A DNA stretch of 64,000 nt from Chloroflexota bacterium. GTDB lineage: Bacteria > Chloroflexota > Anaerolineae > Anaerolineales > Anaerolineaceae. The notes beneath the pieces were generated by a model. It saw only the letters and a list, made by a program, of their open reading frames with translations. It did not search any database and had not been told where the DNA came from. The translations under genes and the position numbers were made by a program. The stretch is taken from contig JAAYKH010000043.1 in assembly GCA_012522475.1 (NCBI GenBank), positions 1-64,000 of the forward strand, given 5' to 3'. Positions 1 through 64,000 of this stretch are shown piece after piece (the first letter of the stretch is position 1; each line of letters begins with the position of its first letter).

Positions 1-658
1 AGTCGATATTGTGGCGCAAAAAAACGGCCAGCATCTCTAAATCAGGGGGGGTGGGAGGGCTTTCCGCGAACGGCAACGCAACCGGAGATTTGTCGGTGGT
101 GAGCAATGCGGTCTGTATAGCTGTGACAGCCTGGTCGATCTGCAGGCTGTAACCGGGTTCACCCAGGGAAAAATTGGTGGTATTGGGGATAGGCAGGGTT
201 TGACTGCCGGGCTGGGCGTAGCGCGGTTCAATTTCGCTTTGAAGGTAGGCACGGATTGAGTTTGCATCCATGCTGGAATTGGGGGACACCGTAACCGGAG
301 GGGCGGTGTGGGAGTGATCCAGCAAGAAGGAGTAAAAACTGCCAGGTTCAACCTGGCTGGTCGCTGCGGTGTCCAGGGCTTCCGGGTCAAAAGAAAAACC
401 CAGGACTTCAGGGTCGACATGGATGGTGCTGCCGTCGATCGTCAGTACCAGCGGGAGTGCAAAAACTTCAGCGAACCTGGCCTGAGCAGAGGGAATATCC
501 AGACCTCCAACCGGAACACCCGCGATCAGACTGCCCGCCGGAAACACAACCGGCTGATTTTTAAACCGTTGATGCTCAACCAGGGTGATGGTCAGGCTGC
601 AGAAGATAAAGAATATCCCCAGTCCGCCCATAACCCACCGAAATGCTTTAGATGTCAT
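1..658 (-). CDS. VanW/YoaR-like peptidoglycan-binding envelope protein, N-terminal part (truncated by window edge)
   Basis: This gene is absent from the ORF track because it runs off the left edge, but one minus-strand frame is open from an ATG at 658 to base 1 (219 codons). It starts MTSKAFRWVMGG, then a hydrophobic segment (about residues 8-27) that would be a signal anchor, then an extracytoplasmic part. The stretch with AGVPVGGLDIPSAQARF resembles the 'GV.VGGL...A...' opening of the putative peptidoglycan-binding domain that precedes VanW or L,D-transpeptidase domains (PF12229-like). The C-terminal catalytic part, if any, lies outside the window. The ORF-track entries 37..420 (-) and 308..664 (+) are other-frame shadows of this gene. 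No good Shine-Dalgarno sequence precedes the ATG. The envelope role is inferred; the exact family is uncertain. Confidence 0.7.
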   Translation of the reverse strand, partial: MTSKAFRWVMGGLGIFFIFCSLTITLVEHQRFKNQPVVFPAGSLIAGVPVGGLDIPSAQARFAEVFALPLVLTIDGSTIHVDPEVLGFSFDPEALDTAATSQVEPGSFYSFLLDHSHTAPPVTVSPNSSMDANSIRAYLQSEIEPRYAQPGSQTLPIPNTTNFSLGEPGYSLQIDQAVTAIQTALLTTDKSPVALPFAESPPTPPDLEMLAVFLRHNID

Positions 659-939
659 CCATAAACCTGCACTATGATCATGGCCTGATTTTACCACCTT
701 GATAGAGGTGGGAATGCCCGGGCAGGCGCAAAAATCAGCGACGCGGCCCAGCGGCAATGTGGATAGGGCTGGAAGTTTTTAGCGAGTACAGCAGAAAGAC
801 GATTGCCATTCACAGGAAAATTTCCCTGTAATGCATGCAAATACACGCCTGTTAACTGGTAGGGGATGATTCAGCCCGGCTGCAAGTGGCAACTTTTACC
901 ACCGGGTGCTGATGCGTGGGCTATGGTTCAATAACAATT

Positions 940-2205
940 TTATTGCGCCCGCTCTTTTTTTCGCAGGAAGAAAGCATAATACATCCAAATGGCGATGATA
1001 TAGGTGAAAATTGTGCCTAAAAAAGGTGGCCCAAAACCATAGTTCACCTGTGCCCACCCGCTGATCACCGGGCTGAACGCCCGGCCAAAACTGTTGACCA
1101 TACTGTTCAGACTGGCTACCATAGCCCGCGCGTCAGCTTCAACCTGTTCCATGACAAAAGTCTGGTATACGGGCGAGCTCATGTTCATCAGGGTTAAGCG
1201 CACAAAATAGGCAACGGTGCTCAGCCCAAACGAGGACGAGAACCCCAGCATGATGAGGAAAGGGATTGAGATAGCCTGGCTGTAAACCACCACCCGTATC
1301 TTTCCGAAACGGTCTGCAAAAACTGGGGCGAGGATCAGGCCGACCCCCATTGCCAAGGACCCCCAGGCCATCAGGGCGCCGATGACCCGATCGGGTTGTT
1401 GGTGTACGTTGCTGAAGAAGATGTTCATAAAGGGCATGATCAGCCCGGCGCCAATGGAGGTGATGAACATGGGCAGAAGCAATTTGGGCAGCGTGCCCGG
1501 ATTTTGTCGGGCAAAGGCGATGGGGGCAAAAGCGGCGCGATTTTTTGTACCCAGTTGATTGCGCTTGAGCATCAGGCGGGGGATTGCAGTGGCGAGTACC
1601 AGCACACCTGCCACGCCCACCGACCAGGCATAGGCTGTTGCGCTGATTGCCGATACCTGAAAAGCTTTGCCGAACCAGGAGGGCAAATACCCACCCAACC
1701 AATCACCAACTGAATTCGCCGCCATACGCAGCCCCGAATCCATGCTGAACAGGTAGGTGCGCTCCTCTTCGCCGCTGTTTTCCATCATGAATGGGCCGCT
1801 GACCACTGCGCCCAGACTTGAGCCAATGCCCATCAGGATGTTCGTGAAAACCAGGATGATTGGCGTGTGGAAAATCACCATTAAGAAGACGGCCGCACCC
1901 GTCACCAGGACAGCGAGGACCATAGAAAACTTGCGACCCAATCGATCTGCCAAATAGCCCATGGGTAATGCGGAAATCAGTACCGTCATACTGCTGATTG
2001 TGGAGATCAACCCCATAAAAGTTTCATCATAGCCCAAACTGCGCAGGAAAAAATTGAACAGGAAACGGTGAATTCCTAATCCCGCCCCATAGATCATAAT
2101 ACTGATCAGGTAAATACGTGCATTTGGACTGAAAGCACTGACGCGTTTGATGTAAGTCCTGACCACACCGTCGGGATTGTGCGCTGCTCTTTTTTGAGAA
2201 CTCAA
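940..2205 (-). CDS. MFS transporter (421 aa)
   Basis: A polytopic membrane protein with about 12 hydrophobic segments and the length of a standard major facilitator superfamily permease. The loop between helices 2 and 3 carries the MFS signature in the form GYLADRLGRK, and a second, weaker copy (FADRFGKIR) sits at the start of the second half, as expected for the two-fold repeat. It lies 5 bp downstream of the ArsR-type regulator gene on the same strand, so the two form an operon. By analogy with other regulator-transporter pairs it may export the compound sensed by the regulator, but the sequence does not say which compound. Substrate unknown. Confidence 0.88.
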   Translation of the reverse strand: MSSQKRAAHNPDGVVRTYIKRVSAFSPNARIYLISIMIYGAGLGIHRFLFNFFLRSLGYDETFMGLISTISSMTVLISALPMGYLADRLGRKFSMVLAVLVTGAAVFLMVIFHTPIILVFTNILMGIGSSLGAVVSGPFMMENSGEEERTYLFSMDSGLRMAANSVGDWLGGYLPSWFGKAFQVSAISATAYAWSVGVAGVLVLATAIPRLMLKRNQLGTKNRAAFAPIAFARQNPGTLPKLLLPMFITSIGAGLIMPFMNIFFSNVHQQPDRVIGALMAWGSLAMGVGLILAPVFADRFGKIRVVVYSQAISIPFLIMLGFSSSFGLSTVAYFVRLTLMNMSSPVYQTFVMEQVEADARAMVASLNSMVNSFGRAFSPVISGWAQVNYGFGPPFLGTIFTYIIAIWMYYAFFLRKKERAQ

Positions 2206-2210
2206 AGGGT

Positions 2211-3272
2211 TTAATCTCCTGAAAGGAAAGTGCGCAGGAGGTAAATGGTGGAATCCAAACCATTCATACGCAAAGAGTAGCGACGTTCAGCCTTGGGCGA
2301 AACCGTCACACTGACCAACCCGGCCAGGCGCAGGTTTTGTAAGTGGTGAATTACCGTCGGGGGGCGCAGTCGCAAGATCATAGCCAGTTGACTGGGGGTA
2401 GAGGGGCCATTTTCACGTAAATAATACAGAATTCGCAGGCGAGTTGGGTCTGCGATGGCTTTTAATGCATTTAATAGTTCATCGGGGACCAGTTCACCGG
2501 GAATTAATGCGGTGCCTTCCGGACGAGCGCCGAACAGGATGATGCCAGTTTCTTCATCTAATTTGTCGAAAATGACAAAAGGCGCCCCCCAAAAAGACGG
2601 GGCTAAGATCAGGTTGGAAACCTCTTTGACCCAATCCATACGTACGCCGATTGAGAGGGTTTCCAACACGGTCAGCAGGTCATTTTCACGAAAAAGGACC
2701 TGCGCATTTTCCAGGGCTTGGCTTAGTGCCGGGGCAATGCGGACCTCCTCTTCCTGGAAGAAACTGGTGATATAGGCTTCCAGGGCAAGTACCAGGTCGA
2801 CACCAAACTGTTTCCGATTTGCCCAGGCTTCAAAAGTCGATCGGAGAAATTCTTTGGTGATGGTGGTTTGATGAGGGTGAAAGGACTTGATCAGCCGTTC
2901 AATCCGAGCCGTCAGGCGTTGCATCCCGTTCAGCGATAGTAAAAATTCCTTATAGTCTTGTGAGCGTTGATCAACCTTGTCCGCAAATACGAGCTTGGTC
3001 AAACGATCCTCCGGTGGGATGGCTTTGAGTGCTTCCATAACGGCGGCAGCGTCTTTTGGTTCGGGGAGTGTATACAGCCATGGCAATGGGACAGAGAGCA
3101 CCCGTTGTGCGCGCTCCAGCGCATCGCGCAAATGAATCGGCAGGCGTGAACGCACGCCGGCCGCCCAGGAAGGCCTTAATCCATATTCATCCGGGCGGTG
3201 CAGGATATACAGGCTGGTAAACAGGTCGTAAGCACTGCCGTTATCCCATAAGATCTTTAATTCTTCTTTCAT
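2211..3272 (-). CDS. ArsR-type winged-helix transcriptional regulator with long N-terminal region (353 aa)
   Basis: The last ~90 residues form an ArsR-type winged helix: LKAIADPTRLRILYYLREN followed by the recognition-helix region (PPTVIHHLQNLRLAGLV) and a basic wing. The first ~250 residues have no motif I can name; they are mostly helical-looking and could hold the ligand-sensing domain. At 353 aa it is about three times a minimal ArsR repressor. No cysteine metal-sensing motif is seen, so a metal signal is unlikely. It is the first gene of an operon with the MFS transporter (5 bp gap) and has a consensus promoter just upstream that is covered by an inverted repeat, consistent with autoregulation (inference). 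Confidence 0.85.
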   Translation of the reverse strand: MKEELKILWDNGSAYDLFTSLYILHRPDEYGLRPSWAAGVRSRLPIHLRDALERAQRVLSVPLPWLYTLPEPKDAAAVMEALKAIPPEDRLTKLVFADKVDQRSQDYKEFLLSLNGMQRLTARIERLIKSFHPHQTTITKEFLRSTFEAWANRKQFGVDLVLALEAYITSFFQEEEVRIAPALSQALENAQVLFRENDLLTVLETLSIGVRMDWVKEVSNLILAPSFWGAPFVIFDKLDEETGIILFGARPEGTALIPGELVPDELLNALKAIADPTRLRILYYLRENGPSTPSQLAMILRLRPPTVIHHLQNLRLAGLVSVTVSPKAERRYSLRMNGLDSTIYLLRTFLSGD

Positions 3273-3301
3273 ACGCTCACCTCACAGATAAAATTTATGT
3301 T

Positions 3302-3341
3302 TCAACAAATTAACAATCAACAAATTAGATAATAGTCTAAT
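3302..3341. promoter_or_regulatory. Operator-like repeats overlapping the ArsR-MFS promoter
   Basis: An inverted repeat ATTAGA-N6-TCTAAT (3324-3341) lies exactly over the -10 box, and next to it the decamer TCAACAAATT occurs twice as a direct repeat with a 15-bp period (3302-3311 and 3317-3326). Such symmetry on a -10 box next to an ArsR-type gene is what an autorepressor operator looks like. Binding is inferred. Confidence 0.5.
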
Positions 3342-3357
3342 AACATCAAATTGTCAA
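3329..3357 (-). promoter_or_regulatory. Sigma-A-type promoter of the ArsR-MFS operon
   Basis: On the minus strand a perfect TTGACA (3352-3357) is separated by 17 bp from TATTAT (3329-3334), about 55 bp upstream of the regulator start codon. This is the best vegetative promoter match on this side of the divergent 3273-3455 spacer. Confidence 0.75.
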
Positions 3358-3420
3358 GGAGCAAGCTGAAGGCGAACAAAAATTCAAGCTAATTCAATGG
3401 GCACGCTCACCTTGATCCTG

Positions 3421-3449
3421 TTGGCTATTCAGCACTAACTGGCTATAAT
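3421..3449 (+). promoter_or_regulatory. Promoter of the first C39-TPR gene; leaderless configuration
   Basis: TTGGCT (3421-3426), 17-bp spacer, TATAAT (3444-3449), and only 6 nt before the ATG at 3456. Transcription would start at or next to the start codon, and no Shine-Dalgarno sequence exists in between. Confidence 0.6.
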
Positions 3450-3455
3450 CCCCTT

Positions 3456-4772
3456 ATGAGCAACCCAAAACTGATCAGGGTTCTGATGGGCTTTTTAGCC
3501 GTCTTTGCTTTACTGGCGTTGATGCTGGCGATCTATTTTCTGCCACCTGTACACGAACGGCTGGCATGGCGGGTGGCCAGTCTGCGTTCGCAGATGTTTT
3601 ATTTCTTTAACCCGCCAGGTGAGGTACTCTTCTCGCCGGCCCAGCAGGAAGAGATGGGCGTTATTGCTACCGGGACGATCACCGCCTCGATGCCGCAGGA
3701 AACCCTCACCCTCGAAGCCTTACTAACACCGACTGCATCGGTTTCTTCCACCCCCACGGTGACCCTCACGCCCACAATCACGCCAACCGCCATCCCTGAT
3801 GCATTCAGCCTGTCGGGAGTGCTGCATGAATATCAAAAAATGAACAACTGTGGACCGGTCACCCTATCTATGGCTCTATCGTACTGGGGCTGGGTTGGCG
3901 ATCAAGATGTGACCCGCCCCTGGTTACGCCCGCATCAGGATGATCGCAACACCATGCCCGAGGAGATGGTCGCGGCTGTGAAAGCCCATACCGATCTGGA
4001 GGCCCTGGTACGCTCGGGCGGCGATACGAACCTCATCAAGCAGTTCATCGCTGCCGGCTTTCCTGTTATTGTTGAAAGAGACATGGGTGATGTGCGCCCC
4101 GATGAGAATTGGACCGGGCATTTTGGTGTTGTCACGGGCTATGATGATGCCCAGGGGCGGCTCATTTTGCAGGATTCGTATATCATGGCAGATTACCCTC
4201 TGAGCTACGCAGAGCACAATCAGTATTGGCGGGCGTTCAATCATGTTTACGTTGTCATCTACCCCCCAGACCGCACGCATGAAGTGCTGTCAATCCTCGG
4301 CCCACAGGCGGACGAAAATAACAATTACCAGCACGCGGCTGACCAGGCGCGAGAAGCCATTAACGAACTCCAGGGTCGTGATCTGTTCTTTGCCTGGTTT
4401 AATCTGGGTACCAGTCTGGTGAACCTGGGTGATTATATAGGCGCTGCCCAGGCCTATGACCATGCATACGATGTGGTTTACCCCACCATTCCTTCGGCTG
4501 CCCGCCCCTGGCGGATGACCTGGTATCAGACCGGCCCTTACGAAGCCTATTACTTCACCGAACGTTACCAGGATGTCATTAACCTCGCCACTTTCACCAT
4601 CGTCAACACTGGCGTGGAGGAAATTGAAGAAACCTGGCTGTGGCGGGGGCGCGCCCGCCTGGCTTTGGGCGACGAGCCTGGGGCAATTGAAGATTTTCGA
4701 ACGGCCTTAAAGTTTCACCCGGGTTGGGATGAAGCACTGTCAGAGCTGCAGCACCTGGGGGTTCATCCCTGA
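3456..4772 (+). CDS. Membrane-anchored C39-like cysteine peptidase with TPR repeats (paralog 1, 438 aa)
   Basis: Domain order: one N-terminal membrane segment (about residues 11-31), a Thr/Pro-rich linker (about 90-115), a papain-like C39 domain (PF13529 type, about 120-275) and C-terminal TPR-like helices (about 310-435; e.g. WLWRGRARLALGD). The catalytic set is present: Cys132 in NNCGP, His222 in WTGHFGVVTGYDD and Asp240 in LQDSY. The protein is therefore expected to be an active, outward-facing, membrane-tethered protease or peptidase; bacteriocin-leader cleavage is unlikely because no ABC transporter domain is fused or adjacent. A close paralog follows 105 bp downstream of its stop codon. 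Its own promoter sits directly before the ATG without a ribosome-binding site. Substrate unknown. Confidence 0.85.
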   Translation: MSNPKLIRVLMGFLAVFALLALMLAIYFLPPVHERLAWRVASLRSQMFYFFNPPGEVLFSPAQQEEMGVIATGTITASMPQETLTLEALLTPTASVSSTPTVTLTPTITPTAIPDAFSLSGVLHEYQKMNNCGPVTLSMALSYWGWVGDQDVTRPWLRPHQDDRNTMPEEMVAAVKAHTDLEALVRSGGDTNLIKQFIAAGFPVIVERDMGDVRPDENWTGHFGVVTGYDDAQGRLILQDSYIMADYPLSYAEHNQYWRAFNHVYVVIYPPDRTHEVLSILGPQADENNNYQHAADQAREAINELQGRDLFFAWFNLGTSLVNLGDYIGAAQAYDHAYDVVYPTIPSAARPWRMTWYQTGPYEAYYFTERYQDVINLATFTIVNTGVEEIEETWLWRGRARLALGDEPGAIEDFRTALKFHPGWDEALSELQHLGVHP

Positions 4773-4840
4773 AGGGGTTATTTTATCATTTGCGATGAGC
4801 CCTGAAGGTAGATGATACCTACGGAGGCGGCTTTTGTTTG

Positions 4841-4868
4841 TTTTGCACAACACGCCCTAAAGGATATA
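4841..4868 (+). promoter_or_regulatory. Promoter of the second C39-TPR gene; leaderless configuration
   Basis: TTGCAC, a 16-bp spacer and a -10 box TATAAT lie in the gap between the two paralogs, with the -10 box ending about 7-8 nt before the ATG at 4878. This supports 4878, not the track's 4812, as the start codon, because the longer ORF would have to be translated from upstream of the promoter. Confidence 0.55.
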
Positions 4869-4877
4869 ATCCCATCT

Positions 4878-6185
4878 ATGCAAAAAACCAGAATGATAAA
4901 AACCCTGATGGTCTTTTTGGTCATCGTTTCTGTTTCGGCGCTGTTGCTGGCAATCTACTTCCTCCCCCCGGTTCACAGCCGGCTTTCCTGGCGGCTCTCG
5001 GTACTGCGGGGGGATATCTATAATTATTTCAACCGGCCTGATGAGCAGGTTTTCATCCCAGGGCAAAAGAAAGACATGAGCGCCATAGAACTGACGCCCA
5101 CAGCCACGATGGCACCTCCGACGGCCACACTCGTGCCTTCAATAACACCCACAAATTATGTCTCTCCTACCCCAACGGAGACGCAGACCCCCACACCGAC
5201 GTCTACGCCAATTCCCTCTGCCATTCAATTGGAAGGCGTGCGGTATGAAAAGCAGGATTTTAATAACTGCGGACCCGCGAACCTCTCCATAGCGTTAAAC
5301 TACTGGGGATGGGAGGGCGATCAAAAGGTGACCGCAGCCAAGTTAAAGCCCTTCTCACGAGACCGCAATGTTATGCCCTACGAGATGGTGGATTTTGTGC
5401 GCACCCAAACTCACCTGGGCGCAGTACTGCGTTGGGGCGGCGACCTGGAGACAATTAAGAAATTCATTGCTGAGGGTTTTCCCGTCTTGATTGAACGCGG
5501 CTACCTGGAAGAGATTGCAGAATATGGCTGGATGGGACATTACAATGTTGTTACCGGCTATGATGATGCCCGAGAAGTTTTTATCGTACAGGATACCTAC
5601 CCTGGTATTCCCAATGCGCCCAATTCTTATGAGCGGATCGAACGACACTGGCGTGCCTTTAATTATGTGTATATCATCATCTACCCGCCGGAACGCGAGA
5701 CGCGGGTCTTTGAGCTTCTTGGACCGCAGGCTGATGAGGCCTACAATTTACAATATGCTGCTGAAAAAGCCCGGGAAGAGGTCAATGTCCTTTCCGGGAA
5801 AGAGCTGTTTTTCGGCTGGTACAACGTCGGCACCAGCCTGGTTAACTTGCAAGATTATTATGGCGCTGCCCAGGCTTATGATCAAGCCTTTGCCGTGTAT
5901 GCCGATATTTACCCGCGCCCATACCGGTTGTTCTGGTACTCCACCGGGGCATACTTTGCCTATTATTACACCGGGCGCTATCAGGATGTGATCGACCTGG
6001 CCGATATGGTTCTGGGTCTATCCGCCGAGCCCGCCATTGAAGAGACCTGGGTGTGGCGTGGGCGTGCCCGCAAGGCGCTGGGCAATATTGACGGCGCTGT
6101 GGAAGATTTCCGCGGAGCTTTAAAGTGGCATCCGGGCTGGTGGGTCGCTGAAAACGAATTGCATAGTTTGGGGATTTGGGATTAG
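4878..6185 (+). CDS. Membrane-anchored C39-like cysteine peptidase with TPR repeats (paralog 2, 435 aa)
   Basis: Same architecture as the gene before it: membrane segment (about 10-30), Thr/Pro-rich linker (about 72-114), C39 domain with Cys131 (NNCGP), His in GHYNVVTGYDD and Asp in VQDTY, then TPR-like helices ending in WVWRGRARKALGN. Both cytosolic tails begin with basic residues and share the AIYFLPPVH membrane-exit motif, so they arose by tandem duplication; the linker sequences have diverged most. I start it at ATG 4878 (MQKTRMIK), because that Met aligns with the paralog's N-terminus and sits just after a -10 box; the ORF-track start at 4812 adds 22 unrelated residues. Substrate unknown. 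Confidence 0.85.
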   Translation: MQKTRMIKTLMVFLVIVSVSALLLAIYFLPPVHSRLSWRLSVLRGDIYNYFNRPDEQVFIPGQKKDMSAIELTPTATMAPPTATLVPSITPTNYVSPTPTETQTPTPTSTPIPSAIQLEGVRYEKQDFNNCGPANLSIALNYWGWEGDQKVTAAKLKPFSRDRNVMPYEMVDFVRTQTHLGAVLRWGGDLETIKKFIAEGFPVLIERGYLEEIAEYGWMGHYNVVTGYDDAREVFIVQDTYPGIPNAPNSYERIERHWRAFNYVYIIIYPPERETRVFELLGPQADEAYNLQYAAEKAREEVNVLSGKELFFGWYNVGTSLVNLQDYYGAAQAYDQAFAVYADIYPRPYRLFWYSTGAYFAYYYTGRYQDVIDLADMVLGLSAEPAIEETWVWRGRARKALGNIDGAVEDFRGALKWHPGWWVAENELHSLGIWD

Positions 6186-6288
6186 GAATGGCATTGTTTG
6201 AAACCCAGTGAAAAGTGAATGGCGAGTGCTGCGCTTCGATCTCGATTTGGGGTTTTCAAGCGCTCATCATTAACGCTCCTTGTGAGAT

Positions 6289-6318
6289 TTGACAAAGTGA
6301 CGCCCTTATTTTTATAAT
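6289..6318 (+). promoter_or_regulatory. Consensus promoter of the amidohydrolase-radical SAM operon
   Basis: Perfect TTGACA (6289-6294) and perfect TATAAT (6313-6318) with an 18-bp spacer, about 55 bp before the amidohydrolase ATG. One of the strongest promoter matches in the window. Confidence 0.75.
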
Positions 6319-6372
6319 CAGTATAAGCCTGATGGATTAGGCCGCCCATTTTAAAATCATTTAGTAGGCCTC

Positions 6373-7512
6373 ATGCACTTTAAACCATTCAAAATTATTG
6401 ATAGCCATATTCATTTTCCGCATTATGCCTTCGCTGAGCCTTTGGTGAGCATTCTGGCAGAGGCTGGGGTTGAAAAGCTGGCTGTGGTTTGCACTCCCGA
6501 TGAAAAACGGTTCAGCTTGCTGCCGGATGCCCTGTACCTGAAAGGCTGTTACCCGGGGCGGGTGTACCTTTTCGGCGGTTTGGATATCTCACCCCTGTTG
6601 ATGACGCTAGATAACGCTGGCGAGACCTTTGCCCGTTATGTGGATGTGCTGGCAGGGCTGGGCGCGGACGGCATCAAGATGCTTGAAGGCAAGGCGGAAA
6701 TGCGCAAACGTTTGCCTATTCCCGATTTTGATGGCCCGGTTTACGCGCCGTATTGGGAAAAACTGGCTGAACGTCAAATGCCCCTGATCTTCCACGTCAA
6801 TGACCCGGAGGAATTTTGGGATGAGAAAAAAATCCCCAGCTGGGCACGGGAGATGGGCTGGTATTATGGCGATGGCACCTATATTGATAACGAAGCCCAA
6901 TACCGCCAGGTGTTGAACGTTCTGGACCGCCATCCCGACCTGAAGGTGATTTTTGCGCACTTTTTCTTCCTTAGTGCGCAGCTGGAACGGCTGGCAGATT
7001 ACCTTGACCGCTACCCGAATATGCACGTTGACCTGACCCCGGGCATTGAAATGTATTTCAATTTCGCCGTCCATCCGCAAAAAACGCGCGATTTCTTTAT
7101 TAAATACCAGGACCGAATTGTTTACGGTACCGACATCGGGGCGCAGGCGCTCCTGGCTGACACTGGGGTCGGCATTGAAGCTGAAGAGAGCCTGGCGCGT
7201 ATTGAAGTTGTACGGGGTTTCCTCGAAAAGGAAGGGCCTTTCCAGTTGACCCATGAAGGCTTCCTATTTGGCGGTCCGCAGGCTCGTTTTTTGGGCATCC
7301 ATCTGCCCGACCAGGTCCTGGAGAAGATCTACCATCAAAATTTCGAGCGCTTTGCCGGCGCAGTTCCCAAACTGCTGGACAACGCTGCCATCTTAGAGGA
7401 ATGCCAGCGTTTAGAGGCAGTGATTAACACGATCGGTGCCGTGATGCCCGGCATGACCGGTGACACCAGTTCCATTACCAAAGTTAGAGATTTCTTTAGC
7501 CATTCAATTTAA
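6373..7512 (+). CDS. Amidohydrolase family protein (379 aa)
   Basis: A TIM-barrel metal-dependent hydrolase of the amidohydrolase-2 type (PF04909). The first strand carries the HxH metal motif (IIDSHIHF, His12/His14), VIFAHFFF supplies the later His, and the C-terminal YGTDIG supplies the catalytic Asp. The length fits the family. Typical members act on amide, lactone or decarboxylation substrates; nothing here narrows the substrate. It is followed after 5 bp by a PflX-like radical SAM gene, so the two are co-transcribed from the promoter at 6289. It has no clear Shine-Dalgarno sequence. Confidence 0.85.
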   Translation: MHFKPFKIIDSHIHFPHYAFAEPLVSILAEAGVEKLAVVCTPDEKRFSLLPDALYLKGCYPGRVYLFGGLDISPLLMTLDNAGETFARYVDVLAGLGADGIKMLEGKAEMRKRLPIPDFDGPVYAPYWEKLAERQMPLIFHVNDPEEFWDEKKIPSWAREMGWYYGDGTYIDNEAQYRQVLNVLDRHPDLKVIFAHFFFLSAQLERLADYLDRYPNMHVDLTPGIEMYFNFAVHPQKTRDFFIKYQDRIVYGTDIGAQALLADTGVGIEAEESLARIEVVRGFLEKEGPFQLTHEGFLFGGPQARFLGIHLPDQVLEKIYHQNFERFAGAVPKLLDNAAILEECQRLEAVINTIGAVMPGMTGDTSSITKVRDFFSHSI

Positions 7513-7517
7513 TTGCT

Positions 7518-8438
7518 ATGTCTGAAACCAGGCCTGCTTATTTAAACTTAGTTGAAACGGGCCAGCTCTCGCGGCGGGTTGCCGAAGCTTTTGGGCGTTT
7601 GGAATCCTGCGATATCTGCCCACTGCGCTGCGGTGTGAACCGACTGTCGGGCGAATTGGGCATTTGCCAGACCGGGGTTTTAGCCCAGGTGAGCAGTTTT
7701 GGTCCTCACTTTGGGGAGGAACGTCCGCTCAGTGGCTGGCGCGGTTCGGGGACGATCTTCTTTGCGCGTTGTAACTTGCGCTGTGTCTTCTGCCAGAATG
7801 CCGATATCAGCCAGGGCTCCTTTGGGCGAAAAGCCAGCCCGCAAGAATTGGCAAATATCATGCTTGGCCTGCAAAAACAAGGTGTCCACAATATCAACCT
7901 GGTTTCGCCCAGCCATGTCGTCCCACAAATTTTAGCGGCGATTGAAATTGCTGCCGGGCAGGGGCTGTGCCTTCCGATTGTGTATAACACGGGCGGATAC
8001 GATTCCCTCGAGACGCTGGCACTGCTGGAAGGCGTGATTGACATCTACATGCCGGATATGAAATATGCTGACGCACACCTGGCATTTAAGTACTCCCGGA
8101 TTGAGGACTATCCCCGGAACAACCAGGCTGCGGTTTTGGAGATGCAGCGTCAGGTAAACGATTTACAAATAGACGCGCAGGGTCTGGCCTGGCGGGGTTT
8201 GCTGGTGCGGCACCTGGCGCTGCCAAATGGACTGGCTGGCAGCGAGAGGATCTTTAAATTCCTGGCTGAGAAAGTTTCCAAAAATGTGTACCTCAATATC
8301 ATGGCACAATACCATCCCGCGTTCAAAGTCCGCGGGCTGACAGGGGGCTATCCCGAATTAAACCGGCGTATTTCTGCTGACGAGTATCAATCCGCGCTTA
8401 GTATGGCTAAAATGTTCGGCCTGAGACGGTTGGATTAA
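7518..8438 (+). CDS. PflX-like radical SAM protein (306 aa)
   Basis: A radical SAM enzyme with the CxxxCxxC cluster motif at FFARCNLRCVFCQ (Cys85/89/92). It has an extra N-terminal cysteine cluster (Cys31, Cys34, Cys38, Cys50 in CDICPLRCGVNRLSG and GICQTG), the hallmark of the COG1313/PflX group related to pyruvate formate-lyase activases. It should bind a 4Fe-4S cluster, reduce S-adenosylmethionine and generate a radical on an unknown protein or small-molecule target. No glycyl radical enzyme gene lies in the window. It is co-transcribed with the amidohydrolase 5 bp upstream. The family is poorly characterised, so no gene symbol is given. Confidence 0.85.
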   Translation: MSETRPAYLNLVETGQLSRRVAEAFGRLESCDICPLRCGVNRLSGELGICQTGVLAQVSSFGPHFGEERPLSGWRGSGTIFFARCNLRCVFCQNADISQGSFGRKASPQELANIMLGLQKQGVHNINLVSPSHVVPQILAAIEIAAGQGLCLPIVYNTGGYDSLETLALLEGVIDIYMPDMKYADAHLAFKYSRIEDYPRNNQAAVLEMQRQVNDLQIDAQGLAWRGLLVRHLALPNGLAGSERIFKFLAEKVSKNVYLNIMAQYHPAFKVRGLTGGYPELNRRISADEYQSALSMAKMFGLRRLD

Positions 8439-8584
8439 ATAGGGCAGATTTATTCTGCAAATATCTATTCAGTTGATAAGCATTAATTAGGCTGTGTGCC
8501 AAAGGCCTAAGTTTCTATGCCAACCCTTAGGGTTTAGCGGGAAACAACCCGGTCTTCACAATTGGTAGGGCTTTTTTGTCCCCT

Positions 8585-8613
8585 TTGCTCTATTTTCTCG
8601 ACTTACTTATAGA
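8585..8613 (+). promoter_or_regulatory. Candidate promoter of the sigma factor operon
   Basis: TTGCTC (8585-8590), 17-bp spacer, TATAGA (8608-8613), 59 bp upstream of the sigma factor ATG. The rest of the 234-bp spacer (8439-8672) contains the palindrome AACCCTTAGGGTT near 8524 but no gene. Confidence 0.45.
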
Positions 8614-8672
8614 ACTCAAAAAAAATTAATGTTCCCTGCAGGCTATTGTTGAAGCGATCAGAGGAGAACTTT

Positions 8673-9248
8673 ATGGCAGGAAGCAGTATTGAATTGATGT
8701 CCAATAAAATTAATTATATGACGGATGAAAAAAGAATCATCAAAGCTGCAAGGCAGGACCCCAAGGCGTTTGGAGAATTGTACAAACTGTATGTTGAACA
8801 GGTTTTTCGATATCTCTTCAGCCGGATCGGGGATGTGCAAGAAGCTGAAGATGTTACGGCTCAGACATTTCTTGCGGCTTTCGAATCCTTTGATAAATTC
8901 CGACAGGATGGGCACTTTGTTTCCTGGTTGTTTGGAATTGCGCGTCATAAAGCAATGGATTATTTCCGCCGACGAGACGATTTATCGCCTATGGATGAGA
9001 CCAGCCAGGTCCCTGTTGAAGACAATACTTTAGCCAGGGTGATAAAAGCAGAACAAGAAGAAGCGTTGTCACAGCTTATCCAGACTTTACCTGAAGAAGA
9101 CCGCGAATTGCTCCGTTTACGTTTCTTGGCCGAAATGAGCTTTCCGGAAATTGCCCGTTTCCTGCATCGTAATGAAGACGCTGTTAAAAAAATGACATAC
9201 CGGTTACTGGCACGGTTGCACAGCCAGTTGGAGGTTTTAAATGAATGA
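8673..9248 (+). CDS. RNA polymerase ECF-type sigma factor (191 aa)
   Basis: Region 2 is recognised by KLYVEQVFRYLFSRIGD, EAEDVTAQTFLAAFES and the FVSWLFGIARHKAMDYFRRR block that binds the -10 element. Region 4 is the C-terminal helix-turn-helix (LPEEDRELLRLRFLAEMSFPEIARFLHRN). This is the layout and length of an extracytoplasmic-function sigma factor. I use ATG 8673 because it has an ideal AGAGGAG ribosome-binding site 6 nt upstream; the track start at 8646 lies before that site. The next gene starts 8 bp before this one ends, so the two are translationally coupled. Target promoters are not identifiable here. Confidence 0.92.
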   Translation: MAGSSIELMSNKINYMTDEKRIIKAARQDPKAFGELYKLYVEQVFRYLFSRIGDVQEAEDVTAQTFLAAFESFDKFRQDGHFVSWLFGIARHKAMDYFRRRDDLSPMDETSQVPVEDNTLARVIKAEQEEALSQLIQTLPEEDRELLRLRFLAEMSFPEIARFLHRNEDAVKKMTYRLLARLHSQLEVLNE

Positions 9249-11493
9249 AAAGTATGCCACCCCTCAGTTTGAAGCGCGTATTCGTAAGTCCTTTGGTGTA
9301 CCTGAGGTTCGCCCCGAATTTGTTGATGAGGTCTATGATCTTTTGATGCTGCAAGCGGTGGAAAAATCTAAAAAACCTCAATTTTTTTTAGGCCTGCGCC
9401 CGGCATGGATTGTTACTTTCGCGATGCTTGTCCTGATGATCCTCGGCACGTTGATGATTGGCCCACAACGCATCTACGCGGCGGTACTGCAGCTTTTTGG
9501 ATATATCCCCGGCGTGGGGATCGTGGATGTGAACGTGCCGATCCGCGTACTGGCGGAGCCGGTCAGCCTCACCCGCGATGGGGTTAAAGTATCTGTAAAC
9601 CAGGTCGTTCTGACTGAGACCGAAACGCGCTTAGATTTTGGCGTCTCTGGTGTTCCACTTTCTGCCTACCCACAGGTGGGAGCCACATCAGGGTGTATCG
9701 AGCGAGAATATCTGCGTTTGCCGGATGGCACGAGAATTGATGTGAACGCCCCCATACCGGCCAATGTGAATGAAGCCACATTTGTTCTGCCCTGTATATT
9801 CAACACTCTTCCAGGCACGGTTCCTGTTGCGTGGGAACTGCCAATACATTTTGTCCCAGCTCCGTCAGACCTCGTAATTCTGCCTGTCTTAGATGTGACT
9901 CCTTCATATGTACCAACAGGCCAAAAACCTGGTCTGGATATTGATACAACTTCAACGACAACCTTGAACGAATCAACGCAGGTTAACATTTCAATTGATA
10001 AAATCATCGAAACTGAGGAAGGCTATATCCTGCTGGGATATGTACGTCCTGACATTCCAGAAGGAAGCTGGCTGCAAATCACCGGTCCTGCAATAATTAA
10101 GGATGCGAACGGTAAAAACGTGAATTACACTTTCCCCAATGATGTTCAGCCACTCGATGACACCAGTCTTGGTCAAGGCGGTTATGCATGGGTAATGCAA
10201 ATCGATGGCGCTGGTGTTAAGTTTCCCATAACGATCAGCTTTTCCGGGGTAATTATTTCGCAGGTCGACTCTGAAGCATTTGCTAGAACCACAGTTAATG
10301 TGGGCTTGAACCCGCAACCTGAACAAATTTGGGAAGTTAATCAGGATGTTCAAATTGCCGGAAATACAATTCAATTGATATCTTTAACAGCCTGGGCAGA
10401 TGGGTATTCCTTCCGCATTGATCCGGGGAAGAATTTGAGTGGTGTTAGCGTTCAAATCGAAGGGTATCAAGCAATTGGCGGTGGAGGCGGCGAAGGTACA
10501 ACTAACGGAAAGGTGTTTACTACAAGCCTCAGTTATAGTAATTTACCAAAAGGTGATTTGACGATTCTATTCTCCAATCCGCGTTTAGCCAGCCCTACTG
10601 CCATCTGGCAGGCGGTATGGCAGCCGGAGACCGTACAACAATTTTCATCAATCGACGTATCTTCAACAGTCTGCTTGAATGCTGAATCATTCCAAAAACT
10701 AAGCCCAATACCAGCGGGGCTGACTGGCAAAGTCGTGTTAACCCAACTGAACCCTCAACTTCAAATCATCTTAGCTGGGATGGGTGGCAGCCCATTAGAA
10801 GTGCTTGTTACAGGTAATGGCCAGGCGGCTCTCACGCAAGATGGCAACCGCCTGGCATATACGACCGATGCAGGCATCAGAATCCAGAATCTATCGAGTG
10901 GAGAGTTCGCTGAGATAGCTGGCGTTTTTGGACGAGACCTTCATTGGTCACCCGATGGAAGCCAGCTCGCTTATGTGAACTCGGGTGATTTGTATGGCGT
11001 GTTCTTGATCAATAGTGATGATAAGCATCCAAGGCAACTTTCCAACCTGGGATATGAATCAATTGCGGGTTGGTCACCCGATGGATTCGTTCTTTATTAT
11101 GCAATTCCTGATTCAACCGGAAATGGCTTCTTGCTGCGATCGGTTGATGTAGATACTGGAAACACTCATGATCTGTTCGTGCTGGAAAACTCTTCCCGCA
11201 AAGCACCGATGTCGGCTGTGTCGCCAGATGGAAAGTGGATTGCTTATCGAGCCAGCGACAATAGCAGTCTGTTTATCAAAGGAATGGATGGAAGCCCGGC
11301 ACAATTGTTGCTGGACAACCCGGCTAATGCAATCAACGGCATTGCTTGGGATAAAAAAAGTCTCTTGCTCGGTGTGAGCTTGATCACCCCTGAATACCCT
11401 GATGGTGAGATCATCTTGATAGCACCTGATAGTTGCGAAACCTATCGTCTTCCCGGTTTGAGCGGCGAATTGGATGGAGTATTCATGCCATAA
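9241..11493 (+). CDS. Sigma-operon membrane protein with DUF4179-like region and C-terminal TolB-like propeller (750 aa)
   Basis: The N-terminal ~50 residues are charged and cytosolic, followed by one membrane helix (about 54-76) and a long extracytoplasmic part. The region after the helix resembles the DUF4179-type extracellular domain found in proteins encoded beside ECF sigma factors. The C-terminal ~220 residues contain repeated 'W/VSPDG..LAY' blades (HWSPDGSQLAYV, GWSPDGFVLYYA, AVSPDGKWIAYRA) of a TolB/WD40-like beta-propeller. Position and overlap with the sigma gene suggest an anti-sigma factor that senses an external ligand or stress through the propeller (inference; no ZAS zinc motif is visible in the cytosolic part). 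Lysine- and threonine-rich linkers separate the domains. Confidence 0.7.
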   Translation: MNEKYATPQFEARIRKSFGVPEVRPEFVDEVYDLLMLQAVEKSKKPQFFLGLRPAWIVTFAMLVLMILGTLMIGPQRIYAAVLQLFGYIPGVGIVDVNVPIRVLAEPVSLTRDGVKVSVNQVVLTETETRLDFGVSGVPLSAYPQVGATSGCIEREYLRLPDGTRIDVNAPIPANVNEATFVLPCIFNTLPGTVPVAWELPIHFVPAPSDLVILPVLDVTPSYVPTGQKPGLDIDTTSTTTLNESTQVNISIDKIIETEEGYILLGYVRPDIPEGSWLQITGPAIIKDANGKNVNYTFPNDVQPLDDTSLGQGGYAWVMQIDGAGVKFPITISFSGVIISQVDSEAFARTTVNVGLNPQPEQIWEVNQDVQIAGNTIQLISLTAWADGYSFRIDPGKNLSGVSVQIEGYQAIGGGGGEGTTNGKVFTTSLSYSNLPKGDLTILFSNPRLASPTAIWQAVWQPETVQQFSSIDVSSTVCLNAESFQKLSPIPAGLTGKVVLTQLNPQLQIILAGMGGSPLEVLVTGNGQAALTQDGNRLAYTTDAGIRIQNLSSGEFAEIAGVFGRDLHWSPDGSQLAYVNSGDLYGVFLINSDDKHPRQLSNLGYESIAGWSPDGFVLYYAIPDSTGNGFLLRSVDVDTGNTHDLFVLENSSRKAPMSAVSPDGKWIAYRASDNSSLFIKGMDGSPAQLLLDNPANAINGIAWDKKSLLLGVSLITPEYPDGEIILIAPDSCETYRLPGLSGELDGVFMP

Positions 11494-11526
11494 ACCGCAA
11501 CAGGCAAGTGGTTAACGTGAAAAAAA

Positions 11527-11551
11527 GAGGGTGGCTAAGGCAACCCTCCTT
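11527..11551 (+). terminator. Weak hairpin between the sigma-operon membrane protein and the lipoprotein
   Basis: GAGGGTGGC/GCAACCCTC can pair around a TAAG loop with one G-T pair and is followed by only a few T. It may attenuate rather than stop transcription into the next gene. Confidence 0.3.
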
Positions 11552-11573
11552 TCACCACCCAATGAGGAATATT

Positions 11574-12632
11574 ATGCAATTTCGGTTCCCCAGTTTTTTT
11601 ATGTGGTTAAGTGTCGTAGCTATCCTTTCAGGGTGTATGTCTACAGTTGATATAAAACCCCAAACCACTGCGACGCAAACCACTGCCATACCATTTTCAA
11701 CAGCGACCACGCAACCGACAACGGTGACACCCCTTCCATCACCAACGGTTACATCTGCACCGCTGTTCACGCAAATGCCTCTGGTTCAGAAAAGCGGGTT
11801 CGTTTTTATGGGCGAAACCATCCCGGACGGAACGAATCTTCAACCTGGACATAGCTTTCAAAAGACATGGACCATTAAAAACAATGGTTCGAGCACCTGG
11901 GATAAAAGCCTTGAATTGGTAAAGACGGCCTCCGATCCAGATAACGAATCACTTGGCAGTCCGGAGTATATTCCGCTGGCTCAAGAATTAAAACCTGGGG
12001 AGATAATCGAAATCAAGGTCGACCTGGTTGCTCCCCAACAAGACGGCCACTATACAGTTTTTTATGAACTTCGGGATGGAGTTGGCTTAACCATACTTAA
12101 TAGCCAAATTTGGGTAACAATTACCGTCGGAAACGTTCCAGTATCTGGCGCATATGGAGTAAGCGCACAACTTTTATCTGCCTATATGGATTATTCAGAA
12201 TTTAAAGTAGATTTTTGTATGCAGCTTCCTGATGAACGTCAATGGTACCCCGAGAAGGTGTTACTTCTGGTTAACCACCAACAATACGCGCCTGTTGCCA
12301 GCCGAATTGATCCAGTTGGTGCGACGACTGCAAACAAATGTTTCAGTTTTAGTTTTCCAGTTTCGATTGTTTCAGGAACAACGTATCAATTATCAATTGG
12401 AAAAGTGGAACTACCACCACAGGTCCATCAAGCGGAAAACTGTGCCCTGGCACAAACAATATTACGGACGGCTTACCCCGGATTAGATTTTAACTGCGCT
12501 GGACCTGGTTTTTGGTATACCCACCTGGTTTTACCAGCGGGTATGACAGAAGAACAGGCAGATCAATTGATTCTTGATGCGATGTCTAGCTCGATTTATG
12601 GGCCGTGGATATTAAACGGGGCTGCGCCCTGA
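11574..12632 (+). CDS. Lipoprotein with NBR1-like Ig domain
   Basis: The protein starts MQFRFPSFFMWLSVV and has a lipobox (LSGC), so it is exported and lipidated. A Thr-rich linker leads to an Ig-like domain of the type first named in NBR1 (PF16158): GETIPDGTNLQPGHSFQKTW, NNGSSTWD and the LKPGEIIEIKVDL strand are characteristic. The remaining ~170 residues contain four cysteines and no family I can name. ATG 11574 is preferred because GAGGAAT lies 6 nt upstream; the track's 11433 start overlaps the previous gene by 60 bp and 11562 is an alternative. It is the third gene of the sigma-factor cluster, so it may belong to the same envelope response. Confidence 0.75.
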   Translation: MQFRFPSFFMWLSVVAILSGCMSTVDIKPQTTATQTTAIPFSTATTQPTTVTPLPSPTVTSAPLFTQMPLVQKSGFVFMGETIPDGTNLQPGHSFQKTWTIKNNGSSTWDKSLELVKTASDPDNESLGSPEYIPLAQELKPGEIIEIKVDLVAPQQDGHYTVFYELRDGVGLTILNSQIWVTITVGNVPVSGAYGVSAQLLSAYMDYSEFKVDFCMQLPDERQWYPEKVLLLVNHQQYAPVASRIDPVGATTANKCFSFSFPVSIVSGTTYQLSIGKVELPPQVHQAENCALAQTILRTAYPGLDFNCAGPGFWYTHLVLPAGMTEEQADQLILDAMSSSIYGPWILNGAAP

Positions 12633-12670
12633 TTTAATCTACCTTTATTCTTGAACACTCTGAAAAACGA

Positions 12671-12701
12671 GAAAACCATCCGGCAAATGCCGAAGGTTTT
12701 C
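12671..12701 (+). terminator. Terminator-like hairpin after the NBR1-Ig lipoprotein
   Basis: GAAAACC/GGTTTTC forms the outer stem and CGGCA/TGCCG the inner stem around a short loop. There is no long T-tract after it, so it is a stable 3' end rather than a textbook intrinsic terminator. The remainder of 12702-12892 holds only AT-rich sequence and the murI promoter. Confidence 0.5.
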
Positions 12702-12892
12702 AGTGCCCCCTGAGATCAATGATTTTTTAATATCATGAGGGTTAAACGAAATCTTTATTCTGCGACTGGCGGGCTAAACCAGTTATTCAACCTTTTTAAA
12801 GGTTGATCGTTGGTTCACTTCAAATTCATTTGCACATTGATGCTATTGAATGTTTGCCCAATGCCAATCGGCCTCGTGATACAATTGACGCC

Positions 12893-13726
12893 ATGCAAAT
12901 GGCTGTGATGTCTAATAAGCCTATCGGCATCTTCGATTCAGGGGTGGGTGGATTATCAGTGCTGCGCGCCATGCGCACATTGCTCCCCACTGAGGACATG
13001 CTCTACCTGGCAGACCAGGCGCATATCCCTTATGGCCCACGCCAAAAAGCGGATATCCGCGCCTTTGCCCACGGCATCACCGAGTACTTGTTAGCCCAGG
13101 GTGCTAAGTTGATTGTGGTGGCCTGCAATACCGCCTCCGCTGCGGCACTGCACGACCTGCGGGCACATTTTCCTGAAACACCCTTTGTGGGCATGGAACC
13201 GGCGCTTAAACCCGCTGCCGCGCTGACGAAAACCGGGCGGGTGGGCGTGCTGGCGACACCCACCACCTTTGCCGGTGATATGTATACTTCGCTGGTGGAC
13301 CGCTTTGCACAGGGTATTCAAATCTATCAAAACACCTGCCCCGGGCTGGTAGAGCAGATTGAACGGGGCGAGTTGGATACGCCCGTCACCCGGGCGATTT
13401 TGGAGGCAGCGCTGCACCCCATGCTGGCAGAAGCTGTTGATACTGTCGTGTTGGGTTGTACCCATTACCCCTTTGTGATCCCGCTGATACAAGAGATCAC
13501 CGGACCTGATGTGCACACCATTGACCCTGCACCGGCAATTGCCCGTCAAACCCGGCGCTTGCTGGAAGAACGTGGCTGGCTCAACGCGAAACAACCTTCG
13601 GGGGAAATTACGTTCTTCACCAGCGGCGCGGTAGCGACGCTAGCTGTTATGCTGCCGGCCCTGCTGGGAGAAATTGGAATTGTTCAGCAGTTATGTTGGG
13701 TAAAGTCTAAGCTGCAAACTGGATAA
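12893..13726 (+). CDS. murI: Glutamate racemase (277 aa)
   Basis: Converts L-glutamate to D-glutamate for peptidoglycan. The family motifs are complete: PIGIFDSGVGGLSVL near the N-terminus, the first catalytic cysteine Cys78 in VVACNTASA and the second, Cys189, in VVLGCTHYPF. Length is normal. I start at ATG 12893 because a TACAAT box lies 7 nt upstream, the alignable family N-terminus begins here, and the extra 30 residues of the track start (12803) look like non-coding sequence. No Shine-Dalgarno sequence is present, so the mRNA may be leaderless; alternative in-frame ATG at 12908. It stands alone, convergent with the subtilase gene. Confidence 0.93.
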   Translation: MQMAVMSNKPIGIFDSGVGGLSVLRAMRTLLPTEDMLYLADQAHIPYGPRQKADIRAFAHGITEYLLAQGAKLIVVACNTASAAALHDLRAHFPETPFVGMEPALKPAAALTKTGRVGVLATPTTFAGDMYTSLVDRFAQGIQIYQNTCPGLVEQIERGELDTPVTRAILEAALHPMLAEAVDTVVLGCTHYPFVIPLIQEITGPDVHTIDPAPAIARQTRRLLEERGWLNAKQPSGEITFFTSGAVATLAVMLPALLGEIGIVQQLCWVKSKLQTG

Positions 13727-13862
13727 TGGGTTTAATTGGCCCTGGCAAGGAGTGACCCCATCGCAGCACCCGAACGGGAAGGGGTACGCATCTCAATTAT
13801 TCTCAAGCAAAGCCGCTCTTGAACCATGCTGGCAAAGGTCCCTGATGAATGCCAGGGCAAGC

Positions 13863-16133
13863 TCAATGGAAAAAGAGTGGGAAGATATATTGATAGCTGA
13901 ATGATGGCTTTTGTGCTTCAGTATAATAGATTGCCAGTGCAAAGTCCTGGTCCAGGTCACCCCCAAAATTCGGCACACCATCGCCGCTGATGTTGGCAGC
14001 GGTGACCGTTAAGGTATAGGTGCCCTCTGGAAGCGATTCCAAAAAGAGGCCCTCGGTGTTGTTTTTTGTGTCCGGCGTCCCGCCGGGTATGGAAAGACCC
14101 TCCGCGTTAAAACGATTACCATAGTAAACCTGACCGTCAATTTCAAGCGACAGATCCAGATCGTTAACCCAGGCCTGAGTCGCCCCTCCCAGACCGTGCC
14201 CGGGCGCGTCTGTCCAGGTCAGCATGGCGCGTAAGAATTGAACAGGGGCTTCAAAGGTGAGCTTTGTTGACCACGTCTGCCCTGATGCATTGAAGATGTG
14301 TGCCTGGTCATAATAAAATACCATGCCCGGAGGGTTCAGCACCGCGTCGAGGTTCAGGCGACCCCAGCCCTGTTTCGAATCGAAGGGGTGACTCAATACC
14401 TTGCCATTTGCGTCCAGGTGCCCGGCCAGGCTGTGTGCTACGGGCAGGAAAGCGGCTTTAACCAGCGCGGGGCTGGGATCAACCCCAAATTTCCCTCGGT
14501 ACTGCTCGAAAAATAATGCAATCGCGCCGCTGACGTGGGGGGCAGCCATGCTGGTGCCGCACTTGGTTCCATAATCAGAATTTGGCAGACTCGAATCTAC
14601 ATAGCAACCCGGCGCGACCAACAAAGGCAGGTTGCGCCCATCCAAAGCCGGGCCATGGGCGGTGTTGGCTGAGAGGTTGTTGATATTCAGGTTCTGATTG
14701 CCAGCACCATCCTGCATGATCGTGGAACCCACGCTGAAGACGTTTTTGGCCTCATCCGGTGTTCCCTGGGTGGAGGTCTTGCCATACCCGTTCATGATTG
14801 AAAGTACATAGGTCAGGGGCTGGTTACCCGGTTCATCCGGATCAGCATCGCGCACACCGACATCCACCAGGCGGGTGTCAGCATCGTAGCCGCGGGGCGT
14901 TCCTGCAACACCCCAGCTATTGTTGGAGATAACGGCGCCATTTTGATAGGATTGGGTCATCAGGGTTAACATCCCACCTGAATGGGTGTATGTGGGCGAA
15001 AAGAGTTGTTCCACCAGGCTGGCACCCGGGGCCGTTCCCAGACTGCGTAGAAAGCCAGCGCTGTCAACCTCACCGGAGGAGCCATCACCGCCCATAATGC
15101 CCGCAGTGTGGGTGCCGTGGTCGCTGAAAACATCATTCCCACAGGTGGAACCGCTGCAGCTTATCATGCGATTTAACAGGTCGGGATGACTTTGATCGAT
15201 TCCATTATCCACATTAGCCATCACCACCCCCTGTCCGGAAAGGCCCATCTGCCCCAGCCAGCTGAGGTAGCCCGGGAAGGCCTGGTTGATGTGATTAATA
15301 TTGCCAGCATTGACTTGGTCGCTCAGCTCGCCCCGTTCACCACCATCAGTGGGCACAGGCTGGACAGTATACACGCCCGGCAGCACTGCCACCGCAGGCA
15401 GGCGGTCCGTAGGCAGGGTGCAGGTGATCAGGTCAAAAACCGGGTCCAGCCCGGATTGTGAGCTAATTTGTGTTCCGCCCAAACCTTCAATAGCCTGCAA
15501 GGTTTCATCTAATCCCGCCCGGGGGTAGAGCAGGATGCGCACCTGGATGGGTTCAATCGCCTGGGTGCGAAAAACTGGCGAGAGGGCATAGGCAGGCAAG
15601 AAGTCTCCTGTCCAGCGGACAAAATCCCCACGGGTTTTCCCAGTGAGCATGTCCGGATCGCCCCACACCACGTAAGTGAAAGGGTGGATATATAGAACAA
15701 CCTCCAGCCCGGCTGCCTCGAGTTCCGCCAACCACTCGTCCTTGGTGGGCCCCAGGAATTGCACCAAGTGCAGGCCGGGTTCGTTGGGATGGCTTAGGGC
15801 TTGCCATTCCAGGTTGGACCGGGGTGGGGAGAGCAGTGGGTCAAAGGTCTCGCCGCCCAGGGTCAGCAGATAGGGATTGGGATAAACAAGGGCTGGCACA
15901 CCAGATTGCTGAAGCGCATCCAATTCTTCAGCAGACATCACCACCCAGATGAAGGCACCGTAATCGATCACAATTTCGCCGAGAACTCCCAGCGCGCGCG
16001 ACCCAACACTCTTTGTTTCAATCGGGATGCGCACACCTACTATGGGCACCTGGGCTTCAGCCTGTGGGGGCAGGGGCGCCATAAGGAGGATTAACAGCGC
16101 TGAAACGAACAACTGAAGGATCCTGCGGGCCAT
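13863..16133 (-). CDS. Secreted S8 family serine protease (subtilase, 756 aa)
   Basis: Signal peptide (MARRILQLFVSALLILLMA, likely cut after AEA near residue 27), a long N-terminal extension (about 30-290), then the subtilisin domain with Asp309 (VDNGIDQSHPDL), His339 (DHGTHTAG), the oxyanion Asn (SNNSWG, about 405) and Ser528 (GTSMAAPHVSG). The last ~150 residues are a beta-rich domain of the type found after the catalytic domain in large secreted subtilases, including the DLDLSLEIDG element. The catalytic triad is intact, so an active extracellular protease is expected; the N-terminal extension probably acts as an inhibitor-type propeptide. It lies 48 bp downstream of the ABC-F gene on the same strand, with no clear ribosome-binding site. 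Confidence 0.9.
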   Translation of the reverse strand: MARRILQLFVSALLILLMAPLPPQAEAQVPIVGVRIPIETKSVGSRALGVLGEIVIDYGAFIWVVMSAEELDALQQSGVPALVYPNPYLLTLGGETFDPLLSPPRSNLEWQALSHPNEPGLHLVQFLGPTKDEWLAELEAAGLEVVLYIHPFTYVVWGDPDMLTGKTRGDFVRWTGDFLPAYALSPVFRTQAIEPIQVRILLYPRAGLDETLQAIEGLGGTQISSQSGLDPVFDLITCTLPTDRLPAVAVLPGVYTVQPVPTDGGERGELSDQVNAGNINHINQAFPGYLSWLGQMGLSGQGVVMANVDNGIDQSHPDLLNRMISCSGSTCGNDVFSDHGTHTAGIMGGDGSSGEVDSAGFLRSLGTAPGASLVEQLFSPTYTHSGGMLTLMTQSYQNGAVISNNSWGVAGTPRGYDADTRLVDVGVRDADPDEPGNQPLTYVLSIMNGYGKTSTQGTPDEAKNVFSVGSTIMQDGAGNQNLNINNLSANTAHGPALDGRNLPLLVAPGCYVDSSLPNSDYGTKCGTSMAAPHVSGAIALFFEQYRGKFGVDPSPALVKAAFLPVAHSLAGHLDANGKVLSHPFDSKQGWGRLNLDAVLNPPGMVFYYDQAHIFNASGQTWSTKLTFEAPVQFLRAMLTWTDAPGHGLGGATQAWVNDLDLSLEIDGQVYYGNRFNAEGLSIPGGTPDTKNNTEGLFLESLPEGTYTLTVTAANISGDGVPNFGGDLDQDFALAIYYTEAQKPSFSYQYIFPLFFH

Positions 16134-16181
16134 AAAAACTCTGAATACTTATCGGTAATTGGTATGAAACAATAATATAGA

Positions 16182-18107
16182 TTAAATTTTTTCTTCCAGG
16201 GCAGCCCATTCTGCCAGCAGGCTTTCAATCGAGTGCTGAATGCTCACATACTGCTCGCCCAGGTGGTGGACTTCGGTCGGGTCGGTGGGTGGTGTTTCCA
16301 GGGATTTGGCCAGCCGGATTTGTTCGCTCTCCAGTGCGTGAAGCTGGGTTTCAATTTCTGCAATCCGTGTCTGGATTTGCTTACGCTCAAACTTCGAAAG
16401 TGCCCGGGCTTGCTTTGGGTCGGCTGCCGATGAAACTAGGCGTTGGCGTTTGGCTGTTTCAATTGGAACGGCCTGTGTATTGCGCTCCTGCAGTTTTAGC
16501 TTGTAGGCTTTGTACTGTGTGTAGGACCCTTTAAACACATGCAGGGTTTGCTCTTGTGGATCAACCTCCCAAATTTGTGTTGCCAATGAATCGATCAGGT
16601 AGCGGTCATGTGAAACCAGCATGATCGTGCCCGGAAAGTTTGACAACACCGATTCAAGCACCTCTTGCGTCGGTAAATCGAGGTGATTGGTGGGCTCATC
16701 CAGCATTAAAAGGTTGGCATCAGAAAGCGAGAGTTTGGCCAATGCCAGCCGGCCGCGCTCTCCACCAGAAAGGGTACTCACCTTACGGAAGACATCGTCA
16801 CCGGTAAACAGAAAGCGAGCCAGATAATTTCTCGTCTCGGCGGGGAGGAAATTCGGTGCCAGGGCTTCAATTTCCTGCATCAGAGTCTGATGAGGATCCA
16901 GACCTTCATGGGCCTGGGCAAAATAACCGATGACCAGGCTGGCGCCCAGTTGAACCTTGCCAGAATAGGGTGGCGTCTTTTCCAGGATAGTTTTAAGGAA
17001 AGTGGTCTTGCCTGCGCCGTTGGGTCCGAGGATGGCGGCGCACTCCCGGCGCTGAAAGATGAGGTCCGGGCAATCAAACAGGGGTTGACCCTCATTGTGG
17101 TAACCGACCTGCAGATGATAGGTGCGTAGGACCAGGTCGCCGGAACGCCCCTGTGTTTTGAGGTTTATGTGCATACGCCGTGGCTCTTTGGGCGGTGGTG
17201 CCAATCGAGCGTCTTCTAACAAACGCTCCAGACGCCGTAGACGGCCCTTGGCCTGGTTGGTGTTCTGCCCGGCGATATTGCGCCGGATGAATTCCTGCTC
17301 TTTTTCAATGAAGGCCGTTTGTGCTTCGTATTCCGCCAGGCGCCGGGTGTAGCGGTCTTCTCGCTGCGTCAGATAGGCCGAGTAGTTGCCGTTATAAACC
17401 TCCAAAGCGGGTGTCATCTCCCAGATGGTATTGGCCACCTGGTCTAAAAAGTAGCGATCATGAGATACCACCACCAATGCACCTTCCCAATCTTTTAAAA
17501 AGGATTCCAGCCATTCCACTGCCTGGATATCGAGGTGATTGGTGGGCTCATCCAGCAGCATCACATCCGGATTTTTCAATAGAACCGTGGCCAGCAGCGC
17601 TCGCGTGCGCTGACCACCTGAAAGTTGAGCTAAGGGTCGCTGGTAATCGCGTTCGTCAAAGCCCAGCCCGGAGAGGACCTGCTTGATCTGCACTTCGTAG
17701 GTATAGCCGCCGCGCTGTTCGAAGGCTTGTTCCAGGCCCCCATACCGGGCCAGCGCCTCTTCAGCTTGCTCAGGGTCAGACATCGCGGCCATACAGGTTT
17801 CTAATTCGGCTTGCATGGCGAGGATTTCATCAAATACTGTCAGACAATGCGTCCAGAGCGTGCCCTCCTTAACCAGGGTTGGCGCCTGGGGTAGGTAACC
17901 AATTACCAGGTCCTTAGCATACTGAACAGAGCCCGCGTTGGAGAAATCTTCCCCGATCAGGATGCGTAAAAGCGTGGTTTTGCCAACGCCATTCGCGCCC
18001 ACGATGGCAATGCGCGCGCCGTGGGGAATGAAAAGCGAAATCCCATCAAAAATATCATCAGGGCCAAAAGACTTGGCCAGATCAGAGGCGACAATTAATG
18101 ACATATC
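16182..18107 (-). CDS. ABC-F family ATPase with C-terminal coiled coil (641 aa)
   Basis: Two ABC ATPase domains in one chain and no membrane segments. Domain 1 has GANGVGKTT, LSGGQ and LDEPTNHLD; domain 2 has GPNGAGKTT, LSGGE and LDEPTNHLD. Between them lies the charged ABC-F interdomain linker (EYEAQTAFIEKEQEFIRRN), and the final ~90 residues form a coiled coil as in Uup/YheS-type members. Such proteins act on the ribosome, in translation control or antibiotic protection, rather than in transport. I set the start at ATG 18107 (MSLIVASD), because TATACT lies 7 nt upstream and the track's additional nine residues are not conserved-looking. Specific role within ABC-F cannot be assigned. Confidence 0.9.
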   Translation of the reverse strand, partial: DMSLIVASDLAKSFGPDDIFDGISLFIPHGARIAIVGANGVGKTTLLRILIGEDFSNAGSVQYAKDLVIGYLPQAPTLVKEGTLWTHCLTVFDEILAMQAELETCMAAMSDPEQAEEALARYGGLEQAFEQRGGYTYEVQIKQVLSGLGFDERDYQRPLAQLSGGQRTRALLATVLLKNPDVMLLDEPTNHLDIQAVEWLESFLKDWEGALVVVSHDRYFLDQVANTIWEMTPALEVYNGNYSAYLTQREDRYTRRLAEYEAQTAFIEKEQEFIRRNIAGQNTNQAKGRLRRLERLLEDARLAPPPKEPRRMHINLKTQGRSGDLVLRTYHLQVGYHNEGQPLFDCPDLIFQRRECAAILGPNGAGKTTFLKTILEKTPPYSGKVQLGASLVIGYFAQAHEGLDPHQTLMQEIEALAPNFLPAETRNYLARFLFTGDDVFRKVSTLSGGERGRLALAKLSLSDANLLMLDEPTNHLDLPTQEVLESVLSNFPGTIMLVSHDRYLIDSLATQIWEVDPQEQTLHVFKGSYTQYKAYKLKLQERNTQAVPIETAKRQRLVSSAADPKQARALSKFERKQIQTRIAEIETQLHALESEQIRLAKSLETPPTDPTEVHHLGEQYVSIQHSIESLLAEWAALEEKI

Positions 18108-18196
18108 TGAAAGTATACCATTTTGAACTATCAACCAACCAGAAACCAGGGGCTGGTTATGTACCCCGGCTAGCTTAGCATGGTAGAATTTCTGCT

Positions 18197-19234
18197 ATGA
18201 AACCTAACGTTAAGCGCGGATTGGTGGGGTTGGGGTTGACGATTTCAGCCATATTTTTATTTTTGGCCTTCAGACAAATTAATTATCGTGACCTCTGGCA
18301 CACCCTTCAACAAGTTCAAATCTGGTGGTTGGCCCCGGGCCTGGTGATTTATTTTGGCGGCATGGTCGTGCGCGCCTGGCGCTGGCAGTACCTATTCAAG
18401 CCTCTGAAAGATGTATCTGTTGGGAATCTATTCCAGATTATCATGATCGGCTATATGGGCAATAACGTCTTCCCGTTAAGAATGGGTGAGGTGTTGCGAA
18501 GCGTGGTGCTTAAACGACGTGTTGATGTTTTGATCTCGGGCAGCCTGGCGACGATTGTGGTTGAAAAGATCTTTGACGCGGTGGTGGTGGTCGGGTTTGT
18601 GCTGCTCAACTTAGGCCAGCTGAAACGGTTGCCGGGTGGAGGGCCGCTGACGCAGGTCAGCGGGCTGACGACCTGGGCAGCAGCGGTCTTCCTGGTGGGT
18701 CTGGGGTTATTTGTGGTTATTGCCATGTTTCCTAAACCCGCCCAGCGCCTGCTGCACAGCATCGTCGTTAAAATTGTTCCGGCGCGCTGGCGTGAATCGA
18801 TCATTAACGTGATCAACAAATTCCTGGATGGGTTGATGAGCTTGCGCTCGCCAAAAGATGCCCTGATGATCTTGCTGACATCTATCCTGGTGTGGCTGAT
18901 GGAAACTGGTTTATATTGGAGTGTGAGCCAAGCCTTTAACCTGGACCTCACTTTTAGCCAGCTTTTGCTGCTGAACGGCGTTGTCAACATGGTCTTATTG
19001 ATTCCGGCAGCCCCGGGTGGACTGGGCACTTTTGATGCCGCGGGCCGGGTGATGCTGGAAGCGCTTGCAATCTCATCTGAAACTGCCCTGGCTTACACGC
19101 TTATTTTACGGATGGCGATCTGGCTGCCCATCACCCTGTTGGGCGCCTTGTATTTCATTCGGGAGGGGTTAAAGTGGACCCTGGACATCACGGAGATGCA
19201 AGCCCAGGCTGAAACTGTGGATTCCAGTGATTAG
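18197..19234 (+). CDS. Lysylphosphatidylglycerol synthase-like flippase-domain membrane protein (345 aa)
   Basis: A polytopic integral membrane protein of the UPF0104/YbhN group (PF03706), with about eight hydrophobic segments and the family-typical GNNVFPLRMGEVLR and PAAPGGLGTFDAAG motifs. Relatives include the flippase half of MprF, so the protein probably moves or anchors a lipid-linked substrate across the membrane. There is no aminoacyl-transferase domain. A TAGAAT box lies 7 nt before the ATG (start at 18197), with no Shine-Dalgarno sequence. The FAD oxidoreductase gene follows, with its likely start 13 bp beyond this stop codon, so both may act on the same glycolipid or isoprenoid lipid (inference). 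Confidence 0.83.
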   Translation: MKPNVKRGLVGLGLTISAIFLFLAFRQINYRDLWHTLQQVQIWWLAPGLVIYFGGMVVRAWRWQYLFKPLKDVSVGNLFQIIMIGYMGNNVFPLRMGEVLRSVVLKRRVDVLISGSLATIVVEKIFDAVVVVGFVLLNLGQLKRLPGGGPLTQVSGLTTWAAAVFLVGLGLFVVIAMFPKPAQRLLHSIVVKIVPARWRESIINVINKFLDGLMSLRSPKDALMILLTSILVWLMETGLYWSVSQAFNLDLTFSQLLLLNGVVNMVLLIPAAPGGLGTFDAAGRVMLEALAISSETALAYTLILRMAIWLPITLLGALYFIREGLKWTLDITEMQAQAETVDSSD

Positions 19235-19247
19235 AAAGGTTGAAACC

Positions 19248-20567
19248 ATGGAAACACACCAAGATAATATCGCAATCATCGGTGGGGGCATTGGCGGACT
19301 GTCTGCCGCCTATGATCTGATCAGGGCTGGCAAACAGGTGACCCTCTTTGAAGCTGACGATCGTGTGGGCGGGCTGGCAGCGGGGTTTAAAGAACCGCAT
19401 TGGGATTGGAGCGTTGAACGTTATTATCACCACTGGTTTCAATCCGACCGACATATCCTGGGTTTGATCAATGAACTGGGTTGGGCTGAGCAGGTGCTTT
19501 TTCCGCGACCGCTGACGGTGATGTATTACCGGGGAAAGTTCTATCCCTTCGATTCGATCCCGGCTGCCCTGTGCTACCCCGGCCTGGGCTGGGGAGTCAA
19601 CAAGGTCCGCTTCGGGCTGGTTGGGCTGTATCTGCGGATGACTGATAACTGGCAAGCGCTTGAAAAGACGACGGTCGATGCGTGGATGCGGAAATGGGCC
19701 GGGGATAAAGTTTATCAATCCATGTGGGAGCCCATGATGATCGGCAAGTTCGGAGAAGAATACGCCAAAGTGGTCAATATGGCCTGGCTGTGGGCGCGCT
19801 TGCATGTGCGCACCACCCGGCTGGGAACCTTTCAAGGTGGGTTTCAGGCCTTCTGTGACCAGCTGGCAGAGCGCCTGCGCGAATTGGGCGTGGCTATCAA
19901 ACTGAACGCTCGCGTGAGTTCCATTAACCCTACGGCTGATGGCCGCCTGGGTATTTCGCTTGAGGATGCCGCCGAACAAATTTACGACCAGGTCTTGGTC
20001 ACTGCTTCGCCGGGGTTGTTGGCACATCTGACGCCCATGCTCCCACAGGACTATCTTGCTGGACTGCTCTCACTGAAAAGCATGGGCGCCGTGGTGATGA
20101 CCCTTTCTTTGAAACATCAGCTTTCCAAAGAAGGGTATTACTGGTACAACATCCCAAAGAATGCAGGCTTTCCTTTCCTCTCTCTGGTGGAACATACCAA
20201 TTATCTCTCACCGGAATATTTTGGCGGCGATCACATCATCTATATTGGTGATTATCTCCCCGTTGAACATGAGAATTTCCAACTTTCGCAGACAGAGCTG
20301 GAAGCCAGGTTCCTACCACACCTAAAACGCATTAACCCGGAATTTTCTCCCGATTGGGTTAACCGGACCTGGCTTTCACGCACTAAGTATGCCCAGCCGG
20401 TACCCTTACTGCACCATTCGAAGAATATTCCCGCAATCCGTACGCCCATCACTGGATTATATTTTGCCAGCATGAGCCAGGTTTATCCCTGGGATCGGGG
20501 TACGAACTTCGCGGTTGAGATCGGTCGACGCGCAGCCAGGATGATGATTTCAGACAAAACGCCCTGA
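19248..20567 (+). CDS. FAD-dependent amine-oxidase-like oxidoreductase (439 aa)
   Basis: N-terminal Rossmann FAD-binding motif (IAIIGGGIGGLSAAYDL), acidic end of strand 2 (LFEADDRVGGL), and a C-terminal second FAD contact (PWDRGTNFAVEIGRRAA). This is the fold of protoporphyrinogen oxidase, phytoene desaturase and UDP-galactopyranose mutase-like proteins. The RYYHHWF and FYPFDS motifs in the substrate region are seen in poorly characterised NAD(P)/FAD oxidoreductases linked to polyprenyl or sugar lipids. Start at ATG 19248 is chosen for the GAAAGG ribosome-binding site; the track's 19227 start would overlap the upstream gene by 8 bp. It is probably co-transcribed with the flippase-like gene. 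Substrate unknown. Confidence 0.8.
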   Translation: METHQDNIAIIGGGIGGLSAAYDLIRAGKQVTLFEADDRVGGLAAGFKEPHWDWSVERYYHHWFQSDRHILGLINELGWAEQVLFPRPLTVMYYRGKFYPFDSIPAALCYPGLGWGVNKVRFGLVGLYLRMTDNWQALEKTTVDAWMRKWAGDKVYQSMWEPMMIGKFGEEYAKVVNMAWLWARLHVRTTRLGTFQGGFQAFCDQLAERLRELGVAIKLNARVSSINPTADGRLGISLEDAAEQIYDQVLVTASPGLLAHLTPMLPQDYLAGLLSLKSMGAVVMTLSLKHQLSKEGYYWYNIPKNAGFPFLSLVEHTNYLSPEYFGGDHIIYIGDYLPVEHENFQLSQTELEARFLPHLKRINPEFSPDWVNRTWLSRTKYAQPVPLLHHSKNIPAIRTPITGLYFASMSQVYPWDRGTNFAVEIGRRAARMMISDKTP

Positions 20568-20769
20568 TTCCATTTTTCGCAATTCGTTTTCGAACAAATG
20601 ATCATTTTCCACAAACATCAAGTTTTTTGGTAACCAGATTTACCGAGCAATTCTCACGTTTTTAATGTCTAACCCCTATATCTACGGGTGCGGTTAGCAG
20701 AGCCACTACAAAAGCGGATCGTTGTCTATCGATAATTGCTGGGTGATATCTAATTAAATAGTGTCTATT

Positions 20770-20793
20770 TTTTAAGATAAGGCTGTCTTAAAA
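20770..20793. terminator. Inverted repeat, possible terminator for the upstream operon
   Basis: TTTTAAGA-N8-TCTTAAAA pairs perfectly and is preceded on the left and followed 7 bp later by T-runs. The stem is AT-rich, so it is a weak terminator at best; it could instead be an unwinding or protein-binding site in the dnaA region. Confidence 0.35.
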
Positions 20794-20828
20794 TATCCGA
20801 TTTTTTTAGCAAACTCAGAGCAAATTTA

Positions 20829-20857
20829 TTGAGGAACACGCTTTTCTCAGTTAGAAT
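20829..20857 (+). promoter_or_regulatory. dnaA promoter
   Basis: TTGAGG (20829-20834), 17-bp spacer, TAGAAT (20852-20857). The predicted mRNA has a leader of about 155 nt before the dnaA ATG, long enough for DnaA autoregulation, although no clear DnaA box overlaps the promoter. Confidence 0.5.
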
Positions 20858-21019
20858 AAAGATGATCCAATACGAGCGGGAGAGGCACCCTCAAACCGCA
20901 GAAAAAAATAGATTGAAGTGGATTTATAGTCACTGAACGCTTGTCGACAGTGGCATTTTTTAACAAAACGCAATTGTAAGATGGGTATTTCGGCTGTTGG
21001 CGTCTGAGAGGAATTATTA

Positions 21020-22366
21020 ATGAATGTAGAATATGCCTGGCAGGCAACGCTTGGTCAACTTCAACTTGATATGTCAAAAGCTGCCTTTGATACCTGGGTT
21101 AGCAGTGCAGAACTAATTGAGTATGATCGAGAGAAGCATTGTGTCGAGATCGGGGTTAAAAATGCTTATGCCCGCGATTGGCTCGAAAATCGCTTAGGCG
21201 CCACCATAACCAGGCATCTGACAGGCATGTTAGGCCACCCGGTGAAACTTCAGTTCAAGGTATGGAACGCCAAGCCAGTTCTTACAGAAGCCGAAGCATC
21301 TGCCCCTGAGGCAACTTCGCAACCCCTCACTCAGGAAAACCCTACCATCAACGGGCGCTATCGTTTCGACAATTTCGTGGTGGGCGCCGACAATCGCTTG
21401 GCACATGCTGCTTGCCTGGCTGTAGCGGAAAGCCCGGCTCGGGCTTACAATCCTCTGTTTCTCTATGGGGGTGTGGGTTTGGGCAAAACTCACCTGTTAC
21501 ACGCCATTGGCAACGCCTGTCAGCCCGTCGGGCTGAACGTGCTGTACGTTTCATCAGAGGAATTCACCAACGACCTGATTAACGCTATTCGCACGCATAC
21601 TACCGCTGCATTCAGAGAAAAATATCGCCAGGTGGACGTACTCCTGATTGATGACATCCAGTTTATCGCGGGCAAAGAATCGACCCAGGAAGAATTTTTT
21701 CACACTTTTAATACCCTGCACGGGCAGAACAAACAATTGGTAATTTCGGCAGATCGCTCTCCTAAATCGCTTTCAACGCTGGAAGAACGTTTGCGCTCTC
21801 GTTTTGAGTGGGGGCTGACGGCGGACATCCAGCCCCCCGATGTTGAGACGCGGTTGGCGATCCTACGCTCTAAGGCAGACCGCGCTAATCGCGAAGTCCA
21901 GCCAGAGGTTTTGGAGATGATCGCTCGCAAGGTGCAATCCAATATTCGTGAGCTGGAAGGCGCACTTAACCGGGTGCTGGCTTATTCAGATCTGAGTGGC
22001 ATTCCATTGACACTTGACCTGGCACAGCAGGCCTTGGCCGATTTCCTGCCCCAGGGTGCTGATTTACAACCCGATGACGTTCTGTCTGCAGTGTCTGCCG
22101 CATTTGGCGTCTCGAATGAGCGATTGCTGGGCCGCGAACGCACGCGCGAGGTAGCCCTGCCGCGCCAGGTGGCAATGTATCTGTTGCGCGAAGAAGGTGG
22201 TGTTTCGCTGCCTCAAATTGGTGAGTATGTGGGCGGACGTGATCACACCACGGTGATGTATGCCTGTGAGAAAGTCTCCGATCTGATGGAAACCGACGAC
22301 CGTTTCCGACGCCAGATATTAACCTTGCGCGAGCAGCTCTATGGTCACGCCAGCGTGATGGTATAA
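21020..22366 (+). CDS. dnaA: Chromosomal replication initiator protein DnaA (448 aa)
   Basis: Full-length initiator ATPase. Domain I starts AWQATLGQLQLDMSKAAFDTW, domain II is a short linker (about 85-112), domain III is the AAA+ core with Walker A GGVGLGKTH (150-158) and Walker B LLIDDIQF, and domain IV ends with the DnaA-box-binding signature GGRDHTTVMYACEKV. The ribosome-binding site GAGAGGAAT lies 5 nt upstream of the ATG. DnaA binds DnaA boxes at oriC and melts the adjacent AT-rich DNA. The gene is monocistronic here, with a promoter at 20829 and a strong terminator at 22397; dnaN and recF do not follow it, unlike the classical order. Confidence 0.97.
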   Translation: MNVEYAWQATLGQLQLDMSKAAFDTWVSSAELIEYDREKHCVEIGVKNAYARDWLENRLGATITRHLTGMLGHPVKLQFKVWNAKPVLTEAEASAPEATSQPLTQENPTINGRYRFDNFVVGADNRLAHAACLAVAESPARAYNPLFLYGGVGLGKTHLLHAIGNACQPVGLNVLYVSSEEFTNDLINAIRTHTTAAFREKYRQVDVLLIDDIQFIAGKESTQEEFFHTFNTLHGQNKQLVISADRSPKSLSTLEERLRSRFEWGLTADIQPPDVETRLAILRSKADRANREVQPEVLEMIARKVQSNIRELEGALNRVLAYSDLSGIPLTLDLAQQALADFLPQGADLQPDDVLSAVSAAFGVSNERLLGRERTREVALPRQVAMYLLREEGGVSLPQIGEYVGGRDHTTVMYACEKVSDLMETDDRFRRQILTLREQLYGHASVMV

Positions 22367-22396
22367 GTCCATCTGTATTTTCTAAAACAATAAAAC

Positions 22397-22430
22397 AGAG
22401 GCTGTCATAAAAAGCAGCCTCTTTGCTTTT
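22397..22430 (+). terminator. dnaA terminator
   Basis: AGAGGCTG-N10-CAGCCTCT (22397-22422) is a perfect 8-bp stem followed by TTGCTTTT, a standard intrinsic terminator 30 bp after the dnaA stop codon. Confidence 0.85.
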
Positions 22431-22458
22431 CTCTTTGAGCGATTTTCTCTCAGCTGTT

Positions 22459-22862
22459 GTGGTGCGCACTACGTTTTAATAAATTTCTTGAGATTGTAGG
22501 GTGTGCGGTGTATTTCTGCACACCATTATTTTGATACGGTATATGGGTGTGCACAAAAGCCGTGCACACCCTACGGAGATATTCAGTTGTCGCAATATCT
22601 TGGTGCACAAAAAGCTGTGTGCATCCTACGAAGATGTTTAATAGCCGTGGCATCTATTGTGGTGCGTACAAAACCAATTCACATCCTATGTTTTAATAAT
22701 CTTGTTGGATCTGTAGGGTGTGCGGTGTGTTTTCGGACACCATTGTTTTGATACGGTATATGGATGTGCACAAAAAGCCGTGAGCATCCTACAGGAGATG
22801 TTCAATTGTCGCAATATCTTGGTGCGCACAAAAGCTGTGCGCACTCTACAAAGATGTTCAAT
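22459..22862. repeat. Tandem array of REP-like palindromic repeats, about 217-bp period
   Basis: A non-coding array between dnaA and the GIY-YIG gene. The unit beginning TGTAGGGTGTGCGGTGT occurs at 22495 and again at 22712 (period 217 bp); the second copy is cut short. Each unit carries several imperfect copies, in both orientations, of a palindrome close to GGTGYGCACAAAAGC followed by its complement and CCTAC, at roughly 22553, 22601, 22661, 22762 and 22821. The arms can fold into stable hairpins. The ORF-track entries 22450..22653, 22503..22751 and 22720..22971 are open only because of the repeats. The pattern is that of interspersed REP/BIME-like elements. No associated transposase is adjacent. 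Confidence 0.75.
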
Positions 22863-22865
22863 TGT

Positions 22866-23171
22866 TCATGATCGAAACGTTTCGGGCAGGGGGGTGGCGG
22901 CGGCCAGGGCTGCCTTGCGGGCGTGCGGAAGTCTTTTAATTTCCGCTTCACGCTTCAACGCCGAGATATGATCGGCCACCTCTTCAACATAGACCAGCTC
23001 CACTGGGCCGTGCATGCGGGTGTAGCGTGCGCCCCGTCTGGCGTTGTGCTCGGCTGTCCGGCGTACGGGGTCGGTGGTCCAGCCGGTGTAAAAGGCACCG
23101 TTAACACAACGCACCATATAGCAGTAGTAATGGTTTTTTAGAGTCTCTTCTGCGGGCACGCGGCTCACCAT
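22866..23171 (-). CDS. GIY-YIG nuclease superfamily protein (101 aa)
   Basis: A small single-domain GIY-YIG protein of the YhbQ/COG2827 type. The motif is present as YYCYMVRC followed by FYTGWTTDPVRRTAEHN, so the G-I-Y strand is replaced by C-Y-M while Y-T-G and the arginine are kept; the later Glu is in LKREAEIKRL. Relatives are small DNA-binding or nicking proteins of uncertain role. It overlaps the end of the upstream site-2 protease gene by 7 bp (ATGGTGA), so it is translated from the same mRNA. Confidence 0.82.
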   Translation of the reverse strand: MVSRVPAEETLKNHYYCYMVRCVNGAFYTGWTTDPVRRTAEHNARRGARYTRMHGPVELVYVEEVADHISALKREAEIKRLPHARKAALAAATPLPETFRS

Positions 23172-23812
23172 TTGATCAGAAAGCGCGCCAGGCTCATCAA
23201 TGGCTGGCGGATGATCAGGTTCACCAAGTCCAGGCCAAACATGGGCAGGACGAAAAGGATTGCCAGCAGGATCATCGGGCTGTAGGGGCGAATGCGATCG
23301 TAAAAGTCCGCCCAGTGACCGGGTAAAAAGAAGGTGATCACTTTTTCGCCATCCAGGGGCGCCAGGGGGAGCAGGTTAAACAGAAACAAAGCCAGGTTGA
23401 CGAACAGGAATTCCAGCAAGAATTCGCCCCCGCTGGGCAAAATCGGCCCGCGGCTCATCGTCAGGGGCACCCAACGCAGGCGCAATGGGATGGCCGCGAT
23501 GAGTGCCAGCAGGAGGTTAGAAGCCGGCCCGGCAATCGAAACCAACATCACCCCCGCGTTGGTTTTACGCCGCAGGGCATGAGGGTTGATCGGCACTGGC
23601 TTGGCCCAGCCGAACCCGGCAAACAAAAGCGTGATCGTGCCCAGCATATCCAGGTGTGCCATCGGGTTGAGAGTCAAGCGACCATGGATGCGGGGGGTAT
23701 CATCGCCCAGCGCGTTTGCAGTGGCGGCGTGGGCGAACTCGTGAACCGTGAAAGCGATTAACAGAGTGATGATACGAGAGATCAGGATCGGCACGGAGAG
23801 GTTAAACAGCAT
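23165..23812 (-). CDS. Site-2 protease family (M50) intramembrane metalloprotease (215 aa)
   Basis: Integral membrane zinc protease with HEFAH (His24, Glu25, His28; HExxH motif) in the first membrane segment and the third ligand region in NLLPLAPLDGEKV. This is the short, PDZ-less S2P form (YwhC-type) with four to six membrane helices. Such proteases cleave membrane-spanning substrates, often anti-sigma factors or signal peptides; the substrate is unknown and the sigma operon at 8.7 kb is not linked. It is the first gene of an overlapping pair with the GIY-YIG gene. A TATAAT on the minus strand lies at 23854-23859. Confidence 0.88.
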   Translation of the reverse strand: MLFNLSVPILISRIITLLIAFTVHEFAHAATANALGDDTPRIHGRLTLNPMAHLDMLGTITLLFAGFGWAKPVPINPHALRRKTNAGVMLVSIAGPASNLLLALIAAIPLRLRWVPLTMSRGPILPSGGEFLLEFLFVNLALFLFNLLPLAPLDGEKVITFFLPGHWADFYDRIRPYSPMILLAILFVLPMFGLDLVNLIIRQPLMSLARFLIKW

Positions 23813-23931
23813 TTAAAAGTTTCTTTCTTATTCTTTATTCAACAACCCGGTCATTATACCCTCTGGCAGGGACTGAGACTGCCACCTGTCTGTGTGAGCC
23901 CGAATGATGTGGAACAGGGTAGAAAGTAAAA

Positions 23932-24180
23932 TTAATCACAGCTTTGAAAATCTTCCAATTGCTCTGTAAAGGTCAAGGTCGCCTCCGCCGTATCCCCCAG
24001 CGCGAAATTCTGTTGATCAATGGTTAAGCCGAAGAGGCTACGTTGCAGTACAAAGGCATGGACCTGGAAGTGAATTATTTTTCCTCGAAACAGACAAATT
24101 TGGGTCGGGCGCAAACCGCAACCGCCACCAATCGCGACTATAATTACCTGTACAGATGTCAATTTATCATCATTTTGCAC
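23932..24180 (-). CDS. Possible small protein or gene remnant (82 aa), doubtful
   Basis: This ORF fills the spacer between the M50 gene and the methyltransferase. Its C-terminal half (GDTAEATLTFTEQLEDF) has a protein-like composition and neighbour-like codon use. However, its 5' end overlaps the methyltransferase start on the opposite strand, it has no clear ribosome-binding site, and I recognise no family. It may be a degraded gene end or a chance ORF. Otherwise 23813-24155 holds only promoter sequences. Confidence 0.22.
   Translation of the reverse strand: MQNDDKLTSVQVIIVAIGGGCGLRPTQICLFRGKIIHFQVHAFVLQRSLFGLTIDQQNFALGDTAEATLTFTEQLEDFQSCD
24139..24144 (+). promoter_or_regulatory. -10 box of the methyltransferase gene
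   Basis: A perfect TATAAT lies 11 nt before the ATG at 24156, giving a predicted leader of only about 4 nt and no room for a ribosome-binding site. The -35 region is poorly conserved. Confidence 0.45.
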
Positions 24181-24917
24181 CCTTTTACCAGCGTGGACAG
24201 TACCTGCTCTTTTCTCAGAAATTGGCTCAATCCGTGCTGCCGGAATACCTGGCGTTGATCGATTTTCATCCGATCCATCTGCTTGATATCGCCTGTGGTG
24301 AAGGCAGTTTTGCCGTGGCGATGGCAGGAGCAGGGTATCGGGTTACCGGAGTTGACCAATCTGCTGAAATGATCGCCCTGGCTCGGGAACGCGCTCAGGA
24401 TACAGATGTCGAGGTTGTTTTTGCTGTCGAGGACATGCGATCATTGCAGTTTAGCGCAGAATTTGACCTGGCAACCTGTTTTTTTGACAGTTTAAACTAT
24501 CTGTTGACGGTCAAAGATTTGCAGGACGCCTTTCGCTGTGCGTTTGCTGCCCTCAGACCGGGCGGTTACTTCATCTTTGATATGAACACAATACATGGCT
24601 TGGCAGTGAACTGGATGCGTGAAAAAACTTACGTTCAAAACGAAGCTGATGATTTTATTGAATATCATCGGCATGAGTTTGATTATGAAAACCTGGTTGC
24701 CACCATAGAAATTACCATCTTTAAGAAAGAATCGGATGCGCTGTGGGCGCGTATCCAGGAAACTCACCGTGAGCGCGGCTACCCGGTTGCAGATCTGCAG
24801 TTTTTATTGAATGAAACCGGGTTTGAAATTGCCGGGACGTACGGGTCTTTGAGCGCACGCAGTGAATTGCAGACCACCTCTCCCCGGGTATTCTTTGCCG
24901 CTAGGAAACCATCTTGA
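24156..24917 (+). CDS. Class I SAM-dependent methyltransferase (253 aa)
   Basis: Rossmann-fold methyltransferase with motif I LLDIACGEGSFA (SAM-binding glycine loop), the acidic end of strand 2 (GVDQSAEMI) and motif IV region (ATCFFDSLNYLL). The family start begins YHHFAPFYQRGQYL, typical of small class I methyltransferases of the UbiE/Methyltransf_25 type. The acceptor molecule cannot be predicted. It is a single gene, with a -10 box almost touching the ATG and a terminator-like hairpin after the stop. Confidence 0.88.
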   Translation: MSIYHHFAPFYQRGQYLLFSQKLAQSVLPEYLALIDFHPIHLLDIACGEGSFAVAMAGAGYRVTGVDQSAEMIALARERAQDTDVEVVFAVEDMRSLQFSAEFDLATCFFDSLNYLLTVKDLQDAFRCAFAALRPGGYFIFDMNTIHGLAVNWMREKTYVQNEADDFIEYHRHEFDYENLVATIEITIFKKESDALWARIQETHRERGYPVADLQFLLNETGFEIAGTYGSLSARSELQTTSPRVFFAARKPS

Positions 24918-24918
24918 A

Positions 24919-24936
24919 CCCCGAAGACCTCCGGGG
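24919..24936 (+). terminator. Terminator of the methyltransferase gene
   Basis: CCCCG/CGGGG hairpin immediately after the stop codon, followed at a distance by TATCTTTTCT. Compact but GC-rich stem. Confidence 0.5.
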
Positions 24937-25005
24937 CGGTATCTTTTCTACATTCCCTTGCCCAGCCTGTTACCTGATGTTATGATTTGATGGGTTGGAG
25001 GTGTA

Positions 25006-25374
25006 TTGGAAAACCTGAGTAAAACAAAGCGGATTCGTTATATGTTAATCCTGGTAATCCTGGCGTCTTTGGCCTGTTACTGCCTGGGCGGAATGATTAT
25101 TTGGGTTAATAAGTCGGGGCCGGAGGCCCTCACGCCAACGGTTACGCTGACCCCAACACGAACGGGGACGATCACCCCGACGCCTTACATCACCCTGACG
25201 CCCTCTATCACGCCGGTGGCTTCATCTACCCGAACAACAACCCCGACTTCCACCCCCACGAATACAGCAACGATGACGGAGGTACCCACACAAACGTCGA
25301 CAGAGGTTCCACCGACCCCTACCGACAGCCCTACTGAAGTGCCTTCCTTCACCCCGGCGTTCACTGAGGATTGA
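25006..25374 (+). CDS. Small membrane-anchored Thr/Pro-rich protein (122 aa)
   Basis: Starts at TTG 25006 with GGAGG 6 nt upstream. One membrane segment (about residues 12-32: [19 protein letters not shown]) is followed by an extracytoplasmic tail that is almost entirely Thr, Pro and Ser ([13 protein letters not shown] and similar repeats), the kind of linker seen in many other proteins of this window. No globular domain is attached, so it is either a wall-spanning, possibly glycosylated stalk or the remnant of a longer protein. It precedes the M42 cluster by 37 bp and may be co-transcribed. Function unknown. Confidence 0.65.
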
Positions 25375-25411
25375 GTAATCCATATTTTCACTGATAAAGA
25401 AATGGAGTTTG

Positions 25412-26470
25412 ATGATTGATTTATTAGCACACCTTAAAGATATGTTGTCCGTTGCAGGGCTATCGGGCTTTGAAAAACCCATCCGTGAGATTGTGCAGAA
25501 AGCTTGGGCGCCACTGACCGATGAACTTTCGGTGAGCAAAATAGGCAGCCTGCACGGGTTAAAAATCGGTCGGGGTGAGCAGCCCCGTCACCGTGTAATG
25601 ATTTCAGCACATATGGATGCCATCGGTTTGATGGTGACCGGGATGCAGGATGGCCTGTTGCGCTTTACCGAAGTGGGTGGGATTGATCCCCGCATTTTAC
25701 CCGGTCAACTGGTGATTGTTCATGGACGGGAGGACCTGCCCGGGGTGGTGGTTCAGCCCCCGGCCCATGTCTTGCCCGAAACGGATGGCGACGGCCCGGT
25801 GGCGATGAAATACCTGTTTGTCGATGTGGGCTTACGTCCGGGTGACGTTGCAGAAAAAGTTCGGGTGGGGGATACCATTTCTTTCGCCCAGGAACCTCTG
25901 GAATTAACCGGAGAAGCACTGGCAGGGCACACCCTTGACAACCGGGTGTCCGTGGCAGCCACAACCCTGTGCCTGGAAGAACTGAAAAACCGGGCGCATC
26001 AATGGGATGTATGGGCGGTCGCTTCTGCTCAGGAGGAGGAAACCCTGGGCGGCGCGTTGACTTCGCCCTTTGACATTCGCCCGGATATCGCCATTGTGAT
26101 TGACGTCTGCTTTGCCAAAGGCCCGGGCTCTTCTGATTGGCGCAGCCTACCCTTTGGCGAGGGCGTGGGGTTAGGGTACGGACCGAACATCCATCCGGCC
26201 TTATACCAACGCTTTGAGCAGAAAGCAAAAGCGCTGGAAATCCCCTATCATCAAGATTTGATGCCCAGGATGTCTGGCACGGATGCAATGGCCGTCCAGG
26301 TGGTGGCAGAGGGGATCCCCTGCATGGTGCTGGGCATCCCGCTGCGTTATATGCACACGCCAGTTGAAACCGTTTCGCTCAAGGATATTCGTCGGGCTGG
26401 CCGGTTGATGGCTGCTGTCATCGCTGACTTAATGCCAGAAACCTTAGAGCAAATTCAATGGGAAGAGTGA
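25412..26470 (+). CDS. M42 family metallo-aminopeptidase, first of three (352 aa)
   Basis: A co-catalytic metallopeptidase of the M42 (glutamyl/tetrahedral aminopeptidase) family, related to cellulase M and FrvX. The ligands are all present: His and Asp in SAHMDAIG, bridging Asp in HTLDNRV, the Glu pair in SAQEEETLGG, Asp in IVIDVCF and the C-terminal His in RYMHTPVE. The residue after the first Asp is Ala instead of the usual Glu (AHMDAIG), a difference from both neighbours. The start is taken as ATG 25412 (GGAG upstream); TTG 25409 is the track choice. These enzymes build dodecameric cages that trim peptides in the cytosol. Confidence 0.87.
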   Translation: MIDLLAHLKDMLSVAGLSGFEKPIREIVQKAWAPLTDELSVSKIGSLHGLKIGRGEQPRHRVMISAHMDAIGLMVTGMQDGLLRFTEVGGIDPRILPGQLVIVHGREDLPGVVVQPPAHVLPETDGDGPVAMKYLFVDVGLRPGDVAEKVRVGDTISFAQEPLELTGEALAGHTLDNRVSVAATTLCLEELKNRAHQWDVWAVASAQEEETLGGALTSPFDIRPDIAIVIDVCFAKGPGSSDWRSLPFGEGVGLGYGPNIHPALYQRFEQKAKALEIPYHQDLMPRMSGTDAMAVQVVAEGIPCMVLGIPLRYMHTPVETVSLKDIRRAGRLMAAVIADLMPETLEQIQWEE

Positions 26471-26473
26471 CCA

Positions 26474-27574
26474 ATGACAAAGACGAATGAAACACATACA
26501 GAGCTGGCGCTGGAAATCGGCGCGAGCCAGCTTGAGTTATTAGAAAAATTATGTAATGCCACAGCCGTATCGGGTGATGAGCATGAAGTCCGCCAGATCG
26601 TTCTTGAGGAGATCAAGCCGCATGTGGACGAGGTTAAAGTGGACGCGCTGGGAAATGTTTTGGCGACCAGGTTCGGACGTGGAGAAAACCGCCTGCGGGT
26701 GATGCTGGCAGCCCATATGGATGAGATTGGTTTTATGGTTGTTAAAAAACATGATGATGGGCTGTTTGAATTTGAACGCATTGGCGGCATTGATGAACGT
26801 CAGCTGCCCGGTAAACCCGTCCTGGTTGGAAGGGAGCATCTGCCTGGTGTGATTGGCGCCAAACCGATCCATATGACCACGTCCAACGAACGCAAAAATA
26901 AGATTGAAACCTCGGCTCTGCGGATTGACTTGGGGCCGGAGATCGGTGACAAGGTAAAACCCAGCGATCGGGCGGCCTTTGCCACGCGGTTTGAGGTCAT
27001 CGGGCCAAGTCTGCGCGCCAAAGCCCTGGATAACCGGCTGGGTGTGGCGACTTTGATTGAATTGCTCAAGCATGCTCCGGAGCAAATTGATCTGTTGGCG
27101 GCCTTCACGGTTCAGGAGGAAGTTGGCCTGCGGGGTGCAGGTGTGGCTGCGTATGCCTTCCACCCGGATATGGCGGTGGCAGTGGATGCCACCCCGGCGA
27201 ATGATTTTCCGCATTGGGATGATGACGATGAAAATGATCGCTATAATACCCGACTGGATGCAGGCCCGGCTATTTATGTGATGGATTTTTACACGATCCC
27301 TGACCGCAGACTGATCAATTGGCTGGTGGAGACCGGTGAACAAACGGGTACCCCTTACCAATTACGACAGCCAGGCGGCGGCGGAACAGATGCGGGCGCC
27401 ATCCACAAGGTGCGTGAAGGTATTCCCAGTGTTTCTGTTTCGGTGCCGATCCGCTATGCCCATACTGCGGTCAGCTTAGCCCGCCTGGATGATTGGGCAT
27501 ATACCCTCAATTTGCTGCACACTGCGCTGGGCAGGATTACCCCCGACCTGCTGGCAGGTGAGCGACGGGATTGA
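26474..27574 (+). CDS. M42 family metallo-aminopeptidase, second of three (366 aa)
   Basis: Same family as the genes on either side, with AAHMDEIGFMV, KALDNRLGVA, TVQEEVGLRGA, AVAVDATPAN and RYAHTAVS supplying the metal and catalytic residues. The 3-bp gap after the first M42 gene shows that they are co-transcribed, and the peptides differ too much in sequence to be a recent duplication. It has a slightly extended, acidic insert (HWDDDDENDR) after the fifth ligand region that neither neighbour has. Probably a cytosolic peptide-trimming enzyme with a different residue preference; the specificity cannot be read from sequence by eye. Confidence 0.88.
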   Translation: MTKTNETHTELALEIGASQLELLEKLCNATAVSGDEHEVRQIVLEEIKPHVDEVKVDALGNVLATRFGRGENRLRVMLAAHMDEIGFMVVKKHDDGLFEFERIGGIDERQLPGKPVLVGREHLPGVIGAKPIHMTTSNERKNKIETSALRIDLGPEIGDKVKPSDRAAFATRFEVIGPSLRAKALDNRLGVATLIELLKHAPEQIDLLAAFTVQEEVGLRGAGVAAYAFHPDMAVAVDATPANDFPHWDDDDENDRYNTRLDAGPAIYVMDFYTIPDRRLINWLVETGEQTGTPYQLRQPGGGGTDAGAIHKVREGIPSVSVSVPIRYAHTAVSLARLDDWAYTLNLLHTALGRITPDLLAGERRD

Positions 27575-27632
27575 TGATCTTGTGTGTGATGAGATGTGAT
27601 TATTTAATTTAAATACCCTCAGGAGTTGCTTT

Positions 27633-28631
27633 ATGAAACCTTTAATCAAAAAACTTGTTGAAACACCCGGACCTTCCGGTTTTGAATACGCTATTCGCGA
27701 TGTGATCCGCGAAGAAATCGCAGATTTTGCCGACGAAATTCGTGTGGACGCCCTGGGCAGCCTGATTGCCAAAAAAGGCACCAAAACTGATGCAGGCCTG
27801 CGGGTGATGATCTCGGCGCATATCGATGAGATCGGACTGATGGCCACGCACATTGACGAGCATGGTTTTGTGCGCTTTGTCAATATTGGCGGTGTATCAC
27901 CCCTGACCTGTATTGGCGGGCGCGTCTTGTTTATGGACGGCACCCAGGGCGTCATCGGGATGGATGGGATTGAGCGGGGCAAAATGCCCGCACTATCCGA
28001 TCTATTTATTGATGTGGGCGCGACCAGCAAGGATGATTGCCCGGTGAAGGTTGGCGATGTGTGCGGATTTGAACGCCCGTTTTTGGATTTGGGCAAGCGT
28101 ATGGTGGCCAAATCAATGGATGATCGCATTGCGGCAGTCGTGGCGATCGAAGCGATGAAACGGCTTAAAAACACCCCGCATGAAGTGCACTTTGTGTTCA
28201 GCACACAGGAGGAAGTAGGCTTGCGCGGTGCCATCACCGCGGCTTATGGTGTTGACCCGGAGGTGGGCTTTGCTATCGATGTGACCCGCAGTGGAGACAC
28301 ACCGCGCACCAACCCGAAAATGGCCACAGCTTTAGGCGATGGGCCCGCCATTAAAGTGCGCGATGCCAGCTTTATTGCTGACCCCCGGCTGGTGGAGTGG
28401 ATGGTTAAATCGGCACAGGACGCGGGCATTCCTTACCAGATGGAAGTGCTGGAAGCAGGTGGAACTGACGGACGCGCCATTCAATTAACCCGGGCTGGTG
28501 TGCCGGCCGGGTGTGTTTCGATTGTCTGCCGCTATATTCATTCCCCGTCCGAGATGGTAGACTCTGACGATGTTGAAAATGCAGTGCGCTTATTGGTAAA
28601 ATTGCTGGAAGCACCGATTATTTTAGATTAA
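27633..28631 (+). CDS. M42 family metallo-aminopeptidase, third of three (332 aa)
   Basis: The shortest of the triplet, with SAHIDEIGLMA, SMDDRIAAV, STQEEVGLRGA, FAIDVTRSGD and RYIHSPSE providing the ligands and the catalytic Glu. It starts ETPGPSGFEYAIRDVIREE, the standard M42 N-terminus. The ribosome-binding site is CTCAGGAGT before ATG 27633. It lies 58 bp downstream of the second gene. The ligand set is intact, so all three enzymes are expected to be active and perhaps form homomeric or mixed cages. Confidence 0.88.
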   Translation: MKPLIKKLVETPGPSGFEYAIRDVIREEIADFADEIRVDALGSLIAKKGTKTDAGLRVMISAHIDEIGLMATHIDEHGFVRFVNIGGVSPLTCIGGRVLFMDGTQGVIGMDGIERGKMPALSDLFIDVGATSKDDCPVKVGDVCGFERPFLDLGKRMVAKSMDDRIAAVVAIEAMKRLKNTPHEVHFVFSTQEEVGLRGAITAAYGVDPEVGFAIDVTRSGDTPRTNPKMATALGDGPAIKVRDASFIADPRLVEWMVKSAQDAGIPYQMEVLEAGGTDGRAIQLTRAGVPAGCVSIVCRYIHSPSEMVDSDDVENAVRLLVKLLEAPIILD

Positions 28632-28657
28632 CTGCCAGAAAGGATGGTAGATCGTCG

Positions 28658-29968
28658 TTGAAGCGGGTTAAACTTTTTTTAAGGGTTGGGGTATTACTCA
28701 GCTTGCTGCTTTCTGCTTGTTCGGGCTTACCCTTTGACCTGCCCTGGATTACAGAAGACCTATCGACACCCACTGCGCCCGTTGATGTCGCCGGAGAAGC
28801 CACACCCGCGCCCGACCCGACGCAAGCGGTTGAAGCAACCCCCGCGCCGATTGACAGCTTGACGATTTGGGTGCCGCCCGATATGGACCCTGAACTGAAG
28901 ACCGAAGCCACGATCCTTTTTCAAGACCGTTTGGAAGCTTTTTCTGCCGACCATGACGGCATTGAAGTCCATGTCAGGGTTAAACCAGCCAGTGGCGCCG
29001 GCGGCTTATTGGATGCACTCACCGCCAGCAGTGCAGCAGCACCTGACTCTTTACCAGATTTAATTGCCCTGACGCGAGCCGACCTGGAGACAGCCGCGCT
29101 GAAAGGCTTGATCTCTTCGATGGATGGGATGACGGAAATTCCGGATGATGCCGATTGGTATGGTTTTACCCGCAACATGGCTCTGATCCAAGGCAGCACC
29201 TTTAGTTTGCCCTTTGCAGCGGATGCACTTGTATTGGTCTATCGCCCTGAATATGTTCTCGACCCGCCCCATACCTGGAGCGACCTTTTTGATGAAAAAC
29301 TTGAACTGGTCTTCCCGGCCGAACACGATCAGGCGCTCTTCCCGATGACCATGTATCTGGCGGAAGGCGGTAAATTACAGGATTCACAGCGGCGTCCCCA
29401 GCTTGAACTCGCACCCCTGACGGAGGTTTTCCGGCTGTTTGAACAGGGTGTTCAAACAGGGGCCTTCCCGGATTGGTTAAACCAGTATCAGTCATCTTCG
29501 CAGGTTTGGACAGCCTTTAATGAGGGGCAGATCGATTTAGCTGTTACCTGGGTGTCTTATTACTTGCAGGAGGCACCCCCTGATGCGATGATCGCACCCC
29601 TTTTTCCGGGTTCAGAGGAGACTTTTTCCATGGGCACAGGTCTGAGCTGGTCTCTGGCTTCGCCGTATGAAAACCGACACCCTCTGGCTGTGAAATTGGC
29701 AGAGTATTTGGTGCAATCGGAGTTCCTGGCAGAATGGACTCGTGCTGCAGGTTATCTGCCTCCCCGTCCTTCCGCATTGGAAGGTTGGACCAACCAGAAA
29801 ATTCGGGCAACGCTCAGCCAAATTGCGATGACAGCGGTTTTGCGACCGCCAAATGAGGTCATCCTCGCCCTGGGGCCGTTCCTTCGGGATGGCAGCCGGC
29901 AGGTGCTGCAAGGATTGACCGACCCAGCCCAGGCGGCCCAACTGGTGATTGAAGGTTTGGGAGAATGA
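28658..29968 (+). CDS. Extracellular solute-binding lipoprotein (436 aa)
   Basis: Begins at TTG 28658 with a lipoprotein signal (LLSLLLSACSG, lipobox LSAC), a short Pro/Thr/Ala-rich linker and then a type-1 solute-binding domain: LTIWVPPDMDPE, LPDLIALTRADLET and the PFAADALVLVYRPEY hinge region resemble the SBP_bac_1/8 family that binds sugars or polyols. No permease or ATPase genes are adjacent, so it must use a transporter encoded elsewhere or serve another role. Its stop codon overlaps the start of a small two-helix membrane protein (ATGA), which makes that protein a likely partner. Ligand unknown. Confidence 0.82.
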   Translation: MKRVKLFLRVGVLLSLLLSACSGLPFDLPWITEDLSTPTAPVDVAGEATPAPDPTQAVEATPAPIDSLTIWVPPDMDPELKTEATILFQDRLEAFSADHDGIEVHVRVKPASGAGGLLDALTASSAAAPDSLPDLIALTRADLETAALKGLISSMDGMTEIPDDADWYGFTRNMALIQGSTFSLPFAADALVLVYRPEYVLDPPHTWSDLFDEKLELVFPAEHDQALFPMTMYLAEGGKLQDSQRRPQLELAPLTEVFRLFEQGVQTGAFPDWLNQYQSSSQVWTAFNEGQIDLAVTWVSYYLQEAPPDAMIAPLFPGSEETFSMGTGLSWSLASPYENRHPLAVKLAEYLVQSEFLAEWTRAAGYLPPRPSALEGWTNQKIRATLSQIAMTAVLRPPNEVILALGPFLRDGSRQVLQGLTDPAQAAQLVIEGLGE

Positions 29969-30321
29969 CAATGCCGGATCAATTTGAGGATTTAAACGGA
30001 TCATTTTGGGGGGACCGGTTGCTGTGGGCTTTGATTGCGATGATTGTGCTGATTGTTGCTATTGCTGCGCTGGCTTTGCACAGCCCGATCTCACAACCGA
30101 TTGGGGAACGGACCCCAGGGCCTGAGCTGGAAGAGATGCCGGCGGGGGCCGTTTTGGCAGCATACCCGGAGTCAGGACAGTCTGCACTTCAAGAGGAGAG
30201 CTATTTAGACCCTGAAGAAATTGGCCATACGGGTGGGATTATTTTCTGGAGTACGGTTTTGATCTTGATTGCGGTGGTGGCTACACTACGCGAGACGATC
30301 TTGCGTAAAAAAAAATCTTAA
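29965..30321 (+). CDS. Small two-helix membrane protein (118 aa)
   Basis: Two predicted membrane segments: about 22-43 (WALIAMIVLIVAIAALAL) and 88-108 (IIFWSTVLILIAVVATL), with a short soluble stretch between them. Its ATG overlaps the stop codon of the solute-binding lipoprotein by 4 bp (ATGA), so translation is coupled. It is much too short for a transporter permease and matches no family I know. Perhaps an anchor or accessory subunit for the solute-binding lipoprotein. Alternative start at the next in-frame Met (29971). Confidence 0.6.
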   Translation: MTMPDQFEDLNGSFWGDRLLWALIAMIVLIVAIAALALHSPISQPIGERTPGPELEEMPAGAVLAAYPESGQSALQEESYLDPEEIGHTGGIIFWSTVLILIAVVATLRETILRKKKS

Positions 30322-30345
30322 TCCAGGCGTTTTTCCCATGAGAGA

Positions 30346-30708
30346 ATGTCAATGACAGATCGCTTAGAAGCATTCCAAACATACCGTCAGCAAATGAACG
30401 CGCGCATTGCCGCGATTAACCATTTGGGCATCAAACGATTTTTTAACCTAGATACCCATGCCTATGAAGATGGTGCATTAAGTAAAAAGGAAAAAGAACT
30501 GCTGGGCCTGGTGGCTTCGCTGGTACTGCGGTGTAACGACTGTATTGACTATCATATCCTGCAGTGCGTGGACACCGGTTGGACGGATGCAGAGATTTAC
30601 GATGCTTTCAATGTGGGCTTGGTTGTGGGCGGAAGTATCGTCATTCCGCATTTACGCCACGCAGTGGAGACCCTGGACCTTTACCGGGCGGAAAATCCTC
30701 TGGAATAA
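30346..30708 (+). CDS. Carboxymuconolactone decarboxylase/AhpD-like protein (120 aa)
   Basis: A small all-helical AhpD-fold protein. The redox site is Cys63-x-x-Cys66 in LRCNDCIDYH with the conserved His70, as in AhpD and related alkylhydroperoxide-reductase-like proteins. Likely a thiol-dependent peroxide or disulfide reductant; true carboxymuconolactone decarboxylase activity is unlikely because the CxxC form is of the AhpD type. It follows the small membrane protein by 24 bp, so it may belong to the same transcript. Second possible start at 30352. Confidence 0.83.
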   Translation: MSMTDRLEAFQTYRQQMNARIAAINHLGIKRFFNLDTHAYEDGALSKKEKELLGLVASLVLRCNDCIDYHILQCVDTGWTDAEIYDAFNVGLVVGGSIVIPHLRHAVETLDLYRAENPLE

Positions 30709-30732
30709 ATTTTCTTTTACGATTACGGCACA

Positions 30733-30759
30733 GGTCTGTCTGAACAGGACAGCCTTTTT
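30733..30759 (+). terminator. Terminator after the AhpD-like gene
   Basis: GG(T)CTGTC-N7-GACAGCC stem (30733-30754) with one bulged T, followed directly by TTTTT. It closes the transcript that began near the M42 cluster; the pepP-like gene has its own TATAAT at 30781. Confidence 0.75.
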
Positions 30760-30817
30760 ATAATCCATACTTCTATCGATTATAATTATCCTCATTGTTA
30801 ACCAAGGAGGCTGGATC

Positions 30818-31936
30818 ATGCAAGAACGCATAAAGAAATTAACAAAACTGATGGGTGAATTTGATTTGCCAGGGATCGCTTTAAACCCGGGCCCTACGCT
30901 GACCTACCTGACGGGCCTGGAATTTCATCTGATGGAGCGCCCGACAGTACTGTTGATCACCGTTGAAGGAAAAACTGCACTGGTCTTGCCGGCCCTGGAA
31001 GTTGGAAAACTGGCGAGCATGCCGATAAAAATAGAGGCTTTTAATTACAGCGATGATCCGGCAACCCGCTCGGAGGCCTTTGTCCGGGCGGCTGAACTCC
31101 TTAACTTTTCCGCCAAGGAACTTGGGGTTGAGGCCACCCGTATGCGCTACCTGGAATTGATGTACCTGGGGGACGCCTTCCCCGAGCTGGGCTTTTTAGA
31201 TGCGAGTGCCTGCCTGGCGGAATTGCGCATTGTGAAGGACGAGGACGAGCAAGGAAAAATGCGGCAGGCCGCTGTCATTGCCCAAAATGCATTGTTAGCG
31301 ACATTGAAGGACATCAAAGCCGGGATGACCGAAGTGGAAGTTGCTAACCAGTTGATGATCCAATTATTGCGCGCCGGGTCTGACCCGAGCCTGCCATTTG
31401 CTCCGATTGTCGCCTTTGGGGAGAATACCGCCGACCCACACAGCGTGCCCTCTGGAAGGCGATTAAAACCGGGCGACTTGCTGCTGGTGGATTGGGGCGC
31501 CAGTTATCAAGGTTATTTCTCCGATATTACCCGCACGTTTACCCTGGGTGAGGTTGACCCAGAACTGCAAAAAATCGGGGAGATTGTCCTACGTGCTAAT
31601 TTGGCTGGCCAAACGGCCGGCTGTGCGGGGATTGAAGCGGGCGCGGTTGACCGGGCGGCCCGGGCAGTAATAACGGACGCGGGCTATGGACATGCCTTTA
31701 TCCACCGTACCGGGCATGGTTTGGGGATGGAAGCGCACGAAGAACCGTATATTTTTGATACGAACCCACGTATCCTGACCTCTGGAATGACCTTTACGGT
31801 TGAGCCTGGAATTTACCTGCCGGGTAAGGGCGGGGTTCGCATTGAGGATGATATGGTGGTAACGGAAACCGGGTTTGAATCCTTGACGGATATGCCGCGC
31901 CAGGTGCTCCCCCTGGAAGCGTTTATGGAAAACTGA
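30818..31936 (+). CDS. M24 family aminopeptidase (Xaa-Pro type, 372 aa)
   Basis: N-terminal creatinase-like domain (about 1-125) and C-terminal pita-bread catalytic domain. Metal ligands are recognised in LLVDWGASYQGYFSDITRT (two Asp), HRTGHGLGMEAHE (His), FTVEPGIYLPG (Glu) and GVRIEDDMVV (Glu). This is a PepP/PepQ-type peptidase that removes residues before proline, in the cytosol. Ribosome-binding site AAGGAGG lies 9 nt before the ATG. It is followed 10 bp later by an MFS gene and then the metallo-hydrolase, so it probably heads an operon. Confidence 0.9.
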   Translation: MQERIKKLTKLMGEFDLPGIALNPGPTLTYLTGLEFHLMERPTVLLITVEGKTALVLPALEVGKLASMPIKIEAFNYSDDPATRSEAFVRAAELLNFSAKELGVEATRMRYLELMYLGDAFPELGFLDASACLAELRIVKDEDEQGKMRQAAVIAQNALLATLKDIKAGMTEVEVANQLMIQLLRAGSDPSLPFAPIVAFGENTADPHSVPSGRRLKPGDLLLVDWGASYQGYFSDITRTFTLGEVDPELQKIGEIVLRANLAGQTAGCAGIEAGAVDRAARAVITDAGYGHAFIHRTGHGLGMEAHEEPYIFDTNPRILTSGMTFTVEPGIYLPGKGGVRIEDDMVVTETGFESLTDMPRQVLPLEAFMEN

Positions 31937-31946
31937 TCGTGCTGGG

Positions 31947-33071
31947 ATGACACGGGATTTAAAAATCGTTTCAGCATCGATGTTAATCTGGGGGATCGGT
32001 GAGGGAATGTTCTTCATTTTTCAACCTCTGTACATTCAGGAGCTGGGTGCAGACCCGATTCTGATCGGGATGATCTTGGGCGTGAACGGCCTGATGATGA
32101 CCCTGTCACAGATCCCTTCGGGGTACCTGGCGGATAAGCTGGGGCGCAGACCCTTAATGTGGTTTTCCTGGGTTGCCGGGCTGGCGGCGGTCTGGATTAT
32201 GGCCCTGGCCTCTTCGTTGGGCGTTTTTTTGATCGGGTTGATGCTGTATGGTTTAACCTCTTCGGTGGTGGCGCCGTTGAATACCTACGTGCAGGCAGCA
32301 CGGGGTGATTGGTCGGTTGGGCGGGCGGTGAGCTTTGTCTCTGCTGCCCATCATGTCGGCGGAATTTTCGGCCCAATTATTGGTGGGATCGTTGCAGAAA
32401 ACTATCATTTACGTGCCGTCTATTTTGCTGCCGGGGTTTTGTTTGCTATTTCAACCCTGATCGTTTTATTCATCCGCAAACAGTCTGCAGAGAGTCTGGT
32501 TAAGGTGGAAGGCGATGCGCACTTGATGCAGAATCAGCGGTTTATGAGCATGCTGGGTGTGATCGCCCTGGTGATGGTTGCGGTAACGCTCCCGCAGCCG
32601 CTGACGGCGAATTTTTTACAAAATCAGCGGGGGCTTTCCCTCGCACATATTGGGCAATTGGGCGCGCTTGGCGCGCTGGGCAGTGTTCTGATGATGCTGG
32701 GCTTGGGCCACCTGCCGGCGAGCCAGGCCATGCTGATTGGTCAGGGCGGCCTGGTGTTGTTTGCGGGATTAATCTGGGGTGGTGGCAGCTTTTTATGGTA
32801 CGGGTTGGGTTATCTCTTCCTGGGCGGTTACCGCCTGTGCCGGGCGATGGCAGTCACCCTGGTTCAACCTCTGGTGCGTGAATATGAAGTTGGGTTGGCT
32901 TTCGGGATTGTTGAAAGCGCAGCCCTGTTGGCCTTTGTGATTGCGCCTATTTTGGCCGGCTTTTTATACGATTGGCAGCCGGCCTCGGTTTACCCAGTCA
33001 GCCTGCTGGTATTAGCCCTGGCTTTTTTATTAAGTCACCGCTATTTTAAGCGCACCCAGCAAAGACTGTAA
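31947..33071 (+). CDS. MFS transporter (374 aa)
   Basis: A twelve-helix major facilitator protein with the MFS motif GYLADKLGRRP in the 2-3 loop and about ten residues of cytosolic N-terminus. It starts 10 bp after the M24 peptidase stop codon, so it is co-transcribed; the combination of a peptidase, an exporter/importer and a hydrolase suggests uptake or export of a peptide or ester-like small molecule (inference only). It is not closely related to the other two MFS genes in the window. Substrate unknown. Confidence 0.87.
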   Translation: MTRDLKIVSASMLIWGIGEGMFFIFQPLYIQELGADPILIGMILGVNGLMMTLSQIPSGYLADKLGRRPLMWFSWVAGLAAVWIMALASSLGVFLIGLMLYGLTSSVVAPLNTYVQAARGDWSVGRAVSFVSAAHHVGGIFGPIIGGIVAENYHLRAVYFAAGVLFAISTLIVLFIRKQSAESLVKVEGDAHLMQNQRFMSMLGVIALVMVAVTLPQPLTANFLQNQRGLSLAHIGQLGALGALGSVLMMLGLGHLPASQAMLIGQGGLVLFAGLIWGGGSFLWYGLGYLFLGGYRLCRAMAVTLVQPLVREYEVGLAFGIVESAALLAFVIAPILAGFLYDWQPASVYPVSLLVLALAFLLSHRYFKRTQQRL

Positions 33072-33106
33072 CGGCAGCTTGCGGGAATAAAAAAAGGAGG
33101 TTTGCA

Positions 33107-33748
33107 ATGACACTTGAAATTATCCACCTGATTTTAGGGCCCCTTGGTAATAATGTATACCTTCTGGGTGACCATACTAGCGGTGACGCGGTGGTGATCG
33201 ACCCCAGTTTTGAGTCGCGGGCTGTGCTTGACCAGGCAGAAACCTTGGGTTGGACCCTGCGCGGCATCTGGCTGACACACGGGCATTTTGACCATCTCGC
33301 CGGAGCGGGCGAGATTGCCCGGGCTTTTACGCCGCACCTGCCGGTGGGTTTACATCCAGATGATCTGGCCTGGTACAGACAGGAAGGGGGGGCGGGTCAA
33401 TTTGGGATGTCGATTTCGCCGCTGCCGCAAGAAACTAGCCCCTTGACGCATGGTACGCCATTGGGTTTGCGGGCAGACCTGCCGCCGGTGGCTGAGGTGC
33501 GTCATGCGCCCGGTCATAGCGCCGGGCACGTTATGTTCTATGTGGAGCGTCTGGGCACTTTGTTCTGCGGTGACGTTATCTTTTACCAGGGCATCGGACG
33601 GACAGACCTGGCCGGCGGAGACCTGGAAACCCTGCTGGAGAGCATCCGCGCCCAGGTATTTTCTCTGCCGGATGAAACGCGTTTATTGCCCGGCCACGGC
33701 CCGGAGACCACGGTTGGCTTCGAGCGGGCGAATAACCCATTCTTATAA
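33107..33748 (+). CDS. MBL-fold metallo-hydrolase, glyoxalase II-like (213 aa)
   Basis: A small metallo-beta-lactamase-fold hydrolase with the metal motif THGHFDHLAG, a second His in APGHSAGHVMFY, an Asp in FCGDVIFY and a C-terminal His in LPGHGPET. This is the glyoxalase II-like (YcbL-type) branch, usually hydrolysing thioesters. Ribosome-binding site AAAAGGAGG is 6 nt before the ATG. The last codons and the following 70 bp are repeated 1.7 kb downstream next to rny (see repeats), so the gene end marks one side of a rearranged segment. The hydrolase itself is intact. Confidence 0.88.
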   Translation: MTLEIIHLILGPLGNNVYLLGDHTSGDAVVIDPSFESRAVLDQAETLGWTLRGIWLTHGHFDHLAGAGEIARAFTPHLPVGLHPDDLAWYRQEGGAGQFGMSISPLPQETSPLTHGTPLGLRADLPPVAEVRHAPGHSAGHVMFYVERLGTLFCGDVIFYQGIGRTDLAGGDLETLLESIRAQVFSLPDETRLLPGHGPETTVGFERANNPFL

Positions 33749-33819
33749 ACAGAAACTGGAGTTGTTTTCCAACAAAAAAAATTGTGAAAGATCCTGTTAA
33801 ATAAAAAAAGCTGTCTAAA
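33723..33819. repeat. Direct repeat copy A at the end of the MBL hydrolase gene
   Basis: This 97-bp segment covers the last nine codons and the AT-rich 3' flank of the MBL hydrolase gene. It is about 80% identical to 35482..35580; AGCGGGCGAA, ACCCATTC, TATAAACAGAAAC and CCTGTTAAATAAAAAAAGCTG are shared. It ends in an imperfect GCTGT...ACAGC hairpin, weaker than the perfect one in copy B. Confidence 0.8.
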
Positions 33820-33851
33820 TGTGAAACTTTTTTAAAACAGCTTCTCTATGC

Positions 33852-33857
33852 TAAAAT
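33852..33857 (+). promoter_or_regulatory. -10 box of tRNA-Leu
   Basis: TAAAAT 11 bp before the tRNA 5' end; a T-rich element lies at the -35 position. Confidence 0.4.
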
Positions 33858-33868
33858 CAAACACGCCG

Positions 33869-33955
33869 GCAGGCATGGCGGAATTAGCAGATGCGCACGG
33901 TTCAGGTCCGTGTGCTCGCAATAGCATGGAGGTTCAAGTCCTCTTGCCTGCACCA
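33869..33955 (+). tRNA. tRNA-Leu (anticodon CAG)
   Basis: A class II tRNA of 87 nt including an encoded 3' CCA. The acceptor stem pairs GCAGGCA with TGCCTGC. The anticodon stem CACGG/CCGTG encloses a loop with CAG, which reads CUG codons. The long variable arm (TGCTCGCAATAGCA) is typical for leucine, and the T-arm is GAGG-TTCAAGT-CCTC. A strong terminator follows 5 bp later. It sits inside the segment bracketed by the two diverged direct repeats. Confidence 0.95.
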
Positions 33956-33959
33956 TAAG

Positions 33960-34008
33960 ACCACTCTGTTACAATTACAAACATTGTATCAATAACAGGG
34001 TGGTTTTT
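33960..34008 (+). terminator. Terminator of tRNA-Leu
   Basis: ACCACTCTGTTA...TAACAGGGTGGT forms a 12-position stem with one mismatch (33960-34004), followed by a T-run. A second, weaker AAAAGCC/GGGCTTTT hairpin lies at about 34018-34050. Confidence 0.85.
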
Positions 34009-34359
34009 CATATGCGAAAAGCCTGTTAAACAGCCATTTTGCGGGCTTTTATCTTTTGCTTTCGTGTGTTGCACGCGGGATATCATGAACTAAAAAGTTG
34101 ACCCAAAATCTCAAATCACTGCCCAAATATCATTTGTGCGCTAAAGGAAACGCCAACGAGCAAGTAAGGTGTTCACTTTTTTGAAGGGGTGTTCATTCCG
34201 GTGTTTGAGGTTCAATAAGAGCATAGAAAACCCCGGCAGAGTCGATTCAGCCCATGTCTAGGTTTTTGATTTATTTTAGAGATCATGTTATCATGGGTAA
34301 AAGTCATCATATTAAGTATTGTTTTAAAAACTCAATCTAAAAATTTATGAGAGGAGGAT
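34009..34359. other. Non-coding spacer with GGTGTTCA direct repeats (possible insertion-sequence scar)
   Basis: This 350-bp stretch between tRNA-Leu and the WD40 lipoprotein has no ORF. The octamer GGTGTTCA occurs at 34168 and 34188 (20-bp period) and a variant follows at 34200, a pattern I associate with the repeated ends of some insertion sequences (IS21-like); no transposase remains. A promoter for the next gene is at 34266. Confidence 0.3.
34266..34294 (+). promoter_or_regulatory. Promoter of the WD40-type lipoprotein gene
   Basis: TTGATT (34266-34271), 17-bp spacer, TATCAT (34289-34294), 65 bp before the start codon. Confidence 0.5.
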
Positions 34360-35445
34360 ATGATGAAAGCTTGTCGTCTAACACTTATTTTACTTTTCGT
34401 ATTTGCGTTTGCCTTGACTACAGGTTGCGCAGGTGAACCTAAACCAGCCCACGAATCGGTTGTAGTCGATACCTCAGAGACGACAGAAGACCCGGTTGAA
34501 ACGAAAGACCCGGAAATAGAAGAGGAGCCCGAATTGGTGTGGAGCCACAAACACGAGGATAAGATCTATAGTGTAGCCACATTCGGCGAAACTCTTGCTG
34601 TAGGGGAGCTTGAAGTAGTTCACATTCACCATCTCTCGGATGGCTCGCTGATGGATGTTTTAACACACCAGCATGCAGTGGAAGATATGGAGTTCTCCGC
34701 TGATGGAACAGTTTTAGGTGCAGGCCAGGGATATTACGGCGTGCAACTCACGGAACTTACGGACAATGCCGAACCGCAGACCGTTGGAAGCGGGTACAAC
34801 AGCCGCCTCGCGTTTTCTCCTGATGGCCTTCATATAGCGACAGGTAATCGCGATGGGGTCGTTTGGATTTGGGAGCTTGACGATTTAACCCAGACGGCCA
34901 CTCTTGAAAATCCTGACCCTGCAAACAAGGCATCTCTTGATGATATGCTGATCACCATCGATTATCACCCATCAGGTAAACTGCTAGCAGCAACACACTG
35001 GGGCGGCACCATCTATATCTGGGATGTTGAGAAAAATGAAGTCATCCAGTCACTGCAATTTGATGCCGACCAAATAGCAAATGGTGCGTTTCGTTTTTCG
35101 CCAAACGGTAGTGAAATGGCTTATGCAGTAAAGGATAGCGGTGAACACTTGATTCGACTGATTACAGTTGATGGCGGTGATGCGATACGCGATATTGTTG
35201 TGCCAGAACGCGTAAAGGACCTAAATTTTTCTCCCGATGGCAGGTTATTAGCAGTTGCATCTCACGAGGCCACAACTATATGGGATGTAACTTCCGGGGA
35301 GTTGAAATACACATTAAATCAGACCATAACTCCGCCTGACAATATGCCGACCGCGTTAACATTCACGCCCGACGGAGGGCATTTAGCCGTCGTACGCTGG
35401 GATGAAACGATCGAGTTGTGGCGGCTTCCCGGGTTGAACCGATAG
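34360..35445 (+). CDS. WD40-like beta-propeller lipoprotein (361 aa)
   Basis: A lipoprotein-like signal (ILLFVFAFALTTGCAG, imperfect lipobox) followed by an acidic linker (about 30-60) and a propeller made of WD40-like repeats. Typical blade segments are FSPDGLHIATGNRDGVVWIWEL, HPSGKLLAATHWGGTIYIWDV, FSPDGRLLAVAS...TTIWDV and FTPDGGHLAVVRWDETIELW. The ribosome-binding site GAGGAGG is 4 nt from the first of two tandem ATGs (34360, 34363). The protein is presumably on the outer face of the membrane and binds a protein partner. It lies between the diverged direct repeats, so it may have arrived with the inserted segment. Confidence 0.85.
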   Translation: MMKACRLTLILLFVFAFALTTGCAGEPKPAHESVVVDTSETTEDPVETKDPEIEEEPELVWSHKHEDKIYSVATFGETLAVGELEVVHIHHLSDGSLMDVLTHQHAVEDMEFSADGTVLGAGQGYYGVQLTELTDNAEPQTVGSGYNSRLAFSPDGLHIATGNRDGVVWIWELDDLTQTATLENPDPANKASLDDMLITIDYHPSGKLLAATHWGGTIYIWDVEKNEVIQSLQFDADQIANGAFRFSPNGSEMAYAVKDSGEHLIRLITVDGGDAIRDIVVPERVKDLNFSPDGRLLAVASHEATTIWDVTSGELKYTLNQTITPPDNMPTALTFTPDGGHLAVVRWDETIELWRLPGLNR

Positions 35446-35481
35446 CTTCTCCACCAGTCGATATGAGCGTGCCCTCGCCGT

Positions 35482-35580
35482 AGCGGGCGAACAACCCATT
35501 CCTATAAACAGAAACCAGGGTTGTTTTTCTAACAAACGGAATTTGAGAAAAACCCTGTTAAATAAAAAAAGCTGCCTGAA
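35482..35580. repeat. Direct repeat copy B with a fossil of the MBL gene end
   Basis: About 80% identical to 33723..33819. Its first ~28 bp are a frameshifted remnant of the last codons of the MBL hydrolase gene (GCGGGCGAACAACCCATTCC), which have no gene in front of them here. The rest is the same 3' flank ending in a hairpin that terminates both the WD40 gene and rny. Confidence 0.8.
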
Positions 35581-35599
35581 TTGAATGGCAGCTTTTTTT
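35564..35599. terminator. Bidirectional terminator between the WD40 lipoprotein gene and rny
   Basis: GCTGCC-N10-GGCAGC stem (35571-35592) with a run of A on the left and of T on the right, so it can stop transcripts from both directions. Confidence 0.8.
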
Positions 35600-35610
35600 G
35601 TCACTACAGG

Positions 35611-37152
35611 TTATTTGGCGTATTCGGTTGCCCGACTCTCTCGAATGACCGTCACCCGGATCTGACCGGGGTACTGCATGGTCTCTTCAATTTGCTGGGC
35701 GATATTTTTTGCCATGCGGTTGGCTTCAACATCGTCGATCTCGGTGGGCTTGACAATGATGCGAACTTCACGCCCTGCCTGGATGGCATAGCTGCGATCA
35801 ACGCCCTGGTAGCTGTTGGCGATGTTCTCCAGCGCTCGCAGTCTTTTGATGTATTGTTCCAAATCCTCGCGCCGGGCGCCCGGCCGGGCACCGGAAATGG
35901 CATCGGCGGCTTCGGCAATCACGGCTTCGACCGATTCCTGATCAATTTCGTGATGGTGAGAGGCGATGACGTTGACGACCCTGGCGTTGACCCCATGGCG
36001 AGCGGCAAACTCGGCGCCAATTTGTGCGTGGGTGCCCTCCGTATTGTGATCCATGGCCTTGCCCAGGTCGTGCAGCAGGGCGCCGGCTTTGGCCACCTCG
36101 ACATCGGCGCCCAGTTCTGCGGCAATCACGCTGGCGATCTTAGCGGTCTCAACGGCGTGTGCGAGCTGATTTTGGCCGTAGGAAGTGCGAAATTTAAGGC
36201 GTCCCAGCTTCTTGAGGACCTCGTCATGTAAGCCAGCCACACCGGCGTCGTAAGCGGCCTGTTCGCCCGCTTCGGCGATATCTTCGTCCATCTGTTCGTT
36301 TTCTTCTTTGACAATCTTTTCAATATTGGCCGGATGGATGCGCCCATCGAGCACCAAGCGTTGCAGAGAACGCCGAGCGACCTCGCGCCGGACCGAATCG
36401 AAGCAGGAGACGGTGACCGATTCAGGCGTGTCATCAACAATGACGTCAACGCCAGAGATCTGCTCAAAAGCGCGGATATTGCGCCCATTGCGGCCGACGA
36501 TGCGCCCTTTCATTTCCTCGTTGGGTAAGTTGACCAGTGAGGTGGTCACTTCAGCAACCCTTTCGGAGGCGACACGCTGGATCGCATCGGCGATCAATTC
36601 CCGGGCACGGGTATTACCTTTTTCACGCGCTTCACTTTCGATCTGGCGGATGATGCGAGCCATATCTGCCCGGGCTTCTTTCTCGGTTTCAGCCAGGAGG
36701 ACGTCTCGCGCTTCATCACGGGTCATGACAGAGACGCTCTGTAATTCCGCCAGGACATCTTCATAGAGCTTGTCGATTTCATTGGCACGCTTGTCAATAC
36801 TGGACTGGCGCTTGTTCAAGCGAGATTCGCGTTCCTCGTACTTTTCGAGGCGCAGATCCAGTTCCTCGCGACGTTTCTGCAGGCGATCATCCTCTCTGCT
36901 AAGTTCAGACCGACGACGATTGAGTTCATCTTCGGATTTTTGGGTAATTTTCAGGGCATTATCCTTGGCCTCGATCTCAATCTCGCGAGCTTTTTCTTTG
37001 GCTTCGGTGAGGATGTGATCAGCCTTCAGGTTTTGTGCCTTGCGTTGCGAGGTCACCATGGATTGCTTGATGAGATAACCTGCCACGATACCCAGTGCTA
37101 ATGCACCGACGATCAGGATAATCAATTCTAAAGTGTTTATTGTTGTCATCAT
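35611..37152 (-). CDS. rny: Ribonuclease Y (513 aa)
   Basis: Membrane-anchored endoribonuclease that starts mRNA decay. One N-terminal membrane segment (about 9-30: LIILIVGALALGIVAGYLI), a long coiled coil (about 35-190), a KH RNA-binding domain (GRIVGRNGRNIRAFEQISG) and an HD domain with the metal motif LLHDLGKAMDH and the downstream His in ASHHHEI. Length is normal for the family. It follows recX by 8 bp on the minus strand, so the two are co-transcribed; the bidirectional terminator lies right after its stop codon. Confidence 0.96.
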   Translation of the reverse strand: MMTTINTLELIILIVGALALGIVAGYLIKQSMVTSQRKAQNLKADHILTEAKEKAREIEIEAKDNALKITQKSEDELNRRRSELSREDDRLQKRREELDLRLEKYEERESRLNKRQSSIDKRANEIDKLYEDVLAELQSVSVMTRDEARDVLLAETEKEARADMARIIRQIESEAREKGNTRARELIADAIQRVASERVAEVTTSLVNLPNEEMKGRIVGRNGRNIRAFEQISGVDVIVDDTPESVTVSCFDSVRREVARRSLQRLVLDGRIHPANIEKIVKEENEQMDEDIAEAGEQAAYDAGVAGLHDEVLKKLGRLKFRTSYGQNQLAHAVETAKIASVIAAELGADVEVAKAGALLHDLGKAMDHNTEGTHAQIGAEFAARHGVNARVVNVIASHHHEIDQESVEAVIAEAADAISGARPGARREDLEQYIKRLRALENIANSYQGVDRSYAIQAGREVRIIVKPTEIDDVEANRMAKNIAQQIEETMQYPGQIRVTVIRESRATEYAK

Positions 37153-37160
37153 TACTCCAT

Positions 37161-37820
37161 TTATTCTGTATCATCAAAGCACCCCGATTCTGGATGTGAG
37201 ACAAGCGCCCACAGGCGCTCAGCGGCAGGTTTGACGATCTCATACCGGAAACCCCGCCGGCCTAAAAAGCCGCCGACCTTCCGCATGAAATCTGGCCTGG
37301 CTTCGTTACGGCATTGCTGTGCTTTTTTCAAACCAGCCCTGTAAGCCATGGCGTCTTCATCACCCACAAAATCCTCGAGTGCTTGGGTAATTGTGTTATC
37401 TGCGATGCCCTTAAGCTTTAATTCGTAGGCTAAAAGCCGATGGCTGCGCGGTCGGAAAGTGTTTCTGTTCTCAATCCATTGGCGTGAAAAGTCAAGGTCA
37501 TTCAGCCAGTCTTTCTGAACCAGTTTTTCAAGGGTAACCTCAACCACCTCGTCACTGAAACCTTTCTTCAGCAAACGCTGCCGTGTTTCTTCCACTGAGC
37601 GTGGGCGATGATTGATAAACCCCAGGGCCTTCTGGAAGGCAACCTCGTAGGTGTCTTCCTGAAGTAACCGGTCGATTTCGGCTTTGCTAAGCTTTCGGCC
37701 AGGTGTTAACCAGGCGGCAACGAAGCGAGAGAGACCAAAGGCAAACTCACCATCCAGATAGACATTAACCCTCTGCTGGTTGTGCTTTTGCACTTTGATG
37801 GACGTTATCTCTCGGTCCAT
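37161..37820 (-). CDS. recX: Regulatory protein RecX (219 aa)
   Basis: All-helical RecX-family protein made of three-helix repeats; the conserved blocks are SVEETRQRLLKKGFSDEVVEVTLEKLVQKDWLNDLDFSRQWIENR-like (only the family-typical parts K-G-F and L-D are quoted here: LLKKGFSDE, WLNDLDFSRQ). It binds RecA filaments and limits recombination. An AAAGGTG ribosome-binding site lies 3 nt before the ATG. recA is not next to it in this window, so recX has become linked to rny instead. A long inverted repeat lies 21 bp upstream. Confidence 0.88.
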   Translation of the reverse strand: MDREITSIKVQKHNQQRVNVYLDGEFAFGLSRFVAAWLTPGRKLSKAEIDRLLQEDTYEVAFQKALGFINHRPRSVEETRQRLLKKGFSDEVVEVTLEKLVQKDWLNDLDFSRQWIENRNTFRPRSHRLLAYELKLKGIADNTITQALEDFVGDEDAMAYRAGLKKAQQCRNEARPDFMRKVGGFLGRRGFRYEIVKPAAERLWALVSHPESGCFDDTE

Positions 37821-37840
37821 TTCACCTTTCTTAAATCAAA

Positions 37841-37876
37841 GACAGCCGTAACTTGCCCATAGTGGCTACGGCTGTC
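37841..37876. other. Inverted repeat upstream of recX
   Basis: GACAGCCGTA-N16-TACGGCTGTC (10-bp perfect arms) lies 21 bp before the recX start codon. It is not followed by a T-run in either direction, so it may be an operator or leader structure rather than a terminator. The wider spacer 37877-38407 has no ORF or RNA gene that I can see; it contains AT-rich sequence and small palindromes such as GGTC...GACC near 37963. Confidence 0.4.
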
Positions 37877-38407
37877 TTATCAGTGAGGGTCCCTGATTGG
37901 CTATCGTTGTGTTAAAGATAGACGTTTCTAAAGGGTTTTTCTAACCCGTGTTTGGCATTATATGGTCGTTCTTAATGACCGATATATAATTACAGGCCAC
38001 ATTTATCCTCAACAGTATGCTTGACTCTAATCTTGATGATGGCAGGGTAAAACTTCCCATTGCGCCGCTGCTTCTCATTTCAAAACCGACGTCATCATCA
38101 ACAATATGCCAGGCGGGATGCCGGCGAAAAAATCTCGTACGCTTCTCTTTGATAACTCGATCGTAGCCGCTAATTATTCGGGCGGCAGATGAACATTTGT
38201 AAATTTGTCGATTAAGTCAGAAGACTTAATACCTTAAAATAATTATACAATAAAAACGCGATTAATAAAGGTGTTATGAAATTCTCTAATATTTGCTTTG
38301 TGAAAGTATCAATGGGCTCAACGGATGAGCTTTATTACCGGCTTTGCGCAAGATCATGCCTCAAATGTTTATAAATTTCCTGTGTGTCAGAAAATATCCG
38401 CTTTGTT

Positions 38408-38436
38408 TTGGTTAATTGCCCAACTCATGTTAAAAT
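38408..38436 (+). promoter_or_regulatory. Promoter of the two-helix membrane protein gene; leaderless configuration
   Basis: TTGGTT (38408-38413), 17-bp spacer, TAAAAT (38431-38436), 7 nt before the ATG at 38444. It lies inside the track ORF, so it argues for 38444 as the true start. Confidence 0.6.
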
Positions 38437-38443
38437 AAGGGCT

Positions 38444-38902
38444 ATGACTGCACAAACACCCACACATTCAGAAGAAATTTTGCCGAGCGATAGTTTTTCG
38501 CGTCACCGAAAGCAACGATTCTGGCAAATCCTTTTACCGGTTGGCTTGGGGGGCGTATTCGTCCTGGCAGCGCTTGGGATGGTGATTTACGCCGCCGTGG
38601 GCTCTTCAGCGGGCGGGCCTGTTTCACAATGGGCGGATGTTTCCACCATCTGGTTGCTGTTGCCAGCCCTGCTGGTTGCTGTGATCATAGCGGCGATCTT
38701 GTTTGCCATGGTGTGGCTGTTGGCCAGGCTGCTGAACATTTTGCCAGCTTATACCGCGGTTATTCAGTATCATGCCCGCTCGACTTCAAGTTTGGTCATC
38801 AACGCGGCGGACAAGCTGGCCGCCCCCATCATTTCCGTCAGGGGTTTCAGCGCCAGGCTGCCGGGGTTAATCGCTGCCCTTTTCGGCCAGCGCCGTGATT
38901 GA
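38444..38902 (+). CDS. Membrane protein with two hydrophobic segments (152 aa)
   Basis: Unrecognised. The soluble N-terminus (about 30 residues, MTAQTPTHSEEIL) is followed by two membrane segments (about 31-53, LPVGLGGVFVLAALGMVIYAA, and 69-96, LLLPALLVAVIIAAILFAMV) and a ~50-residue tail containing a third, weaker hydrophobic stretch. It is translated from ATG 38444, directly behind the promoter; the track start 38384 is upstream of it. It is followed by another small membrane protein, and both may be in one transcript. Confidence 0.6.
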   Translation: MTAQTPTHSEEILPSDSFSRHRKQRFWQILLPVGLGGVFVLAALGMVIYAAVGSSAGGPVSQWADVSTIWLLLPALLVAVIIAAILFAMVWLLARLLNILPAYTAVIQYHARSTSSLVINAADKLAAPIISVRGFSARLPGLIAALFGQRRD

Positions 38903-38989
38903 GCTGGCTGTCCGGGCACAGAAAAAGCCTGGCAGACCTTTTGATAAGGGAATTCAGGAAACTTTAATTTTTTGGGAAGGAATGTGAGC

Positions 38990-39190
38990 ATGGAAGAAAA
39001 ATGGAAGACAAAAACAATCGTCATGGGCGTTATTATCGGCGCAGCGGCGGGCGCTGTATCCGCCCTTTTGTTGATTAAAAAGGCTGAAACCGAAGAAACA
39101 GCCCCCAAGTTATCAGCGGGTGAAGGCATTCAAGTTGGGCTGGGCTTACTGGGCCTGCTGCGCATGATTGCCGGGTTGGGCACCGAATAA
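38990..39190 (+). CDS. Small YtxH-like membrane protein (66 aa)
   Basis: One N-terminal membrane segment with small residues (IVMGVIIGAAAGAVSALLLIKK, glycine/alanine zipper), then a short acidic stretch and a hydrophobic C-terminal part (VGLGLLGLLRMIAGLG). YtxH/DUF-type small stress-associated membrane proteins have this design. GGAAGGAATG lies before the ATG. Its role is not known; the context (upstream of rnz) gives no clue. Confidence 0.6.
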   Translation: MEEKWKTKTIVMGVIIGAAAGAVSALLLIKKAETEETAPKLSAGEGIQVGLGLLGLLRMIAGLGTE

Positions 39191-39214
39191 GGCTTCTGTT
39201 GACGGGAACTGCCC

Positions 39215-40138
39215 TTGTTTGAAATTGTTTTTTTAGGAACATCAGCCTCGGCGCCCTCGGTACACCGTGGGCTGTCTTCATTATTGATTCAGCATGAAGA
39301 ATTTCGTTTCCTGGTGGATTGTGGTGAAGGCACCCAACGTCAGATTTTACGGGCTGGTGTTGGTTTTAAACGATTGAATCAAATTTTGCTGACCCATGGC
39401 CATTTGGATCATATTCTGGGGTTGGGCGGTTTGGTGTCTACTTTTTTACGCTGGGACGTGATTGAGGAGATTGAAATTTACGGCACCCGCCATACCCTCG
39501 ATCGCGTGCACGACCTGATCTTCAGCGTGGTCTTACGGGGTTTCCAGGGCAAACCGCCGGTGATTCTGCATGAAATTAAACCGGGCACCTTCTGGGAGAC
39601 GGAGCGGTTTACAATCACGGCCTTCCCTGTAGAGCACCGCGGCTCTCATTCGCTGGGTTATCGCTTTGAAGAGCGTACCCGCCGCCCGTTTCTGCCGGCA
39701 GCAGCTGAAGCCCTGGCTATTCCACCGGGCCCCTGGCGGCGCGACCTGGTAAACGGGCTGGCAGTCACCCTGCCGGACGGACGCGTGATTAATCCAGACC
39801 AGGTGCTGGGAGAACCCCAAAAGGGCACCAGCCTGGCGATTGTGGGCGACACAGGCAACACTGAAAAACTGCACCGTTATGTTCAGGGGGTAGATGCGCT
39901 GGTGATTGAAGCCACTTATGCAGAAAGCGAAGCCGACCTGGCTGTACAGTTTGATCACCTGACGGCTGCCAGGGCGGCTGAACTGGCCCAGCGGGCACAG
40001 GTAAAACAGTTGTTCCTGACACATCTTTCCCGGCGCTACCGAGGAAGTGATATCCTCAGCGAAGCTCAGAAGATCTTTCCGGCTGTACATGTCGCCCGTG
40101 ATTTTGACAGCTTTCAGATCCGCAGGGAAGCTGATTAA
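39215..40138 (+). CDS. rnz: Ribonuclease Z (307 aa)
   Basis: tRNA 3' processing endonuclease. Metal motif THGHLDHILG (His61, His63, Asp65, His66), RNase Z-type exosite region and conserved VEHRGSHSLGYRFE, and a C-terminal LFLTHLSRRY with the last His. The N-terminus FEIVFLGTSASAP is typical. Length agrees with the long bacterial RNase Z form. It starts at TTG 39215 with GGGAAC before it. It would remove the 3' trailer from tRNAs without encoded CCA, while the tRNA-Leu here already encodes CCA. It may be co-transcribed with the homocysteine methyltransferase-like gene. Confidence 0.92.
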   Translation: MFEIVFLGTSASAPSVHRGLSSLLIQHEEFRFLVDCGEGTQRQILRAGVGFKRLNQILLTHGHLDHILGLGGLVSTFLRWDVIEEIEIYGTRHTLDRVHDLIFSVVLRGFQGKPPVILHEIKPGTFWETERFTITAFPVEHRGSHSLGYRFEERTRRPFLPAAAEALAIPPGPWRRDLVNGLAVTLPDGRVINPDQVLGEPQKGTSLAIVGDTGNTEKLHRYVQGVDALVIEATYAESEADLAVQFDHLTAARAAELAQRAQVKQLFLTHLSRRYRGSDILSEAQKIFPAVHVARDFDSFQIRREAD

Positions 40139-40192
40139 ACTCGATCAGATCGATTGAGACGTAATTTTTGCTCGTATCAAATGGAGAATGCG

Positions 40193-41086
40193 ATGGCGAA
40201 AACACCTTTTCTCGAGCGTTTAGCTGTTGGTGCGGTCCTGATTTCAGATGGAGCCACCGGCACAAATTTACAGAAGCGGGGTTTGCCGATTGGCGCCGCA
40301 GCAGAGTTGTGGGTGCTTGAAGCACCCGATGAGATCAGGGCGCTCAACCAGGCTTTCATCCAGGCAGGGGCTGAAATCTTGCTGACCTGTACGTTTGGCG
40401 CGTCACGCCATAGACTGGCGGCATCAGGGTTGGCGGAGCACTTCGAGGCGATCAACCGCGCAGCGCTTGCAATCACGCTGGACGCCGCTGCTGAGCACGA
40501 TGTTCTGGTAGCGGGGTCGATCGGCCCCCTGGGGCAGATGCTGGCTCCCTTTGGCGAGGTAACGGTTGAGGAAGCCGAAGCTGATTTCAGGGAACAGGCG
40601 GCGATCCTGTGTCAGGAGGGAGCGGATTTGATCGTGGTTGAGACACAGTACGATATTAATGAAGCCAGCGCTGCGGTCCGTGCGGTGCGGTCTGTTGATA
40701 CCGAGATTCCGCTGGTGTGTTCCTTTAGCTATGATCGCGGGACCCGCACCATGATGGGCGTTAGCCCGGAGCGTATGGCTGAAGAAATCGACGTGTTGGA
40801 CGTGGACTTGCTGGGTATTAATTGTGGCCGTAGCTTGGAAGATAACCTGGCGGCTTTAACCTTGTTGAGAGCTGCCACGGAAAAACCGCTTTGGTTCAAG
40901 CCCAATGCTGGCTTGCCCGAGGTGGGTATGGATGGCGAGGCTGTATATGCTGTGACGCCCGAGGAAATGGCTGACCTTGTTCCGGGTTGGGTGGCGGCTG
41001 GCGCCCGGGTGATTGGCGGCTGTTGTGGCACCAGCCCCGAGCATTTGAGGGCATTGGCCAGAGCCGTTCATGCCAATCGTGAATAA
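40193..41086 (+). CDS. Homocysteine S-methyltransferase family protein (297 aa)
   Basis: A TIM-barrel methyltransferase domain with the three zinc-binding cysteines: one in LGINCGRSLEDN and a pair in VIGGCCGTSPEHL near the C-terminus. This is the MHT/BhmT-like domain also found as the first module of MetH. No cobalamin or folate domain is attached, so the methyl donor is probably S-methylmethionine, betaine or a separate corrinoid protein. ATG 40193 follows an ATGGAGAATG ribosome-binding site; the track start at 40154 adds 13 residues. Substrate pair not certain. Confidence 0.85.
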   Translation: MAKTPFLERLAVGAVLISDGATGTNLQKRGLPIGAAAELWVLEAPDEIRALNQAFIQAGAEILLTCTFGASRHRLAASGLAEHFEAINRAALAITLDAAAEHDVLVAGSIGPLGQMLAPFGEVTVEEAEADFREQAAILCQEGADLIVVETQYDINEASAAVRAVRSVDTEIPLVCSFSYDRGTRTMMGVSPERMAEEIDVLDVDLLGINCGRSLEDNLAALTLLRAATEKPLWFKPNAGLPEVGMDGEAVYAVTPEEMADLVPGWVAAGARVIGGCCGTSPEHLRALARAVHANRE

Positions 41087-41110
41087 CGTCTCCTTTATCA
41101 TGGAATCGTG

Positions 41111-41764
41111 ATGCGTAGATTGACCCTCGCTTCAAACTCCCCCCGTAGAATCGAGCTGCTGGGTTTGTTAGGGTTGCCCTTTGAAGTTAGCCCCGCCGAT
41201 ATCGATGAGCAGCAGGGCCCCGGGGAGACTCCGCTGGCGTATGTGCGCCGTCTGGCTTGTGAGAAAGCCCGTTTTATCGTGAAGAAGCGGGTCGGGCTGG
41301 TGGTTGCCGCCGACACGATTGTGATGGATGGGGACAGGCTGCTGGGAAAGCCGGCTGACCCGGCGGAAGCACGCCAGATCTTGCGAAAATTGCGCAGCCG
41401 GGAGCACCAGGTGGTTACGGGCCTTGCCATTGTGGCGGCTTCTGACGGACGCTCCTTTGCTGATGTGTGCGGCACCAGTGTGCACATGCGGGACTACACT
41501 GACACTGAAATCGACGCTTATGTTGCTACGGGAGATCCGCTGGATAAGGCTGGCGCGTACGGCATCCAAAACGCGGACTTTCACCCGGTGGCGGGCTTAG
41601 ACGGCTGTTATGCCTCGGTAATGGGTTTGCCGCTGTGTCACCTGGCGGTTGGATTACAGGGTTTTGGCCTTGACCTATCCAGGGGATTGCCCGAGCGCTG
41701 CCAGGCATATTTAGGCCATCATTGCACGGTTTACAACACAATCTTGGGGATGGCACAAAGGTGA
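41111..41764 (+). CDS. maf: Maf-like nucleotide pyrophosphatase (217 aa)
   Basis: The N-terminal LTLASNSPRRIELLGLLG and the VVAADTIVMDG motif with the catalytic Asp identify a Maf/YhdE-type enzyme that hydrolyses non-canonical or modified nucleoside triphosphates to monophosphates (house-cleaning) and can inhibit septation. The KAGAYGIQ segment near residue 145 is also conserved. Start is ATG 41111, with GTG 41108 as the track's alternative. The PBP gene starts 5 bp after its stop codon, and the whole set maf-pbp-pbp-rsgA-SBP is likely one transcript. Confidence 0.92.
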   Translation: MRRLTLASNSPRRIELLGLLGLPFEVSPADIDEQQGPGETPLAYVRRLACEKARFIVKKRVGLVVAADTIVMDGDRLLGKPADPAEARQILRKLRSREHQVVTGLAIVAASDGRSFADVCGTSVHMRDYTDTEIDAYVATGDPLDKAGAYGIQNADFHPVAGLDGCYASVMGLPLCHLAVGLQGFGLDLSRGLPERCQAYLGHHCTVYNTILGMAQR

Positions 41765-41768
41765 TGCA

Positions 41769-43973
41769 GTGAAACCACGCGTGCGACGCTTGTTCATCTT
41801 TGCCTGGTTGACCCTCCTTGCGATGACCTTGACGGCAGGTTGCCTGCCTTTGGGCAGCGAACAGGTTGGGTACCCTACCTGGAGCGGGGGAGGTGATATT
41901 GCTGCGGCAGCGGACGCCCAGCAGACGCTGGGCGTGTTTTTAACGGCCTGGACGGCTGAGGATTACCCGGCGATGTATGCCTGCCTGAGCTCATTGAGCC
42001 AGGATGGGGTCTCTCTGGATGAATTTACCCGGGTTTATCAGGATGCAGCTCAGACCATGACGTTGGAAAACCTGCAGACCCAGGTGCTTTCTTCACTGGC
42101 AGAAGCGCACCATGCAGAGGTGGCTTACCGGGTGAACTTTGAAACGCGGCTGTTTGGGAGCCTTGAAACTGACACAACGGCTGTTCTCATCCGCAGTCAG
42201 GACGGCTGGCGAATTCAATGGGAAATTGGCATGCTTCTGCCCGATTTACGCGGTGGCAACCAGCTGGCGTTTGTACATGAGCAACCCTCGCGCGGACGGA
42301 TTTTTGACCGTTCTGGAGCGCCTCTGGCGACCTATGAAACCGCGCTTGCCATTGGGGTGGTACCGGGTGAAATTTTGCCCGAACAGGCGGAAGGACTGTT
42401 GGCTACCCTGGCGGAGATCAGTTTTTACAGCCCTGATTCGCTGGCTCAGCTGGTTAAATCCACCCCGGAGGATTGGTACTTGCCGGTGGTCTCGCTTTCT
42501 TTGGCGTCGGCTGCACCCTATATTGATGCCCTGCGGGCATTTAACGGTGTGCGCATTAGTGAGATCCGTTCGAGGGTCTATGCAGATGGCGGCGTGGCAC
42601 CCCACGTTTTGGGATATATGCTATTCATACCCGAAGAGCATCTGGATGAATACCTTCGCCGCGGATATCGTCAGGATGATCGTATCGGTGCTGCGGGCCT
42701 GGAAGCCGCTTTCGAATCGGAGTTGGCTGGCCAGCACGGTGGGTCTTTGTATGTTGTCAGTCCCAGCGGTGAGATTCGTTCCCTGCTGGCAACTGCGGAG
42801 CCCCTCCCCGGCCAATCAATCACCACGACATTAGACAAAACCCTGCAAATGCGATTGCAAGCCTCGCTGGGCGATTTGAGGGCCGCCGTCGTGGTCATCG
42901 AAGTGGACACCGGCCGGGTGCTGGCGCTGGTCTCTAACCCGCACTTTAACCCCAATGCCTTTGACCTGACCGAAATTGATCGCAGCCTGTTGGAATCTTA
43001 TTTCAGTGCGCCTTCTCAGCCCCTGTTCAACCGCGCTACGCAGGGTCAATACCCTTTAGGATCGATTTTCAAGGTGATCTCGATGTCGGCGGCACTTGAA
43101 TCGGGATTGTACCGCCCCGGGTCGCGGTTTTTTTGTGGTCAATCGTTGTGGGTGTGCAACAGCGTCACCCTTTACGACTGGACTCAAAGTTATGGCATAG
43201 CCAGCGGCGACCTCTCGCTGGTGGAGGGTTTGATGCGCTCCTGTAATCCCTGGTTTTACCGCATTGGGGAAAGCCTGTTCACAGACGATAAGGATGGCTT
43301 TCTCTCGGAAATGGCTTATAGTTTCGGACTGGGCATACCAACGGGAATTGATATCGTTGAAGCGCCCGGCAACATACCACTGGTAGCAGGCTCCTGTGTG
43401 AACAGTGCTCAAATTGCGATCGGACAGGGCGAGGTGCTGGTAACCCCGGTGCAGGTGGCGGCTTTTTTTGCAGCCTTAGCCAACGGCGGCAGCCTTTATC
43501 GACCCACCCTGATTGAAAACCTGCGTACCCTTTCGGGGGAACAGACTTACACTTTCGTGCCAGACCTGCAGAGGACGCTGCCCATCTCGGACGAGACCTT
43601 GGCCGCTGTTACCGAGGGGCTACGCATGGTGGTGGAAGAACCACAGGGCACCGCCTACCGACCGATGGAGGGGCTGTCAACCCCTATTTCGGGCAAGACC
43701 GGCACGGCAGAAACGCCTACCGGCACGTCGCATGCCTGGTTTGCTGGTTATACCCGAGCGCATGACCCCGATCGTCCCGACATTGCCGTGGTGGTGCTAT
43801 TGGAAAACAGCGGTGAAGGCTCGGTGATGGCCGCACCGCTTTTTCGGCGGGCGGTGGCGCTATATTTTTCTGATGGGGGAGACCCGGGCGGCATCTTGCC
43901 CTGGGAAAGCGAGCCTTATGTGCTTTACAAGCCTGAACAGGAACCTGACGATGCTTTCACAACCGGGGAATGA
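41769..43973 (+). CDS. Class B penicillin-binding protein, PBP2a-like lipoprotein (paralog 1, 734 aa)
   Basis: Lipoprotein-type signal (LTLLAMTLTAGC, Cys25), then an NTF2-like MecA-N-type domain (about 45-155), a dimerisation region (about 165-340) and the transpeptidase. Active-site motifs: SIFK (Ser about 430; SxxK), SCN (about 489; SxN) and KTGT (about 641). A D,D-transpeptidase that cross-links peptidoglycan outside the membrane. The NTF2-like domain is the one found in low-affinity PBPs such as PBP2a, but drug sensitivity cannot be read from the sequence. Start GTG 41769 with AAAGGTG upstream. It overlaps in function with its paralog downstream, and lipid anchoring instead of a transmembrane helix is unusual. 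Confidence 0.9.
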   Translation: MKPRVRRLFIFAWLTLLAMTLTAGCLPLGSEQVGYPTWSGGGDIAAAADAQQTLGVFLTAWTAEDYPAMYACLSSLSQDGVSLDEFTRVYQDAAQTMTLENLQTQVLSSLAEAHHAEVAYRVNFETRLFGSLETDTTAVLIRSQDGWRIQWEIGMLLPDLRGGNQLAFVHEQPSRGRIFDRSGAPLATYETALAIGVVPGEILPEQAEGLLATLAEISFYSPDSLAQLVKSTPEDWYLPVVSLSLASAAPYIDALRAFNGVRISEIRSRVYADGGVAPHVLGYMLFIPEEHLDEYLRRGYRQDDRIGAAGLEAAFESELAGQHGGSLYVVSPSGEIRSLLATAEPLPGQSITTTLDKTLQMRLQASLGDLRAAVVVIEVDTGRVLALVSNPHFNPNAFDLTEIDRSLLESYFSAPSQPLFNRATQGQYPLGSIFKVISMSAALESGLYRPGSRFFCGQSLWVCNSVTLYDWTQSYGIASGDLSLVEGLMRSCNPWFYRIGESLFTDDKDGFLSEMAYSFGLGIPTGIDIVEAPGNIPLVAGSCVNSAQIAIGQGEVLVTPVQVAAFFAALANGGSLYRPTLIENLRTLSGEQTYTFVPDLQRTLPISDETLAAVTEGLRMVVEEPQGTAYRPMEGLSTPISGKTGTAETPTGTSHAWFAGYTRAHDPDRPDIAVVVLLENSGEGSVMAAPLFRRAVALYFSDGGDPGGILPWESEPYVLYKPEQEPDDAFTTGE

Positions 43974-44041
43974 CACAGTATAATCAGTGGTCATTAATTG
44001 ATTGAATGAGACGTATGTTTCACATCTATTGGAGACCGTTC

Positions 44042-46345
44042 ATGAAAAGATTTAAATTCGCGATCATTGTGATTGTGCTGGTGGCAATGATTGGCTGTTC
44101 GCCGCGCCTAGGTGACAAAGACATTGAAGAAGTCACCACTGCAACGGCCACCTTGCCAAACCCGCAGGTGTTTATTACCCCTGCCCCAAACCTTGATGAT
44201 GCGATTGAAACCTTCATGGACGCCTGGCGCAGAGATGATTACATCGGTATGTATGGGCTCCTTTCAATCGATAGCCGCGGTGCGCTGGCAGAAGAAGACT
44301 TTATCGCCCGATATAATGATGCTGCCATTGCCCTGACGTTGTTGTTTGATGATGGAATCGCCTATCAGATTCTCTCACAGGAAACCAACCCCAACACGGC
44401 TTTGGTCAGGTTGCAGGTGAATTACAACACAAATTTTTTTGGCACCTTTACACGCGAGCTGGAGATGTCCCTGGTGCGCGAGGACGATGTCTGGCGGATT
44501 GAATGGCACGATGGTTTGATTATGCCTGACCTGGCGGGGGGCAATCTGCTTGAAATTGTGCGCCAACCTACCGTGCGCGGGGCGATTTACGCCAACAATG
44601 GCGCGCCGATTGCAGCCGAAGAGGAGGCTGTAGCGATTGGTTTCACCCCCGGGAACCTCAACCGCGACCTGATGACCTTGTTTTACAACACCATGGCAGA
44701 CCTGACGGTCTATCAGATTGATGAAATTGTTGAAATGGTAGAAAACGCCCTGCCCCTCGATTATGTCGTTTTGGGCGAGACCACCCGCGCCGAAGTGGAC
44801 GCGAATATGCGTGCCCTGACCCTGTTGACCGGTGTGTACCTGAATTACTATTCTTCCCGTTTTTATTTCGATGGCGGGTTGGCGCCCCAAACCATTGGGC
44901 ACCTGTCTTATATCTCTGGTGAGGACGTGGATCGTTATATGCGTTTGGGTTACTCACCCAACGAACGCTTTGGGGCTACCGGCCTGGAATGGGCCTTTGA
45001 AGACGTACTGGCAGGGACGCGCGGCGCGACACTGTATTTAAAAGATCCGGATGGGCAAATTATCACCCGGTTGGCTGAGCGCGGTGCTTCACCGGGACAA
45101 TCGATCACCACCACCATTGAACCGGGCCTGCAATACCGCTTGCAGCAATCGTTGGGTAATTATCGTGGGGCGATCGTGGTGATGGAAGTGGATACCGGCC
45201 GGATTTTGGCTGTAGTTTCTAACCCGCAATTTGACCCCAATTTGTTTGATATTAACAATCAAAACTTTATGTATGCCCAAAACCCCTACGCACTGCCTAA
45301 TGATCCGGTCTTTAACCGGGTCACCAATGGTCAGTATCCCCTGGGTTCAGTGTTTAAAATCATCAGTATGGCGGCTGCACTGGAAACCGGCGTGTTTGGC
45401 CCGAACGACGAGATTTATTGCGGTCATTCCATCATGGCCTGCGGTAATGAGCTGACCGACTGGACTCTCGAAAAAGAACTGCCGCCCAGTGGTGACCTCA
45501 CCTTAACCGAAGGGTTGATGCGCTCATGCAATCCGTGGTTTTACGTGATAGGCGAGGAGCTCATGCTGGCTGGTAAACCCGATGCACTGATTGAAATGTC
45601 ACATGGTTTTGGGTTGGGCGAACTAACAGGCATTGAAGTGGGAGAGCAGCCCGGGAACATCCCAACACAGGTGACCAACTGTGAGCAAAATGTCCAGCTG
45701 GCAATTGGTCAGGGCGAAATGACCACCACGCCTTTGCAGGTAGCGGCTCTGCTCGCGGCGGTGGCCAATGGCGGCACGCTCTATCGGCCTGCGCTGGTTG
45801 ATGCGATTACCCCTGAGAACGGTGTCCCGACCCATACCTTTGAACCCGAAGTGAATGGCAGCCTGCCGGTCTCGGAGGAGAACCTGACCGTCATCCAGGA
45901 TTCGATGCGCGCGGTAATTACCAACGCTCGCGGCACCGCCCACAATCAGCTGGCAACCATGCGTTACCGCGCTTTTGGTAAAACCGGTACCGCCCAAAAC
46001 CCCTTTGGCGTTTCGCATGCCTGGTTTGCGGGCTACACACAGATGAACAACCCCGATCGTCCCGACATTGCCGTGGTGGTGTTACTGGAAAACGCCGGTG
46101 AGGGTTCTGAGATGGCTGCACCGGTCTTCCGGCGGGCTGTTTCGCTGTATTTTTCGGGTTATTCTGATATTGGCCGGGTTCTCCCCTGGGAGGCTTACCC
46201 CTATGTGGTCGCCTCGCCCACGCCAGCCCCCACCAGCACACTGATTCCCACCAATACGCCCTTCCCCACCGAGACACCCATCAGTGAAGAAGGGAGCGAA
46301 GCGGATGAAGTGCCCGAAGAGGATGAGGTTGAATCCGAGTCATGA
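44042..46345 (+). CDS. Class B penicillin-binding protein, PBP2a-like lipoprotein (paralog 2, 767 aa)
   Basis: Same architecture as the gene before it: lipobox (AMIGC, Cys19), NTF2-like region with ETFMDAWRRDDYIGMYGLLS, dimerisation region, and transpeptidase motifs SVFK (about 436), SCN (about 494) and KTGT (about 645). It differs by a C-terminal tail of ~45 residues that is Pro/Thr-rich and then acidic (EEDEVESES). ATG 44042 follows TTGGAGA; the track start 44006 is further up. The paralogs arose by tandem duplication and have diverged substantially. Its stop codon overlaps rsgA by 4 bp. Confidence 0.9.
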   Translation: MKRFKFAIIVIVLVAMIGCSPRLGDKDIEEVTTATATLPNPQVFITPAPNLDDAIETFMDAWRRDDYIGMYGLLSIDSRGALAEEDFIARYNDAAIALTLLFDDGIAYQILSQETNPNTALVRLQVNYNTNFFGTFTRELEMSLVREDDVWRIEWHDGLIMPDLAGGNLLEIVRQPTVRGAIYANNGAPIAAEEEAVAIGFTPGNLNRDLMTLFYNTMADLTVYQIDEIVEMVENALPLDYVVLGETTRAEVDANMRALTLLTGVYLNYYSSRFYFDGGLAPQTIGHLSYISGEDVDRYMRLGYSPNERFGATGLEWAFEDVLAGTRGATLYLKDPDGQIITRLAERGASPGQSITTTIEPGLQYRLQQSLGNYRGAIVVMEVDTGRILAVVSNPQFDPNLFDINNQNFMYAQNPYALPNDPVFNRVTNGQYPLGSVFKIISMAAALETGVFGPNDEIYCGHSIMACGNELTDWTLEKELPPSGDLTLTEGLMRSCNPWFYVIGEELMLAGKPDALIEMSHGFGLGELTGIEVGEQPGNIPTQVTNCEQNVQLAIGQGEMTTTPLQVAALLAAVANGGTLYRPALVDAITPENGVPTHTFEPEVNGSLPVSEENLTVIQDSMRAVITNARGTAHNQLATMRYRAFGKTGTAQNPFGVSHAWFAGYTQMNNPDRPDIAVVVLLENAGEGSEMAAPVFRRAVSLYFSGYSDIGRVLPWEAYPYVVASPTPAPTSTLIPTNTPFPTETPISEEGSEADEVPEEDEVESES

Positions 46346-47325
46346 CCCTTATGACTGAGATGCTGGAAGGACTGGTCATTCGCGCTCAATCCGGCTTCCT
46401 GGTGGTCCGCACGGATGCCGGTGACTTCACCTGCCGCCTACGCGGCCGTCTGAAACAGGGTGCACAGGAAGGCGATCGGGTGGCGATCGGCGACCGTGTG
46501 AGCATCACCCCTCATGAAGAAGGGCGCGGTGTGATCGAAACCGTGCACGACCGAACGGCTGAGCTGGCCCGCGTGCGCTCGGGCCTGAAGCGTGAATTTC
46601 GCCAGATACTGCTGGCTAACCCTGACCAGATTGTCATTGTATTTGCCTGTGCCCAACCTGCGCCCAGCTTGCGCATGTTGGATCGTTTCCTGGTGATCGC
46701 CGAGAAGCAAAGGGTGGACGCGCTGATCGTGGCCAATAAGGTGGACCTGGTAAGCATGGCCGATGCCCAGAATACTTTTGGTTTGTATGCCGACCTGGGC
46801 TATCCGCTAATGTTTATTTCTGCGCTTACCGGACAGGGCGTGGACGCACTGAGAGAAGGTTTGCAAGGCAAGCTTTCAGCCTTCACCGGTCCTTCGGGCG
46901 TGGGGAAATCGAGCCTGCTGAACGCCATCCAGCCCGACCTGGGTTTGCAAGTGCGTTCGGTGAGTGATGTTACCTCGAAAGGGCGCCACACCACCCGCGT
47001 GCGTCAACTTTTCCCGCTGGCGGGAGGCGGTTATGTGGCCGATACGCCAGGGATCCGCTCCCTGGCCCTGTGGGATACCGAACCGGAAGAGCTGGACGCT
47101 TATTTTGTGGAAATGCGGGAGCTGGTGGCTGATTGCCAATTTTCAGACTGCACCCACACGCACGAGCCTGGCTGTGCTGTGCTGGCAGCTGTTGAAGCGG
47201 GGCAGGTGGCACCCCAGCGCTATCATTCCTATTTGCGCTTGCGTTTTGGCGATGAATCGGACGCGTTTGCCGAAGACGAGGAGCAGGATGCGGACCAAAC
47301 CGCCCCTGAAAGGATGGATGGATGA
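46342..47325 (+). CDS. rsgA: Ribosome small subunit-dependent GTPase A (327 aa)
   Basis: A circularly permuted GTPase that matures the 30S ribosome subunit. N-terminal OB-fold (about 10-75), then the G4 motif ANKVDLV, G1 GPSGVGKSS (about 183), G3 DTPGIRS and the C-terminal zinc finger CQFSDCTHTHEPGC. The order G4-G1-G3 is the permutation that defines the family. The last ~20 residues are acidic and extra. The ATG overlaps the PBP stop codon (ATGA), and the SBP gene overlaps its own end likewise, so the genes are translationally coupled. Confidence 0.95.
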   Translation: MTLMTEMLEGLVIRAQSGFLVVRTDAGDFTCRLRGRLKQGAQEGDRVAIGDRVSITPHEEGRGVIETVHDRTAELARVRSGLKREFRQILLANPDQIVIVFACAQPAPSLRMLDRFLVIAEKQRVDALIVANKVDLVSMADAQNTFGLYADLGYPLMFISALTGQGVDALREGLQGKLSAFTGPSGVGKSSLLNAIQPDLGLQVRSVSDVTSKGRHTTRVRQLFPLAGGGYVADTPGIRSLALWDTEPEELDAYFVEMRELVADCQFSDCTHTHEPGCAVLAAVEAGQVAPQRYHSYLRLRFGDESDAFAEDEEQDADQTAPERMDG

Positions 47326-49139
47326 AAAGAGCCCTCATGCTGGCCGTACTGCTGACCCTGGTTTTAACTGCCTGCAGCGAAGCGACCGTAAACCCAACAC
47401 CAGAAACCGTTGACCCCGCGACCATACCCGACCCCACTGCCACCCCAGCACCCACACCCACGGATAAAACGCCCGTTATCCTGACGATTTGTACCGCCAG
47501 CCTGCCAGAGACAACCTTCCCTTACAGTGGCCCGGCTACCGCTGCCAAACGCCGGCTGACCGATCTGCTGTTTCCTCCGGCATTGAACGAAATTGACGGA
47601 GAACTGATTCCTTTGCTGCTGGAGCGAATCCCGTCCCAGGACAATGGCGACCTGCGCCTGGAGGCGGTGTCGATTCGGCGCGGGCAGATGGTGATCGATA
47701 CCCAGGGCCAGTTGGTGATGGCGGGTGAGGGTGTTCGCCTATGGCCCAGTGGTTGCCGAGAGGAGGCCTGTGTTATCACCTGGAACGGGTTAGACCCGCT
47801 GGAGATGGACCAGATGGTGGTTGACTATACCCTGCGTGACGGCCTGACCTGGAGCGACGGGACCCCTGTCACCCCGGCCGACGCTGTCTTCAGTTACCAT
47901 CTGGCGAGTGATCCTTCTGGGACTGCCTTCGGCTGGGCAGAGACCTATACGCAAACCTTCAGTGCCTGGGACGCTCACACGCTGACCTGGCGTGGTTACC
48001 CGGGGTTTGCCTCGGAGCATATTGAACAATTCTTCTGGGCGCCTCTGCCGGCGCATCGCTTTGCTGAGAATGCGGAGGGCGCGGCCATCGCTGCCGACCC
48101 GCTATGGCGCGCGGACATGCCCGGTTATGGGCCCTTTGCCTTGGCGGAATGGGGTGTAGAGGAGCTGCGATTAACGCGCAACCCGCACACCCCGGCAACA
48201 GAAGCAGCCTTCCCGGGTGTCGACCAGGTGATATTGCGCCGGGTTGAGGGCGGCGCGGGGGCTGCCTGGGACGCGCTGCAAGCGAGGACCTGTGACGTGC
48301 TGGATGCGTCTTTTAACCTGGCGGAACGCCCCGACCTTCTGGATGCCATTCGGAACTCGGACAGCTACGAGTTGTGGATTGAACCTGACAGCACCTCGAC
48401 GCAGCTGGTGTTTGGCATCCGCCCAGCTGAATACGACGCGCTGGCCAACCCCGTGTTTGCGCAGCGAAAAGACTTTTTCGCTGACCCGCGCACACGCCAG
48501 GCCCTGGCGCAGTGTATTGATACCGCCGCACTGGCCGAACAAACCGGGACGCAGCCCGCCATACTGGCCGGGTTGAGCTACGATCCCGTGGCGGGCGTAG
48601 CCCTGCTGGAGCAAACTGGCTGGCACGATCACGATGGTGACCCATCCACACCGCGCCAGGCGCAAGATGCACTGGGTGTGTTTAACCTGACACCACTGAC
48701 GCTGACGCTGCTGGCGGGCCCCACACCCTTTCATCAGGACCTGGCCGCGGGGATCGCCGCGTTATTGACAGCGTGTGGTGTGGGTGTGACGGTGGAAACG
48801 CTGCCGATTGAGGAGCTCTACGCACCTGGGCCGGAGGGGCCATTGTTTGGACGCGGGTTCGATTTGGCGTTGATCGCCTGGCAGCCCTCGCCTGCGCCGG
48901 GTTGTGCGCTGTATACCAGCCCGGTTGTGCCGCATGCGGCCAACAGCTGGATCGGTACGAACATTGCCGGCTTTTCCGATCCCGATTACGACGCGGCTTG
49001 TATAACGGCTTTGTTAGCACCCCCTGCCGAGGCCGCGGCGCGCCAGGCAGCGGCCGATGATGCTTATTTGGAGCACCTGCCCGCACTGCCGTTGGTGCAG
49101 CCAGTACAGGTTGAGGTGTGGTTTGAGGGCGAAAAGTAG
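47322..49139 (+). CDS. Peptide-type extracellular solute-binding lipoprotein (605 aa)
   Basis: Lipoprotein signal (LTLVLTACSEA, Cys at 18), Pro/Thr-rich linker, then a class-5 solute-binding fold: DYTLRDGLTWSDGTPVTPADAVFSY and the LEHLPALPLVQPVQVEVW C-terminal end are typical of OppA/DppA-like proteins. Such proteins deliver peptides, nickel or sugars to an ABC permease, but no permease or ATPase gene is adjacent. Its ATG overlaps the rsgA stop codon by 4 bp. The coding region is unusually GC-rich compared with its neighbours. Ligand and partner transporter unknown. Confidence 0.85.
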   Translation: MKRALMLAVLLTLVLTACSEATVNPTPETVDPATIPDPTATPAPTPTDKTPVILTICTASLPETTFPYSGPATAAKRRLTDLLFPPALNEIDGELIPLLLERIPSQDNGDLRLEAVSIRRGQMVIDTQGQLVMAGEGVRLWPSGCREEACVITWNGLDPLEMDQMVVDYTLRDGLTWSDGTPVTPADAVFSYHLASDPSGTAFGWAETYTQTFSAWDAHTLTWRGYPGFASEHIEQFFWAPLPAHRFAENAEGAAIAADPLWRADMPGYGPFALAEWGVEELRLTRNPHTPATEAAFPGVDQVILRRVEGGAGAAWDALQARTCDVLDASFNLAERPDLLDAIRNSDSYELWIEPDSTSTQLVFGIRPAEYDALANPVFAQRKDFFADPRTRQALAQCIDTAALAEQTGTQPAILAGLSYDPVAGVALLEQTGWHDHDGDPSTPRQAQDALGVFNLTPLTLTLLAGPTPFHQDLAAGIAALLTACGVGVTVETLPIEELYAPGPEGPLFGRGFDLALIAWQPSPAPGCALYTSPVVPHAANSWIGTNIAGFSDPDYDAACITALLAPPAEAAARQAAADDAYLEHLPALPLVQPVQVEVWFEGEK

Positions 49140-49504
49140 GGTGCGCGCCTAAAAGTAGATCCGGTAGCTGGCAGGTCATAGTCCCGGCGTGGCCGTCACA
49201 TGGATCACTGCAGGGGGAAGGGAAAATAGCGTAAAGCCGTGTTATGAGGGTGACGGTTTGCGTTTTAAGTATTGTGAAACTCCTGCAAAAAATGAAAAAT
49301 TTCGCAAAAGTGCATACGTAATATTTTATTGGGTCTGACAACTACCCCCTTGATGTTCCTGGTGTTCTTATGCAGTTTACGCCACTTAGCTGCGCTGAAT
49401 AATGACACGTAATCTATTAATTTCTAATTCAGGTGTAGTGAGGCCATAGACTGTTTTTGGGCTTTGATGATAGGATTATTGAAACAAAGAACCAAGGAGC
49501 CTTT
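49140..49504 (+). other. Spacer before the MFS gene
   Basis: This 365-bp spacer has no ORF or RNA gene that I can see. It contains AT-rich sequence, with a possible weak -10 (TAGGAT) near 49470 and the ribosome-binding site AAGGAG before the GTG start at 49505. Confidence 0.4.
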
Positions 49505-50707
49505 GTGAAACAATCTAATTTATTTTCAAATCTTAATCCACTGGATGCCAGGCGTTTTCTGATTTACGCAGTCGTTTATTTCTCTGTTGGCATTGGCGTT
49601 TCGATGCTCGGCCCGCTGTTGCCTTTCCTGGCTGATCATGCGAATGTTTCTGTGGGGCAGATGGGCTTTGCCTTTACCACACAAAACCTGGGCTACCTGG
49701 TCGGTTCTCTGGGTGGCGGCAGTTTTTTTGACCGGTATAAATCGCACCGCTTGCTGGTACTGTGTTTAGCAGCGGTGATACTGACCGGCTTTTTGATCCC
49801 AATGGTGGGCTGGTTCCCGGGGCTGCTGGTGGTGCTGTTCTTCTTTGGGTTGGGAATCGGGGCCATCGATGTAGGTGAAAATATCAACATGGTTTGGATT
49901 TTTCAATCCGAGGTGGGCCCGTATTTAAATGCCGTACACTTAATCTTTGGCGTAGGTGCATTCTGTACCCCGTTGATTATTACCACTGTCCTCGGCTGGA
50001 CTAACGGCAGCCTGACCTGGGCCATTTGGGCTTTGCTGCTCTTGTTTTTTCCGGGGCTGTTGGGCCTGGCAACGACTCCCTCGCCTGAAAACCCTGAAAC
50101 GAATCAAACCGATAGCACAGAAGAAGTGGGCTACGTTGGAACGATTATTTTGTTGATGTTGACCATCTTTTTTGCGGTGGGCGTCCAGATTGGCTTTAGC
50201 GGATGGATTTTCACCTATGTTTCTGATTTAAAAATTGCAGATACCGCCACAGCTTCAATGATCAACGCTTTGTTCTGGGCGAGTTTGTCCTTGGGTCGCC
50301 TGATCGCCATCCCGGTGTCAAAGAAGGTTGCCCCGGGAACGATGATCCTGTTCAATTTTGCCCTCCTGACGCTGGTCTTAATCTTTTTTCTGATTTGGCC
50401 GACGGACCCGGTCATGGTTTGGATCGGCGCTGCCGGGGTTGGCCTGACCACGGCGACCCTTTTCCCAACGCTATTATCCTTCGCCAAAACCCGGGTGAAC
50501 ATGACTGGCCGAATCACGGGTTTGCTTTTCCTGGGGTCCAGCCTGGGGATGATGCTGCTGCCCTTATTGCTTGGGCAGGTGTTTGATCGCTACGGCGGCT
50601 ACCCAATGCTGCTGGTTGTGTTTATCTCGGCGTTGTTAGGGCTGGGCGTGATGAGTCTGCTGAGCGTTAAACGTGCACCTGAACACGACGCGCCTGTAGC
50701 CTCATAA
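49505..50707 (+). CDS. MFS transporter (400 aa)
   Basis: A twelve-helix major facilitator protein with GGSFFDRYKSHRL in the 2-3 loop (motif A form) and a second-half counterpart. It belongs to a group whose N-terminal half is related to sugar and drug MFS proteins. I place the start at GTG 49505 (ACCAAGGAG upstream, MKQSNLF), because the preceding 16 residues of the track ORF lack a ribosome-binding site. It is monocistronic and ends at a strong terminator. Substrate unknown. Confidence 0.87.
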   Translation: MKQSNLFSNLNPLDARRFLIYAVVYFSVGIGVSMLGPLLPFLADHANVSVGQMGFAFTTQNLGYLVGSLGGGSFFDRYKSHRLLVLCLAAVILTGFLIPMVGWFPGLLVVLFFFGLGIGAIDVGENINMVWIFQSEVGPYLNAVHLIFGVGAFCTPLIITTVLGWTNGSLTWAIWALLLLFFPGLLGLATTPSPENPETNQTDSTEEVGYVGTIILLMLTIFFAVGVQIGFSGWIFTYVSDLKIADTATASMINALFWASLSLGRLIAIPVSKKVAPGTMILFNFALLTLVLIFFLIWPTDPVMVWIGAAGVGLTTATLFPTLLSFAKTRVNMTGRITGLLFLGSSLGMMLLPLLLGQVFDRYGGYPMLLVVFISALLGLGVMSLLSVKRAPEHDAPVAS

Positions 50708-50758
50708 AGGCCAACCTGCTACTGTATCCTGGAGGTTGAAAAGGGTGAAAAAATGAAT

Positions 50759-50790
50759 GACCCCCGGACAGTGAATGCCGAGGGTCTTTT
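50759..50790 (+). terminator. Terminator of the MFS gene
   Basis: GACCCCCGG-N10-CCGAGGGTC stem (50759-50786, one mismatch) followed by TTTT. It also separates this transcript from the convergent ABC operon. Confidence 0.8.
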
Positions 50791-50867
50791 GTGTACCGCA
50801 CAGTTAATGGGCGAGTATTTCAAAAAATGCTGTTTTGTCTTGCTCCTGGTAAAGCCAGCCATAAACC

Positions 50868-51638
50868 TCAGGTGACCAGACCGTTAGCCTCCTGGAGGGT
50901 GTCGCGCAGTTGATGCGTTAGCTGCTGGAAGGTCTTTGAGTAACGCATTTCGGGTGTGCGCGGCCGCGCTAAATCCACCGGCATGTCAAGGATGATGCTG
51001 CCCGGCCTTGCGGAGAGCGCCAGAATCCGGTCTGAAAGATAGACTGCCTCGGGGATGGAATGGGTCACCAACACCACGGTCTTTTGATGAGCATGCCAGA
51101 TATGCAGCAATTCATCCCCCATCCGTTCCCGCGTTAGGGCGTCCAGTGCGCCAAAGGGTTCGTCCAGCAGCAGGATATCCGGGTCCTGCATCAAGGCACG
51201 CGCAATCGCCACGCGCTGTGCCATTCCACCCGAGAGATCGCGCGGATAAGCACGCTCAAAGCCTTCCAGCCCTACCAGTCGGATTAAATCCTGAGCACGG
51301 GCAAGAATTTCACTCCGGGGCAACCTTTTTAATTCCAGGGGCAGGCTGATGTTGTCAATCACCCGACGCCAGGGCATCAGGTTTGCCTTTTGAAACACCA
51401 TACCGATCCTGGGTTGAGCGGTGTTATAGCGCACTGTACCCGCAGTGGGCGACACCAACCCCGCCAGAACCCTCAACAGGGTACTTTTGCCGCAGCCAGA
51501 AGGCCCAATTAACGCGACAAAGCCGTTGGGCGGCAGGCTGAAGGTCAAGTCGTGCAGCGCATGCACCACGCCGCTGGCATCCCGGAAGATCACGCCCAGG
51601 TTGTGGACGTTCAAGGCTGCTTCAGGGGAGGAATTCAT
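50868..51638 (-). CDS. ABC importer ATPase (256 aa), riboflavin-type by context
   Basis: ABC ATPase with Walker A GPSGCGKST, signature LSGGMAQRV, Walker B ILLLDEPFGALD and the switch His in VTHSIPEA. Sequence type is that of the nitrate/taurine/thiamin-precursor importers (SsuB/ThiZ-like). It is the third gene of the FMN-riboswitch operon and overlaps the end of the substrate-binding gene by 17 bp. It energises uptake through the permease encoded two genes upstream; the substrate is inferred as riboflavin or a related flavin from the riboswitch. Confidence 0.88.
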   Translation of the reverse strand: MNSSPEAALNVHNLGVIFRDASGVVHALHDLTFSLPPNGFVALIGPSGCGKSTLLRVLAGLVSPTAGTVRYNTAQPRIGMVFQKANLMPWRRVIDNISLPLELKRLPRSEILARAQDLIRLVGLEGFERAYPRDLSGGMAQRVAIARALMQDPDILLLDEPFGALDALTRERMGDELLHIWHAHQKTVVLVTHSIPEAVYLSDRILALSARPGSIILDMPVDLARPRTPEMRYSKTFQQLTHQLRDTLQEANGLVT

Positions 51639-52611
51639 TGGTGAAGGCCTTATTTAGGTCCTGAGTTTCGGTCAGCAAACCCATGTCAAGCAGCACCTGC
51701 TGCATATTGATCCAACCCGCCGGTTCGGTATAGCCCAAACGCTCAGTCTGCCATAGCGCAATCGATTCAGCCAAAATCTGGCGTTGCAGGTCGGTGTCCG
51801 CTTCAGACAGATTTTCCACGTATTTTCCGCTGATCTCGTAGGCTTCAATGGGGTTATCAGCCGTATCAGCAATCCCCTGGAGCATTGCGCCAATAAAGGC
51901 CTTGACCATTTCGGGGTTATCTGCCAAGGCAGTTTCATGTGTCACCAGGCCATTGGAAACCAGTTGCATATAATCAGCGACGCGTACCACGTCCACGTCA
52001 TAGCCCTGTGACCGCAATACCACCGGCTCATTGGCCAGGTAAATCACCGCGGAATCTACCTGCCCGGTGACAATGGCTTCCACCTGATTGAAACCAATCG
52101 AAAGCATGTTAACATCATCCTCGGTCAACCCGCCGGCATCCAGCAAGGCCATGAAACCAATATAACTGGCGCCATACAATCCCGGCAGCCCAATGCTAAC
52201 CCCACGCAAATTTTCTGGCACCCTGATTTTTTGATCTGTTAATGAAACCACACCGACGGGATAATCAGCGTACCAGGCCGCGACATAGGTCACGGGCAAA
52301 CCCTGGGCGCGCGCCAGCAGTACTTGCTCTCCGCTGGCAATAGAAAAAGTTTGTTCACCCGCACCAATCAGGGCAATCGCATCCGCTTCGTTGCCATATT
52401 CCAGGTGTACATCAAAGCCCGCCTCCAGGAAATGGCCCTTCTCAATCGCGACGTAAATGGGGGCGAACTGAATATTCGGGATATACCCCAGGGTCAATCG
52501 CGTCGATGTTGGGCCAACGGGTTCATGCACCTGGGGAGCCTGGCAAGCGGACAATGTCAGGCTCAAGAAAACCAACAGGGTTACCAGAGCCAGGGCAGGT
52601 TTATATTTCAT
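51622..52611 (-). CDS. ABC importer substrate-binding lipoprotein, NMT1/ThiY-like (329 aa), riboflavin-type by context
   Basis: Lipoprotein signal (LVFLSLTLSACQA) and a two-lobed NMT1/ThiY-like binding domain: LTLGYIPNIQFAPIYVAIEKGHF and ALIGAGEQTFSIASGEQVL are characteristic. Members bind pyrimidine precursors, sulfonates or flavins. ATG 52611 is chosen because it has an AAAAGGAG ribosome-binding site; the track start at 52692 would lie within the upstream permease gene. Because the operon has an FMN riboswitch, its ligand is most likely riboflavin, as proposed for RibY in Chloroflexi (family knowledge). Ligand not proved. Confidence 0.88.
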   Translation of the reverse strand: MKYKPALALVTLLVFLSLTLSACQAPQVHEPVGPTSTRLTLGYIPNIQFAPIYVAIEKGHFLEAGFDVHLEYGNEADAIALIGAGEQTFSIASGEQVLLARAQGLPVTYVAAWYADYPVGVVSLTDQKIRVPENLRGVSIGLPGLYGASYIGFMALLDAGGLTEDDVNMLSIGFNQVEAIVTGQVDSAVIYLANEPVVLRSQGYDVDVVRVADYMQLVSNGLVTHETALADNPEMVKAFIGAMLQGIADTADNPIEAYEISGKYVENLSEADTDLQRQILAESIALWQTERLGYTEPAGWINMQQVLLDMGLLTETQDLNKAFTNEFLP

Positions 52612-52645
52612 CAAAGTATGCTCCTTTTTATTACATCGTAAACTA

Positions 52646-53452
52646 TCAGGCTTCCTGACGCCAGGATTGCCACGACAACAATTGCTTTTCAATCAATAAA
52701 ACCAGGCCGTACAAAACCATAGCCAGAACGACCAGGGTAAAAATTGCCACAAACACCAGGGCCGTATCATACTGCCCGCGTCCGACGTTGATTAAAAAAC
52801 CCAGCCCGCGGTCCGAGCCCACCAGCTCGCCAACGACTGCGCCAATCACCGACAGGGTGGCGCCAACGCGCAAACCGCCCAGGTAAATCGGCAGGGCTGC
52901 GGGGACCTCTAACTTCCAGAAGTTTTGGGGCGAACTGGCCTTTAAAGTACGCATCAGATCGCGTAGGTCTTGGGGGACTTCGCGTAAACCTACGACCGTG
53001 TTAATCAAAATTGGAAAAAAGACTGTTAAGCTGCATACCAGAATTTTTGAAAAGAGCCCCGGGCCGAACCAGATCACCAGCAGCGGCGCGATAGCGACCA
53101 CCGGCAGGGACTGGCTGGCTATCAGGTAAGGCGAAAGCAGCTTTTCTAAGGAGGCGGATTTGGCCAAGAGGTAACCCAAACTGGTCGCCGCAAAACCGCC
53201 GATAAACAATCCGGCCAGGACCTCAAACAGGGTGGTCAGGGTATGCCGTTGCAATTGGCCACTAACCAGGGATTGTAAAAAGCGACGCCAAACCAGCCCT
53301 GGCCCGGGCAGGATGAAGGTCGGCAAACCGAATAGCGAGGTCGCAACCTGCCAGATCAGGAGCCCAATCGCCAGAGACACCATCAAGTACGTCAGGCGGG
53401 AAAGCAAGCCTGTTGTTTGGAAGGAACGCTCTTTTTTTCTGTCTGTCTTCAT
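52646..53452 (-). CDS. ABC importer permease (268 aa), riboflavin-type by context
   Basis: A six-helix BPD-type permease (SsuC/ThiX-like) with the EAA loop in the form LRDLMRTLKASSPQNFWKLEVPAALPIYL. I start it at ATG 53452 (MKTDRKKERSF), because the track's upstream residues are encoded by the riboswitch expression platform. The start codon lies directly after the T-run of the riboswitch terminator, and the GGGGC of the stem is the only Shine-Dalgarno-like element, so ligand-bound folding would also hide it. First gene of the operon, 34 bp before the binding-protein gene. Substrate inferred as riboflavin. Confidence 0.87.
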   Translation of the reverse strand: MKTDRKKERSFQTTGLLSRLTYLMVSLAIGLLIWQVATSLFGLPTFILPGPGLVWRRFLQSLVSGQLQRHTLTTLFEVLAGLFIGGFAATSLGYLLAKSASLEKLLSPYLIASQSLPVVAIAPLLVIWFGPGLFSKILVCSLTVFFPILINTVVGLREVPQDLRDLMRTLKASSPQNFWKLEVPAALPIYLGGLRVGATLSVIGAVVGELVGSDRGLGFLINVGRGQYDTALVFVAIFTLVVLAMVLYGLVLLIEKQLLSWQSWRQEA

Positions 53453-53453
53453 T

Positions 53454-53482
53454 AAAAAAGCCCCGGTTTTAAAATAAGGGGC
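53454..53482 (-). terminator. Riboswitch-controlled terminator before the permease gene
   Basis: GCCCC-N13-GGGGC hairpin (53460-53482) followed by TTTTTT (minus strand) just before the permease ATG. It is the expression platform of the FMN riboswitch: the structure would form when the ligand is bound and stop transcription. Confidence 0.8.
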
Positions 53483-53506
53483 AGGGATCATCATCCAAAG
53501 GACGCA

Positions 53507-53657
53507 CCGATCTTCTCTCATTCGGACTATCACCGCCGGCACCGGCTTTTTACCGGTTCATGCGCCCTGGATGGCGCTCGTGGGCTCTCCCTTTTTCGGG
53601 ATTACCACCGATCGGGAATTGGGTCAGCGACCCTCACCCTGCCCCGAAGGTTATCGG
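53507..53657 (-). ncRNA. FMN riboswitch (RFN element)
   Basis: On the minus strand the leader contains, in order, CTTCGGGGCAGGGTGA, AATTCCCGATCGGTGGTAA, GAGCCCACGAGCG, TGAACCGGT, GCCGGTGCCGGCGGTGATAG and TCCGAATGAGAGAAG, which are the conserved segments of the FMN aptamer. The P1 stem closes with CCGAT near 53657 and ATCGG near 53507. FMN binding is expected to lower expression of the ABC importer operon. The TPP (THI-box) motif CTGAGA is absent, so this is not a thiamin switch. Confidence 0.92.
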
Positions 53658-53808
53658 TTATTAGCTGATTGAAGTATATCCATTGGCTTGAGTGTTGTCA
53701 ATTCTTTCGGTTGGTTTATGGCTGCTAAAATATTTTATGCTTGCCAGCCCCTTAAAGCTATCGTAAAATACGGAAACAAGAGTTCCAATATCCTGGTAGG
53801 ATGAGGCG

Positions 53809-56382
53809 ATGATCCCTGTAAAATTACGCATAGAAGGCTTTCTTTCGTACCGTGAAGCCGTTGAACTGGATTTCACGAACTTCAACCTGGCTTGCATCTC
53901 GGGCCCCAATGGGGCGGGAAAGTCTGCCCTGCTGGACGCCATCACCTGGGCGCTGTTTGGTCAGGCGCGTAAACGCGATGAATCCGTGATCAACAACCAC
54001 CCCTCGGTGAAGACTGCCGCGGTCACCTTCGATTTCGATTTTGAAAATGCTCGCTACCGGGTACAGCGTATCAACCCACGCGGTAAGCCCACCGTGGTGG
54101 ATTTTTTCATCTGGTCAGATGCGGAAGAAACCGGCCGCTGGAAGCTTCTCTCTGAACGCACCCTGCGGGCAACGGAGCATAAAATCGAAACAACGCTGCG
54201 CATGAATTTTGACACCTTCACGAACGCTTCCTTTTTCCTACAGGGCAAAGCAGATCAATTTGCCACCGCCAAACCAGCTGACCGGAAACGGATTCTCAAC
54301 AACGTCTTGGGGCTCGAGATTTTTGAAACTTACCGGGATGCCACCAGCCTGAAACGGCGCGGTTTAGAAAAGGACGTAAAAGCCCTGGAAGACCGCATCA
54401 GCGAGATTCAAAATGAACTTAATGAAGAAACTCAGCGCAAAGAGCGTTTACAAACCCTGGAAATCCAATTGGCGACCACCTCTAAACAGCGTCAGGAACG
54501 GGCGTCTGCCCTGGATCACATCCGTCAAATGCGCGCTGCCCTCGCTGAGCAGGGCAACATGCTGGAGGCTTATCAAAATCAGATGGAAGCCATCTCCCAG
54601 AATCAGCAGCGGATAATAAAGACCCTGACCGATCGACATGCGGAAAAAAAGGCCCACGACCAAACGCTTCAAGCTGCAGAAACGATCGAAAAAGCATACC
54701 AGGATTGGCAGACAGCACACACTGCCCTGGAAGCTATGGAAGAACTTGCCGGGCAATTTCGTCAGCGCGACGCCTTGCGTCACGAGCCTCTGCGCCTTAT
54801 CCAGGCGGAAGAAGCTCGCCTAAGGGAGGCATTGGCGAACCTGACCGAACAACATACCACGCTTCAAAAAAACCTTTCTGAAATGGAAACGCTGAAGCAT
54901 CAAGAAAACGCAGCCCAAGAAAAAATTGCTATGGCCAAACAGAAACTGAAAGCAAGGGAAACGCTCCAGGAAGAGGCGGGACGCCTGCAGGAACAGCAGG
55001 CCGAAGCAAAAGCGGAAAACCCGCGCCTGCTTAATGAGATGAACGCGCTTAAAGCGCGCATCGATCAGTTGCAAGCTGCCGAAGGCGTGCAATGCCCCCT
55101 GTGCGGCGGATCGCTTCATGCCGATGAACGGGAGACCCTGATTCAAGACCTGACACACACCGGGGTTGAGATGGGCGACCGGTTTCGGGCCAATAAGCAG
55201 CTTTTGGAAACTTTTGAAGCGCAGCTTAACCAAATTGGTTCACAACTGGCCGACCTGAATAACGCAGAGGTTGCCCTGCGAGAGGCCACCCGTCAGGCAG
55301 ACCAGATTGAGCTTTTAAAGGCGGAGTTACATGTGCAACAGGAAACTTGGGAAGCCAAGGGCAAGCCACGCCTGCTGCAGATCACCGCTGCACTGGAGAC
55401 GGCGTCCTTTGCCCTGGAGGCACGCGCCCGATTGGCTGAGATTGACGCCGAGCTGACAAAGTTGGGATACGACCTGGAAGCGCATGAGAGCTTGCGCCAG
55501 GTCGAAAGCATGGGTCGAGAAACTCAGGAAAAGTTCCGGCAATTGGAGACAGCCAGGGCTGCCTTGGCACCCATTGAACGTGAAATCGAGGGTTTGGAAG
55601 GCCAGTTGGTCGAGCTGGAAGCAAACCTGGATGCAATGACGTCCACTCGTGACGAGGCTGCAGCCAGGTACGCGGCAGTCGAAGCCACCATCCCCAACCT
55701 GACCCAGGCTGAAACAGACCTGTACGACATCCAGGAGCAGGAAAATCGGTTGCGTGAAGATGTGGGCCGGGCAATGCAGAATGTAGTGATTTTAGAAAAA
55801 TTCAAAGCGCGTAAATCTGCGATGCTGGAAGAGCGGGAGGCGCTGACCCAGCAGATCGCAGATCATAAACAATTGGAACTTGCCTTTGGTAAGGACGGTA
55901 TTCCGGCTTTATTGATCGAACAGGCCCTGCCAGAGATTGAAGAATCCACTAACGCGCTGCTCTCACGCCTCAGTAATGGGCGCATGTCCTTCAACTTTGA
56001 AACCCAACGAGAATACAAAGACACCAAGCGGGAAGACCGTAAAGAAACCCTGGATATGGTTATCAACGACGGTATTGGTGAACGGGACTATGAAATGTTC
56101 TCAGGCGGAGAGGCTTTCCTGGTAGATTTCTCCATTCGGCTGGCACTATCCCAGGTCTTAGCCCGCCGGGCAGGTGCACGCCTGCAAACCCTGGTGATTG
56201 ACGAGGGCTTTGGCAGCCAGGACGCTCAGGGGCGGCAACGACTGGTGGAAGCTATTAACCAGGTACAGGACGATTTTGAGAAAATTCTAATCATCACACA
56301 CCTGGACGAGCTTAAGGAGGTCTTTCCCACACGAATAGAGGTGGAAAAAACCCTGGAGGGATCAAAATTAACGGTGGTGTAG
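53809..56382 (+). CDS. sbcC: SbcC/Rad50-like SMC ATPase (857 aa)
   Basis: N-terminal ATPase half with GPNGAGKSALLDA (Walker A, 32-39) and FLSYREAVELDF at the start, a long coiled coil on both sides of a zinc hook CPLCGG (about 428), and the C-terminal half with FSGGEAFLVDFSIRLALS (signature) and LVIDEGFGSQD (Walker B, about 797). SbcC, together with the nuclease SbcD, opens hairpins and processes double-strand breaks. sbcD is not adjacent in this window, so it must be encoded elsewhere or lie outside. ATG 53809 has AGGATGAGG upstream, and also a TAGGAT 6 nt before it, so leaderless start is possible. Confidence 0.9.
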   Translation: MIPVKLRIEGFLSYREAVELDFTNFNLACISGPNGAGKSALLDAITWALFGQARKRDESVINNHPSVKTAAVTFDFDFENARYRVQRINPRGKPTVVDFFIWSDAEETGRWKLLSERTLRATEHKIETTLRMNFDTFTNASFFLQGKADQFATAKPADRKRILNNVLGLEIFETYRDATSLKRRGLEKDVKALEDRISEIQNELNEETQRKERLQTLEIQLATTSKQRQERASALDHIRQMRAALAEQGNMLEAYQNQMEAISQNQQRIIKTLTDRHAEKKAHDQTLQAAETIEKAYQDWQTAHTALEAMEELAGQFRQRDALRHEPLRLIQAEEARLREALANLTEQHTTLQKNLSEMETLKHQENAAQEKIAMAKQKLKARETLQEEAGRLQEQQAEAKAENPRLLNEMNALKARIDQLQAAEGVQCPLCGGSLHADERETLIQDLTHTGVEMGDRFRANKQLLETFEAQLNQIGSQLADLNNAEVALREATRQADQIELLKAELHVQQETWEAKGKPRLLQITAALETASFALEARARLAEIDAELTKLGYDLEAHESLRQVESMGRETQEKFRQLETARAALAPIEREIEGLEGQLVELEANLDAMTSTRDEAAARYAAVEATIPNLTQAETDLYDIQEQENRLREDVGRAMQNVVILEKFKARKSAMLEEREALTQQIADHKQLELAFGKDGIPALLIEQALPEIEESTNALLSRLSNGRMSFNFETQREYKDTKREDRKETLDMVINDGIGERDYEMFSGGEAFLVDFSIRLALSQVLARRAGARLQTLVIDEGFGSQDAQGRQRLVEAINQVQDDFEKILIITHLDELKEVFPTRIEVEKTLEGSKLTVV

Positions 56383-56510
56383 CTTGAACGCTGCCCCGCT
56401 GGCGCCCGTATGACGTCAACGCGCAACCCAAAATATCGTCATGCTTTTAGCGTGACCCACAGGATACATTTTTTCAAGCAACCCCACATGTAACGACCTG
56501 CCCCGAATCC

Positions 56511-56540
56511 ATAACGCCCATGCTGTTGCACGGGCGTTAT
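56511..56540. terminator. Convergent hairpin between sbcC and lpdA
   Basis: ATAACGCCC-N12-GGGCGTTAT, a 9-bp perfect stem between the two convergent genes, with no T-run on either side. It may be a weak bidirectional transcription stop. Confidence 0.4.
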
Positions 56541-56586
56541 TGGGGATTGTGGTCCGCCTGTTATCTTTATTTTAATCCACAAGTGT

Positions 56587-57984
56587 TTACATGTGAATGG
56601 CCTTGCCCTGTGCGCCTTGCGCTGCTTCCATAATCGCCTCACTCAGGGTGGGATGCGCGTGCACATTGTGGGCAATCTCGTGAGTGGTTAGCTCAAAGCG
56701 TTGTGCCAGGGTCAGCTCGGGCAGCAGTTCCGAGACATCCGGGCCGACCATTTGTGCGCCAAGGATTTCGCCATATTTTTTGTCGCTGACAACTTTCACA
56801 AAACCCTGGTAATCGCCCAGCCCGAGCGCTTTGCCGCTGGCCTGGAAGGGGAACTCACCAACAGTAACGTCGTAGCCTTTTTCCTTGGCCTGAGCTTCGG
56901 TATATCCAAAGGAAGCGGTTTGTGGGTAGCTGTAGGTGGCGCGGGGCATCATATCGTAATCAAGAACCGCGGTTTCGACGCCGGCAATATTTTCTGCAGC
57001 GACAACTCCCATCGCTGAAGCAACATGCGCCAGCAGAAGCTTGCCAGTCACATCGCCAATTGCCCAGATGCCTTCAATATTGGTCGCCATGCGCTCATCA
57101 ATCTCAATATGCCCCCGGTCACTCAGTTTGACCCCGATCTCTTCCAAACCTAAGCCCTGACTGTTGGGCTTGAACCCAATCGCCACCAGGGTCAGGTCTG
57201 CTTCGATGGTTTCTTGACCGTCCTTGGTCTCGACGGTGACGACGGTGCCCTTTTTACGGGTTTTTACATCCTGCACCCTGGACCCGGTCATCACCTTAAT
57301 GCCGCGCTTTTTATAGGCTTTTTCAATCTCTGTGCTCACTGCTTCGTCTTCGAGTGGCAGCAGGCTATCCAGCATTTCAACGATGGTCACCTCAACACCA
57401 TAGGCGTTCCAGATCGTAGCAAATTCAACACCGATGGCACCGCCACCGATGATTACAGCGGATTTGGGCAGCGTGTCGCGCAAGATGGCAGCTTCATAAT
57501 CAACGACCTTTTCACCATCCAGTTCTACACCCGGAACGGTGAAAGAATGCGCGCCGGTAGCAATAATGATGTCTTTGGCTTTGAGGGTTTCAACCTCGCC
57601 TTCATCGGGGCGGACTTCCACCGTGTCTTTGGATGTTAGTTTTGCCGCACCCATCAGTACATCGATCTTGTTCTTTTTCATTAAAAAGTTGATGCCGCGC
57701 ACCAATCGCTCGGAGGCCTTGCGACTGCGACCGTGGGCGACACTATAATCCAGCTCAAGGTTCTCCACCTTAAACCCAAATTCCTTTCCCCGCTCACGCA
57801 GGATAAGGGCAATATCGGCGTTCTTAAGCAGGGCTTTCGAGGGGATGCAGCCAACATTTAAACACACACCACCCAGAAAGCGTTTTTCGATGATGGCGGT
57901 TTTCTTTCCAAGCTGTGCACTACGAATGGCAGCAACATACCCGCCAGGGCCAGCGCCAATTACAATTACGTCATATTCTTTCAT
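56587..57984 (-). CDS. lpdA: Dihydrolipoyl dehydrogenase (465 aa)
   Basis: E3 subunit of 2-oxo acid dehydrogenase complexes or of the glycine cleavage system. FAD-binding [15 protein letters not shown], redox disulfide Cys41/Cys46 in [16 protein letters not shown]-binding [13 protein letters not shown], and the C-terminal His-Glu pair in [13 protein letters not shown] are all present. Ribosome-binding site AAGGAG is upstream of the ATG and TATAAT lies at 58054 (minus strand). No E1, E2 or gcv genes lie next to it, so its partner complex cannot be told from context. Confidence 0.94.
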
Positions 57985-58053
57985 CAGATGAATTCTCCTT
58001 AAAACCGAATCATTTTGAAGATAGTTAATTAATTCCTTGAATACAATGGGCTA

Positions 58054-58059
58054 ATTATA
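58054..58059 (-). promoter_or_regulatory. -10 box of lpdA
   Basis: Minus-strand TATAAT with a poor -35 (TGCTTA at 16 bp), about 70 bp before the lpdA ATG. Confidence 0.45.
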
Positions 58060-58461
58060 CCGAATCCACCGAGCTTAAGCAGGTGTGTTAGGTGCCCCGG
58101 AAAAGAACAAGAGCGTGTTTTTTAAAACCAGGCTTACACACCGGACTTGAGACGCTTGTACTCAAGCGTCTTGGGGGTGCTTATCTTCCAGTATAATGAT
58201 GGCATCATTGAAAACGATTAAAAAGCTTTCATCGGCGCCCTGGAAAACGACGCTGCGTGGCTAATCGACCACAGTATAAAACTGCCCTTTTATTAAAGGG
58301 CAAAAAGAACAGGAGCTAAAGCGGCGCTTACAGCGGGTTAACGAACCTGTCGAGAAACTTGGAGATGAGAGGTTGGAACACTCCTTGCAAGGTACCTCTC
58401 ATGCCAACCGGGCGGACTGGCGGGCAGGAGGGCATGCAGTTCTCAGCATAACAAGGATGAT
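58060..58461 (+). other. Structured leader region before the inactivated transposase gene
   Basis: No ORF. It contains three clear hairpins: AGACGCTTG/CAAGCGTCT (58150-58171), TGCCCTTT/AAAGGGCA (58283-58302) and ATGAGAGG/CCTCTCAT (58365-58402, with CCTTGCAAGG nested inside). A TATAAT near 58193 could start a transcript of about 265 nt leader. Such an arrangement is unusual in this window and may relate to the gene's transposon ancestry. Confidence 0.4.
58150..58171. repeat. Left hairpin sharing a decamer with the right hairpin (possible IS200-like end)
   Basis: AGACGCTTG-TACT-CAAGCGTCT is a perfect 9-bp stem. Its right arm plus the preceding base forms the decamer TCAAGCGTCT (58162-58171), which is repeated exactly at 59241-59250 on the other side of the gene and is followed in both places by a GGGTGC-containing sequence. 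Confidence 0.45.
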
Positions 58462-59181
58462 GTGGTGACGGAAAAGTCGGACGAGTTTAAAGGAACACAG
58501 GATAATTGGAGTGTTGCACATACAGCACGGTCTGCCCGGACTGACCTTCCTTCAAATCCCTCCTGGCAACCCCTGGAACCGAAAATGACTGGCGAAGATG
58601 ACCTGGCCAGTATTTTCCAGGTGGAGCTGATCGGTAAACGCGCTGAATTAAAAGAAGAACCCCCGCCAGCCCGCCCGGCAGGTTTGGCGCTTACGGGCAT
58701 ACAGGAACACGCCCCCTGCCAACCCGATGAACGACCTGCCTCAATAGATACCTTGGCGGCACTGGCCACCACCGTCTTTGATACAACATTCTATCTGGTC
58801 CCGCGAATGAAGGAACATTATCTTTTAGGAGATCTGGCCCTGGGGTTGCGAACCTGGATGCCAGCTTTGAGTGCGATTTATGGATGGGAATTGGAGCGTC
58901 TTTCAATTCGACCCGATTATCTTAAGTGGACCCTGCTGGATTTTCCCGAATGCCTGACACTGAAAATGCTGGCGATTGTCCGACAGTGGACTTCGCAACA
59001 GATCTTCAAGGCGTTTCCGGCTTTGCGGACTGATCAAAGTTTGAAAGATTTTTGGTCACCTGGCTACCTGGTCGACACGCAAGACCAGGACTTCCCGACC
59101 CAGGTTCTGATTGCGCATGTCTCTCGCGAACGCTCGCCACAAAAGCATGACAATCGGGAAATAAAAAGTCAAATACTCTAA
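58462..59181 (+). CDS. IS200/IS605 TnpA-like (Y1 transposase fold) protein lacking catalytic HUH and Tyr residues (239 aa)
   Basis: The first ~95 residues are low-complexity and unrelated to anything known. From about residue 100 the sequence aligns by eye with Y1/TnpA transposases: FYLVPRMKEHYLLG, LGLRTWMPALSAIYGWELE and KDFWSPGYLVDT match the canonical beta-strand, first helix and FWxxGYFVxT end. However, the HUH metal motif (normally DHIHI-like) reads PDYLKW (Tyr153, Lys155) and the C-terminal Tyr of the active-site helix is replaced (QVLIAHVSRER). The protein cannot be a standard transposase, but an intact frame and ribosome-binding site (AAGGATG) suggest it is still expressed. A co-opted DNA- or RNA-binding role is inferred. 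GTG start. Confidence 0.6.
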   Translation: MVTEKSDEFKGTQDNWSVAHTARSARTDLPSNPSWQPLEPKMTGEDDLASIFQVELIGKRAELKEEPPPARPAGLALTGIQEHAPCQPDERPASIDTLAALATTVFDTTFYLVPRMKEHYLLGDLALGLRTWMPALSAIYGWELERLSIRPDYLKWTLLDFPECLTLKMLAIVRQWTSQQIFKAFPALRTDQSLKDFWSPGYLVDTQDQDFPTQVLIAHVSRERSPQKHDNREIKSQIL

Positions 59182-59240
59182 CATACATTTAACCTGGTTA
59201 ATCTTGCAATGCATAGGTTTTTATGCTATATTTACCCACG

Positions 59241-59280
59241 TCAAGCGTCTGGGTGCCCCCCTCACCCAGGCGTTTGGCTT
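59241..59280 (+). terminator. Terminator of the inactivated transposase gene, sharing TCAAGCGTCT with the left hairpin
   Basis: AAGCGTCTGGGTG/CACCCAGGCGTTT stem with a GC-rich loop, followed by TTGGCTTTT. Its first ten bases repeat the left decamer (59241-59250 = 58162-58171). Either it is a normal terminator or a relic of a right-end hairpin. Confidence 0.6.
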
Positions 59281-59402
59281 TTAACCCCCCGTGAGGGAAA
59301 AATACAGCCAGCCGAGAATGATAAACCCACCAAAATTTGCGATAAAATAACCCTGACGCGGCAGATGTCAACCCAATATTATTCGTGGATTGAAGCAAAA
59401 AT

Positions 59403-60032
59403 ATGTATGAAATTCGACAATGCACAGGCCCTGAGTGCAGCCTGCGCATGCCAATTGACCCCGCAGTGCACAAAGGCACATATTGCCCCCGCTGCGGCGC
59501 GCCAATGACCCGTGCGGCAACGCCCATTCAGCAGCAAGGGCGCGTTACCCGCAGTGTTTATCCCAACCGTTGTTTCAGCGTGTTGCTGGATAACATTCGC
59601 AGCGCACATAACACCGGGGCAATCTTTCGCACAGCGGATGGTGTGGGCGTTCACCACCTCTACCTGTGCGGTATCACACCCAGTCCGGCAGAAAATCCGG
59701 CTGTCCACAAAACTGCCCTGGGTGCAGAAACCACCCTTAACTGGTCGCAGCACCATAACGGGCTTACCCTGGCACAAAACCTGCGTGACCGGGGGTACAG
59801 CCTCCTGGTACTTGAAACCACGCCGGATTCGCAGCCCATCTTTGAAGTCAACCTGGGCGCGCTGAGCGCTGAGCAGTGTTTGTTGGTGGTAGGAAATGAG
59901 CAGGCGGGGGTTGACCCTGGCTTGCTGGCAATCGCCGACCTGGTGGTTTCGGTGCCGATGGTGGGGTTAAAAGCGTCCCTTAATGTGGCGGTGGCCTTTG
60001 GGGTTGCAGCTTACTGGCTGGCTTTTTCCTGA
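59403..60032 (+). CDS. SpoU/TrmH-family RNA 2'-O-methyltransferase with N-terminal zinc ribbon (209 aa)
   Basis: The first ~45 residues hold four cysteines, CTGPECS and CPRCG, of a zinc-ribbon-like domain that presumably binds RNA. It is followed by the SPOUT methyltransferase with motif 1 DNIRSAHNTGAIFRTAD, motif 2 LLVVGNEQAGV and motif 3 VPMVGLKASLNVAVAFG, which make up the knotted SAM site. Ribose 2'-O-methylation of a tRNA or rRNA is expected; the target is unknown. The ribbon fusion is not seen in the classical TrmH of Escherichia coli. No clear ribosome-binding site is present. Confidence 0.88.
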   Translation: MYEIRQCTGPECSLRMPIDPAVHKGTYCPRCGAPMTRAATPIQQQGRVTRSVYPNRCFSVLLDNIRSAHNTGAIFRTADGVGVHHLYLCGITPSPAENPAVHKTALGAETTLNWSQHHNGLTLAQNLRDRGYSLLVLETTPDSQPIFEVNLGALSAEQCLLVVGNEQAGVDPGLLAIADLVVSVPMVGLKASLNVAVAFGVAAYWLAFS

Positions 60033-60040
60033 GTTATAAT
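60011..60040 (+). promoter_or_regulatory. Promoter of the ABC-2 export operon
   Basis: TTACTG (60011-60016), 18-bp spacer, TATAAT (60035-60040) within the end of the methyltransferase gene, about 45 bp before the ATPase ATG. Confidence 0.5.
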
Positions 60041-60084
60041 TGAGCCGCCAGGGTAAGCAAGACTCAACTTATTTGTGAAAACCT

Positions 60085-61029
60085 ATGATTAAAACTGAAA
60101 ACCTAACGAAAATTTTTAAGATCAAAAAGGGCGCCGATATCCCGGCGGTGGTCGAATTGAATTTGGATATCCAGGAAGGCGAGGTGTTCGGCTTTTTAGG
60201 CCCCAACGGGGCAGGCAAGACCACCACGATTCGCATGCTCACCACCCTGATTGCACCCACAACCGGCACAGCCCGGGTGTGCGGTTATCCACTGGGCGAA
60301 AGTAACCAGGATATCCGCCGTAATGTGGGAATATTGACGGAAAACCCCGGGATGTATGAACGTTTGAGCGCCTTTAAAAACCTCACCATCTATGCGAAGC
60401 TGTACGATGTTGAAGATGTAGAAAGCCAGGTTCGAAAACACCTGCAAATGCTTGGCTTGTGGGAACGCCGCGATGATCCCGTCGGTAGTTTCTCTAAAGG
60501 GATGCGTCAGAAGCTGGCGATCTGCCGGGCTTTGCTGCATGAACCCCGGTTGCTGTTCCTTGATGAGCCTACCAGCGGGTTGGACCCGGAAGCCGCCTTG
60601 CTGGTGCGCAGTTTTATCGAAGAACTGCGCTCTCAGGGGCGGACGATCTTTATGTGTACTCACAACCTCAACGAAGCCGATCGCTTGTGCGACCGGATCG
60701 GTCTCTTTCGAACTCACTTGATCGAGGTCGACACGTCCCAGAACCTGCGTGTAAAATTCTTTGGGCGGAAAGTTGTCATTCACTTACGAAAGGTGGACCC
60801 CGCCTGGCTGCCGCAACTTCAGGCACTGCCCGGTGTTCAAGATATTTCACAGGTTGAAAGCAAACTGGTGATTACTACCGAAGACCCGGAAAACTTAAAT
60901 CCCCGAATTATTCGTACCCTGGTGACCGCAGGGGCTGATGTTCAGTTTGTCGGTGAATTACGGCACTCGTTAGAAGAAATTTACATGCAAACCATGGGAG
61001 AAAATCAACCCGAGGTAACCGAGTCATGA
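60085..61029 (+). CDS. ABC-2 type exporter ATPase (314 aa)
   Basis: ABC ATPase with Walker A GPNGAGKTT, signature SFSKGMRQK (a common form in ABC-2 exporters), Walker B LLFLDEPTSGLDPEA and the switch His in CTHNLNEA. The ~75-residue C-terminal extension is the usual one for drug/lipid-type ATPases. It pairs with the permease immediately downstream (4-bp ATGA overlap). Exported substrate unknown. Confidence 0.9.
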   Translation: MIKTENLTKIFKIKKGADIPAVVELNLDIQEGEVFGFLGPNGAGKTTTIRMLTTLIAPTTGTARVCGYPLGESNQDIRRNVGILTENPGMYERLSAFKNLTIYAKLYDVEDVESQVRKHLQMLGLWERRDDPVGSFSKGMRQKLAICRALLHEPRLLFLDEPTSGLDPEAALLVRSFIEELRSQGRTIFMCTHNLNEADRLCDRIGLFRTHLIEVDTSQNLRVKFFGRKVVIHLRKVDPAWLPQLQALPGVQDISQVESKLVITTEDPENLNPRIIRTLVTAGADVQFVGELRHSLEEIYMQTMGENQPEVTES

Positions 61030-61823
61030 AACACATCTGGACAATTATTGACAAAGAATGGGCGGAAGTTTTTCAGCATAAGATGGTCCTGTTCACCATG
61101 ATCTTCATACCCTTGTTTTTAGTGGCTTTGCCGGTGCTCATGTTGTTTTTCACCGGGCAAAGCATGGGGGGTGAAATTGCAGATGATTTTTCTGAACTTC
61201 CACCGGCGCTCCTATCCTTTTGCGCTGCAGATATGACCCCGGGCGATTGCATGCAGGTGTACCTGATCAATATGTTCATGCTCCTGTTTATGATGATACC
61301 GGTGATCATCCCGGTCACCATTGCCGCTTACAGCGTGGTCGGAGAAAAAACCACCCGCAGCCTGGAGCCATTGCTGGCAACGCCTATTTCTACCTTTGAG
61401 CTGCTGGCAGGGAAAAGCCTGGCTGCTGCCATCCCTGCAATCCTGGCTGGATGGGTTTCTTTTGGGCTTTTTTTGATCGCACTGCCGCTGATTGGTGTTT
61501 CTGCTCCGGTTATTCGTTACATCATCAGCCCAACCTGGCTGTTAGCAGTGCTGGTTGCCGGGCCATTGATGGCGATTGCCGCAGTGAATTTTTCCCTGTT
61601 TGTTTCTTCGCGAGTAAACGATCCCCGCGTGGCTGAACAAATATCTGTCTTGTTGATTGTCCCGGTTCTGGCAGCGCTTCTTGCCCAGCTGGCCGGAGTG
61701 ATCGTCATCAACCTGCTGGTGATGTTAAGTTTTATCGGGGGCCTGGTGCTGGTCGATATTGGATTGATTTACCTGGGCGTCAGCATCTTTCAGCGTGAGA
61801 CGATTCTCACTCGCTGGAAGTAA
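61026..61823 (+). CDS. ABC-2 type exporter permease (265 aa)
   Basis: A six-helix integral membrane protein with the ABC-2 N-terminus (KEWAEVFQHKMVLFTMIFIP), an extracytoplasmic loop with two cysteines (FCAADMTPGDCM) and the helix-loop of EKTTRSLEPLLATPIS, which is the most conserved part of ABC-2 permeases. It overlaps the ATPase gene by 4 bp and is followed after 9 bp by the zinc-ribbon membrane protein, which may be an accessory subunit. Substrate unknown. Confidence 0.88.
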   Translation: MKHIWTIIDKEWAEVFQHKMVLFTMIFIPLFLVALPVLMLFFTGQSMGGEIADDFSELPPALLSFCAADMTPGDCMQVYLINMFMLLFMMIPVIIPVTIAAYSVVGEKTTRSLEPLLATPISTFELLAGKSLAAAIPAILAGWVSFGLFLIALPLIGVSAPVIRYIISPTWLLAVLVAGPLMAIAAVNFSLFVSSRVNDPRVAEQISVLLIVPVLAALLAQLAGVIVINLLVMLSFIGGLVLVDIGLIYLGVSIFQRETILTRWK

Positions 61824-61832
61824 GGACTCATC

Positions 61833-62609
61833 ATGCTGAAAAGAACATACTGGCTCAACCTGGCTTTATTGATCGCCGCTGTGGGCCTGGTTTTTGCCCG
61901 GCCCGTTTCCGCTCAAGAAAATGAATTTAAAATCAGCCTACGAAAAAACTTTGGTTATGGCGCGGGAAGCAACATCAGGGGCAATTTCACCATCAGCCTC
62001 AGAGGCGATCTCAACCAGGTTATTTCGGTTGAGTTTTTAATCGACGATGAGCAATTATCTCTGGTTGAGGAAGCGCCTTTCAAATTTCAATTCCACACAG
62101 ATCGCTATGGGTTTGGGCAGCACTGGCTTGGTGCACGGATAACATTGCAGAATGGGCAGGTAGAGACCGTCTCATCTGTGCGTGTGAATTTTGTGACCCC
62201 AACAGAAGAACGGCGCAGCATGGGGTTGATCTTTGGCGGTATGGCAGCAATTTTCGTCCTCGGATTGATGTTCTACGGGTTGGTGAATGTACTGGTGTTG
62301 AAACGTCAACCTAAACGTAAGGGGGCAATCGCTCATACAGCGCATTATGGACTGCTGGGCGCGGCGATCTGCCCAAAGTGTGGACGACCGTTTCCGCGCC
62401 ATCTCTGGGGATTTAATATGATCGTGGGTAAATATGACCGTTGTGAGCATTGCGGAAAGTGGAGCATCACCCGACGCGCTACGCTTGAGGAGATTGAAGC
62501 GGCCCAAGAAGCCTTATTAGCGCCCCAAAACACACATGAGGTGCAGCCACTTGCGCAGCAAAAGGTTAACCATGCACTGGACAATACCCGGTACATCGAT
62601 GGACTTTAA
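61833..62609 (+). CDS. Exported Ig-like/single-helix membrane protein with cytosolic zinc ribbon (258 aa)
   Basis: Signal peptide (LNLALLIAAVGLVFARPVSAQ), an outward Ig-like domain of the Big_7 type (VISVEFLIDDEQL, FQFHTDRYGFGQHWLGARI, about 30-125), one membrane helix (about 133-158, LIFGGMAAIFVLGLMFYGLV) and a cytosolic domain with CPKCGRPF and CEHCGKW that forms a four-Cys zinc ribbon. This combination is not a family I know. Operon position behind the ABC-2 exporter suggests that it senses or anchors the exported substrate and signals to the cytosol (inference). Confidence 0.7.
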   Translation: MLKRTYWLNLALLIAAVGLVFARPVSAQENEFKISLRKNFGYGAGSNIRGNFTISLRGDLNQVISVEFLIDDEQLSLVEEAPFKFQFHTDRYGFGQHWLGARITLQNGQVETVSSVRVNFVTPTEERRSMGLIFGGMAAIFVLGLMFYGLVNVLVLKRQPKRKGAIAHTAHYGLLGAAICPKCGRPFPRHLWGFNMIVGKYDRCEHCGKWSITRRATLEEIEAAQEALLAPQNTHEVQPLAQQKVNHALDNTRYIDGL

Positions 62610-62664
62610 ACGCCCTTAAACGGATTGAACTTAATCGCTCTAATTTGGTCAACTTCATCGTTTA

Positions 62665-62693
62665 TTGTCTGCAACCCCTGCGTGTGGTAAAAT
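62665..62693 (+). promoter_or_regulatory. Promoter of pdxS
   Basis: TTGTCT (62665-62670), 17-bp spacer, TAAAAT (62688-62693), 33 bp before the pdxS ATG, followed by the ribosome-binding site TTGGAGG. Confidence 0.6.
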
Positions 62694-62726
62694 TTTGTCA
62701 GGCAATTAATTTTTTTTGGAGGTGTT

Positions 62727-63614
62727 ATGGATCAACAGGTCACAACATTAGAAGCTAAACGAGGCCTGGCCCAGACGTTAAAAGGCGGGGTGATCATGGA
62801 TGTGGTTACACCCGATCATGCTAAAATCGCTGAAGATGCCGGTGCTGTGGCTGTCATGGCGTTGGAGCGTGTCCCGGCGGACATTCGTGCTACGGGTGGT
62901 GTTGCCCGTATGAGCGACCCGGAGTTAATCCTCCAGATCATGGAGGCCGTGTCCATCCCGGTGATGGCTAAGTGTCGTATCGGGCATTTTGTTGAAGCCC
63001 AGATCCTGGAATCCCTCGGCGTGGACTACATCGACGAATCGGAGGTGTTAACCCCCGCTGATGAAGCCTATCATATCAACAAACATGCTTTCAACGTACC
63101 CTTTGTGTGTGGCTGCCGCAACCTGGGTGAGGCCCTGCGCCGAATTGGCGAGGGCGCAGCGATGATGCGCACCAAAGGCGAGCCGGGCACAGGCGACGTG
63201 GTTGAAGCCGTCCGACATGCCCGTACCGTTTTGGGTGAGATGGCTCGTTTGGAGAATATGCCTGAAGAAGAACTCATGACCTATGCCAAGGAAATTGGCG
63301 CGCCTTTTGAACGGGTCAAAGAAGTTCGCCAGCTGAAAAAACTGCCGGTGATCAACTTTGCTGCTGGCGGCATTGCCACCCCAGCTGATGCCGCATTAAT
63401 GATGCAATTGGGTGTGGATGGTATTTTTGTGGGCTCTGGCATCTTTAAATCCGGCGATCCTGCTAAACGTGCAGAGGCTATTGTCAAAGCCACCGCCCAT
63501 TTTGACAACCCGAAAATTCTGGCTGAAATCAGCCGTAACCTGGGTGAGCCGATGGTGGGGCGTCAGGTGACGGACCTTCCCGATTCTGACCTGCTTTCCA
63601 CCCGCGGCTGGTAA
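62727..63614 (+). CDS. pdxS: Pyridoxal 5'-phosphate synthase lyase subunit PdxS (295 aa)
   Basis: The synthase half of the ribose-5-phosphate-dependent vitamin B6 pathway. It condenses ribose 5-phosphate, glyceraldehyde 3-phosphate and ammonia into PLP. The catalytic lysines are seen in AKCRIGHF (Lys82) and [11 protein letters not shown] (Lys150), and the [10 protein letters not shown] motif and [16 protein letters not shown] phosphate-binding loop are intact. Length is normal (295). It works with the glutaminase PdxT; a pdxT gene is not seen within the 386 bp after it, so it is not in the usual tight pdxST pair here. Confidence 0.97.
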
Positions 63615-63777
63615 TCAGCGCCGGTAATTAACCTCTTGAACAACGGTGCTCTATTTTCACGAGCAGGTTCAGGTATTGCAAATTCTAAAAGTTAACCCCA
63701 AGCCGGCCAGTCCCAGGAGACTTTTATAGGGCGTTCCGGCCTGATTAATTTTTATCGATTTTAACAAGGACGTGAGT

Positions 63778-64000
63778 GTGCGTTCAATCCGCTGGTCTGA
63801 CTGGCTTTACCTATTTCGCCATCGCCGAGATCTCACCTGTCTGGATAATATTCTATACCTTACCCGGGGCAATCCCCTTTCACTGTCCCATCTCCTTTTC
63901 GCAATTCATCCTGCCGATCATCTCTTTACTGGCGTTTGCGAATCGCCTGCAGCGCAAGACCGTTGCATTGCCCAAATTTTTCAGTCCTCAAAGAGGAGCA
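63778..64000 (+). CDS. Unrecognised protein, N-terminal part (truncated by window edge)
   Basis: Not in the ORF track because it runs off the right end. From GTG 63778 (AAGGA 7 nt upstream; alternative GTG 63772) the frame is open for 74 codons: the product starts RSIRWSDWLYLFRHRRDLTC and has a basic N-terminus. The composition looks like a real protein. I cannot assign a family; a GNAT-like domain is conceivable but not shown. The preceding 63615-63777 contains no gene. Confidence 0.6.
   Translation, partial: MRSIRWSDWLYLFRHRRDLTCLDNILYLTRGNPLSLSHLLFAIHPADHLFTGVCESPAAQDRCIAQIFQSSKRS

Follow-up and report, generated by a model that had tools for sequence, protein, structure and literature searches.

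A probable horizontally acquired sigma/anti-sigma sensor cassette with a propeller ectodomain and an NBR1-Ig lipoprotein in an Anaerolineales bacterium

A sigma factor gene that runs into the gene of a large membrane protein, with a lipoprotein gene behind them, raises the question whether the three form a surface-signal operon, as the original prediction supposed, and what such an operon would control. We studied them in the first 64,000 positions of contig JAAYKH010000043.1 (the window), which belongs to the 2.26-Mb genome of an Anaerolineales bacterium. Our data suggest, with a probability of about 0.6, that the locus came in by horizontal transfer and encodes a sigma/anti-sigma sensor that regulates its own expression, with RsiV/DUF4179-like workings and an exchangeable propeller ectodomain.

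Gene layout and origin of the cassette

The features of the locus, with the evidence for each, are as follows.

8575–12632, plus strand: whole cassette of promoter, sigma factor, anti-sigma/receptor and lipoprotein (blastn block, flanking genes, G+C)
8577–8605, plus strand: ECF-type promoter TGTCCC-N16-CGACTTA (conserved upstream of relatives' sigma genes; single genome match)
8673–9248, plus strand: ECF sigma factor, 191 aa (Pfam/NCBIfam; SD AGAGGAGAA ahead of the ATG)
9241–11493, plus strand: anti-sigma-like membrane receptor, 750 aa (overlap with the sigma gene; gene order in homologues)
9241–9375, plus strand: receptor residues 1–45, putative cytoplasmic sigma-binding domain with two predicted helices and no zinc motif (co-divergence; low-confidence model)
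9400–9459, plus strand: single transmembrane helix, residues 54–73 (sequence; helix in model)
9463–9528, plus strand: DUF4179-like post-membrane segment PQRIYAAVLQLFGYIPGVGIVD, residues 75–96 (conservation; DUF4179 match of the homologue L041 over this stretch)
9529–10650, plus strand: extracytoplasmic beta domains, residues 97–470, with two invariant Cys at 152 and 185 (alignments)
10822–11451, plus strand: TolB/PD40-like propeller, residues 528–737 (Pfam, Foldseek, PDB profiles, model)
11523–11552, plus strand: imperfect intercistronic hairpin without a T-tract (hairpin score versus shuffles)
11574–12632, plus strand: lipoprotein, 352 aa (Pfam; alignment A1)

The predicted arrangement was borne out: the sigma gene starts at ATG 8673 and stops at 9246–9248, and the membrane protein gene (ATG 9241, stop 11491–11493) overlaps it by 8 bp. 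For the lipoprotein the best start is ATG 11574, with GAGG upstream, and it was preferred over a long ORF from TTG 11433. Co-occurrence of the three genes, whose absence from other genomes had been named beforehand as one of two findings that would refute the original prediction, was seen at nine non-redundant loci including the window, among which identity of the membrane protein goes down to 37%. An ECF sigma gene lies directly ahead of the membrane protein gene in 51 of 55 homologues; this coupling recurs in other genomes and chance does not explain it. A conserved private promoter, horizontal acquisition, ectodomain exchange and an RsiV-like post-membrane segment go beyond what had been predicted.

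Comparison of positions 6001–14500 with the locus of a relative (L051) by blastn gives a single block (81% over 4072 bp) that corresponds exactly to 8575–12632, and DNA homology with the closest relatives spans exactly the region from the promoter to the lipoprotein stop. Five congeners have no cassette and its two flanking genes are directly adjacent in them; the cassette was therefore inserted here. Its G+C content is 42–51% versus 49–58% in the flanks. We conclude that the three genes were probably acquired together from a relative. No convincing terminal repeats or integrase were seen at the cassette ends, and tblastn found no match to the receptor on plasmids.

Sigma factor, membrane switch and exchangeable ectodomain

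The sigma factor has the composition of an ECF protein, with regions 2 and 4 only (Pfam Sigma70_r2 at residues 36–102, 3e-14, and Sigma70_r4_2 at residues 130–182, 3e-11) and without regions 1 or 3. It passes the sigma70-ECF superfamily model (88 bits versus a cut-off of 42.9), and the nearest NCBIfam subfamily models all stay under their cut-offs. The membrane protein most likely keeps this sigma factor in check; as is typical of ECF anti-sigma factors, its gene adjoins the sigma gene. The common zinc anti-sigma motif is absent, as predicted, since residues 1–50 contain neither Cys nor His and thus no Hx3Cx2C motif of class I zinc anti-sigma (ZAS) proteins. Helices are predicted at residues 8–17 and 25–42 in a low-confidence model (mean pLDDT of the predicted structures is 52). 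Being about 45 residues long on the cytoplasmic side, with a pair of predicted helices and no zinc, this part is like the class II anti-sigma domains (CnrY), a likeness of length and predicted helices only.

Receptor residues 1–45 co-diverge with the sigma factor (r = 0.80 for 17 pairs, 0/500 permutations), whereas r for the ectodomain versus sigma is 0.02–0.08. This supports the supposed link between sigma and the receptor N-terminal domain, while the same pattern could arise from gene linkage together with recombination farther downstream. Ectodomain exchange is observed in one relative (L056), which is a clear mosaic whose breakpoint falls at about residue 98, immediately past the membrane switch (statistic of 521; none of 500 permutations went above 118).

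The post-membrane segment carries a possible signal-peptidase motif, [VI]-x-A, at residues 78–80, and is strongly conserved: position 78 is V or I in 48/48 proteins, A80 is found in 43/48, P90 in 47/48 and G93 in 48/48. That the region is DUF4179-like, as had been proposed, holds through relatives and not for the window protein itself, which has no DUF4179 match in Pfam. The best homologue, L041, matches over residues 51–132 (E 1.1e-5, 26.2 bits versus a cut-off of 30.1), L080 matches at E 0.0018, and three further homologues more weakly. In RsiV the signal-peptidase site lies within the DUF4179 domain and is guarded by it, and a 2018 record lists DUF4179 in three Chloroflexi sequences (PMC6066255, Table 1).

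The proposed TolB-like propeller is supported by Pfam PD40 repeats (4e-10), Foldseek matches to TolB (E about 1e-10, with a TM-score near 0.5 when normalized to the target's length) and profile matches to TolB in the PDB (E 1e-19 to 1e-21). It stands in place of the RsiV-type lysozyme-binding ectodomain, for which the window protein has no Pfam match. Sensing of an extracytoplasmic ligand through so large a propeller is a plausible role. The surface-signal reading is partly supported, by gene co-occurrence and, through co-divergence, by a link between sigma and the receptor N-terminus. The propeller is not essential to the receptor family, since several homologues that share this N-terminal module have only 456–540 aa and end short of it.

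Taken together, we propose that the short N-terminal helices of the receptor would tether sigma at the membrane, while the post-membrane segment (PQR[IV]YA..LFGYIPGVGIVD) would guard a signal-peptidase-like site in the manner of RsiV/DUF4179 proteins. A ligand or the state of the surface might be sensed by the beta domains together with the propeller; the signal would expose the guarded site, and signal peptidase followed by a site-2 protease would cut the receptor. The genome encodes a candidate signal peptidase and site-2 proteases, but such enzymes are, to our knowledge, nearly universal, which counts against their presence as support. It is also conceivable, if somewhat unlikely, that sigma is freed without signal-peptidase-type proteolysis, either because ligand binding to the ectodomain alters the N-terminal helices across the membrane or because another protease acts. 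Such activation fits the lack of a DUF4179 match in the window protein and its –3 residue, which is Ile where 47/48 have Val, and is opposed by the strong conservation of [VI]-x-A and the segment that follows and by the DUF4179 similarity of relatives.

Promoter, output and lipoprotein

Sigma freed in the proposed way would transcribe its own operon, giving more receptor and more lipoprotein. A search for shared promoter motifs, suggested along with the original prediction, found the ECF-type promoter conserved ahead of relatives' sigma genes: in 536 kb of their DNA, 23/23 instances precede such genes (2 of them assigned by inspection). In its own 2.26-Mb genome the motif is matched once, at 0 and also at 1 mismatch, so the pattern search found no other target promoters at these settings; the searches used patterns and not a weight matrix, and only near-consensus sites are detectable by them. 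Being unique in the genome, the promoter makes the cassette look like a self-contained plug-in sensing circuit. The one extra loose match (TGTCATATC...CGACCTA, G000:C81) sits within an ORF on the same strand and was rejected as a target promoter. A sigma-70 promoter scan gave fewer matches than chance.

Some target promoters of an ECF factor can differ from the one by which it regulates itself, and most relatives lack a downstream lipoprotein and would need some output. A wider regulon reached through degenerate promoters, with the lipoprotein as one output among several, is nonetheless unlikely given the single match at 0 or 1 mismatch and the yield of the looser pattern (2 matches versus 12 in the control). 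That the lipoprotein is an unrelated passenger, placed there by chance or hitch-hiking, we consider decidedly improbable. Its gene comes next in only 9 of 48 non-redundant sigma/receptor pairs, and there is often a hairpin between the receptor gene and it, but at 11 of 15 loci with a lipoprotein alike beyond the NBR1-Ig domain (one of the 15 is truncated by the end of its contig) the gene immediately follows that of a receptor, including the distant L037 (36% identity), and cassette homology stops exactly at the lipoprotein stop. Within the self-regulated sensor that we favor, the lipoprotein may be the effector, or may adjust the signal as a co-receptor. The core circuit does not require it, as most sigma/receptor pairs are without it.

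The lipoprotein itself has the lipobox LSGC, an NBR1-Ig domain at residues 82–185, in agreement with the prediction (Pfam N_BRCA1_IG, 8e-21), and a conserved C-terminal domain with four invariant Cys. At another locus, L081, both domains are fused across a membrane helix to a LuxR-type DNA-binding domain, which speaks for the proposed signalling unit. The C-terminal domain and the first beta domain of the receptor have a similar-looking register. Common ancestry of the two is not claimed (hhalign P 0.0087, 4.6% probability, 8 comparisons), and the structure model of the lipoprotein (mean pLDDT 52) was set aside. The intercistronic hairpin is weak in the window (score of 22 versus 16.7 ± 3.3 in shuffles), with stronger counterparts in most relatives; it is not a special lipoprotein element, because relatives without a lipoprotein carry it too.

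Related systems and meaning

The closest known counterpart is sigmaV-RsiV of Bacillus subtilis (ECF30, with a lysozyme-binding ectodomain), which likewise pairs an ECF sigma with a single-pass anti-sigma, has a sigma promoter ahead of its own operon and a DUF4179 region with a small-x-Ala motif right after the membrane helix (PMC6066255). The cassette differs in its beta domains and TolB-like propeller, its Chloroflexota host, the NBR1-Ig lipoprotein next to it, and a DUF4179 similarity that is weak and found through relatives only. BAS1627-type DUF4179 anti-sigma factors of Firmicutes (3FBQ, PMC6066255) also have an extracytoplasmic domain unrelated to RsiV after DUF4179, but the ectodomain here is a different one, and a PDB profile search with the N-terminal 240 columns of the receptor alignment matched no solved structure up to E 10. 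As is proposed for the cassette family, the SigI/RsgI systems of Clostridium thermocellum have several sigma/anti-sigma paralogues for different substrates, and RseP is reported to cleave the anti-sigma there (PMC12203970); SigI, however, is not an ECF factor and has cellulosome genes as its regulon.

We tentatively place the cassette in a mobile family of Anaerolineales that may join an exchangeable sensory half to a half that stays constant and comprises promoter, sigma, cytoplasmic domain and membrane switch. Since the promoter lies almost only ahead of the cassette itself, the output may be the operon's own surface proteins, namely the propeller, shed or retained, and the lipoprotein, which would make it a plug-in surface-display circuit and not a global stress regulator. 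RsiV-like signalling parts would then be present in many copies as a family within a single order of Chloroflexota, their sensory halves swapped by recombination and their promoter specific enough for genome-by-genome counting, so that ECF evolution and a single-operon regulon could be tested directly. ECF evolution could be followed, in a phylum that offers few genetic models, as the fitting of one conserved switch with new sensors, and bacterial NBR1-Ig lipoproteins would be tied to signalling through the cassette.

Gene pairing across the family

The original prediction of three consecutive genes, the first two sharing 8 bp, holds in the cassette (8575–12632, +): the receptor gene starts at 9241 and the sigma gene ends at 9248.

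Features of the cassette and its flanks
7518–8438, radical SAM enzyme gene (flank)
8577–8605, + strand, promoter TGTCCC-N16-CGACTTA, upstream of the sigma gene, with ECF spacing
8673–9248, + strand, sigma gene, ATG at 8673, SD AGAGGAGAA
from 9241, + strand, membrane protein (receptor) gene, its start overlapping the sigma stop
11574–12632, + strand, lipoprotein gene, best start ATG 11574
12893–13723, glutamate racemase gene (flank)

The sigma factor matches regions 2 and 4 in Pfam and is assigned by NCBIfam to the ECF superfamily, to no subfamily. The receptor has a cytoplasmic part of ∼50 residues, a single membrane helix (residues about 54–73), beta domains and a C-terminal propeller. It had been expected to lack the zinc anti-sigma motif and to carry a TolB-like propeller; indeed, the cytoplasmic part contains no Cys or His, Pfam detects PD40 repeats and the top structural matches of the propeller are TolB.

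The pairing of sigma and membrane-protein genes is real. Within the family, 57 of 147 genomes carry receptor homologues; among 301 genomes sampled from the phylum, 17 do, the strong ones nearly all within the same order. In longer stretches of relatives' DNA (L031–L092) an ECF sigma gene lies directly upstream of 51 of 55 homologues, most pairs overlapping by a few bases when alternative starts are allowed; the other four include a fragment and one homologue truncated at a contig end. The observation behind the original prediction is confirmed, while its interpretation as a surface-signal operon stands in part and is extended here. Some genomes (G021, G019, G166 and others) contain as many as nine matches homologous to the receptor, and several homologues (456–540 aa) have no propeller. 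In the literature searched, propeller-bearing ECF anti-sigma factors are not described for Chloroflexota, a prior ECF-group listing being possible. ECF57 sigma factors are reported to carry WD40-like repeats of their own as C-terminal extensions (PMC8999054), which differs from the cassette, where the propeller is on the receptor.

The lipoprotein consists of an NBR1-Ig domain (Pfam) and a C-terminal domain in which four Cys are invariant. A gene for such a two-domain protein directly follows 9 of 48 non-redundant sigma/receptor pairs, including that of L037 (identity to the window: receptor 37%, lipoprotein 34–36%). Fifteen loci of the family (one cut at a contig end) encode a lipoprotein similar beyond NBR1-Ig, with the receptor gene directly upstream in 11; two near-identical pairs among the 15 make independent events fewer than these counts. 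A single ORF in another relative (L081:3593–5047) joins a LuxR-type DNA-binding HTH, a membrane helix, NBR1-Ig and the C-terminal domain of the cassette lipoprotein. This protein is possibly a one-component surface sensor, and since it links the same two domains to a DNA-binding domain, a signalling role is suggested for the lipoprotein. Three adjacent genes at L082:3577–6664 each encode this C-terminal domain, one with NBR1-Ig; the group is very similar in three genomes (L082, L083, L084) and no sigma gene was found near it at L082. A weak, imperfect hairpin (11523–11552) separates the receptor and lipoprotein genes. At the same place, relatives show strong hairpins that differ in sequence, whether or not the lipoprotein gene follows, and so the hairpin probably dates from an older operon of two genes, as its end signal.

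Insertion at the present site

The cassette is inserted at its present site. Protein search found a receptor homologue in none of 15 genomes of the same genus, and profile search of two of them gave as sole match a marginal one (68 residues, G011, E 9e–4). The flanking genes are directly adjacent in five of these congeners (G003, G006, G007, G008, G013). The nearest relative locus, L051, aligns by blastn in a single block (4072 bp, 81% identity, window 8575–12632) whose start lies two bases ahead of the –35 box and whose end coincides exactly with that of the lipoprotein gene, while the flanks of the two loci are unrelated. G+C content is 42–51% in the cassette versus 49–58% in the flanks. Neither an integrase nor terminal repeats were detected for the cassette, and the receptor is on no plasmid of the collection searched. 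An assembly chimera could possibly produce such a position; however, both junctions lie in intergenic DNA within one 93-kb contig.

Further out, the amidohydrolase and radical SAM genes are preceded by a gene (4872–6185) for a C39-like peptidase domain, with TPR repeats and a hydrophobic stretch at its N terminus, and a subtilase-like secreted protease is encoded downstream of glutamate racemase (13863–16133, –). Among the relatives, loci L051 and L052 are 98.7% identical over 14 kb and L056 and L057 98.5% over 6.7 kb, each from genomes filed under different genera; this reflects either recent transfer or binning error.

Constant and exchangeable parts of the receptor

Among 17 pairs whose sigma factor is >50% identical to that of the window (its own included), identity of receptor residues 1–45 tracks that of the sigma factor (r = 0.80, a value reached in 0 of 500 permutations). 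For beta domains and propeller r is 0.02–0.08, and in 30-residue steps the correlation falls from 0.67 in the first two to 0.34 in the third, staying near 0 from residue 91 onwards. Such co-divergence supports sigma binding by residues 1–45 and does not prove it, because linkage alone would also make these residues follow the sigma factor. Locus L056 displays an ectodomain exchange directly: the part from its promoter through the sigma gene to about residue 98 of the receptor groups with L051 and the remainder with L060 (best split statistic 521, against at most 118 across 500 permutations). The breakpoint falls at the end of the post-membrane segment, inside a conserved stretch. As the pairs share descent, none of these permutation results is a strict probability.

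This segment, PQR[IV]YA..LFGYIPGVGIVD, directly follows the membrane helix; among 48 receptors, position 78 is V/I in 48, Ala80 is kept in 43, Pro90 in 47 and Gly93 in 48. The DUF4179-like region of the original prediction is seen in relatives, in L041 (residues 51–132, E 1.1e–5, below the Pfam curated cut-off) and weakly in four further homologues, but the window protein itself misses the model, which leaves its receptor a possible member of the RsiV/DUF4179 type.

Promoter and proposed signalling route

Most relatives, too, have the promoter element in front of their sigma gene. A tolerant pattern, TGTC[CA]C-N15-17-CG[AT]..TA, has 23 matches in 536 kb of their DNA, of which 21 were placed upstream of a sigma gene automatically and two by inspection (L055, with a spurious ORF in between, and L068, with a sigma ORF extended upstream). 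Of the 14 exact matches in eight other genomes, 12 lie upstream of sigma genes, known or probable. The window's genome (2.26 Mb, 98.6% complete) has a single copy of the element whether 0 or 1 mismatch is allowed; a looser pattern adds one match, versus 12 for the reversed control. No further near-consensus target of the sigma factor is thus present there, degenerate ones being possible.

With about 45 residues and two predicted helices, versus an average of 101 residues in class I anti-sigma domains (PMC7406223), the receptor N-terminal domain would fit class II (CnrY-like) rather than class I. In B. subtilis RsiV the signal-peptidase site lies within DUF4179, whose amphipathic helices guard it until lysozyme binds (PMC6066255), and site-2 cleavage by RasP comes next (PMC8844934). 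The window's genome, as most genomes, encodes signal peptidase I and M50 proteases; a small M50 (site-2-protease family) gene (23252–23773, –, 215-aa frame) is on the cassette's contig. By analogy with such systems, the ectodomain would sense a ligand or surface state, a cleavage site after the membrane helix would become exposed, and two cuts of the receptor would set free the sigma factor, which may then drive transcription from the cassette's own promoter.
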